DNA from: Candidatus Woesearchaeota archaeon
Lineage (GTDB): Archaea; Nanobdellota; Nanobdellia; Woesearchaeales; JAGVYU01
Direction of reading: 5' to 3'
Length of the DNA stretch: 40,862 bases
Assembly: GCA_018303105.1 (NCBI GenBank)
Contig: JAGVYU010000001.1
Span: 1-40,862, forward strand
The position numbers and the translations under genes are program-made. Position 1 is the first letter of the stretch, and each line of letters begins with the position of its first letter. This document shows positions 1-40,862 of the stretch, piece by piece. A model generated the notes under the pieces. It was not told the origin of the DNA and searched no databases. It saw only the letters and a program-made list of their open reading frames with translations.

Positions 1-207
1 ATTCCGAATACGGATTTTGTCAAAGGAAAGCTCGATCTGGATGATCTCGGCTATCTTATCGCGGACGATCATAATCATACGAGTGTTCCAGGAGTATTTG
101 CCGCTGGGGACGTTCATGATCGGCGTTTTAAGCAGGCGGTTACTGCTGCAGGCTCTGGCTGTATGGCCGCGATGGAAGCGGAAAAGTACGTAGAGCACGG
201 AGGCTAA
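1..207 (+). CDS. trxB: Thioredoxin-disulfide reductase (C-terminal part, truncated by window start)
   Basis: Frame 1 reads IPNTDFVKGKLDLDDLGYLIADDHNHTSVPGVFAAGDVHDRRFKQAVTAAGSGCMAAMEAEKYVEHGG*; the GVFAAGDV..R...QAVTAAGSG motif is typical of TrxB. Confidence 0.9.
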   Translation: MPNTDFVKGKLDLDDLGYLIADDHNHTSVPGVFAAGDVHDRRFKQAVTAAGSGCMAAMEAEKYVEHGG

Positions 208-209
208 TA

Positions 210-1175
210 ATGGCAACAATCACATGGTATGACATTAATGAAAAGGATCAGGAGCACGTTGAGAAAACATTGAAGAGCCATAAGCACACGTTTATCCGTG
301 AGTCCATCTCTGAGAGGAATGCGGATCCTAACGCGGAGATTATTTCCGGCTTTATCTATTCTAAGATTCCCTCAGCGATTATTGCAAAGCTCTCTAACGT
401 TAAACTCATAGCTACACGTTCTACCGGTTTTGATCATATTGATATTAGAGAATGTAAGCAGCGCTCTATCATGGTTGCGAATGTTCCCTCGTATGGCGAA
501 AATACAGTTGCCGAGCATACATTTGGCATTCTTTTATCTTTGACAAGGAATATTCATCTCTCGGATCTGAGAACCCGTGGCCATGATTACACGCTTGAAG
601 GCCTTACAGGCATAGATATCAAGGGTAAAACGATTGGGTTGATTGGAGGAGGAAGAATTGGATTGCATGTCGCGAAGATGGCGAAGGCGTTTGGCATGCG
701 TGTTTTGGTGTATGATGTCTTTCAGCAGCCGTTCATCGCTGAGTTGATTGGTTTTGAGTATGTCCCTTTAGACACCTTATTGTCTGAGTCTGATGTTATT
801 TCATTGCATGCTCCGTATATGAAGGAAACGCATCATATCTTGAACGTTTCGAATATGGGTAAGATCAAGAAAGGGGCTATTTTGATTAATACTTCCCGTG
901 GTGGCCTTATAGAGACAGAAGCGCTCTTGACTGCTTTAGATTCTCGCATACTTCTTGCTGCCGGTTTGGATGTGATTGAGGGTGAGGAAGAGTTGACAAA
1001 GAACGGAAGTTCTCCTGCCGCGGTGTTGGCTCGGAAGATCATCGCCCGTGATGATGTTCTGTTTACCGCGCATAACGCTTTTAACAGCAGAGAGGCGCTG
1101 CAGCGTATTCTTGACATCACATGCAAGAATATTGACGCTTTTTTGGCTGGAAAGCCCCAGAACGTTATCCAATGA
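210..1175 (+). CDS. D-isomer-specific 2-hydroxyacid dehydrogenase (D-lactate dehydrogenase-like)
   Basis: GKTIGLIGGGRIGLHVAKMAKAFGMRVLVYD NAD-binding motif, NTSRGGLIET and AHNAF motifs. Confidence 0.9.
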   Translation: MATITWYDINEKDQEHVEKTLKSHKHTFIRESISERNADPNAEIISGFIYSKIPSAIIAKLSNVKLIATRSTGFDHIDIRECKQRSIMVANVPSYGENTVAEHTFGILLSLTRNIHLSDLRTRGHDYTLEGLTGIDIKGKTIGLIGGGRIGLHVAKMAKAFGMRVLVYDVFQQPFIAELIGFEYVPLDTLLSESDVISLHAPYMKETHHILNVSNMGKIKKGAILINTSRGGLIETEALLTALDSRILLAAGLDVIEGEEELTKNGSSPAAVLARKIIARDDVLFTAHNAFNSREALQRILDITCKNIDAFLAGKPQNVIQ

Positions 1176-1828
1176 AGCGAGTAAATATTCATAAAGTGTA
1201 TTCTATTCTTGAAAAACAGATGGAATCTCTTAAAGTCCCTGTTGTTGAACTTATTGATATCCAGACGAAAGATCCGTTTAAGGTGTTATTAGCTACGATG
1301 CTTTCTGCCAGGACACAGGACGCTACGACAGCTAAAGCGTGTAAGCGGCTGTTTACGAAAGTTTCTACACCCAAAGATCTTGAGCGTATCTCTCAAGTTG
1401 AACTTCAGAAATTGATTTATCCTGTTGGTTTTTACAGGACAAAGGCGAAGCATTTGAAGCAATTACCGCATGTGCTTAAGGAGAAGTTTAATAGTAAACT
1501 GCCGTCAACCGTTGAGGAATTGATTTATCTTCCGGGCGTTGGTCGCAAAACCGCTAACTTAGTTGTTGCCGTTGGTTTTCATAAGCCTGCCATAGCAGTA
1601 GATATCCATGTATTTCGAATCTCTAACCGGTTAGGCTACGTTAAAACAAAGACCCCCTTAGAAACTGAGATCGTATTACGCAAGAAATTACCTAAAAAAT
1701 ACTGGCTCAAATACAATATGTTTCTCGTTGCTCACGGTCAAAGTATTTGTCGTCCTATTACTCCCTTATGTTCGAAATGCGCTATCCGCCCATATTGTAA
1801 TAGGGTAGGCGTTACGAAATCCGCATGA
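1172..1828 (+). CDS. nth: Endonuclease III (DNA glycosylase/AP lyase)
   Basis: HhH motif LPGVGRKTANLVV, catalytic VDIHVFRISNRLG, C-terminal 4Fe-4S motif C-x6-C-x2-C-x5-C (CRPITPLCSKCAIRPYC). Confidence 0.93.
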   Translation: MKRVNIHKVYSILEKQMESLKVPVVELIDIQTKDPFKVLLATMLSARTQDATTAKACKRLFTKVSTPKDLERISQVELQKLIYPVGFYRTKAKHLKQLPHVLKEKFNSKLPSTVEELIYLPGVGRKTANLVVAVGFHKPAIAVDIHVFRISNRLGYVKTKTPLETEIVLRKKLPKKYWLKYNMFLVAHGQSICRPITPLCSKCAIRPYCNRVGVTKSA

Positions 1829-2454
1829 CCACACTCCATTCTGCCGTTCTTCGTTTGAAAAACACTCATATAGGAAAAACAGTAAAGAAACGCCTTTCCG
1901 AGTTCAAATCTCCTAAATCTGATGAAGAATTGTTTGAGGAATTGTGTTTTTGCATCCTGGCCGCTAATGCGAAAGGCCGTAACGCGTTCAATATCCAGAA
2001 GGAGCTCGGTTTTTCCGGCCTGTTTTCCCTTCCAGAAGCAGAGATTGTTGCCTGTATTAAGAGAAATAAGCATCGTTTTCATAATAATAAGGCAAAGTTC
2101 ATTGTTTTAGCCCGCAAACACCATCCCTTAAAGAAGAAACTGCATGCTATCTTGCATTCCAAAGGAGAAAGAGAGGCTCGTGAATGGCTCATTGCAAATG
2201 TCAAAGGCATCGGCTACAAAGAAGCCTCACATTATTTGCGTAATTTGGGCGTTTCCTCACTTGCAATCCTAGATCGTCATATCCTGAACTTGATGCACGA
2301 ACACAAAATAGCGAGAAAACCAAAGACATTAACGAAAAAGAAGTATTTGACATTAGAAAAGAAGTTTCAGAAGCTCGCGAAGGAAGTGAATATGAGCCCT
2401 TCTGAATTAGATTTGTATATGTGGTATATGAAAGCAGGAGAAGTTATGAAATAG
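1825..2454 (+). CDS. ogg: N-glycosylase/DNA lyase (8-oxoguanine glycosylase, OGG2-like)
   Basis: VKGIGYKEASHYLRNLG...LAILDRHILNLM HhH-GPD; starts on the ATGA overlap with nth. Confidence 0.88.
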   Translation: MTTLHSAVLRLKNTHIGKTVKKRLSEFKSPKSDEELFEELCFCILAANAKGRNAFNIQKELGFSGLFSLPEAEIVACIKRNKHRFHNNKAKFIVLARKHHPLKKKLHAILHSKGEREAREWLIANVKGIGYKEASHYLRNLGVSSLAILDRHILNLMHEHKIARKPKTLTKKKYLTLEKKFQKLAKEVNMSPSELDLYMWYMKAGEVMK

Positions 2455-2524
2455 GCGTGCCCGGTCACGTAATATGTAGAACTAACGAAAGATATATAAA
2501 TATATAACCTTTGTCGTTCCTATA

Positions 2525-3184
2525 ATGGAAGCGAAAATACCCTTGGCGAACAGATTAAGGAAGGAATCGCATAGACAGATCGCTGCTGCCCAGGATATGA
2601 TCGTTGAGGAAGTCTTTAAGGAAATTCCCGGGGCGGTATTCCATGGAGGCACATGCATCTGGCGCGGGTATTCTGGAAAACGCTTTTCTGATGACTTGGA
2701 CTTCTATTTTCCGCGAAGCATACCTTCCATAAATGCGGTGTTTGACAATTTGAAAAAGCGGGGTTTTGATATTGTCAAAAAGAAGATTGCGGAGAGGAGC
2801 GTCTACTCGGAACTCGTGCTTGGCCGTGTATCCGTGAGGCTTGAAGGCACGTTTCAGAATGTCAAAGGTTCGCTCATGGATTATGAGCGGATAGATGGAA
2901 CCGTGATGGCCGTGTATGGGTTGACTCCTGAAGAGCTCATACGGGAGAAAGCAGCCACATATATCAAAAGAAGGAAGATCCGTGATTTGTATGATGTGTT
3001 CTTTCTGCTAAGGCTTGTCAAGGAGTTCAACAAAGTAAAGGAACCAATAGGACAGCTTGTCCAGAAGTATGTTTCTCCAGATGATGAAGAGAATCTAAAG
3101 GCGATCGTGCTCGAAGGAATTGTTCCTTCAAGCAAAGAGCTCATAGCGTATATTACACGAAAATGGCAAAATCCAAACATTTGA
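2525..3184 (+). CDS. Nucleotidyltransferase, AbiEii toxin-like family
   Basis: HGGTCIWRGYSGKRFSDDLDFYF (GGTal-x-R..G..R.S.DlDf) motif and EELIREKAATYIKRRKIRDLYDVFFLL; AT-rich TATA-like box (gatatataaatatataacc) upstream. Confidence 0.8.
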   Translation: MEAKIPLANRLRKESHRQIAAAQDMIVEEVFKEIPGAVFHGGTCIWRGYSGKRFSDDLDFYFPRSIPSINAVFDNLKKRGFDIVKKKIAERSVYSELVLGRVSVRLEGTFQNVKGSLMDYERIDGTVMAVYGLTPEELIREKAATYIKRRKIRDLYDVFFLLRLVKEFNKVKEPIGQLVQKYVSPDDEENLKAIVLEGIVPSSKELIAYITRKWQNPNI

Positions 3185-3753
3185 GTGTGGTTCTAGGGCT
3201 CTTTGAGAGGAGCCCAATCGTTGATTTCCGGTCAATACAACGTGTTATCGGAAAGAAAAATGGCGCGTATGGAAAATTAATTGTGCACAATCTGATTAAT
3301 AAAAGCATCATTAAAAAAGTCGCTAAAGGTAAGTATACAAAGCACAATGAAACAACGCTTGCCGTTTTTTGCTTTTCACCTTCCTATTTGGGGTTGCAGA
3401 GCGCGCTGAGTATGCATAATCTCTGGGAACAGGAAACAATCCCGATTGTTATAACCTCAAAAAAGGTCCGGTTGGGATTGCGCACGGTCATGGGAGCGAA
3501 TGTGCTTGTCAAAAGCGTGAATCCTTCGTATTTGTTTGGTTTCGAATACATCCAAGAAGGCCAGTTCTACATTCCATATTCGGACATCGAGAAGACATTG
3601 ATAGACTTAGTCTATTTCAGGCAAAGCATATCTCCTGCTGTGCTTAAGAGCTTTAGGGAAAGAATTGATGAGAAAAAGCTCAAAGGGTATGTGCGTCGCT
3701 ATCCTGAACGGATTCGGAAGAAAGTGCTTCATCTGTATCAAGGGCTGAGCTAA
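3163..3753 (+). CDS. AbiEi antitoxin-like / predicted transcriptional regulator
   Basis: Overlaps the nucleotidyltransferase ORF by 22 nt; YLGLQSALSMHNLWEQETIPIVITSKKVR and IPYSDIEKTLIDLVYFRQSISPAVLKSF resemble AbiEi family proteins. Confidence 0.7.
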   Translation: MAKSKHLSVVLGLFERSPIVDFRSIQRVIGKKNGAYGKLIVHNLINKSIIKKVAKGKYTKHNETTLAVFCFSPSYLGLQSALSMHNLWEQETIPIVITSKKVRLGLRTVMGANVLVKSVNPSYLFGFEYIQEGQFYIPYSDIEKTLIDLVYFRQSISPAVLKSFRERIDEKKLKGYVRRYPERIRKKVLHLYQGLS

Positions 3754-4256
3754 TTAGGCTCTATTAACTTCCCATTATTCGAGACATCAGGTTCCGTACA
3801 CATGTTACGGTTAAAACAGCACGGTCTTCGATCTCCGCCCTTGAGTTTTGAGATCGCAACCTCGATTCTTCGTTTACGCGTTTCCTGTTGTTTCGTTGAG
3901 CGTATCCAGCGAATCCAGTCCCAGCGCGCGCTTGGCGTAATATCCTTCCATACCGTGTGTGCATGTGGTGTGGTCGCTAAAGCTTTCTTCAAATCCAATG
4001 GCACTTTAGGTTCCGGCCATTCTTTAATGGGTGTAATCTTAACAGTTACAGTATCGCGCATGGTTGTGTTGACTTTGAGCCAATGCCCGCCCTTACCATC
4101 AGGTTCAAGAGGAGCAGTAAAGCGAATACCATTCATCGTTCCCTCAACCATGATCATGCCTCGTGTGGGCAGCTTCGCGCTTGCGCTCTTAGGTAACTGG
4201 AGAATGGTCCATGTACCGATCTTATGCGGTTTAGCGTTAAAAGTGATTGTTAACAT
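3750..4256 (-). CDS. DUF1905/YdeI-OmpD-associated family protein
   Basis: N-terminal DUF1905-like barrel (WTILQLPKSASAKLPTRGMIMVEGTMNG) plus C-terminal PLDLKKAL..W..ITPSARWDWIRWIRSTKQQETRKRRIEVAISKLKGGDRRPC. Confidence 0.75.
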   Translation of the reverse strand: MLTITFNAKPHKIGTWTILQLPKSASAKLPTRGMIMVEGTMNGIRFTAPLEPDGKGGHWLKVNTTMRDTVTVKITPIKEWPEPKVPLDLKKALATTPHAHTVWKDITPSARWDWIRWIRSTKQQETRKRRIEVAISKLKGGDRRPCCFNRNMCTEPDVSNNGKLIEPN

Positions 4257-4423
4257 AGTGCTCCTAAAAAGAATTTATTAGATTATAAATGTTTTGGGAT
4301 GTATTGAAGTGTGTATCTGGCCATTTTGAATTGGATTTGTGTAGGGGGTATTTGAGGGTGGGAGAGGTTATGGAGTCGTTAGATTTCTCCTCTAAACATT
4401 AATAAACTACCCGATAAATAGAC

Positions 4424-5254
4424 ATGAAAATGGTACGAAGCCATTCTTTCGATAAACTGCTTGAGCTTAAAAGAGAGAAAGTAATGGCGACAGTTCATAG
4501 AATATGTGCTAAAAGAGGTCTTCCTTTACCTTCGATTAATTTTGAGGGGTGTGTTGAAGAATTTGAGGGTCAACTCGCACATTATCATCCAGACGCAAAC
4601 ACCATCTGTATCTCGGAAAGGCAGCTAATAATTCAAAATTTTGATGATTTAGACGCAACGATGGCGCATGAAGTAAGTCATATTCTAGTTCAAGACCACA
4701 GTCCGCGATTCCGTGAGGAGGAAGTGACTAGCAATATGGCCGGTTGGAAACCTCCCGGGGGTATTGTCCATATCACTGAGTGGAATAAATCGGCGATTGA
4801 ACCCAATAAAGAAAGAGAAATCAAACCGGATATGATCAGATGTAACTATCATTTTTGCAGAAAAAAAGCAGATTTAACTCAATGCCACCACTGCCAAAAC
4901 TATTATTGTGAAGTGCATTTAGAACCTTATGAGCCAAAATTGGGTTTTCATCCTGATTCCACTAGCAACTCAGGTCATCCTTGCGCGCCGTTTGTTGATT
5001 ATTTAGCCGATAAGAAGAAGGCAGAAGATAAAAGATATGCTGAAGCGCTTGGCAAGTTAGTAAAAGGAAAAAGAGAAACAGTATCTAATGATTACTCGTA
5101 CGATTATGCTCCCTCTTTTGACTATTCTGCCTATACCCATGTAATAAGCAATAATGAACACGAACCAGCTACTCCCAAATCAAATCGGAATTGGCTTATT
5201 TTATTAGTGTTAGTCGTAGCTTTATTCCTAATATACCTTTTTTTTATAAGGTGA
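4424..5254 (+). CDS. Putative zincin-like (HEVSH) domain + AN1-type zinc finger + C-terminal TM anchor protein
   Basis: MAHEVSHIL (HExxH); CNYHFCRKKADLTQCHHCQNYYCEVHLEPYEPKLGFHPD AN1-like; C-terminal LILLVLVVALFLIYLFFI helix. Confidence 0.7.
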   Translation: MKMVRSHSFDKLLELKREKVMATVHRICAKRGLPLPSINFEGCVEEFEGQLAHYHPDANTICISERQLIIQNFDDLDATMAHEVSHILVQDHSPRFREEEVTSNMAGWKPPGGIVHITEWNKSAIEPNKEREIKPDMIRCNYHFCRKKADLTQCHHCQNYYCEVHLEPYEPKLGFHPDSTSNSGHPCAPFVDYLADKKKAEDKRYAEALGKLVKGKRETVSNDYSYDYAPSFDYSAYTHVISNNEHEPATPKSNRNWLILLVLVVALFLIYLFFIR

Positions 5255-5284
5255 TCTTATCAAATCACGGAATTTCCGTTCATA

Positions 5285-5815
5285 TTACTCATTCTCTATT
5301 GCATAAAATTGCTTTTCCTCAAACTTAAACATCTTTGCAATGATATTGGATGGAAATTGTTGTATCTTTTGATTATACCAGCTTACTCTTTTATTGTAAA
5401 TCTTTCTTTCATGAAGAAGCTCTCTTTCAACATGCCATATGTTTCTCTGAATGTTATTGAAACTTCTATCAGCCTTTATTTGAGGGTATCGTTCATGCAC
5501 AATAAGCAGTTTTGATAAAGCGGACTCAAGCATGTTTGATGTTTTCATCTTTTCATTAATGTTACCTGCAGAACCCCATTGTGATCTTAATCTTGTTACT
5601 TCAGTTAGCAATCCCTTTTCATGATTTGAATAGCCCTTTACGACGTCTGTAAGTGCAGGAATTAAATCAAACTTCTTCTTTAAATGTGCTTGAATATGGC
5701 TCGCCTGTCGTTCAGTATCAATACGAAGTTTGACAAAATTGTTGTAAGTCTTAAAAAGATAAATGGCTAGGCCCAATACAACTACTCCAATTATTGAATA
5801 TCCTATGTAGTTCAT
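5285..5815 (-). CDS. LemA family protein
   Basis: N-terminal TM, YNNFVKLRIDTERQASHIQAHLKKKFDLIPALTDVVKGY, and YNKRVSWYNQKIQQFPSNIIAKMFKFE motifs. Confidence 0.9.
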   Translation of the reverse strand: MNYIGYSIIGVVVLGLAIYLFKTYNNFVKLRIDTERQASHIQAHLKKKFDLIPALTDVVKGYSNHEKGLLTEVTRLRSQWGSAGNINEKMKTSNMLESALSKLLIVHERYPQIKADRSFNNIQRNIWHVERELLHERKIYNKRVSWYNQKIQQFPSNIIAKMFKFEEKQFYAIENE

Positions 5816-6012
5816 TTTGATTCCTCCGAAAATTTTAAAGATTTTTTATAATACTCCTCATTCTTGTTCATTTTCTTAGGAGTAATACTCACTTGAAAGT
5901 ATTTCACCATCTCCTTAATCGCTTCTTGTTTTGTCTTTAGTCTGTTTACTACTTTATACACTTCGACGATTTTATCTTCTTCATCCGATAAGTCTACCAA
6001 TATTTTAACCAT
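5812..6012 (-). CDS. Small conserved protein (DUF2683-like)
   Basis: MVKILVDLSDEEDKIVEVYKVVNRLKTKQEAIKEMVKYF; overlaps lemA start (ATGA). Confidence 0.6.
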   Translation of the reverse strand: MVKILVDLSDEEDKIVEVYKVVNRLKTKQEAIKEMVKYFQVSITPKKMNKNEEYYKKSLKFSEESK

Positions 6013-6230
6013 CTTAACACCTTGTTACACAGTATAACATTGAGTAATATATAAAGATTTCGGTTTTAGTGAGGGATACCTTTAGTTTGAGGGTCATACA
6101 TCTCAAAATATCCCAACACCCGCATGTAGAGATCCAATTCAGAAGGAGTTATATGGGGCTGGGGAGGTTATGGATTGAGCAAAACTTATTTATATTTAAT
6201 CGTCTGGTTAGGTATATTAGGGTGATTTAA

Positions 6231-6335
6231 ATGCCAAAAAGACAAGGGAAATTAAGACAAGACGAATATGCCCAAACAAATATTATGAGTGGGGAAACAA
6301 GAATACGAAGAAAGAAAAAATTCAGTCTTTTTTAA
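6231..6335 (+). CDS. Possible 34-aa microprotein, basic
   Basis: ATG...TAA reads MPKRQGKLRQDEYAQTNIMSGETRIRRKKKFSLF; TATA-like tatttatatttaat upstream; no homology evidence. Confidence 0.3.
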   Translation: MPKRQGKLRQDEYAQTNIMSGETRIRRKKKFSLF

Positions 6336-6345
6336 GTTATTTTCT

Positions 6346-6579
6346 CTATTTTGGAATTCTTTTTTTGGCTTTTTCCCACTGATAATTTAGACCCGCCATT
6401 ATAAGGAGTCCTAACAACGCTAAAGATACGCTGAACATTAGAATGATTAGGTAGTAACCGGCATTGACTATTTTAGGAGATTGGCCCAATGAGACGGCAA
6501 TAACCATTCCTCCAAAAATACCCCCAAAGAAACTGTGAAGAAAATTCATCCAAACATTTTTATCAAACTTAAAGCACAT
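6346..6579 (-). CDS. Small two-TM membrane protein
   Basis: 77 aa, two hydrophobic segments with glycine-rich first TM (FFGGIFGGMVIAVSLG). Confidence 0.5.
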   Translation of the reverse strand: MCFKFDKNVWMNFLHSFFGGIFGGMVIAVSLGQSPKIVNAGYYLIILMFSVSLALLGLLIMAGLNYQWEKAKKRIPK

Positions 6580-6792
6580 AACTTTGCAGTGACAGCTATT
6601 AATCTATTAACTTTTCCAAGAATAATAAAGTTACCAGCACTTTACGCTTTAACCGCATTACACTAATCCCTGTTACATGTTCGGGCTTCAGGGAAAATCA
6701 CATAGATTAGTCTCGATCTTGCAATGGTGAATTTCGTGCTACACAAAGAATTTATATATTAAATCAACTCAAGATCATTTTGGGTTAATATC

Positions 6793-7206
6793 ATGACATT
6801 AACTAAAAAAGCAGCAAAAATAGTTTTTCAAATTGGAAAAGAGCACAAAGGAGAAATATCGGGTTCCTTTGAAATCGAGGAACTAAAAGGAGGAGTAATT
6901 TACAAGGTGTATCATAAAATGATTACCCCCGAAAAGCATGACCCTGAACCAGAATACATAAAACTAGTTTTTCCAAACAAATCAGAAATTATTATTCCTC
7001 AAAATGTCCCTGTTAAAAAAATTGAAGATGCTTTTTTAAAAAGCAGAGATGTTCAAATGGTAAGGTATGAATTTTTAAGTCATAATTATGTAATGTTAAA
7101 ATATCTGTATATTTTTAAAATCGGAAATGATTATTTTGATTTACCCGAAAAAATGGCAAAAGAAATTGTAAATGGAACAGGTATAACGCTCCATATTTAT
7201 CCTTAA
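6793..7206 (+). CDS. Hypothetical protein (137 aa)
   Basis: Complete ORF with AT-rich promoter-like sequence upstream. Confidence 0.5.
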   Translation: MTLTKKAAKIVFQIGKEHKGEISGSFEIEELKGGVIYKVYHKMITPEKHDPEPEYIKLVFPNKSEIIIPQNVPVKKIEDAFLKSRDVQMVRYEFLSHNYVMLKYLYIFKIGNDYFDLPEKMAKEIVNGTGITLHIYP

Positions 7207-7710
7207 GACAGTTCACCAAATACAAAACTCGCCTCTCTTGATCAACGAGGTTCCCTCTCGACCCCCTCACACTCTTCCAATAATACTTAACCAACTCTCT
7301 TTTACTCATCTTAATCTTTCTTTGAGCATTCCTCTTTAAGGCTTCTTCCAAAGTACACATTAAAAACACCCGTTTGACTTTCACCTTATACTTCTTCCCC
7401 AAAGCAGCTATCTTTTCAACCCGAAGCTTTCCTTTAACAAGACAGTATCCCTTCTACAATAACTTTATTGAAAATTGCACGGGTTTAGAGTCCTTGAATT
7501 TAGCATGCAATTTTCAATTCCAAAAACTCGCTGCGAGTTTTTGTTATATCCCGATCGTAAATACAGCTTCGTTAACTGATACAACGCCTCATACACTAAC
7601 GCAGTATTATCATCCAACATCAGAAGTAATCCGAACAAAGAACTGCAGTTTTACCTTCTTACGTAAAGAGAGTACTCTTCCCACGGCGGACCTCTAATGA
7701 TAATGAGCAT
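7115..7710 (-). pseudogene. Decayed P-loop kinase (predicted AAA/zeta-like small kinase)
   Basis: Minus strand in several frames: MLIIIRGPPW(G)KSTLFT ... LDDNTALVYEALYQLTKLYLRSGYN // KVIVEGILSC // LVKGKLRVEKIAALGKKYKVKVKRVFLMCTLEEALKRNAQRKIKMSKRELVKYYWKSVRG; at least two frame breaks plus a ~79-nt insertion. Confidence 0.75.
7467..7542. repeat. Palindromic double-hairpin insertion inside the kinase pseudogene
   Basis: 13-bp perfect inverted repeat attgaaaattgca (7467-7479)/tgcaattttcaat (7506-7518) and aaaaactcgc-t-gcgagttttt (7522-7542). Confidence 0.7.
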
Positions 7711-8197
7711 ATCGAAGAACGAAGTAAACCTCTATTCATACCTTATAGTAAAGATCCCTCGAAATCTCTCCGAATTTTCCTTAACAAGGCATATTAAGGA
7801 CAACTGTCTTATTCTAAAAATGAGCATAAATAATAAAACCCTGGATTTTGAAAAAATCCGCAATATTTTCGATATCCCAACGCCATATAATAACTTTTAT
7901 ATATCAGATGATACCTTATCAAGTGATATGAACAAAAAAAAAGAATACAGCGGCCAACGAAGCCCAACCCTCAACACCGTTCTAATGGTAGAAGCTACAC
8001 TGCAGAAAACCGGAGAAGTCATTTCCATAGGAAAATTGAAAAGAATTCTACCAAAACAGATCATGCATCCCACATTAATGGCTATCATCAAATATTTAGA
8101 GTACAGCGGAAAGATTATTGTGCATGACAATGATGTGCTTTGGGCATATAAACCGAAAAGCAAGCTAAAGAAGATGAAAGGAACGATTATAAGATGA
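7697..8197 (+). CDS. Hypothetical protein with C-terminal winged-helix-like segment; possible antitoxin/regulator partner
   Basis: 166 aa, overlaps downstream toxin-like ORF by 4 nt; C-terminal KRILPKQIMHPTLMAIIKYLEYSGKIIVHDNDVLWAY looks wHTH-like. Confidence 0.5.
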   Translation: MIMSISKNEVNLYSYLIVKIPRNLSEFSLTRHIKDNCLILKMSINNKTLDFEKIRNIFDIPTPYNNFYISDDTLSSDMNKKKEYSGQRSPTLNTVLMVEATLQKTGEVISIGKLKRILPKQIMHPTLMAIIKYLEYSGKIIVHDNDVLWAYKPKSKLKKMKGTIIR

Positions 8198-8580
8198 AAG
8201 TGTATAAGGGAGCAATCAAGAAGAAGAGTAGCATTAAGTTAATCGGAGATGCAGAAAAAGCATTCAGCGAATTAAACAAGCGGGTTGGTGTTCAAAAAAA
8301 GAAAGGAGTCCAAAGTTCAAAAGAAATAACCCTTCTCAACGCCGTGAATAGAGTCTTTGATATTATTGCCAGAAACCCCTTTTATGGAGAAAACGCCAAA
8401 AAGGCATTAATCCCCGGGGAATACAAAACAAAATACAATGTAGATAATCTCTTCATTGTTGATCTTCCTGATTATTGGCGGATGATTTATACGCTTGAAA
8501 GCGATGAAATCGAGATTATTGCCTTCATTCTTGACATATTTGACCACAATCAGTATAATAAAAAGTTTGGTTTCAGGTAA
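8194..8580 (+). CDS. RelE/ParE-superfamily toxin-like protein
   Basis: NLFIVDLPDYWRMIYTLESDEIEIIAFILDIFDHNQYNKKFGF resembles C-terminal RelE fold strands. Confidence 0.7.
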   Translation: MKVYKGAIKKKSSIKLIGDAEKAFSELNKRVGVQKKKGVQSSKEITLLNAVNRVFDIIARNPFYGENAKKALIPGEYKTKYNVDNLFIVDLPDYWRMIYTLESDEIEIIAFILDIFDHNQYNKKFGFR

Positions 8581-8611
8581 TCACAACTGAATGTATCAAC
8601 TATGAATAACA

Positions 8612-8629
8612 TTATCCAATTATGGATAA
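8612..8629. terminator. Short inverted repeat after toxin gene (terminator or operator)
   Basis: ttatcca-atta-tggataa. Confidence 0.35.
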
Positions 8630-8666
8630 CAAATAAGCGAGTCCCCCTCACAACATTACACTTCCT

Positions 8667-8733
8667 TGGGTGACCACAAAACAACGAAAATGTAGTCACC
8701 TCTAACCGTAAAGCTTAAATATGTAGTCACCCA
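8667..8733. repeat. 67-bp direct repeat, copy 1 (upstream of fic)
   Basis: tgggtgaccacaaaacaacgaaaatgtagtcacctct...atgtagtcaccca; 36/37 identity to copy 2 over the first 37 bp, same spacing to second gtagtcaccc. Confidence 0.9.
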
Positions 8734-8743
8734 TATAAGGAAT

Positions 8744-9688
8744 ATGCACATTGAAAAAAGGAAAGTCAATGGAAAACTGAAGTACTTTCTCGCCCATTCC
8801 TACCGCGAGGGATCGAAGGTTCACAAAATCAGAAAGTATCTCGGAAATAAAATATCCGATGAAAGAATAAAGATCGCTGAAAAGCTCATTCTTGAAGAGA
8901 TACACAAATACACAATCATTAACGACCCCCTTCACATGGCGCTTTCGAAGGAAGAAATAGACTCCATACGAAAACTTGAAGCAAAAATCCCGTTAAAAAT
9001 CAGCCATCTCTCACAACAAGATTGGAGGACATTCTCAGAACTATTTACATATAACACAAACGCCATAGAAGGAAGCAAACTCACTCAAGAAGAAGTAAAA
9101 AATCTTCTAGAGAAGGATAAGTGGCCGGAGAAGTCAAAAGAGGATATTGCGGAAGCATTGGGTGTTGATGAAGCGATCGCGTATATCCGCAGAACGAAAG
9201 AGCATCTTTCTATCGAACTCATAAAGAAGATACATCACATCGTTTTCAGGAATTCCAAACCCTTTGCAGGAAAACTGAGGAAGAAAGGAGAGGATGTCGT
9301 TGTGCTCGATAGTAAAGGCAATGTTGTTCATGAGGGCGCGCCCCAGGAGAGACTCAATCACCTCTTGCGCGAGCTCGTGGATTGGTATACCAAGAACAAA
9401 AGTAAATATCCGGGGCTGATCCTTGGAGCGGTCGTGCATAACCAATTTGAAAATATTCACCCTTTCCGCGACGGGAACGGCAGAGTGGGGAGAATCATTC
9501 TAAATAACACCCTTTTGAAACACGGCCTCCCTCCCTTGAACATAGACTTCAAGAACCGTATGGAATACTACGCATCATTACAAGCATATGAAAAGGCCCA
9601 TGATCTAAAACCGACAATAAATCTCTATATGAAAGAATATAATGAACTGAAGACAAAGCTGGGTGACCACAAAACAACGAAAACGTAG
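8744..9688 (+). CDS. Fic/DOC domain protein (AMPylator-like)
   Basis: HPFRDGNGRVGRIILNNTLLKHG catalytic FIC motif; FTYNTNAIEGSKLT. Confidence 0.95.
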   Translation: MHIEKRKVNGKLKYFLAHSYREGSKVHKIRKYLGNKISDERIKIAEKLILEEIHKYTIINDPLHMALSKEEIDSIRKLEAKIPLKISHLSQQDWRTFSELFTYNTNAIEGSKLTQEEVKNLLEKDKWPEKSKEDIAEALGVDEAIAYIRRTKEHLSIELIKKIHHIVFRNSKPFAGKLRKKGEDVVVLDSKGNVVHEGAPQERLNHLLRELVDWYTKNKSKYPGLILGAVVHNQFENIHPFRDGNGRVGRIILNNTLLKHGLPPLNIDFKNRMEYYASLQAYEKAHDLKPTINLYMKEYNELKTKLGDHKTTKT

Positions 9689-9726
9689 TCACCTCTTCCA
9701 AATAAGCGTTAAAATGTAGTCACCCA
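9660..9726. repeat. 67-bp direct repeat, copy 2 (overlaps 3' end of fic)
   Basis: tgggtgaccacaaaacaacgaaaacgtagtcacctct...atgtagtcaccca; supplies the C-terminal codons GDHKTTKT*. Confidence 0.9.
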
Positions 9727-9814
9727 AAAGCATATCTTCCCGAAGGCCATCAAATCAGCATGAAGTCGCACTAATTTTATCAATTAAATAAGCGTTTCGT
9801 ATCCTGAGCCTCAT

Positions 9815-10630
9815 TCACTTCAAGAACTCCAATACCCTTCTGAGCACTTTGGGATCTCCCACAACGTCATTGCCAAGATGCCCATAGCCGTCTAAGAGAA
9901 TTAAGCGATGCTTCCCATGCCCTCCCTTAACGCGGTCATAGAGTTCCTGCGATCGCAAAGGTGCAACAACATGATCTTTCTTGCCATGGATAAGCATCAA
10001 GTTCTTATTTCGAAGTTCGCTAACATAATCAATAGGATTCAGATCTGCTTTGTCATGAGCAAGCCGATTCCACTCTTTCTTAGAAGGAATCCTCCATAAG
10101 TGACCCCATCCTTTTCGGATCGTGCCATAAATCTCTTCAATAGGCTCAGCGTTTTCTTGAGGTATTCTGGAGTGATTCTTCCATTGTGTTGGTCCAGCTA
10201 CTGCGATGATGTTAGATACATCCCGTGAAGATGCTCCTGCTACCATGACAACCGAAGCCCCGAAGCTTCCGCCAATAAGGCCGATATCCTTGACGCTCCA
10301 TCGATGAACCCTTCCATCTGCAATATCCACCCCTCTTCCGCCTTTCAGGAATGCGATCGTCCGATGCACGGTTTGCACGCACCGTTCCCACTTCATGACG
10401 CCTTCGCTCGCGTATGTGCCGATGTAATCGGGATAGACGAGCACGAATCCCTCATCAATGAGCTTTTCAACCTTTGCGGGGTTATGCTGGTAGGGATGGC
10501 TCGGAAGCCCATAGCAGAAGATGAGAAACCTCCCTTTTGCATTCTGCTTCAATGCATCCCGATACCATATATTGAGCACTATAGGGCCAGTTTTGCACAC
10601 AATAAGATGAGGCTTCATAGCGCCATGCAA
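9815..10630 (-). CDS. Alpha/beta hydrolase (prolyl oligopeptidase/dienelactone hydrolase-like)
   Basis: GLIGGSFGASVVM nucleophile elbow, LMLIHGKKDHVVAPLRSQELYDRV, LLDGYGHLG. Confidence 0.85.
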   Translation of the reverse strand: MHGAMKPHLIVCKTGPIVLNIWYRDALKQNAKGRFLIFCYGLPSHPYQHNPAKVEKLIDEGFVLVYPDYIGTYASEGVMKWERCVQTVHRTIAFLKGGRGVDIADGRVHRWSVKDIGLIGGSFGASVVMVAGASSRDVSNIIAVAGPTQWKNHSRIPQENAEPIEEIYGTIRKGWGHLWRIPSKKEWNRLAHDKADLNPIDYVSELRNKNLMLIHGKKDHVVAPLRSQELYDRVKGGHGKHRLILLDGYGHLGNDVVGDPKVLRRVLEFLK

Positions 10631-10775
10631 TCCATTCCTATTTATTAAAGTATAGTCACTGATCCATATCGCGCAGCGATGGATTCATAGCATTAAAAAC
10701 TGTTCTGAAAGAAGCCGCGTAAAAAATATATACCTATCGATACCTTTATATTTCTCAATATTATCAAAAACAGAT

Positions 10776-11117
10776 ATGAAAACCGTAAATGACTATTTCA
10801 AATCCCAACCGCCTAAAGCCAGGGCCAAATTAAACCTCTTAAGAAAAGTCATCAAACAGGCATTACCCCAAGCCAAAGAAGTCATCAGTTATTCAATGCC
10901 CGCATTCAAAGAACAAAAAGTCATTGTATGGTATGCGTCCTTCAAAAATCACTATTCTATCTTTGTAAGGCCTAAAGTACTCCAAAAATTCAAAAAAGAG
11001 CTCAAAGCATACACAACCACAAAATCTGCAATACATTTCCAATATGATAAACATTTGCCAGTACAACTCATCGCAAAAATTGTAAAATCCGCAGCGAAGG
11101 AGAATCTGAAAAACTAG
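10776..11117 (+). CDS. DUF1801 family protein (YdhG/iron-chaperone-like)
   Basis: MKTVNDYFKSQPPKARAKLNLLRKVIKQALPQAKEVISYSMPAFKEQ typical N-terminus. Confidence 0.85.
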   Translation: MKTVNDYFKSQPPKARAKLNLLRKVIKQALPQAKEVISYSMPAFKEQKVIVWYASFKNHYSIFVRPKVLQKFKKELKAYTTTKSAIHFQYDKHLPVQLIAKIVKSAAKENLKN

Positions 11118-12025
11118 TTCTTAACAATCTTCATGTACACTAAAGATTCCTTGCAAGGATTAATTGCACCCGCTTCCTCTATCCTTAAGATACTCGCCCA
11201 ATCACCAGTTATCCCGGTAATATTAACGCTTTCCAATCGGTCTGTTGTGTAGCATGTAAATTCTGGAACCGAGGGTGTGATCCAAGCCCGATATGCATCC
11301 GCATCGACAGAACCGTGACCATCGCAATAATCACACTTTCCATAATCTTGACCCCATGTCTGCGGATTGCCCGAGCCATCGCACTGTGGACATGACTGTG
11401 AACCTTGTATATCCTTGTACTTTTCCACGAGTCGCGCATGTGCGTCCATTGTTTTTGTATACCACGGCTGTTCGCGAACCCAGGAAGGATCATCCGGCCC
11501 GTTAACTTTAATTGAACTGAAATCTCGAAGCTTAGTTCCCAAAGGAAGTGTATCAATTGGTATTCCTGTGGCCTCAGCAACTTCTGGAGTCCACGTCTCA
11601 CGAGGTGATTCCAGGATGAGGTTAATGGGTACATAATACGTTCCTATGAGTCCTTTAATGTATGTTTTCAATTGTTCAGAGAATTCAGCTTTTCTTCGTT
11701 CATAATTTGTATTAATTGCTTTTCCAATCGGAATAGGAATATACCCCTCGGGAAGTGGATCAATAGGCTGTGGAGAATATCTCATTTCCTTCTGTTCCTG
11801 AACAAAAAACTCCAAGGTATACGGAACACCCGTGCGTCTCACAGCTTCAAGGGCCATGCGAGCGGAATTATTGACAGTACCATACCGATAAACTTTTGTG
11901 TGGTCAATATTAACTGTTGTAAGCGTAATTCCTGCCTGCGCAGCAGCATTAAGAATTTCGTCTAGGCATTCTCTTCGTAATGATCGTGCGTGCCACACCC
12001 CGGTTATAGCTGCAACAAGCCCCAT
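11114..12025 (-). CDS. Protein of unknown function with DnaJ-type CxxCxGxG zinc motif pair
   Basis: CPQCDGSGNPQTWGQDYGKCDYCDGHGSVD; no J-domain recognisable. Confidence 0.65.
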   Translation of the reverse strand: MGLVAAITGVWHARSLRRECLDEILNAAAQAGITLTTVNIDHTKVYRYGTVNNSARMALEAVRRTGVPYTLEFFVQEQKEMRYSPQPIDPLPEGYIPIPIGKAINTNYERRKAEFSEQLKTYIKGLIGTYYVPINLILESPRETWTPEVAEATGIPIDTLPLGTKLRDFSSIKVNGPDDPSWVREQPWYTKTMDAHARLVEKYKDIQGSQSCPQCDGSGNPQTWGQDYGKCDYCDGHGSVDADAYRAWITPSVPEFTCYTTDRLESVNITGITGDWASILRIEEAGAINPCKESLVYMKIVKN

Positions 12026-12084
12026 GATTCAGAGCAAAGTGCTTTTGAATTTATAAACATATTGTCGATACAAAACTCAAATCC

Positions 12085-12417
12085 CTACCCTCTCCTAAAC
12101 TTTTCCTCAAAGTATTCCATCAACTCCTCATGCGTAAACCGCTGGGATTCTCCCATACCCTCTTTAATCAAGTCAAAGAATTCATCCGATGGCTCATCAT
12201 ACCCGATATACGCGGCAGTCATGCCATGCTGAACAGCATCCGTCAACCACGCAAAATAGAGTTTGTTCGGATCTGAAGGATAGGTAGTAATTCTTAAATC
12301 AATCACCGTGTTGGGAAAACCGTCTGCAAGAGCTTGAAGGTCTGCCAACGCATCAAGGATGCGTTCATGTAACGGCATGGCTCCATTCAAGACATCCCTG
12401 ACAAGCACTTCTGGCAT
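12085..12417 (-). CDS. Hypothetical protein (110 aa)
   Basis: Complete ORF between two minus-strand genes. Confidence 0.5.
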   Translation of the reverse strand: MPEVLVRDVLNGAMPLHERILDALADLQALADGFPNTVIDLRITTYPSDPNKLYFAWLTDAVQHGMTAAYIGYDEPSDEFFDLIKEGMGESQRFTHEELMEYFEEKFRRG

Positions 12418-12459
12418 GAGAACGTAAGTGCGCGGCGCTTTAAAAACCCAGGCGTTCTA

Positions 12460-14066
12460 TCACGCATAATAATATTTCCCTTTCTCTTTCTGCTCCCTAT
12501 CCAGAACACTCCCTTCCTTATTAATCCTGGGCCGTCCAGAGAGATCATCCCGTCGTAATGTAATCTTAACCTCTCCCAAGAGAGAATTCATGCCATCCTG
12601 CATCGAGAAGCAACAACTAATCGCTGTTCAACATCCAAATACGCAGAAGGCTCATCAAGGAGATACACATCCGCTTCCTGTGATAAACAATGAACAATAG
12701 CAACCCGCTGCAATTCCCCTCCAGACAACTCACTAACCTTTTTATCCACCAAATGCTCTACAAAGAGGGGTTTTATTAAATCATTTGAGTGTTTAGCAAT
12801 AGCATCCTGTAATAAGGTAGCAACAGGTTCATCAGGATCAAACTCAATGTACTGCGATTTATACGCAACCCGAACTGTTTTCGTAACATCTCCTCGAAAA
12901 CCATCGATAACACCCGCTAAGATCTTTGCAAACGTCGTCTTTCCAATGCCATTCTCTCCAAGAATGCCCACAATGTCATGCGTTCCAAGCACTCCGGGAT
13001 TCACCGTAAGCCCAAACGCTCCAAGCTTCACTCCAAGCTGCGACCATTTCAATAATTCTTGTCCTCTAGTTTCCTTCACAGGAGCTTTAATGTCAAATTT
13101 GATCTTATGATCTCGAAAGCGCACATTCTCCTCTTTAAGATATCCTTCTAAGTATGTATTCATGCCTGTTTTTGTAGCTCGAAGCTGGCTCACAATTCCA
13201 TAACAGGCAGATTGGCCATACATGATATGCACCAAATCTGTCATATAATCCAAAGCAACAAGATCATGCTCAATAACTAAAACAGCTGTCTCAGGCGTAG
13301 CAAGTGTGCGGATAAACCGTGCAACATGCACTCTCTGTTTAATATCAAGATAGCTTGTCGGCTCATCAAAAATGTACAACTGAGCCTGTTTCAGAGCCGT
13401 AGCAGCGATCGCAACGCGCTGCAGCTCACCGCCGGAAAGTTGGTGCAATTCCCTTCCCAAAATATGTTTCAGGTTAAGCGCATCAATAACAGAAGTGAAC
13501 GCTTTCCGTTCATCCACGTGTTTCAATAAAAACTCAACATTTCCTTTCACATTTTTTGACAACAACTCAACCTGCTGCGGCTTATACGCAATCTTAACAC
13601 TCCCATCCACAATCCTCTCGAAAAACCGCTGCGATTCAGTCCCTTTGTAATATTTCAGCAGCTGTTTAATGTTCTGCTCTTTCTCCGGATTGCCAAAATT
13701 CGGTTTCAACACTCCAGCAAGCACTTTAATCGCAGTGGATTTTCCAATCCCGTTGATTCCGAGAATGCCCACAACCTTGCCATAGAGCGGAGTAGGCAGA
13801 TTATACAGCGCGAATCCATTTTTTCCGTAGCGATGAATGGGAGTAGTCGTCAACTCCTCAGGAAGGTTAATGACATGGATCGCTTCCGGAGCGGCATTAA
13901 CACAGATCCCGCATCCAATGCATGTCTTCTCATCAATCAAGAGTTTAGAGCCTTCAAAGTACATGCATTCAACGCCCGTACGATTCACGGGACATAAGCT
14001 TTGAATATGCTTCTTTCTCAGAGGATCTCGAAGTTTGTTATTATCTACGACAGCAATGCGAGTCAT
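12460..14066 (-). pseudogene. ABCE1 / RNase L inhibitor homologue (ribosome recycling ATPase), frame-disrupted; main ORF 12588-14066, C-terminal tail in another frame 12460-12603
   Basis: MTRIAVVD..CPVNRTGVECMYFEG..CIGCGICV; two NBDs (GINGIGKST, GENGIGKTT, two LSGGELQRVAI); tail MQDGMNSLLGEVKITLRRDDLSGRPRINKEGSVLDREQKEKGKYYYA* found in a different frame. Confidence 0.9.
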
Positions 14067-14115
14067 AGAGAATGAGGAATAAACATGCTTAATAAAGATT
14101 CCGACAGATCTCACA

Positions 14116-14445
14116 CTAACTCATTACATTAAGCGCATACCGTATCCTTTCCCCCGTATCCGAAGCTCCATTCACTTTCAGCGCTTTCTCCAGGAACCAT
14201 CGGATCACAGAGCTGTTCCTTCCAGAGATTTCAGTAAGCACATGCACCGCTCTTATGCGCATCCGTTCATCTGGATTATTATGCACGACATGCAAGAGAT
14301 ACGCATACGCTCCTGGGCCATGAACGAGAAAATCCTCACAAACTCTGGCATTTTGCCTATGGACTTCCTCTTCAAGCTCTTCATACTCATGAACATTCCT
14401 TCCCGGTTCAAATTCCTCTAGCAAAATCTCAAAGAGTTTTGTCAT
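14116..14445 (-). CDS. Small HEAT-like repeat protein
   Basis: AYAYLLHVVHNNPDERMRIRAVHVLTEISGRNSSVIRWFLEKAL alpha-helical repeat pattern. Confidence 0.55.
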   Translation of the reverse strand: MTKLFEILLEEFEPGRNVHEYEELEEEVHRQNARVCEDFLVHGPGAYAYLLHVVHNNPDERMRIRAVHVLTEISGRNSSVIRWFLEKALKVNGASDTGERIRYALNVMS

Positions 14446-14474
14446 GGGTATTCACCCGGGAAAGACTTGTGGGC

Positions 14475-15122
14475 TCATGAAACCCCGCCCCCAACAAAAT
14501 ACGTCATCATGCGCTCTAATCCTGCAGCATTCCTCTGCTTCTGCGCATCCCTCTCCTCACGCGCATAAGAGGTCCAATACGTATGCTCTCTGAGGAGTTT
14601 CAAAGACCGTTCACACCAATCTCGAGGGGGGATAAGCACTCCTGAGTAATGCGCGAGCTCCCGCCTCAGACGCGCTCCTCTCTCCATAAACTCTTCAGTT
14701 CCCAAATTGTCAAGATCCGCGTCGCAGAGGATCTGCTCGAGCAACGTGACTGGCCGTTGAGGCATTTGAGTAGCGAGGATGGCATGCTGCACTTCTTGGG
14801 TCATCTCGGGACATACATGATAATCGCTCAGGATTCTCGCAGCGTGCTGAGCGCTTCTGAGCTCATGCTGCTCAGGACCTTGTAAAAACCCGACATCATG
14901 GAACGCTGCGGCAAGAGCAAGCACATACTTCTCGTGCTGTGGCAGGTTTGCCTGCGCTGCATAATACATGCTTCGCGCAAGCACATTCTGTGTATGTTCA
15001 ACATTATGATATTCCACCTGCGGCGGTAAAAGATACAGTGCATCCTGGGCGATGTCGCACAGCGCCTGCACCCGTTCTGACGCTTCCAGTCTCGGCGGTA
15101 GTAAGGTTTCCATGTGTCTCAC
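14475..15122 (-). CDS. HD domain phosphohydrolase
   Basis: YHNVEHTQNVL...LALAAAFHDVGF...AILATQMPQ...LCDADLDNLG. Confidence 0.85.
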   Translation of the reverse strand: MRHMETLLPPRLEASERVQALCDIAQDALYLLPPQVEYHNVEHTQNVLARSMYYAAQANLPQHEKYVLALAAAFHDVGFLQGPEQHELRSAQHAARILSDYHVCPEMTQEVQHAILATQMPQRPVTLLEQILCDADLDNLGTEEFMERGARLRRELAHYSGVLIPPRDWCERSLKLLREHTYWTSYAREERDAQKQRNAAGLERMMTYFVGGGVS

Positions 15123-15218
15123 CTAAGGAATGATTGTTTTTGGGAAATAAAATAATATGGTACGATTTCTGCTGAATTACCGAAATTATTAAATAGATTC
15201 TGCGCTTATTAACGAAAT

Positions 15219-16220
15219 ATGAGGCTTGTTTCCGAGCATGAAGGAAAATCAGGAGTGAAGATCGACGAGAAAGACCGCAAGATTTTGTACGAGCTTTCAA
15301 GGAATTCGAGGCAGCCTATCCAAGTCATAGCGCGGCATGTCCACCTTTCCCGAGATGGCACGGCATACCGAATCCACCGACTCGAGCAATCGGGAGTGCT
15401 GCAAGGATATAAGACCCTTGTTGACGTATCCAAATTCGGCTATCAGTCTTTTCATCTCTTCATGAGACTGCATGAACCCCTGCGACAGGAAGTAATCCAA
15501 AAGCTCATTGCGCATCATCATATCCGCGCTATTCTCAAATTCTCCGGTGTCTATGACTGGGAGCTCGCAGTAATTGCGAAATCCTTTGAGGAATATGCGA
15601 AAGTGCGCCGGGAGATCCTCGCGTTTCTCGATGGAAAAGTCCAGGATATGAACACGGTTATGATTACAGCTCCAATTATGGCGCGAACATTCCCGCTCCG
15701 CTTCTTCCCTTACCAAAAAGACGATCGTGCGCGATCAGACGCTGAATATGTTCCAGATCGCAAAGACATGAAGATTCTTGAAATCATCGCGAATTGGGCG
15801 AATAGCTCATTGCTCGAGATTGCATCAAAGACAGGAGGATCAGCAGATATGATTGCCTATAGGCTTAAACGGCTTAGGGCCTCAGGCATTATCCAGAAGC
15901 ACATGATCGGCGTCAATTATGACCTGCTCAACCAAAGCATGTACGCTGTATTATTCTCAACAAAAGAGCAGTCATCGAAGGACGCGGCACATATCCGAGA
16001 AGTCCTCAGCACAGATTCTGACGTGCTCTGGGCTGTCCAAGTCTTCGGGTCATGGAATTACCTCGTTTATCTCTGCGTGCAGGATACGCACCAGTATCAG
16101 CAAGCCCTTGACAGGCTAAGAGATCAATTCGGCGCTCAACTGCTCTCCTTCGTCACACTGCTCGCCTCTGAAGAATTCAAGTACACATATTTTCCCGAGG
16201 GCATGCGTGTGAGCCCATAA
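15219..16220 (+). CDS. Lrp/AsnC-family transcriptional regulator (two tandem HTH-RAM-like halves)
   Basis: DEKDRKILYELSRNSRQPIQVIARHVHLSRDGTAYRIHRLEQSGVLQGY and second DRKDMKILEIIANWANSSLLEIASKTGGSADMIAYRLKRLRASGIIQKH. Confidence 0.88.
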   Translation: MRLVSEHEGKSGVKIDEKDRKILYELSRNSRQPIQVIARHVHLSRDGTAYRIHRLEQSGVLQGYKTLVDVSKFGYQSFHLFMRLHEPLRQEVIQKLIAHHHIRAILKFSGVYDWELAVIAKSFEEYAKVRREILAFLDGKVQDMNTVMITAPIMARTFPLRFFPYQKDDRARSDAEYVPDRKDMKILEIIANWANSSLLEIASKTGGSADMIAYRLKRLRASGIIQKHMIGVNYDLLNQSMYAVLFSTKEQSSKDAAHIREVLSTDSDVLWAVQVFGSWNYLVYLCVQDTHQYQQALDRLRDQFGAQLLSFVTLLASEEFKYTYFPEGMRVSP

Positions 16221-16252
16221 GGTTTAAATAGCGCTTCTCACTCAGTATTTGC

Positions 16253-16408
16253 ATGGCAAAATGCGAACTCTGCAAATCGGCAATCGCGGAAAACTTCCTC
16301 GGTAAGCTCTTCGGAACCGTAATCAAGGATGCTAAAGGAAAAAAACACGGTATTTGTTCTGAATGCCAACGCAAGTTTAAGAAGGAAGAGATTCTCTCAA
16401 AACTTTAA
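16253..16408 (+). CDS. 51-aa zinc-ribbon microprotein
   Basis: MAKCELCKSAIAENFLGKLFGTVIKDAKGKKHGICSECQRKFKKEEILSKL, CxxC...CxxC; TATA-like ggtttaaata upstream. Confidence 0.75.
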   Translation: MAKCELCKSAIAENFLGKLFGTVIKDAKGKKHGICSECQRKFKKEEILSKL

Positions 16409-16456
16409 TTCGATCCGAATCTTTATAAACCCACTTTTGTTTCTCTAACAAGCTAC

Positions 16457-16529
16457 GCCCCCGTAGCATAGTAGCCATTGCGGCTGCTTCGTAAGCAGCA
16501 GGTCGAGGGTGCAATTCCCTCCGGGGGCT
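16457..16529 (+). tRNA. tRNA-Thr (anticodon CGT)
   Basis: Acceptor gcccccg/cgggggc, anticodon arm gctgc-ttcgtaa-gcagc, T arm gaggg-tgcaatt-ccctc, D arm gca...tgc; upstream promoter-like sequence. Confidence 0.93.
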
Positions 16530-16701
16530 TCGAGTGAAACGAGAAGCCACAGGAGGTTCAGAAACCGAAGTTTCTGTTATCTCCGGGGGCTGTGAGTTTA
16601 CGAACAGCCAACGGGGCTCAAAAACACAGTTTTTGTTGTCTCCGGGCTTACGAAATGAGCAATTTGAGGCTCCGAACGCTGGTGAGGAAGTCTCCCGGGC
16701 T
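16519..16701 (+). repeat. Degenerate tandem array of the tRNA 3' end (ctccgggggct) with interspersed hairpins, ~60-nt period
   Basis: ctccgggggct at 16519 and 16581, ctccgggct at 16640, ctcccgggct at 16692; hairpins ggcttc..gaagcc, cagaaac-cgaa-gtttctg, ggctgt..acagcc, caaaaac-acag-tttttg. Confidence 0.7.
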
Positions 16702-16703
16702 TT

Positions 16704-17447
16704 TTATTTTCCCGCCGCACCAACTTCAATAATCTCCGGAACCGCTAGGGTTTCTCCCTTTATCTCTGGCGTCACTACTTCCTCCTTATGATACAACTCC
16801 TCAATTCGCTTATCTAAATATTCTACCTCCTTCCAAGGCAACCCTCTCCAGTTCCAGTCAACCATTGTAATAATCCCGGCGAGCGGTCCTGTTACCCCCG
16901 CAGTGATACCCGGCCACTGAAGGTCCAATGTCAATCCGAAGTGCAGCTCCCGTGTGAGCGCGTAGTCCATGACGTGCACGATGCCGAGCATCATGGCATA
17001 CATTACCCCCCCAGCCAATACCGCCGTGGTTATAAAATTATCTGGATAATAGACGCTTCTTGTTTTGAGCTGTCTTGGATAGCGAACTAATTCTCCTAGG
17101 AAATCCACTTGCTCATTATGCTGTTCATCATAGTGTTTTGGAGTAAATCTCCTCCACCCACGATTCACTCCTTGAAGCGATCGCAATCGTTCAGTAAGAC
17201 TCATGTTTCCTGAAATTGCTTCTCTAAGGAGCGGATTATCTAGGTATGATGAAACAAGGACGCGATGCCCTACGTCCACATTAATACACGGCAGTTCCAG
17301 CGCACGAGGCGGCTCATATCCGGGCACATGGCGGAAGCGTTCAAACTGATATGGCAAACCCCGAGCTTCTATTTCTAACAACGCTGCTTGCCTCTCGACA
17401 ACGCGCATTTGCTCGTATAATGTACCATCCATGGCAGCGAGAACCAA
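16704..17447 (-). CDS. Hypothetical membrane-associated protein (247 aa)
   Basis: Hydrophobic segments FITTAVLAGGVMYAMMLGIVHVMDYAL and GITAGVTGPLAGIITMV. Confidence 0.55.
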   Translation of the reverse strand: MVLAAMDGTLYEQMRVVERQAALLEIEARGLPYQFERFRHVPGYEPPRALELPCINVDVGHRVLVSSYLDNPLLREAISGNMSLTERLRSLQGVNRGWRRFTPKHYDEQHNEQVDFLGELVRYPRQLKTRSVYYPDNFITTAVLAGGVMYAMMLGIVHVMDYALTRELHFGLTLDLQWPGITAGVTGPLAGIITMVDWNWRGLPWKEVEYLDKRIEELYHKEEVVTPEIKGETLAVPEIIEVGAAGK

Positions 17448-17485
17448 ATATCAGCTTTTAAAGATATAGTGAAAACAGTATTCAC

Positions 17486-18715
17486 TTACTCATACCGCAA
17501 TGCATCCACTGGCTTCAATTGTGATGCCTGCCATGCGGGTAACAGCCCAGAAGCAGCTCCAACGAGAAACGAAAACATGAGCGCCCCGATGATCAGATAC
17601 CAAGGGAAATACGCTTTGAGCAGCGCCGTCTGAAGGACAAGCGTTGCTATGATTTCAACCAGCTTCGCGAATCCCATGCCAATAAGCACGCCAATCCCGC
17701 CTCCGACAAATCCAAGGATCCCTGATTCAATTAAAAACAGGAGCAGGATATCATTATTCCGCGCTCCAATCGCTTTCATCACCCCAATTTCCTTAGTCCG
17801 CTCAAGAATTGCGGTGTACATCGTGTTCATAATCCCTACAGCACCGACAAAGAGGCTGATGGCTGCGATTCCGATGAGCACTGCTTGCACTACACCAAGG
17901 ATAACGTTAAACGCTTCCAAGAAGCTGTCAGCAGTCTGAATCGTGAAGTCTTCTTTTCCCTCTTCAAGATTTCTTGACTTCCGCAACACACGCTCAATGC
18001 GGTCCGCCACCTGAGAGGGCTCTTCGCTAAGAGCTGCCTTTGCGTAAATAATATTATACACATCTTTCTTTTCAGGGAAGAGTTCATAATATGCGTCTCG
18101 CGTGATATAGATATTCTGGTCATCAGAGGGATTTCCAATCACTTCATAAAATCCCACAACCTCAAACACCTCTCCATTCAGCGTGACTTTGTTGCCGAGC
18201 TGCACGTTTTTCTCAAATAGGTTTCTGTTAAGATAGTAATGGCCCAAATTTGCTTTACGGGCATCCCCGTCCTCAATTTCCTTGCCTAGCTCAATCCCAT
18301 AGTTTTGAATGAACATAAGTTCAAGGACGGAATACTCTTTAGAATCATCTACGGGCATCGCGAGCGCAAACGCGTACCTTTTAACGTCATTAAATTCAAT
18401 TTCAATGGTGCCCACGGGAACACCCGCTGCGCGGTCTATCCCTTTGACCTTTAGAACCTCATCCAAGTCTTCCTTCGTTAGTTGTACAGGGGTAGTAGTT
18501 CCCGGAGCTCCGAGCTCCCCTTTAGGCTGAATGAGAATCATATCCCTGCCCATTTTCTCGAATTCATCATTTATGTATTTCTGCAGTCCCTGCCCCAGGC
18601 TTACCAGGGCAACGACCGCTGCAATGCCTATGAAAATTCCCAGCATCGTGAGCCAGGAGCGCATTTTTCTTTTCGTAAGGTTCTGAATCCCATACCTAAA
18701 GTAGTCTGTGAGCAT
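17486..18715 (-). CDS. ABC transporter permease (MacB/FtsX type)
   Basis: N-terminal MacB_PCD (RKMRSWLTMLGIFIGIAAVVALVSLGQGLQ), C-terminal FtsX (RTKEIGVMKAIGARNNDI). Confidence 0.93.
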   Translation of the reverse strand: MLTDYFRYGIQNLTKRKMRSWLTMLGIFIGIAAVVALVSLGQGLQKYINDEFEKMGRDMILIQPKGELGAPGTTTPVQLTKEDLDEVLKVKGIDRAAGVPVGTIEIEFNDVKRYAFALAMPVDDSKEYSVLELMFIQNYGIELGKEIEDGDARKANLGHYYLNRNLFEKNVQLGNKVTLNGEVFEVVGFYEVIGNPSDDQNIYITRDAYYELFPEKKDVYNIIYAKAALSEEPSQVADRIERVLRKSRNLEEGKEDFTIQTADSFLEAFNVILGVVQAVLIGIAAISLFVGAVGIMNTMYTAILERTKEIGVMKAIGARNNDILLLFLIESGILGFVGGGIGVLIGMGFAKLVEIIATLVLQTALLKAYFPWYLIIGALMFSFLVGAASGLLPAWQASQLKPVDALRYE

Positions 18716-18716
18716 G

Positions 18717-19934
18717 TTACTTCCTCAACGCATCTACAGGTTCTAACTGGGATGCCTGATAGCTGGGCACTATTCCTGAAACGGTGCCTACAATGAATGA
18801 GAACAGCAATGATCCGATGATGAGCATCATGCTGAACTGCGCAACTAAGACCCCTTCTCCGAGCGCCGCAGCTCCAGCAACCTCTACAAGTTTTGCGAGC
18901 CCAACTCCTAACGCAATCCCAACTAATCCTCCCGCCATGCCAAGCAATCCAGATTCCGTGAGAAAAATCAGGAGGACATCTGAGTTTTTTGCGCCAATGG
19001 CTTTCATAATCCCAATTTCCCGCGTTCGCTCAAGCACAGACGTGTACATTGTATTCATAATCCCTATCCCTCCTACAATGAGGCTTATCGCCGCTATTCC
19101 TACGAGTATGGTTTGCACGGTGGTCAGAATCGTGTCAAGCGTGGCGAGCGTCTGCAAGGGACTTTGCACCGTAAAATCCTCTTTGCCTTTCTCAACATCG
19201 CGTTGCCTTCTCATGACTTTCTCAATATTTGCCTGAACTTGGGGGACATCCGCTCCTTCTTTGACTTGCACGACCAGAAGGTCAACATCTTCTTCAATAT
19301 TCAGCACCTCTCTGAACCTGGCTTCATTCATAAGGATGATGTCATTGAAAAATGGATTACCCGATCGCTTCAAAACTCCTGCAACCTCAAACGCTGCACC
19401 TCCAATGAGTACTTTGTTTCCTGCATGGATTGCTTTTCCATAGCGAGTGTCTCTGGAAAAACCGCTTCCGAGCACGACTTTGCCCTGGTCTGAGCTGTCT
19501 ATCATTTTTCCTTCCGCCAATTTGACGTTAAGAACATCAAGAACGAGAGCACGTTCTTTATCCTCCTCGGGAAGATTCGTGATGCCCTCAAAATTTCGAA
19601 TGTCATGATACTCAAACGACACAGATCGTATCATACGGTTGACAACAAGTTCAACTCCGGGCACTTGTTCAATAGCATCCCGATCGTCAAGCGTGAGAGG
19701 TTTGATGACGGTTGATCCCGGAGGTCCAAATCCTGTTCCGGATGCTTCTACGGTCAGTTTGTCTGTTCCCAGGGTCTCAAATTGTCCGAGGATAGCATTT
19801 CTCATCCCTTGTCCAAGAGAAATCAGTGAGACCACTGCGGCGATACCGATGAAAATCCCGATCATCGTGAGCCATGTGCGGAGCTTGCGCTTCAATAAGT
19901 TCTTCGCAGCGTAAAAAAAATAATCGCGGAGCAC
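18717..19934 (-). CDS. ABC transporter permease (MacB/FtsX type), paralogue
   Basis: RKLRTWLTMIGIFIGIAAVVSLISLGQGM...RTREIGIMKAIGAKNSDVLLIFLTESGLLG. Confidence 0.93.
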   Translation of the reverse strand: MLRDYFFYAAKNLLKRKLRTWLTMIGIFIGIAAVVSLISLGQGMRNAILGQFETLGTDKLTVEASGTGFGPPGSTVIKPLTLDDRDAIEQVPGVELVVNRMIRSVSFEYHDIRNFEGITNLPEEDKERALVLDVLNVKLAEGKMIDSSDQGKVVLGSGFSRDTRYGKAIHAGNKVLIGGAAFEVAGVLKRSGNPFFNDIILMNEARFREVLNIEEDVDLLVVQVKEGADVPQVQANIEKVMRRQRDVEKGKEDFTVQSPLQTLATLDTILTTVQTILVGIAAISLIVGGIGIMNTMYTSVLERTREIGIMKAIGAKNSDVLLIFLTESGLLGMAGGLVGIALGVGLAKLVEVAGAAALGEGVLVAQFSMMLIIGSLLFSFIVGTVSGIVPSYQASQLEPVDALRK

Positions 19935-19943
19935 GGCTCCTCC

Positions 19944-21257
19944 TTATTTCGCATGCTGCTTCTTCCGTCCTATGAAATAGAAGAGTGCAGCGCCGATGAC
20001 ATGCGCGAAGATGAACAGCGCGATCCATAAATATCGCTGATAACGTTTCATGGGGGTTTTGATCATCGAATAGAGCATGAGCGCCCAGAATACAATCAGG
20101 ATAACCAGGATTGGTGTTACAAACAGGAGCGTACTGAACATTCCAGAGCCGTTCTGCTTGGCTGAATTCTGGTCCATGCGCAGCGTCACGGGCACGACCC
20201 GGGTATAGCGTTGGTTGTTCGCGTCAAGATACTCGATGCTGACTGGAATATCGAAACTGTCCCCTTTGTTTTTCAGATCGATGCTGAATGTTGCAGACTC
20301 AAAATCATCGGAATCAACTTTCCCAATGTAGACTTCAGGAGACGTGAGCACGGTAAGCTCCTCTGACTCGATGATTTTGGCGTTCAACAGCTTCACATCA
20401 GTAAGCCCCCGGTTCACAAATTTGATCGTTATCTCCCCCGTTCCGCCTGCAAGGTTGCTTGACTCGATGTACACGGAGAGTTCGGGCGCGCTGCCAATGG
20501 GCACTCCGATCGTATTGTCCTTTGAGTAGTTTTTTCCGAGCTCATCCTTGAATACGATCTGCAAAGGCACTTTATAGAGTTTAGCCGCAGCTGTGGGATC
20601 CGCTGCGAGGATGAACGTAACGGTGTTCAGCTCCCCGGGGAACATCGTTTTCACAATCTTCTCGTTTGTGCTTCCTACAGGTATGATGGGCACTGTTGCA
20701 AGATCGAGTTTGATGCGGATATCTTTAAGCACAGAATCATCAAGGTTATGGAGTGTTACGTTGAGGTCTGTTGTTTTTCCCGGGTCAATCATGCCATTCT
20801 CTATAGCGATAGACTCAACAGCAAGCGTTGCGTCAAACGTGCTAATGGAGATATTGAATTCCTCCGGCTGCTCCCATACATCAACATTATACGCTTTGAA
20901 GCGAACGGAAAGAGGATTTTCTCCTTCAACGGCATTTTCATCGACCTTCAGCCGGTATTTGATAATGATGCCCTTTTCGCCTTGCTGTTGCGATTGGAAG
21001 CCTCCAAGCTCTCGCACTGCTGAATCTCCCGGCTCGAGGGAGAAAGGATACTCGGGAATGAGTTCAAGCGTAACGGGTGGCGTTCCTTGAAAGCCCGTGT
21101 TCTCAATCTTGAACCGGACATCAACGTAATTTCCCGGTTCGGCAGGGTCCGGAAGCTGGCTCATGAGCGATACTTTGATTCCGGGAGCATTAGCTATGGC
21201 CAGTGTTGTGAGCAACAGCATTGTTACAACGTACACAATTATTTTTATGGTTTTCAT
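19944..21257 (-). CDS. COG1361-like S-layer/CARDB-type extracellular protein with C-terminal TMs (exporter accessory)
   Basis: Signal sequence, repeated Ig/CARDB-like beta domains (VDVRFKIENTGFQGTPPVTLELIPEYPF), two C-terminal TMs. Confidence 0.8.
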   Translation of the reverse strand: MKTIKIIVYVVTMLLLTTLAIANAPGIKVSLMSQLPDPAEPGNYVDVRFKIENTGFQGTPPVTLELIPEYPFSLEPGDSAVRELGGFQSQQQGEKGIIIKYRLKVDENAVEGENPLSVRFKAYNVDVWEQPEEFNISISTFDATLAVESIAIENGMIDPGKTTDLNVTLHNLDDSVLKDIRIKLDLATVPIIPVGSTNEKIVKTMFPGELNTVTFILAADPTAAAKLYKVPLQIVFKDELGKNYSKDNTIGVPIGSAPELSVYIESSNLAGGTGEITIKFVNRGLTDVKLLNAKIIESEELTVLTSPEVYIGKVDSDDFESATFSIDLKNKGDSFDIPVSIEYLDANNQRYTRVVPVTLRMDQNSAKQNGSGMFSTLLFVTPILVILIVFWALMLYSMIKTPMKRYQRYLWIALFIFAHVIGAALFYFIGRKKQHAK

Positions 21258-21269
21258 ATGAGCACCTCT

Positions 21270-21953
21270 CTAAAGTTTTTTCACCACTTGACCATCTTTG
21301 AGTAAGATGATGCGGTCCGCCCGTTTTGCTAAATGCGGATCGTGTGTGACCATGACAATGGTTTTTTTATGCTTGCGGTTGAGCTCGTGGAGGAAGTCCA
21401 AGACGTTCTCTCCCGTGTGCGTGTCGAGATTTCCCGTAGGTTCATCCGCAAGGATCACTTCAGGGTCATTTGCAAGCGATCGCGCGATCGCAACCCTCTG
21501 CTGCTGGCCTCCGGAAAGTTCAGATGGCCTATGGTTCATTCTGTCTTTGAGCTGCACGATCGTGAGCAGCTGCTCAGCGCGCGCTGCCCGCGCATCCGCC
21601 GGGATTCCTTGGAAGATCATGGGCAAGGACACATTTTCAAGCGCAGTTAATGTGGGCAGCAAATTGAATTGCTGGAAGATAAACCCTATCTTTTTGCCGC
21701 GAATTTGGGCAAGGTCTGATTCATCGAGATGAGAGATATCTTTTCCATCGAGCAAAATCCTTCCTTTGGTTGGAATATCTAGGCAGCCCACCATGTTCAC
21801 GGCCGTGGATTTCCCAGATCCGGAAGGTCCCATGATAGATACAAATTCTCCCTGGTAGACATCGAGGCTCACTCCTTGAAGCGCGGCCACTTCGACGTGG
21901 CCCATCACGTAGATTTTCCACACATCCTCAAGCGTAATTATGGTTTTTTTCAT
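21270..21953 (-). CDS. ABC transporter ATP-binding protein (MacB/LolD type)
   Basis: GPSGSGKSTAVNMVG, LSGGQQQRVAIARSLANDPEVILADEPTGNLD. Confidence 0.96.
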   Translation of the reverse strand: MKKTIITLEDVWKIYVMGHVEVAALQGVSLDVYQGEFVSIMGPSGSGKSTAVNMVGCLDIPTKGRILLDGKDISHLDESDLAQIRGKKIGFIFQQFNLLPTLTALENVSLPMIFQGIPADARAARAEQLLTIVQLKDRMNHRPSELSGGQQQRVAIARSLANDPEVILADEPTGNLDTHTGENVLDFLHELNRKHKKTIVMVTHDPHLAKRADRIILLKDGQVVKKL

Positions 21954-22393
21954 TTGGTTCTCAAAAAGGTTTCGATAATCGTTCCAAGGCCCGTGTACTG
22001 CTGCTGTAATGCCTTGACTTTGAGTTTTGTTTCCTTCGTGGATAGGGAAGGCATGCTCGCGTTCAGGAACTCCGTCATGGGATGCACCTGGAAACGCAGC
22101 ATGTTTTCAAGCTTCTTTCGGGTCATCATATGAGCTGAAGTCTCGGCCTCATAGATCTTTGTCCTTCCGTTTTTTCCCGCAATCTTGACCATTCCAAGCC
22201 GGTGCAGCGTGGTTAATGCCTGGCTGATTGTGCTCGTGCCGCACTTCACTCTCTGTTTGAGCTGCTCCTGGGTGTGCTTGCCATAAAAGTAGAGCGTTCC
22301 CCAGAGTTCTCCATGGATGGCGCTGAGGCCCCAGAATTGCATGAGTTGTCCAAGCTCATGGATGATCTCCTGAATAACCTCCTCTTCCGCCAT
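21950..22393 (-). CDS. GbsR/MarR-like transcriptional regulator
   Basis: WGLSAIHGELWGTLYFYGKHTQEQLKQRVKCGTSTISQALTTLHRLGMVKIAGKNGRTKIYEA. Confidence 0.85.
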   Translation of the reverse strand: MAEEEVIQEIIHELGQLMQFWGLSAIHGELWGTLYFYGKHTQEQLKQRVKCGTSTISQALTTLHRLGMVKIAGKNGRTKIYEAETSAHMMTRKKLENMLRFQVHPMTEFLNASMPSLSTKETKLKVKALQQQYTGLGTIIETFLRTK

Positions 22394-22522
22394 ACGCGTA
22401 TGGCAATGCGGTATGTATTTAAACTTTACGAAACACCAATGGTTATATTGTTTCTGAAATTATAAATATTTAGAAAAGTGAATGCCACAACCTTTATATA
22501 GCTCTCGCTGTCCCTTCAGCGC

Positions 22523-23113
22523 ATGAGAAAACAGGATGTGAAAGACGCGCGCAAGCGGAAAATCATCGTGCTTGTGCTTGCGGGCCTTATGGTATTTAGT
22601 GTATTTGGCGCTGTCTTTTATGGCTTCTCGGATCCGTATGGGAGCGTCCGGTACAAAGGCATTGCGTTCACCCGCACGCAGAATGGATGGATGGCTAAAA
22701 TCGATAAGCAACCCATGTCATTTCTTAATCACCCTCTTGATTTGGAATACATGAATGTGACCCAGGACATAGTGCAGCGCATCAAAAATCCTGTCGAGAT
22801 TGATACCACAGGATCACTGAATGATCCCGCGAATGAAACAATAGCGTTGCTCCAGTATGATCTTGCGCGAACGCTGGAAAAACAAGGAGTTTATAGCATT
22901 GCAGGAGCTCTTGAGAGCAGTTCATACAACATACCTGTCATCACATGCCTTGACGCTACCCCGCAAAAACCTGTCATCCTTATCAAAACCGCCAATGAAA
23001 CGATGATTCGATTGGAGCAGGATTGCATTATCCTCCAGGGCCCAACACCATACGATCTTGCCGCTGCCTCCGAGCGCTTGCTCTATATTATGTTAGGTGT
23101 CATGGATGAGTGA
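22523..23113 (+). CDS. Membrane-anchored extracytoplasmic protein, paralogue A
   Basis: Signal/TM KRKIIVLVLAGLMVFSVFGAVFYGF; VRYKGIAFT...PVITCLDAT..KPVILIKTANETMIRLEQDCIILQG shared pattern with next ORF. Confidence 0.65.
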   Translation: MRKQDVKDARKRKIIVLVLAGLMVFSVFGAVFYGFSDPYGSVRYKGIAFTRTQNGWMAKIDKQPMSFLNHPLDLEYMNVTQDIVQRIKNPVEIDTTGSLNDPANETIALLQYDLARTLEKQGVYSIAGALESSSYNIPVITCLDATPQKPVILIKTANETMIRLEQDCIILQGPTPYDLAAASERLLYIMLGVMDE

Positions 23114-23735
23114 GTCAAGGATTCTGTACATTGCCACAGGCACTATTGTTGTGATCCTTTTAATATTAGGGATTGTTATCTATTTTTCTATGCGCGAGGT
23201 GAAAAACCCAACACCCGACCGGCTCGAGTATAACGGTTTCGTTTTCTTGCATTATGCTGACCTTTGGAATACGGAATGGCAGCGTGACAATAACCTATAC
23301 AGCATTCATTTTCATTACAGCCCGCTGGAGGCGGAGTCCGTTCCCATCCTGCAAAGGAATCCGCTGGATGAGCGTTTTGATCAACCCACGTATTATATGA
23401 CGTTTGACCCGCTCGCAAACAATACAGAATATTTCAAAGTGGCCGTTGGCGAGCTGCATCTAACGCTTATCAAAGTGTTTGGCAGAGACCTTGTGGCAGC
23501 GTGCACAGGCAATGTCACAGAGGCATGTTACAAGCGCCCCATCATCACCTGTGACAATAGCACGCACGGCGCTGTGTTTTACCTAAAGCAGTCGGGAGAG
23601 CCGTCCATTATCCTTGATGGAAACTGTGTTACGATCACCGGAGAAGATAAAGAGCTCGTACGGGCAGTGGATCGCCTCTTATACCATTGGTACCGCATTA
23701 TCCCCCCGCCTGAAGAGATTCAGATTATAGGGTAA
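23097..23735 (+). CDS. Membrane-anchored extracytoplasmic protein, paralogue B
   Basis: TM IATGTIVVILLILGIVIYF; LEYNGFVF...PIITCDNSTHGAVFYLKQSGEPSIILDGNCVTITG. Confidence 0.65.
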   Translation: MSWMSESRILYIATGTIVVILLILGIVIYFSMREVKNPTPDRLEYNGFVFLHYADLWNTEWQRDNNLYSIHFHYSPLEAESVPILQRNPLDERFDQPTYYMTFDPLANNTEYFKVAVGELHLTLIKVFGRDLVAACTGNVTEACYKRPIITCDNSTHGAVFYLKQSGEPSIILDGNCVTITGEDKELVRAVDRLLYHWYRIIPPPEEIQIIG

Positions 23736-23767
23736 ATTATATAAAGCCGGATTCTGAATGAAATAGC

Positions 23768-24364
23768 ATGGAGCATTACTTCACGGAAAACCCGAAAAGC
23801 AGGGAAATCATTTCAGAGATAAAAGTGCTTGCGTTCGGAAAGTCGTATGATTTTTTCACCGCCTCAGGTTTATTTTCATGGAAGGAGCTCGATAAAGGCT
23901 CAAAGCTCCTGCTCGAATCTGCAGACATCAGCGGGAACGCAAGAATTCTTGATATGGGTTGCGGGTTTGGCGCTATAGGTATATTACTCGCGCTTCAGCA
24001 CCCGCACGCAGCATTCGTCCTGAGCGATATTAATACGCGCGCCGTTAAAATCACTGCCTTGAACATTAAGCGTCATCATCTGAGGAATGCCATAACTGTG
24101 CAAAGTGATGGCTTTAAGAATATTCAAGGTTCATTTGATCAAATTCTGCTCAATCCTCCCCAGACTGCGGGGAGAGAAGTGTGCCTGAGGCTTATCAGAG
24201 AATCAAAAGACCACCTCAACCAAGGTGGAAAACTCACAATTGTTGCCAGGCATCAGAAAGGCGGAAAAACACTAGCAGTGTATATGAAGGAAACCTACGG
24301 AAATTGCGAGGAAGGAGCTAAAAAAGGCGGATTCAGGATATATGAAAGCGTCAAATCTCCTTAA
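23768..24364 (+). CDS. Class I SAM-dependent methyltransferase (RsmC-like)
   Basis: ARILDMGCGFGAIGILLA..FVLSDINTRAV..ILLNPPQTAGREV. Confidence 0.9.
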   Translation: MEHYFTENPKSREIISEIKVLAFGKSYDFFTASGLFSWKELDKGSKLLLESADISGNARILDMGCGFGAIGILLALQHPHAAFVLSDINTRAVKITALNIKRHHLRNAITVQSDGFKNIQGSFDQILLNPPQTAGREVCLRLIRESKDHLNQGGKLTIVARHQKGGKTLAVYMKETYGNCEEGAKKGGFRIYESVKSP

Positions 24365-24707
24365 TCCCTTCTTCTCCCGGAACGACGAGCCGAAAGCCAA
24401 CACCGAGTCGCATGAGCGCCGAGATGATCGCCATATGCTCTTTTCCTGTGCCAGAGATGAGGTTCACACCCACTTCCCATCCCGAGAGTTTTCCATGAAG
24501 CTGATTCACAATATCCACGATAATCTCCTCCAGTGCCTTGTCTTCTTTGATGAGCACAAATTCGTGCGGCTTTTCAGAAGTAAATTTCTCCTTGCCAAAC
24601 GCGTTCGTGACCAAGAATGTTTTCTCAAAAGATCCTGAATTCATGAGCTGCGCTACATGATTCCATGTTCCTTTGCCCGTTGTCAGGCATGCGATGAGAA
24701 AGGTCAT
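24351..24707 (-). CDS. Small Rossmann-like protein, CARF-like in character
   Basis: MTFLIACLTTGKGTWNHVAQLM..EKTFLVTN..VGVNLISGTGKEHMAIISALMRLGVGFRLVV. Confidence 0.5.
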   Translation of the reverse strand: MTFLIACLTTGKGTWNHVAQLMNSGSFEKTFLVTNAFGKEKFTSEKPHEFVLIKEDKALEEIIVDIVNQLHGKLSGWEVGVNLISGTGKEHMAIISALMRLGVGFRLVVPGEEGIKEI

Positions 24708-24782
24708 AAGCCATAAGGTAGTTGTGCGCCTTTATATGGTTTATGATCAAGGTTTATATAGTCCTTTTCTAAAGGACATCGC

Positions 24783-26576
24783 ATGTGGAATCCCCTTAAG
24801 TCTTTTAGGCACGCGGGAATGCAGCGGCTGCGCGCGAGCGTCATTGTTGAAAAAGCGCAAAAGCTGAAGGATGAGGCAAGCGACTTCCACCAGTCCCTCT
24901 CCGATCAAAAACAAAGGCTCCAACAGAAGCGAACACTATTTGATCATTTGGCCAAGCTGGGCTTATCTTCATTTAAAGACTCTGAAAAAACCGTACAGGA
25001 CATTCGGCACGTCATAACAGCACAGTTGCAGGCCGTGAAACAGGAGGTAGCGAATTCGGGGCATGAAGAGTACCTTCTGACTTTTTTTGACAAGGCAGCG
25101 ATAAAGGAGATGAAGTTGTTCAGGTTTCAGCCAAACTTGGAGTATGGCACGCCCGAGTATGCACGCGAGTATGTAGCGCGGATGGCAAAATCCCATCAGG
25201 AATTACCCGGCTTAATCCATTCCATTCACACTGACTTGAAAAAAAGGCTGCGTGAACTCCACGAAGCGCTCGAGGCGCAACTCAAATTGATCTCTGGATC
25301 CATATCAATTATCCAAGTCGCAAGAGATCCACGGATGATATCCTATCTTCAACTTGAGGAAAATGCGCTTGTCGCAATCGAAAAAATAGTTGATGTTGAT
25401 CTCAATAAGATTCGCGAAATCCTCGCTGATTTCTCAATCGCGTACGCGCATGACGCAGCTTTTGCAGGGGATGGGGAGCGAAGAAGGATATGGGATCAAT
25501 GGAGACAGGAAGGCATGGTGTTTGTGCACATGACGAATTATTTTCCGCATCATGCGATCATCACATCAACGATAAGCGCGCAAATAAGGAGTCCGGGCGT
25601 TCCGGTGGATACGGCTCGTGATACAATTCACTTCACCGTGAATGGTCCTGTGTTGGGGCATATGGAGGGAGATTGGGCTGGGTATCCAGTGGGAATTTTG
25701 ATTCCGGGAAAAATGTTTCCTCTTGACCGCTTGGCCAGTTTTGCCCGATTTGACTCTTGGATCTTTGGAAATCTCAAGATTCCCGCGGGGAGTGTTATCA
25801 TTTGTGAGGACCAGATTCTTCAGGCGTACGCCAAATCGCAAAACAGCACTCGAGATCAGATCATTGCAACGTACTATCATCTCGGCATTCATATCTATGT
25901 GCCTCCTCAAGGAACATCCGCATATCACTCTTGTCGTGATTTCATAAAAAACTCGCAGTATCAGTATCAGGCCGCAGAAGATGGTACCTTTCCGACGGAT
26001 ACGAAGTATGCGCAGTCCATGGGTATTGATTCCGGCCGGCACGCGTACTACCCTGAAGCAGACTTGGAGACGCTTCCCCAAAGCTTCGTATCCGCTATGC
26101 GAATCATGAGGCAACAAAGCAGTTATCTCGCATCAGGATTACTCAATTACAGCCGTTATGAAGTCAAGACAACGCCGTTAGTGATTTGGGGCACAATTTC
26201 AGCCTGTGCAACTCAGCTCTCCGATGCTCGCTTTCGGAGAGTAATCCCCGTGATATTATCCACTGTGATGGAGTATATGAAATTTGCGCTTCCGATATGG
26301 GAAACCCAAGTTTCGTTGCTGCGCGAATGCCTGAATGACAAGGTTCCTGTCTCAAGCGCAGAAATCAAGAGTTATTGTGAGGGCATTGAATTTCTCTGGG
26401 GCAGGGAACTACAGTATCAGTGCCCTGAAAATCTCAGAATTGCATATCCGAATACCATAAAAGCCATTGAATCTTTGCTTCCAAGATGGACTCGAATGCT
26501 TACAAACTTAAAGAGTATCTATGAACCTCTCCTGAGAAAGTCATGGGCAAAAGAGCCCGTGGCTCAATTTGCATAA
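24783..26576 (+). CDS. Large uncharacterised protein (597 aa), N-terminal coiled-coil
   Basis: Long ORF with TATA-like ggtttatatagtcc upstream; helical N-terminus; no recognised domain. Confidence 0.7.
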   Translation: MWNPLKSFRHAGMQRLRASVIVEKAQKLKDEASDFHQSLSDQKQRLQQKRTLFDHLAKLGLSSFKDSEKTVQDIRHVITAQLQAVKQEVANSGHEEYLLTFFDKAAIKEMKLFRFQPNLEYGTPEYAREYVARMAKSHQELPGLIHSIHTDLKKRLRELHEALEAQLKLISGSISIIQVARDPRMISYLQLEENALVAIEKIVDVDLNKIREILADFSIAYAHDAAFAGDGERRRIWDQWRQEGMVFVHMTNYFPHHAIITSTISAQIRSPGVPVDTARDTIHFTVNGPVLGHMEGDWAGYPVGILIPGKMFPLDRLASFARFDSWIFGNLKIPAGSVIICEDQILQAYAKSQNSTRDQIIATYYHLGIHIYVPPQGTSAYHSCRDFIKNSQYQYQAAEDGTFPTDTKYAQSMGIDSGRHAYYPEADLETLPQSFVSAMRIMRQQSSYLASGLLNYSRYEVKTTPLVIWGTISACATQLSDARFRRVIPVILSTVMEYMKFALPIWETQVSLLRECLNDKVPVSSAEIKSYCEGIEFLWGRELQYQCPENLRIAYPNTIKAIESLLPRWTRMLTNLKSIYEPLLRKSWAKEPVAQFA

Positions 26577-26581
26577 TGCAC

Positions 26582-27247
26582 TTACAACCTCCCATGCTGT
26601 AAATACCGTTCTAAATCCTCTTCATCAAGATCCGCATGGGGATGTTTGCTCTTTTTCTTCGGAGCTATCATCATCTTATGCACTTCTTTTTTCTGCTGCA
26701 ATAAATACCCCCCATAGAATAATCCGCACGCAAGCCCGGCAAGATGCGCTGCGTGCGCAATACCAGTATCATGAAACAGGCCAAAGATATCGATAAGCGC
26801 AAAAATAACTCCTGCAGTCCTCATGCTCATCGGAACAACAAAAAAGAACAGGACTTGTAAATCCGGCAGCAGCATGATCGTGAGTCCCAAAACCGCCATA
26901 ATCGCTCCCGAAGCTCCGAGTGCAGTGGGATAAAAAAAGGACGCGACAAAGCTTGCGATCAATCCAGACACAAGATATGCCCCTAAAAATCGCTTTGTGC
27001 CAATCCGCTGCTCAATGAGCGATCCAAATAAAAACAACGCGTACATATTGAAGAGCAGATGCCACGGCCCGCCATGCAGGAACATGGACGTCAAGAGAAT
27101 CCATGGCCTTTGAAAAACATCTGAGGACACCAAGGCATACGATTCAGTAAATCCGGGGATAAAGTATTGGAGAGCAAACACTACCACATTCACGAGTATC
27201 AGAATCCACGTAGCATTTCGTAAGCGCATATCCTTTGGAGAACTCAA
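26582..27247 (-). CDS. Rhomboid family intramembrane serine protease
   Basis: TSMFLHGGPWHLLFNMYALFLFG, GASGAIMAVLG catalytic Ser motif, HAAHLAGLACG catalytic His motif. Confidence 0.93.
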   Translation of the reverse strand: MSSPKDMRLRNATWILILVNVVVFALQYFIPGFTESYALVSSDVFQRPWILLTSMFLHGGPWHLLFNMYALFLFGSLIEQRIGTKRFLGAYLVSGLIASFVASFFYPTALGASGAIMAVLGLTIMLLPDLQVLFFFVVPMSMRTAGVIFALIDIFGLFHDTGIAHAAHLAGLACGLFYGGYLLQQKKEVHKMMIAPKKKSKHPHADLDEEDLERYLQHGRL

Positions 27248-27413
27248 GGGTTTTTATGGTTTGCGATAAATCGCTGCTAACCCACATCATGACATTGCCA
27301 TTCTGCCATGAAGGACTGGCTGGAATCAACAATAAATCCAAAGACACTCAATCTTGGTTAATTCCTAATCCGCAAGCCTTTTAAATGCCCCCCAATTCTT
27401 CTTTCTGGGGACT

Positions 27414-28352
27414 ATGGAAGAGCAAGCATCAAAAATGTCGCTGAAAGAGAGAATCATTGCGTTCTATGATAAGCATTACAAAGCCCTGTTATGGATTCCG
27501 ATAATTATTTTCGTTCTTGCCATCGCTCAGATTGGCGTACAAATAGCTACGACCGGTGACTTTATTCAAAAGGGAGTTTCACTCAAAGGCGGCATTACCG
27601 TAACCGTACCAACGGAAGAACTTGTCAACCTTGAGGATGTGCAGGCAAAGTTGCGCACAGAGTTTCCCGGGAACGACATTAGCGTGAGGAGACTTGAGCA
27701 GGCAGGCACATCTGTTGGTGTAACAATTGAGGCGGATATTGACGGCACGGATGAGGCTCAGTTTCAGGCATTCCTCATATCTATTGAGAATAGTCTCGGC
27801 TTCCCGCTGAATAAAAACTATACCGTAGAGCTCATCGGGAGCGCATTGGGAGAATCTTTCTTTAAGGAAGTGTTTCGTGCGATGATTATAGCGTTCGTGT
27901 TCATGGCGATTGTTGTGTTCATCACGTTTCGTTCATTTATTCCCAGCATCACCGTCGTATCATGCGCACTGGCAGATATTCTCGTTACGGTTGCGGTTGT
28001 GAATCTGATGGGGGTGAAAGTATCAACTGCGGGAATCGCAGGTTTTCTCATGCTCATTGGGTATAGCGTTGACACAGACATCCTCTTAACCACGAGAATG
28101 TTGAAGCGAAGAGAAGGAAAGCTCATGGATCGCGTCACAAGCGCGTTCACGACAGGAATGACGATGACGCTGACAACGTTAGTAGCCGTGGGCGCAGCGT
28201 TTTTCTTCACACAGTCCGAGGCGCTGCGGCAGATAATGCTCATTATTCTTATTGGTCTCGTTGTTGACATAATTTTTACATGGATTCAGAACATGGCGAT
28301 TATCCGCATATATCTTGAGAAGAAAGGGTGGGCGCATGAACACGAGGCTTAA
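27414..28352 (+). CDS. secF: Protein translocase subunit SecF
   Basis: GVSLKGGITVTV..AFVFMAIVVFITFRSFIPS..GYSVDTDILLTTRMLKRR. Confidence 0.93.
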   Translation: MEEQASKMSLKERIIAFYDKHYKALLWIPIIIFVLAIAQIGVQIATTGDFIQKGVSLKGGITVTVPTEELVNLEDVQAKLRTEFPGNDISVRRLEQAGTSVGVTIEADIDGTDEAQFQAFLISIENSLGFPLNKNYTVELIGSALGESFFKEVFRAMIIAFVFMAIVVFITFRSFIPSITVVSCALADILVTVAVVNLMGVKVSTAGIAGFLMLIGYSVDTDILLTTRMLKRREGKLMDRVTSAFTTGMTMTLTTLVAVGAAFFFTQSEALRQIMLIILIGLVVDIIFTWIQNMAIIRIYLEKKGWAHEHEA

Positions 28353-30030
28353 GAAAACCCTGCTCAATCCGCGCGTCATCATTTCCCTCGTATTTATCGT
28401 TCTTGCCATCGTCGCGATTAATCCAGACCTGACACCGGAAGGCGCCGCGATTCGCAGCGTCACCTTAAACTCTTCGGCGAATCTCGCGGGGATCACAAGC
28501 CCTACGGCAACAGCCCCGCCGCGGTCCAGAGAGGTTGTGCTCGCGATGAACACAAAGCCGATTAAGGACGCCTCAGATTATAATGCATTTGTGGCAGCCT
28601 TGCAGCTGAACCAGACGGTTACCGTGCGCACGAATAAGAACACGTATCTGCTCCGCACAAAGCCGTTGACAGAAATTATCATTCTGAATGAAACCGAGAC
28701 TAAAATAATCGCAGAACGCAATCTCGTGACGAACGAGACGCGCAACAGGACCATTGTCGTTAACAAAACCCTCGACAGGATTATTGGCGTTGAGGATATT
28801 GGCCTCAAAGTATATGATGCGCCTACAACAAATATCCGAAAAGGCCTTGATCTACAGGGCGGCACAAGAGTGCTGTTAACCCCTGAGTCCAAAGTCAGCG
28901 CAGACGATATGGATCTCATCCTCAGCAATATGAAGGAGCGCCTTAACGTTTTTGGATTAAGTGATGTCGTTATCCGAGAAGCGGGAGACCTCAGCGGAAA
29001 TCAGTATATCCTCGTGGAGATTGCAGGAGCGAATGAGGAGGAAGTCAAGGAGCTCCTCGCTCGCCAGGGTAAGTTTGAAGCGAAAATAGGCGAAGCCGTT
29101 GTCTTCAGGGGCGGCCATAAGGATATTACATACATTTGCAGGACCGCGGATTGTTCAGGCATTGATCCTCAGGCGGGCTGTGGCCCTTCAGGAAGTGGAT
29201 GGGCATGCCAGTTCAGGTTTGCGATCACGTTAAGTCCAGAGGCCGCGGAGCAGCAGGCGTCGCTCACAAAAAACCTCAATGTTATCACGGAGAATAATCA
29301 GCAGTATCTGAGTGAGCAGCTCCTCTTGTATCTGGACGATGTCCAGGTCGATCAGCTTAATATCGGGGCTGATCTTCGCGGCAGGGCTGTGACTGATATC
29401 CAGATCAGTGGTTCCGGTACTGGAGCGACACAGCAGGAAGCGATCACAAACAGTTTAACCAATATGAAACGATTGCAAACCATTCTCACGACGGGTAGTC
29501 TTCCTGTAAAACTGCAGGTTGTCAAGACCGATGTCATCAGCCCGAGCTTGGGAGAGGAGTTTGTCCATAATAGCATTCTCATTGGTGCTATTGCCATGAT
29601 TGGCGTGGTTGTCGTCGTTTTTTTACGCTATTGGAATTTGAAAGTTGCGTTGCCCATGATTCTCACAATGCTCACAGAGGTCACCGGCCTCTTTGGTGTG
29701 GCAGCATTGATCGGCTGGAATATCGACATTGCCGCGATCGCCGGCATTATCGTTGCTATCGGAACGGGTGTGGACGCCCAGATTGTGATCGCTGATGAGG
29801 CTTTGCGCGGGGAAAAGCAAACCGTCGAATGGAAGCGGCGCTTTAAGAACGCGTTCTTCATCATTTTTGCTGCGTATTTCACAGGCCTTGTTGCAATGGT
29901 CCCATTGCTCTTTGCAGGCGCAGGCCTCGTGAAGGGATTTGCGATCACGACGATTCTTGGAATATCTATCGGCGTCTTTATTGCTCGTCCCGCATACGCA
30001 AAGATTGTTGAAATCCTGATTAAAGACTAG
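28336..30030 (+). CDS. secD: Protein translocase subunit SecD (with PDZ-like N-terminal insertion)
   Basis: IRKGLDLQGGTRVLL, GIIVAIGTGVDAQIVIADEALRG; start taken at the internal ATG (MNTRLKKTL) 16 nt before the secF stop. Confidence 0.93.
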   Translation: MNTRLKKTLLNPRVIISLVFIVLAIVAINPDLTPEGAAIRSVTLNSSANLAGITSPTATAPPRSREVVLAMNTKPIKDASDYNAFVAALQLNQTVTVRTNKNTYLLRTKPLTEIIILNETETKIIAERNLVTNETRNRTIVVNKTLDRIIGVEDIGLKVYDAPTTNIRKGLDLQGGTRVLLTPESKVSADDMDLILSNMKERLNVFGLSDVVIREAGDLSGNQYILVEIAGANEEEVKELLARQGKFEAKIGEAVVFRGGHKDITYICRTADCSGIDPQAGCGPSGSGWACQFRFAITLSPEAAEQQASLTKNLNVITENNQQYLSEQLLLYLDDVQVDQLNIGADLRGRAVTDIQISGSGTGATQQEAITNSLTNMKRLQTILTTGSLPVKLQVVKTDVISPSLGEEFVHNSILIGAIAMIGVVVVVFLRYWNLKVALPMILTMLTEVTGLFGVAALIGWNIDIAAIAGIIVAIGTGVDAQIVIADEALRGEKQTVEWKRRFKNAFFIIFAAYFTGLVAMVPLLFAGAGLVKGFAITTILGISIGVFIARPAYAKIVEILIKD

Positions 30031-30079
30031 AGTTTCTAAAATACAAAGCTTTTAATATCCTCATTTTTTACAGCGGCGT

Positions 30080-30451
30080 ATGAAAACGTACTGGTGGGCG
30101 GTCGCGTTAATGTTTTTCTGCACTCTGCTCACGTCGTCTGCGCAGCTGCTCTATAAGCTAGGGTCAAAAAATCTGCAGCTGAATCTGTCTCTCTTGCAAA
30201 ATTACTACTTGATAGCTGGTCTCGGCTTATACGTCATCGGAGCGGGCATTTTCGTCCTCGCGCTGCGGGGAGGAGAGGTCTCTGTGCTGTATCCGATCAT
30301 CGCGACAAGCTACGTCTGGGTCACGTTATTGTCCATTTATTTTCTTATGGAACAGCTGAATATCTCAAAAATCTTTGGCGTGGGCGCCATTATCTTGGGC
30401 ATTATCATCATCGGAGTGGGCAGCAGGGATGCCGCTCCGGAAGTGCTGTGA
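30080..30451 (+). CDS. SMR/EamA-type small multidrug-resistance-like transporter subunit 1
   Basis: Four-TM ORF, GGEVSVLYPIIATSYVWVTLLSIYFLMEQLNISKIFGVGAIILGIIIIG. Confidence 0.85.
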   Translation: MKTYWWAVALMFFCTLLTSSAQLLYKLGSKNLQLNLSLLQNYYLIAGLGLYVIGAGIFVLALRGGEVSVLYPIIATSYVWVTLLSIYFLMEQLNISKIFGVGAIILGIIIIGVGSRDAAPEVL

Positions 30452-30807
30452 TGGCCACGGAGCTCTGGGCTATTGGATTAGTTGTCATCGCGAGCCTTGC
30501 AGGCGCGCTTGGCCCTATTATGTTCAAGAAAGCAGCCCAGCGGTTAAAGCGCAGTCCTCTTGCACTCCTAAAAAATTATTATCTATTTGCGGGCGCGGGA
30601 TTTTACGCGTTAGGCACAATCCTCTTCATTCCCGCGCTTAAAGGCGGTGAGCTCTCCGTGCTGTATCCTTTTGTTTCTTTGACGTATGTTTGGGTGAGTT
30701 TGCTCTCCGTATTCTTGCTTAAAGAGCGCATGAACATGGTCAAATGGTCCGGCGTTGCGTGCATCATCATCGGAGTTACCTTGATTGGAATCGGAAGTGT
30801 GGCATGA
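30448..30807 (+). CDS. SMR/EamA-type transporter subunit 2
   Basis: GGELSVLYPFVSLTYVWVSLLSVFLLKERMNMVKWSGVACIIIGVTLIG; overlaps subunit 1 by 4 nt. Confidence 0.85.
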   Translation: MMATELWAIGLVVIASLAGALGPIMFKKAAQRLKRSPLALLKNYYLFAGAGFYALGTILFIPALKGGELSVLYPFVSLTYVWVSLLSVFLLKERMNMVKWSGVACIIIGVTLIGIGSVA

Positions 30808-31451
30808 AAGTACTCTCTCTCGGGGGATCGTTAATCGTTCCGGAATCTATTGATACTGAGTATCTCATCCAATTTAAGGAGTTCGTGCTCAGGCACGTGG
30901 ATCAGGGAGAAAAGTTTGTCATCATCTGCGGGGGTGGAAAAGTCTGCAGGAATTATTATGCTGCGCTTAACATCATCACGCTGAGCTCGTTCGCATTCTG
31001 TTTGGTGATGCAGCGCATCCCGTTGTCCAGCCGGATTATACAAAGAAGACTCCGTTTGAAAGCATTCTGATCGGATGCGGACTAAAACCGGGGACGAGTA
31101 CAGACTATGATGCCATACAGTACGCGATTACGTGTGGGGCAGATGCCGTGTTGAATCTTTCAAATATCAGTTTTGTGTATGACAAGGATCCAACGCACCA
31201 CAAGGACGCGAAGCCATATGAGCGGTTGACGTGGAGTGAGTTCAGGTCCATGTTCAGCGCCGAGTGGAAGGCAGGAACAAATGTTCCGTTTGACCCGGTG
31301 GAAGGCAGGAACAAATGTTCCGTTTGACCCGATAGCCTCCGAGCTCGCTCATCGCCACGGCATTAAAGTCATGATTCTGCATGGGCGTGATTTGGAGAAT
31401 GTCGAGAAAGCGCTGCAAGGCCTCCCCTTTAAAGGCACGCTGATATCCTAA
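30804..31451 (+). pseudogene. pyrH: UMP kinase (archaeal PyrH), frame-disrupted twice
   Basis: MKVLSLGGSLIVPESIDTEYL..VIICGGGKVCRNYYAALNIIT // AELVRILFGDAAHPVVQPDYTKKTPFESILIGCGLKPGTSTDYDAIQYAITCGADAVLNLSNISFVYDKDP..SMFSAEWKAGTNVPFDP // IASELAHRHGIKVMILHGRDLENVEKALQGLPFKGTLIS*. Confidence 0.85.
31264..31331. repeat. Perfect 34-bp tandem duplication inside pyrH
   Basis: gtggaaggcaggaacaaatgttccgtttgacccg at 31264-31297 and 31298-31331. Confidence 0.97.
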
Positions 31452-31530
31452 CATGGCTTCTGTATGCTATAGGACAGACCCTATAGATTTATAAGTCCAC
31501 ACTTCTGGAAAAACGGAAAAGAGGTGCGTG

Positions 31531-33117
31531 ATGGGCATAGTTCAGGAGGTAAAGGATGTTGCTCGGTTTGAGCATATAGGGGCCATATTGTTCAAACAGG
31601 GTTTGGATTTCATTGGAAAAAAATCGTTCATACCTTCTCCGCCAAAGCTGCGTCGTATCCTGGAAGAGCTCGGAGCGACGTTTGTGAAGCTGGGCCAGCT
31701 CCTGAGTTTGCGTCCTGATTTGATCCCGCGCGAGTATTGCGATGAGTTCAGAAAGCTTCAGGATCATGTTGCTCCTTTTCCCTTCAGTGATGTCAGGCAA
31801 GTGGTTGAGACGGAGTTGAAGCAGCCTGTAACGAAATTGTTCGCGCACATCGATGAGAAGCCCCTGGCGTCAGCGTCTGTTGGCCAAGTGCACCGTGCAC
31901 GGTTGAAGAATGGCCTCGTTGTTGCCGTGAAAGTGCAGCGCCCCGGCATTCATAAGACGTTTCAGACGGACATCGATATTATGATGCATTTTGCCCCGCT
32001 GTTAGAGAAGCACGCGCATGGCATTTTCGATCCCTACACGGTTCTCGAGGAGTTCAAGAAGTACACGCAGCGCGAGTTGGATTTCCAGAACGAGGCACGG
32101 AATATTGACCAGTTGTATCGGAACTTTCGTAATAGCAAAACCGTGCGCATTCCCCGGGTTCTATGGTCGCACACGTCATCGCGTGTGCTCACGCTGGAAT
32201 TGATTGATGGCAAACCCGTAAACACGAAAACATTAAGGTCGATGCATGATCGGAAACTTTTTGTCCGCAACTTGGTTGATTGTATGTTCCAGCAGATCTT
32301 TGTGGACGGATTCTTTCATGCGGATCCCCATGCGGGAAACCTCATGGTGCTTCCCCACAATCGCATAGGGCTGCTTGATTTCGGAATCGTGGGCATTCTC
32401 GACGAGGATATCCGTGAGAAGATGACACAGTTATGCATAGCGGTGATTGAGGGAGATGTGAAGATGATTGCGGAGTCGCTATGTGCGCTGGGATTTGTTG
32501 AGCAGTGCAATCGTGATCTGGAGCGGGATATCCGCCTTGAGTTAAGTCAGTATTATGGAGCCTCATTGGAGCAAATCAACCTCTCGGAAGCGTTTCAGAA
32601 GGTACTCATGATTGCACGCAGGGATCACGTGCATCTTCCCAGCGATTTTGTGCTGCTTGTGAAGGCCGTCGTGACGTTGGAGGGTGTAGCTCGCGACCTT
32701 GACCCGGAGTGTCATGTCATGGATATTATTCGTCCACACGCGAAGAGATTGATGCGGGAACGATACCTCAGCGTCCGGACTGTGAAAAAGCAGGCATTGA
32801 GTTCATCCATGGAGTATCTGCATTTGTTCAGGACATTCCCCACGCAATTTTCGAATGTCCTAAAAAAGCTCCAGGAGGGCAAGCTGCACATTCAAATGCA
32901 GGATACGGATATCCATTATCTTACCGTCGAGATGGAGCGCTCCTCATATCGGCTTGCGTATGCGATCATCACAGGGACGATGATTATGGCGTCCGCACTG
33001 CTGTGGTACGCCGAAATCGGTCCCATGTTCATGGGTATTCCCCTTATTGCACTGATTGGTTTTGTTTGCGCCGCGTTTTTTGCGCTCCTGCTTGTTATCG
33101 CACTCATACGGCGATGA
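31531..33117 (+). CDS. ABC1/UbiB/AarF family protein kinase-like protein
   Basis: LGATFVKLGQLLSLRPDLIP, KPLASASVGQVHRARLKNG..VAVKVQRPGI, FFHADPHAGNLMV, LLDFGIVG; two C-terminal TMs. Confidence 0.95.
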   Translation: MGIVQEVKDVARFEHIGAILFKQGLDFIGKKSFIPSPPKLRRILEELGATFVKLGQLLSLRPDLIPREYCDEFRKLQDHVAPFPFSDVRQVVETELKQPVTKLFAHIDEKPLASASVGQVHRARLKNGLVVAVKVQRPGIHKTFQTDIDIMMHFAPLLEKHAHGIFDPYTVLEEFKKYTQRELDFQNEARNIDQLYRNFRNSKTVRIPRVLWSHTSSRVLTLELIDGKPVNTKTLRSMHDRKLFVRNLVDCMFQQIFVDGFFHADPHAGNLMVLPHNRIGLLDFGIVGILDEDIREKMTQLCIAVIEGDVKMIAESLCALGFVEQCNRDLERDIRLELSQYYGASLEQINLSEAFQKVLMIARRDHVHLPSDFVLLVKAVVTLEGVARDLDPECHVMDIIRPHAKRLMRERYLSVRTVKKQALSSSMEYLHLFRTFPTQFSNVLKKLQEGKLHIQMQDTDIHYLTVEMERSSYRLAYAIITGTMIMASALLWYAEIGPMFMGIPLIALIGFVCAAFFALLLVIALIRR

Positions 33118-33185
33118 TCGGACGGCGCTCAAAGTATGGAAAACTATTTAAAGGCGTAATCAGAGAAGAGGTATGGAGGTGGATC

Positions 33186-33569
33186 ATGTTTGATGAAATC
33201 AAGCGTGAACTGAAGCGCGCGATACGGGATGGAAAGCTTAAAGGTCCTAATTATGGTCATGTTCTGAGGAAGATTACGAGGGAAATCAAGCGGGAAAAAA
33301 ATCGCTTAAAAAAGCTGCTTGGCCCTGAGCTTATTGAGGAGAAGCAGAAAGCCCAGCAGGCGCTTCGTCTGTTGCTGCAGCAGGAGTTTGATCGCGTGCA
33401 TAGTGTTAAACCGGTGCTTGCGCGCGCAGCGAAAAAGGAGTTGAAGAAAGTGACCATTCCCCGAATCATGAAGAAACTCAAGCGCAAAGGCAAGAAAGTC
33501 GTGAAGAGGGCTAAACGGGCTGCGAAGGGCTTAAAGCGAAAGATACGCAAGAGGATCAAGCGAAGATAG
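33186..33569 (+). CDS. Highly basic small protein with Lys/Arg-rich C-terminal tail
   Basis: MFDEIKRELKRAIRDGKLKG...KKLKRKGKKVVKRAKRAAKGLKRKIRKRIKRR*. Confidence 0.65.
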   Translation: MFDEIKRELKRAIRDGKLKGPNYGHVLRKITREIKREKNRLKKLLGPELIEEKQKAQQALRLLLQQEFDRVHSVKPVLARAAKKELKKVTIPRIMKKLKRKGKKVVKRAKRAAKGLKRKIRKRIKRR

Positions 33570-33575
33570 CGAAGT

Positions 33576-33848
33576 CTACTTTTTGTTTCCGTTGAGATGG
33601 AGCGAGCTTTGGGGTTCTCGAATCCCCAAGTAGGAGAGCCACGTCTGCGTGCCATCCCATGCGTCATGGCCGGATCCTATGAAATCAACGCGTATTCTGG
33701 ACACACGGCCGCATCGTGTGCAATCACGCTCTTTGTAATGCAGATGAGAATCATGGACACTTCTCCATGAAACTCCCTGCTGGTCATTGCGGCAGTATGC
33801 GCATGATCTGAATTGATCGTGCTCTCGAAAGCTGTGGTGGAAAACCAT
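33576..33848 (-). CDS. Small zinc-ribbon-like protein (90 aa)
   Basis: CAYC...CTRC spacing; convergent with the basic-protein gene. Confidence 0.45.
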   Translation of the reverse strand: MVFHHSFREHDQFRSCAYCRNDQQGVSWRSVHDSHLHYKERDCTRCGRVSRIRVDFIGSGHDAWDGTQTWLSYLGIREPQSSLHLNGNKK

Positions 33849-33898
33849 TGTCGTCTCTATGCGTGCTTCACAGTGTGGAGGGATTTATAAATATTTTG

Positions 33899-34152
33899 TT
33901 TTTTGATTCTGACTCTGTTATCCCGAAACTGGTTAACATCACGTAACTGGTTAACATATTGACGTTACAATTGTGTAGTCGCTCACAAAATAACAATGGC
34001 GCAGATGCGACGGGGATGCCCCCTCCGGGGTGTCGCATAGGGCATTTGCGAGAGCAAATGACCGTCTGCAGCCATTAATGTTATTTTTGTACTTTGAACT
34101 AAGTTGTATACGCGTTAATTAAAAACGTGATAGCACATTTTTTGATTCTGAC
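33899..34152. repeat. 15-bp perfect direct repeats (ttttttgattctgac) bounding a ~224-bp segment
   Basis: 33899-33913 and 34138-34152; internal direct repeat aactggttaacat at 33927-33939 and 33945-33957. Confidence 0.75.
33985..34090. ncRNA. Candidate structured element (long closing stem with two internal hairpins) upstream of nop5
   Basis: acaaaataaca+atggc+gcaga / tctgc+gccat+tgttatttttgt closing stem; internal atgcgac...gtcgcat and catttgc-gaga-gcaaatg hairpins. Confidence 0.5.
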
Positions 34153-34189
34153 AGGAATCTTTATTAACCGTGCCGTCTTCCGATAAGGC

Positions 34190-35089
34190 ATGAAGTATCA
34201 GTACTCATCGATCATTGGAGATGTAGTTTTCGATAATCAGTTCCACGTCGTAGAGCAAGGGCATAATCTCTTTAAGAAATATCCTAATCTACAGGAGCCG
34301 GACGAGCATCACAAGGTGAAGATCCAGATGGCGATGCGGGATAAGAAATTCTTCGCGGCATTCGTGAAGGATAATATCGCGCAGACGAAGCAGGACGTGA
34401 AGCGCTCAGTTATCCCTGATAATCATATCGTGCATGCCGTGAACCTGCTTGAGGAGCTGGACACGCTCATCAACACGATCGTGAAACGATTGAGGGAATG
34501 GTATGAGCTTTGGAATCCTGAGTTTTCTAAGAGTATCCAGTCGCATGAGAAGTTTTGTGAACTGATTGCGATAAAAAAGAACGAGGATCTTTTGAAGGAA
34601 ATCAACATCGATCGCAAGCACAGCATGGGCGCAGAGATTTCCCCAAAGGATCAGGACGCGATCCTGCAGCTTGCTCGGCGCTGTCGTGATCTTTACACGT
34701 TGCGGAGTTCCACGCAATCTTATGCTGAATCTTTGTTGCAGGAGAACTATCCCAACCTGTGCACCGTTGCCGGATCTGCGATCGCTGGGAAGCTTCTTGG
34801 GCATGCCGGCACCGGAAGAAGGTTAGTCATGATGCCTGCTTCGACGATTCAGCTTTTAGGGGCTGAGAAAGCGCTCTTCCGGCATATGAGAAACAAGAGA
34901 AGTCCTCCTCCTAAATATGGCCTGTTGTTTCAGCATCCCTTTGTACAGTCCGCGAGGAAGAGCGAGCAGGGAAAGCATGCTCGGGCGCTGGCGGATAAGC
35001 TTAGCATGGCAGTTAAGATAGATTATTTTAAGGGCGTATACTGTGGAGATCGTTTGAAAAAGGAGCTCGAGGAGAAATTTAACAAATGA
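34190..35089 (+). CDS. Nop5 (Nop56/58 homologue), C/D box RNP core protein
   Basis: Nop domain NLCTVAGSAIAGKLLGHAGTGRRLVMMPASTIQLLGAEKALFRHMRNKRSPPPKYGLLFQHPFVQ. Confidence 0.95.
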   Translation: MKYQYSSIIGDVVFDNQFHVVEQGHNLFKKYPNLQEPDEHHKVKIQMAMRDKKFFAAFVKDNIAQTKQDVKRSVIPDNHIVHAVNLLEELDTLINTIVKRLREWYELWNPEFSKSIQSHEKFCELIAIKKNEDLLKEINIDRKHSMGAEISPKDQDAILQLARRCRDLYTLRSSTQSYAESLLQENYPNLCTVAGSAIAGKLLGHAGTGRRLVMMPASTIQLLGAEKALFRHMRNKRSPPPKYGLLFQHPFVQSARKSEQGKHARALADKLSMAVKIDYFKGVYCGDRLKKELEEKFNK

Positions 35090-35745
35090 AGGCATCAAAG
35101 TTGCAAGGGGTGTACGAGGAAGGGCGCAGTCTATACACACAAAACCTCGCACCGGGAATACGTGTCTATGATGAAGCTCTTGTTACGGTTAAGGGAATTG
35201 AGTACCGTGAGTGGAATCCCACAAAAAGCAAGCTCGCCGCCGCATTGGTCAAGGGAATGCCGCAGATGGGGATTAAGCCCGGATCCATTGTGCTCTATCT
35301 TGGGGCGAGTACAGGAACAACCGTGAGCCACGTAAGTGACATTGTGGGGAAAGAGGGAATTGTGTTTGCGCTAGATTTCGCTCCTCGAGTGGTCCGTGAT
35401 CTTGTATTTGTCGCGGAGCAGCGCGGGAATATTGCTCCTATCCTGGGAGACGCCGCTCAGCCGAAAACGTATGCGCATAGGATATGCGCAGTCGATGTGG
35501 TGTACCAGGATGTCGCGCAAAAAGATCAGGCGGGCATTTTTATCAAGAATTGCAGGGAGTTTCTCATGCCCGGTGGTTTTGGCCTGCTTGCGATCAAGGC
35601 GAGAAGCGTTGACATCGCGAAAAAACCGAAGCAGATCTTCCGGGAAGTGCGCGATCAGCTAGCGAAAGAATTTACGGTTGTTGACTATAGGGAACTTGAC
35701 CCGCTGGAGAAGGATCACTGTCTGTTTTTGTGCAAGAACCGGTGA
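35086..35745 (+). CDS. flpA: Fibrillarin-like rRNA/tRNA 2'-O-methyltransferase
   Basis: EYREWNPTKSKLAAALVKG, VLYLGASTGTTVSHVSDIVG, VDVVYQDVAQKDQAGIFIKN. Confidence 0.96.
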   Translation: MKASKLQGVYEEGRSLYTQNLAPGIRVYDEALVTVKGIEYREWNPTKSKLAAALVKGMPQMGIKPGSIVLYLGASTGTTVSHVSDIVGKEGIVFALDFAPRVVRDLVFVAEQRGNIAPILGDAAQPKTYAHRICAVDVVYQDVAQKDQAGIFIKNCREFLMPGGFGLLAIKARSVDIAKKPKQIFREVRDQLAKEFTVVDYRELDPLEKDHCLFLCKNR

Positions 35746-36145
35746 GCTCTCCCGTTACGACGGGGCATCGCACGCTTGTAAAGAAACTTCTGGCAACTTC
35801 TTCAAGTGTTCGCCCTTCAAGGGGCCTCACTCGAAGCACGCTCTTTGTATTTGCCAAGGACATATCGGAATGGGCATAGATGACGGGGTGATACGATCCT
35901 TCACTGCTGATAGCGGTTATTGCTTCGTGTGCTTTGAGAACACTAACACATGCATCCCCCAGCTTTTCTTTGTCCATGCAGATGATGATGTGATCGGGTT
36001 TAGTTTGTATTATTGTCCGGTCCAAAGTTTCATACGGCACGACACGAATGTCTCCCTTGCAGCCCAACCGTTGAAAAATATCATATTCAGAAGCTGGCCT
36101 GTACGACGCAATGAGAATTTTGCAATGCTTGCAATCTTCTTCCAT
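35672..36145 (-). CDS. Hypothetical protein (receiver/Rossmann-like), convergently overlapping flpA
   Basis: 157 aa MEEDCKHCKILIASYRPASEYDIFQRLGCKG...; TATA-like tatatatata upstream of its start. Confidence 0.45.
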   Translation of the reverse strand: MEEDCKHCKILIASYRPASEYDIFQRLGCKGDIRVVPYETLDRTIIQTKPDHIIICMDKEKLGDACVSVLKAHEAITAISSEGSYHPVIYAHSDMSLANTKSVLRVRPLEGRTLEEVARSFFTSVRCPVVTGELTGSCTKTDSDPSPAGQVPYSQQP

Positions 36146-36178
36146 TTTGGCACTCTGAGCTATTGATATATATATACT

Positions 36179-36271
36179 TTATTGCACAGAGACGTAGCAT
36201 CGCTTGCATACATCGCTTGGCTTCAGCACACGGTGCGCTCCGCATTTCTCGCATTTTCCTGTTTTTGGCAT
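36179..36271 (-). CDS. 30-aa zinc-ribbon microprotein
   Basis: Reads MPKTGKCEKCGAHRVLKPSDVCKRCYVSVQ* (CxxC...CxxC); not in the supplied ORF track because of length. Confidence 0.55.
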   Translation of the reverse strand: MPKTGKCEKCGAHRVLKPSDVCKRCYVSVQ

Positions 36272-36287
36272 GGTTATTCCTCCTTAT

Positions 36288-36626
36288 TTATCCAACGTGT
36301 TGAAAGAAGTGGCGTGCAAACTCTTCAAGTGCTGAAATGCTGGCTGGCTGATGCTGAATTTGTCGGCATATCCGAGGTTTGTCAATTGTGGTTATCACCG
36401 TATGTGCTAAATCGTTTCCGTCAAAGCGGTGGTCATCATGTGGTTTCGGTCGAGATGCCGGGACTCTAATCGATTTTACCATGAACTCAGCGACTTCCTG
36501 GAGATTTGCTCCAGTATTTTTCCACATGTCTATCCCTGAGCAAGATAACTTTGCAGTATAGCCCCCGGTATCTCTTCCCGCAATGTCGCGCAAACAGTAC
36601 TCTTCAACAACAATTTCGTAATCCAT
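36288..36626 (-). CDS. Hypothetical protein (112 aa)
   Basis: Complete ORF upstream of the 30-aa zinc ribbon on the same strand. Confidence 0.4.
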   Translation of the reverse strand: MDYEIVVEEYCLRDIAGRDTGGYTAKLSCSGIDMWKNTGANLQEVAEFMVKSIRVPASRPKPHDDHRFDGNDLAHTVITTIDKPRICRQIQHQPASISALEEFARHFFQHVG

Positions 36627-36806
36627 TTATGTACGCTCCTCCATAATTTCAAGTGTGCTAATGGAAATTACACCTCATTGAATGATAGAATGCGCCGTAA
36701 TTTAAAAAACTTACCATTATTAACCACCCCTAAGTAACAATATAATATACAATTCCTAGTAGAAAACACTCAAAGCCTTTAAAAACATAAAGCAAATTGA
36801 AATCAT

Positions 36807-38206
<1,400 letters not shown>

Positions 38207-38210
<4 letters not shown>

Positions 38211-38692
38211 TCAAACCGATCCAGTCTTGAAAACAGATGAGTGGTATGTTCATCGTCACAAATGTCCCTGGGTACTCCAGAATATCCAATTTTTCCCGGA
38301 TGTCCCATTGAGGGAAGTCGATCAAGCAAACACTGTGCGCCATCAGGCATCATCGTATCAAGAACCAAATAGACCTCTCCATCGCGGATGGGCAATAAGT
38401 TTTCTTCAAAGCAGAGTGCAAGCTCGTCAAAGGGTTCCCCCTGCAGCGCCGGAGGAATGATAAACAGTGTGCCATTTCTGTTGGGAACAACTCTGCTTAC
38501 AAATAAATCCTCAACAGGATAGCCGAATGCATGCAAAGCACGCAGCGCCGGTTCCCCATAGTGATGCAGAAGTTCAATCATCTCGAGTGGACGCACTCCA
38601 TATTCTGAGGCGAGGGTGTCAATGTGCGGTCTTGTGTATCCATGACGACGCACCTCCCGCGCAGTCTCTTCATCAAGGCTAAAGTGCATCAT
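38207..38692 (-). CDS. Hypothetical protein, paralogue 1 of tandem pair
   Basis: LFIIPPALQGEPFDELALCFEENLLPIRDGEVYLVLDTMMPDG...DDEHTTHLFSRLDR; 4-nt convergent overlap with cysS. Confidence 0.6.
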
Positions 38693-38699
38693 AAGTGCG

Positions 38700-39260
38700 C
38701 TAACATCCTTCTCTTGTAAAGGGATATCCAGCCCAAGAGACTCTGTAAGTCCTTCCTAGCGCTCGCGTGACTGCATGCTCATCTTCATGCCCGCCCTTGT
38801 ATGGATTATCACGATATCCCCCAAATATTACATGGGCTAGCGGGATCCGTCTCAGGGTAGCCCCGTCCTCCATAGCTCGTTCGAGACTGTCTAACACAAG
38901 CGCTTGTGGCTGCATAGTATCTACAAGGAAGTAAACGCCCGGACGAACTTGAAAGAGATTTTCCCGAACAGAAAGTGCAGCTTCGGTAATATCCTGAGGG
39001 GATACTGATGGCGCGACAATGTAGGCAATACCTTCGTTGTAAAAAAGCATAATCGCGTCTTTTGGAGCTTCGGGCGGCATGCTATCCAGTGAAACTGGCG
39101 CAATCGCCTTTCCGCGTGGTATAAGATTAAGCAATTCCCTGTGGGGATCGGTGGGTAGCTCTGATTCCGGTGTATTCAAATCAGCCATAGTTTGATAAGC
39201 AATGGCACCCCGAACACCTTCCTCTGGCCTCGGACTCAAAACGTGATGACTTCTTGGCAT
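38700..39260 (-). CDS. Hypothetical protein, paralogue 2 of tandem pair
   Basis: AYIVAPSVSPQDITEAALSVRENLFQVRPGVYFLVDTMQPQ...HEDEHAVTRALGRTYR; start at MPRSHH preceded by ggaggt SD-like sequence. Confidence 0.6.
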   Translation of the reverse strand: MPRSHHVLSPRPEEGVRGAIAYQTMADLNTPESELPTDPHRELLNLIPRGKAIAPVSLDSMPPEAPKDAIMLFYNEGIAYIVAPSVSPQDITEAALSVRENLFQVRPGVYFLVDTMQPQALVLDSLERAMEDGATLRRIPLAHVIFGGYRDNPYKGGHEDEHAVTRALGRTYRVSWAGYPFTREGC

Positions 39261-39332
39261 TTCTATACCTCCACACAAATTGATACGTTTCAAATCGTTA
39301 TGGAGTTTATAAACTTTCCTCATTTATATAAA

Positions 39333-40862
39333 TTATATAATCTTAGAGAACAACAGCGATCTCTCGATCTCTTCCCCATAACTAATCTTCTCTATATGAT
39401 GGGCGTTCTGTATGTCTTTTGCAACAGCCTCAAATCTTTTTGGCATCGTTAATCCCTTTACAGGATCCTTCAGGCTTTTTCCCGCGTCTTTCTTGACTTT
39501 CCAAACTGAGCTGTTCAATGCAATAATGTCATCACGTGTAAACGCGGCTTCGTGTTCCGGTTTTACGTCTGGAAATGCCTGGATGTGAACATCCTTGCCA
39601 TGCAATTTCTCATACAGAAGAGCAGTGATATACGGGATTATGGGAGAGAGGGCCTGCAACAGGAGTGTAAGACAGTGGTGCAGCGCGTAATGTGCAGAAT
39701 GTTGCTCTTCTTGCGAAAACGTATTCTCCTGATTGTATGCTCTTCCTTTCACCATTTCAACATAATGCGATGCGAATGTTTCCCAGAGGAAGTGCTTGAA
39801 TTGTATTGCGGGATTGTGGAAATCATAGCGTTCGTAATGTTCATCCGCTTTCTTGACTAACTCCTCAATCTCCCCAATGATCCACGCGTCTAAGGCGCAG
39901 AGTTTTTGCGGTTTCTTCGCTTGGGGAAACATGGAGATGAAGCGCGCGACATTCCAGAGCTTCGTGAGCGTTTTTCCCGCGCCTTCAATTCTTTCGGACG
40001 AGCATCTGAAGTCTGTTTTTTCAAGATTGCCTTCAACTGCGCTCCATAACCGGAAAGGTTCAGCCCCAAATTTGTTCAATACATCTTTGGGATCTATAAT
40101 GTTGCCTTTCGACTTCGACATTTTGTGCCCTTTCTCATCAACAATGTGATAATTGATCCATACGTCCTTGAAGATAAGCTTGTTCGTGAGCAAGTAATCC
40201 TTTAACACCGTGTAGTACAGCCATGTGCGTATGATCTCTTTCCCTTGTGGCCGCAGTGTACAAGGGGAGTGTTTTTCAAAGAAATTTGAATCCCGGGAAT
40301 ATTTCATAATATACAGGGGGGAGATCGAGCTGTCAAACCATGTGTCAAAAACTCTCTGGTCGCCAACAAATGCAGATCCCCCGCATTCAGGGCACTTTGT
40401 AATAGGCGCGGGATCTTTCCACGGCTGGTGGTACTTCCCTTTTGGAGGAATGATCGTCGCTCCGCAGCCTTTGCAATACCAAAGAGGAACTTCCGTCGCG
40501 TAATATCTTCTGCGGGAGATGGGCCAGTCAATGCTCACGGAGTTGATCCAGTCAAGCATGATCTGCCGTGATTCAGGCGCAAAGAAATTCATCTGTTGGG
40601 CAAGATCCGCCATCGTGTCTTTATACTCCACTTGCTTCACGTAGAACTCTTTTTGGGAGATGAATTCAATGGGATCCTTGCTGCGCTCGCAGATCGGCGT
40701 GCGATGGCTTCCTGTAGGGGTGACTTTGATGAGCAATCCTTCTTCCTCGAGCATTTCAACGATTTTTTTCCTTGCGTGCTTCACGGATAACCCTTCGAGG
40801 AATCCTGCCTGCGAATTCATCGTCCCTTCCATTGTTATCGCGATAACGGGCTCAAGCTGGTT
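39333..40862 (-). CDS. valS: Valyl-tRNA synthetase (C-terminal part; runs off the window end)
   Basis: CPECGGSAFVGDQRVFDTWFDSSISPLYI, DEKGHKMSKSKGNIIDPKDVLNKFGAEPFRLW; frame stays open upstream (..LEPVIAITMEGTMNSQ). Confidence 0.95.
   Translation of the reverse strand, partial: NQLEPVIAITMEGTMNSQAGFLEGLSVKHARKKIVEMLEEEGLLIKVTPTGSHRTPICERSKDPIEFISQKEFYVKQVEYKDTMADLAQQMNFFAPESRQIMLDWINSVSIDWPISRRRYYATEVPLWYCKGCGATIIPPKGKYHQPWKDPAPITKCPECGGSAFVGDQRVFDTWFDSSISPLYIMKYSRDSNFFEKHSPCTLRPQGKEIIRTWLYYTVLKDYLLTNKLIFKDVWINYHIVDEKGHKMSKSKGNIIDPKDVLNKFGAEPFRLWSAVEGNLEKTDFRCSSERIEGAGKTLTKLWNVARFISMFPQAKKPQKLCALDAWIIGEIEELVKKADEHYERYDFHNPAIQFKHFLWETFASHYVEMVKGRAYNQENTFSQEEQHSAHYALHHCLTLLLQALSPIIPYITALLYEKLHGKDVHIQAFPDVKPEHEAAFTRDDIIALNSSVWKVKKDAGKSLKDPVKGLTMPKRFEAVAKDIQNAHHIEKISYGEEIERSLLFSKII

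Follow-up and report, generated by a model that had tools for sequence, protein, structure and literature searches.

Serial palindromic units and copies of the host tRNA 3' end behind tRNA genes of an archaeon

The window, meaning the whole stretch of DNA analysed (40.9 kb), comes from an archaeon with a draft genome of 1.3 Mb in 72 contigs. It contains a tRNA-Thr(CGT) gene whose last 11 nt, CTCCGGGGGCT (16519-16529), are reiterated downstream, with a further exact copy at 16581-16591 and then two degenerate copies, CTCCGGGCT and CTCCCGGGCT. The initial annotation had reported that the tRNA 3' end recurs at 16519, 16581, 16640 and 16692 with a period of about 60 nt, which was confirmed from the sequence, the measured period being 62, 59 and 52 nt. 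The hairpins that it named are also present, at the four positions listed below, and the hairpin arms differ between units and are altered on both sides. Without the tail copy, the units are 43-51 nt long. The two exact CTCCGGGGGCT matches were the only ones in the 40.9-kb window, where the same sequence with up to two mismatches occurred 17 times, 5.7 being expected. Only 2 nt separate the end of the array from the stop codon of a convergent gene. Its parts are the following.

16457..16529, + strand: tRNA-Thr(CGT) gene (ARAGORN; Rfam RF00005, 62.2 bits)
16530..16591, + strand: unit 1, class A (from the sequence; related units in the same genome and in genome G111)
16526-16548, + strand: unit 1, hairpin GGCTTC..GAAGCC with a tandem G.A core, its 5' arm being the tRNA tail
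16545-16555, + strand: unit 1, inverted tail AGCCACAGGAG (from the sequence)
16559-16576, + strand: unit 1, hairpin CAGAAAC-CGAA-GTTTCTG (from the sequence)
16581-16591, + strand: unit 1, exact tail copy (from the sequence)
16592..16648, + strand: unit 2, class A (from the sequence; covaries with unit 1 and its relatives)
16588-16609, + strand: unit 2, hairpin GGCTGT..ACAGCC, its 5' arm lying in the preceding tail copy
16606-16616, + strand: unit 2, inverted tail (from the sequence)
16619-16635, + strand: unit 2, hairpin CAAAAAC-ACA-GTTTTTG (from the sequence)
16640-16648, + strand: unit 2, degenerate tail copy CTCCGGGCT (from the sequence)
16649..16701, + strand: unit 3, class A' (match near tRNA-Thr(TGT) on contig C2)
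16666-16695, + strand: unit 3, core GAGGCTCCGAACGCTGGTGAGGAAGTCTCC, a second sub-family distinct from units 1 and 2
16692-16701, + strand: unit 3, degenerate tail copy CTCCCGGGCT (from the sequence)
16704..17447, - strand: convergent protein-coding gene bounding the array (ORF list)

The 193-nt array stretch folded 3.2 sd better than shuffles, none of 200 shuffles being equal. When the array was searched against Rfam at the gathering score, only the tRNA matched; at a loose threshold, HgcF and other matches appeared and were attributed to chance, and an RNase P or H/ACA RNA, suggested by a GAGGAAGTC motif, found no support. The match of unit 3 on contig C2 is 84% identical across 43 nt, and more tail-like copies lie there beyond two small ORFs. 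A 14-mer of unit 3, GTGAGGAAGTCTCC, occurs three times in the genome, and exact-pattern scans for this unit in genome and viral collections gave no match. Elsewhere in the window, a MITE-like 67-nt repeat that starts with TGGGTGAC and ends with GTCACCCA was seen at 8667-8733 and 9660-9726 (85% identical copies, 993 nt apart), and at 31264-31331 there is an exact tandem duplication of 34 nt with the palindrome GGAACAAATGTTCC.

Other tRNAs and related genomes also have units similar to those of tRNA-Thr(CGT). In the genome of the window, those behind the Thr, Gly and Glu tRNAs follow a common layout, namely the tail, a small hairpin, the inverted tail, a hairpin, TTRT and the tail copy. The small hairpin has a tandem G.A core and the tail itself as its 5' arm, the inverted tail is imperfect, and the second hairpin is of the type GGYTCARAAAC-nnn-GTTTYTG. 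This class A, to which units 1 and 2 belong, was also found at tRNA-Glu and tRNA-Thr(GGT) in G111, where a unit of the unit 3 type (class A') stands at tRNA-Asn. The class B element, which has two hairpins and a bulged C, was found in G111 behind the tRNAs for Ala, Arg, Leu, Met, Pro and Asp. Thus, one unit family stands behind different tRNAs, every time with the matching tail of that tRNA, and the palindromic unit families are common to several taxonomic families. Some G111 arrays consist of near-identical tandem units (three at Met, two at Leu). Complementarity between tail and inverted tail was significant over all units (P ~5e-5) and clear in a minority, so that despite this overall significance a universal inverted tail resembling the R''/R' of attC is not general.

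The initial annotation had claimed that the arms change in a compensatory manner that preserves pairing. Covariation bore this out, being above both shuffles and controls slid along the sequence. Eight class B units had 28 two-sided changes against 8.8 after shuffling (reached in 0 of 500 shuffles) and 2-5 in the slid controls, with 99.4% of cells paired, and eight class A units had 8 against 2.8 (0 of 500), the slid controls giving 0-4; these shuffles carry no correction for relatedness. An artefact of relatedness is unlikely, because the slid controls are low and the hosts have diverged.

The tail of each detected tRNA was then sought within 300 nt downstream at an identity of at least 10/12, with a permutation control. 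In this genome, 8 of 25 tRNAs had their own tail repeated downstream, against a permuted mean of 0.84 and a count never reached in 20,000 permutations, while no own-tail copy was found within 300 nt upstream of the same 25 tRNAs. The cases are Thr(CGT), Gly(TCC) with two units, Glu(CTC), Met, three Leu and one tRNA called Ala by ARAGORN, the 3' end of which is that of tRNA-Ser and has a 29-nt exact copy. In nearly all cases the copies end on the right at nt 73, and on the left they often begin in the T-loop (AATC). Four genomes from other families of the order, picked mostly for completeness apart from G034, which was picked because a tail match had already been seen, gave 4/24, 3/30, 1/13 and 4/36 tRNAs; with the 10/12 threshold, the excess was significant for three of them. 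The counts in two congeners of G053 were 10/36 (G111, 1.0 expected) and 2/17 (G168). Own-tail copies were therefore present in all seven genomes of the order examined; the relatives compared are no closer than the same order, and these are draft genomes with incomplete tRNA sets. A route by synteny through the neighbouring Lrp-like protein led to distant relatives only. At the tRNA-Asn of G111, two units (~109 nt) precede the downstream gene, and at the orthologue in G168, which has no array, the same gene starts 24 nt past the tRNA. This empty site is the only such case, and the congener that has it is fairly diverged.

To follow the class B element, we used a covariance model of its core (R1), which matched in 46 of the 288 genomes of the order, with 16 copies in G111, 10 in G053 and 8 in G168. 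In G111, 13 of the 16 copies are within 250 nt of a tRNA, where ~2% would be expected, and 11 of these 13 lie 3' of the tRNA in the same orientation. In this genome, for which the count covers 185 kb of stretches mostly chosen around tRNAs plus the window, all nine matches are inverted and lie at Leu or Trp tRNA 3' ends. R1 sites comprise both the 3' and the 5' ends of tRNA genes, tRNA introns and protein-gene ends. At tRNA 5' ends, the copies are accompanied by a duplicated 5' end of 14 nt (Gln) or 25 nt (Thr), one copy interrupts the tRNA-Glu gene of G234 near the anticodon, and a related element lies in the anticodon intron of a tRNA-Glu of this genome. Flanking direct repeats scoring at least 12 were found around 13 of 48 R1 copies, against 0.4 (maximum 4) in permutations; they are 12-32 nt long and probably arose by duplication. 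In the clear cases, with one exception, the intact gene is on the left of the element and the duplicate abuts its right end. Among viral contigs, the class B pattern matched once, a match that the covariance model did not confirm.

Protein genes are also affected. In G248 (L311 1474-1594), a class B element stands between secE and spt5, both named from reading the translation, and 23 nt at the start of spt5 are duplicated; a second gene-start case of R1 has a 20-nt duplication. In G200 (L309 1474-1700), a gene ending in MGFLKKIK* carries two class B units and has its last codons in triplicate at the 3' end. Between the proximal and the distal repeat there are five changes, all synonymous, with a chance of ~1.5e-4 if neutral. 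This agrees better with a gene end that was recombined or brought in by the element than with simple decay of a duplicated copy. The initial annotation had suggested a palindromic repeat family that uses tRNA tails; the family is supported, and its elements are not specific to tRNA tails, as protein-gene ends are occasionally duplicated too.

Beyond 300 nt, four own-tail matches of at least 11/12, in fact all 12/12, were found in 269 kb downstream of tRNAs, and none upstream. Segments of 0.4-1.3 kb, some with toxin-antitoxin genes, lie between tail copies. At tRNA-Glu(CTC) (L224 11324-12260, G000:C28), a gene for an MBL-fold hydrolase is found between two further tail copies, and the tRNA gene itself has an apparent D-loop insertion and the class-B-like element in its anticodon intron. 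At tRNA-Met (L222 6442-7751, G000:C8), the segment has an MNT nucleotidyltransferase gene and a frameshifted ORF on the opposite strand; the latter, without a match in a Pfam search, is called HEPN-like from its context. At the tRNA-Thr of G027, a ParE toxin gene and a small upstream ORF, its putative antitoxin, lie between tail copies, and at the tRNA-Thr of G018 the segment holds an uncharacterised ORF.

We lean towards explaining the array by non-autonomous palindromic elements that were inserted in series, each duplicating the end of its target gene. Three successive insertions of elements of ~43-51 nt (without the tail copy) would have occurred at the 3' end of tRNA-Thr(CGT), each leaving an intact tRNA gene and, past the element, another copy of the tRNA 3' end. 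The copy would most simply come from target-site duplication: staggered cuts, one near the T-loop or the 3' strand of the T-stem and the other at nt 73 or a few nt further on, would be filled in. The hairpin structure, probably as single-stranded DNA, would be recognised by a mobilising enzyme acting in trans, hence the covariation of the hairpins. Insertions at gene ends would be tolerated because the duplicate restores the gene, and since the copy in the tRNA is selected and distal copies decay, the proximal exact copy would be the youngest and the degenerate ones the oldest. Duplication of the gene end would also let one element serve many tRNAs with matching tails, and would account for the protein-gene cases and the distal decay. 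Two proposals of the initial annotation, serial integration scars at the tRNA 3' end and a palindromic family using tRNA tails, thus jointly fit the data. Against serial insertion, the duplications vary from 11 to 32 nt, which is unusual for one transposase, the near-identical tandem units of G111 could be due to slippage, the five changes in the distal repeat of G200 are synonymous only, the complement of the tail is clear in a minority of units, the empty site is a lone case, and no mobilising enzyme was found. It is also possible, if doubtful, that an undescribed integration system of this order has the tRNA as its anchor, as CRISPR uses its leader and integrons use attI: every new structured unit or gene cassette would be added beside the tRNA and the tRNA 3' end duplicated, and neither Cas1 nor an integron integrase would take part. 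The resulting arrays would resemble those of CRISPR but consist of units other than spacers.

A second explanation is conservative site-specific integration. A tyrosine recombinase would cross over in the tRNA T-loop, the attachment site of the element would restore the gene end and the distal copy would be the original, so that the small units would represent integrative elements that are miniature or have decayed, and the 0.4-1.3 kb segments gene cassettes. Copies bounded by the T-loop (AATC) and nt 73 resemble classical tRNA attachment sites, and the gene-bearing segments (Glu, Met and the Thr of G027), the synonymous-only differences in G200 and one XerA-like tyrosine recombinase in the genome point the same way. 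However, an excised element would bring along its old tail and spoil the new tRNA, yet tails always match; moreover, most units are non-coding, and the recombinase is shorter than XerA and unlinked to the arrays. The gene encoding it, which lies on contig C65 away from the arrays, is the sole PF00589 member in this genome, and no integrase lies within the units, since those of 43-170 nt encode nothing. Because conservative integration fails on the change of host tRNA, we consider it rather unlikely and prefer insertion.

The possibility of a structured RNA co-transcribed with the tRNA, raised in the initial annotation, seems improbable to us. Such an RNA, for example a trailer mimicking or competing for the acceptor and T-arm, would be kept by selection, with which agree the strong covariation, the distal copies that by eye often form a T-arm-like hairpin with an acceptor strand, the right boundary at the RNase Z site and the tRNA orientation of most units. 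But only a fraction of tRNAs have units, different families occur at orthologous tRNAs, distal copies are degenerate, the G168 orthologue has no array, and some copies are inverted or lie at protein genes or tRNA 5' ends; the data can be explained without an RNA function. Still less probable, and indeed hardly credible, is that the units are palindromes of the REP type and that the single Y1 (IS200/RAYT-like) transposase of the genome moves them. This gene (Y1_Tnp, E 7e-14, the only copy; L047 1766-2236, G000:C7) stands ~190 bp downstream of tRNA-Cys(GCA) between tandem G.A-loop hairpins like those of the units, and the order of tail, inverted tail, hairpin and tail resembles IS200/IS605 ends. 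Its assignment to the RAYT type is a weak match (26.5 bits against a cut-off of 80). Array-bearing G009 and G018 have no Y1 match, G034 and G053 have none among the matches listed, none of the 30 Y1 loci of relatives examined is near a tRNA, and IS200/IS605 insertion is not known to make duplications of 12-30 bp.

If serial insertion is the right explanation, very small elements can colonise essential tRNA genes harmlessly and accumulate in reduced genomes, and the arrays are a natural archive in which successive insertions at a fixed target can be counted. The same family, found inside two tRNA-Glu genes, is a possible source of archaeal tRNA introns, and also of small gene cassettes at tRNAs. 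The question posed is which enzyme inserts at gene ends with duplications of 11-32 nt in genomes without Cas1 and, for several of them, without Y1.

In the full text of the open-access literature, which leaves most subscription journals outside, we found no published description of such units, and comparison with known systems gave partial likenesses. Like MITEs and REP/ERIC/RPE palindromes, the units are short, non-coding, structured, dispersed, flanked by direct repeats and probably mobilised in trans (PMC10969869). Their copies are dispersed and non-coding, and flanking direct repeats are in excess (the 13 of 48 above); their palindromes are internal, and a non-exhaustive search gave no parent element. 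Unlike those types, they are concentrated at tRNA ends, form serial arrays and duplicate 11-32 nt of gene ends, and the review of MITEs and palindromic repeats does not mention tRNA (PMC10969869). As regards integrons, including archaeal ones, the arrays share cassettes split by structure-conserved palindromic sites, some with toxin-antitoxin genes (PMC9668308). They differ in that the anchor is a tRNA and not attI beside intI, and the repeat is the host tRNA tail; no attC consensus was seen by eye, and for IntI only the short XerA-like recombinase was found (73 bits to TIGR02249, cut-off 265).

Casposons insert at the 3' end of tRNA-Pro, with a T-loop motif TCAAATC, 14-15 bp duplications and a leader-proximal addition like that of CRISPR (PMC6614799). 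The duplications described here are longer and more variable, Cas1 (PF01867) is absent from seven of the eight genomes examined, and neither TIRs of casposon type nor a polymerase gene were seen. Finally, integrative elements at tRNA sites (SSV1, pNOB8-type elements, genomic islands) resemble the arrays in their direct repeat of the tRNA 3' end, intact tRNA and possible tandem integration. SSV1 has a 44-bp tRNA-Arg repeat, integrations of 9-23 kb leave tRNA fragments, and the known elements are kilobases long and carry or carried an integrase (PMC3293823, PMC9897764). Around the inserts described here there is likewise a direct repeat of the tRNA 3' end, with no cognate integrase inside, while the units are 43-170 nt long, occupy as many as roughly a third of a genome's tRNAs and include one family that stands behind many different tRNAs. 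That the pattern recurs at many other tRNA genes and in related archaea suggests that a family of tiny mobile elements, not described so far, inserts at gene ends and leaves the genes whole.
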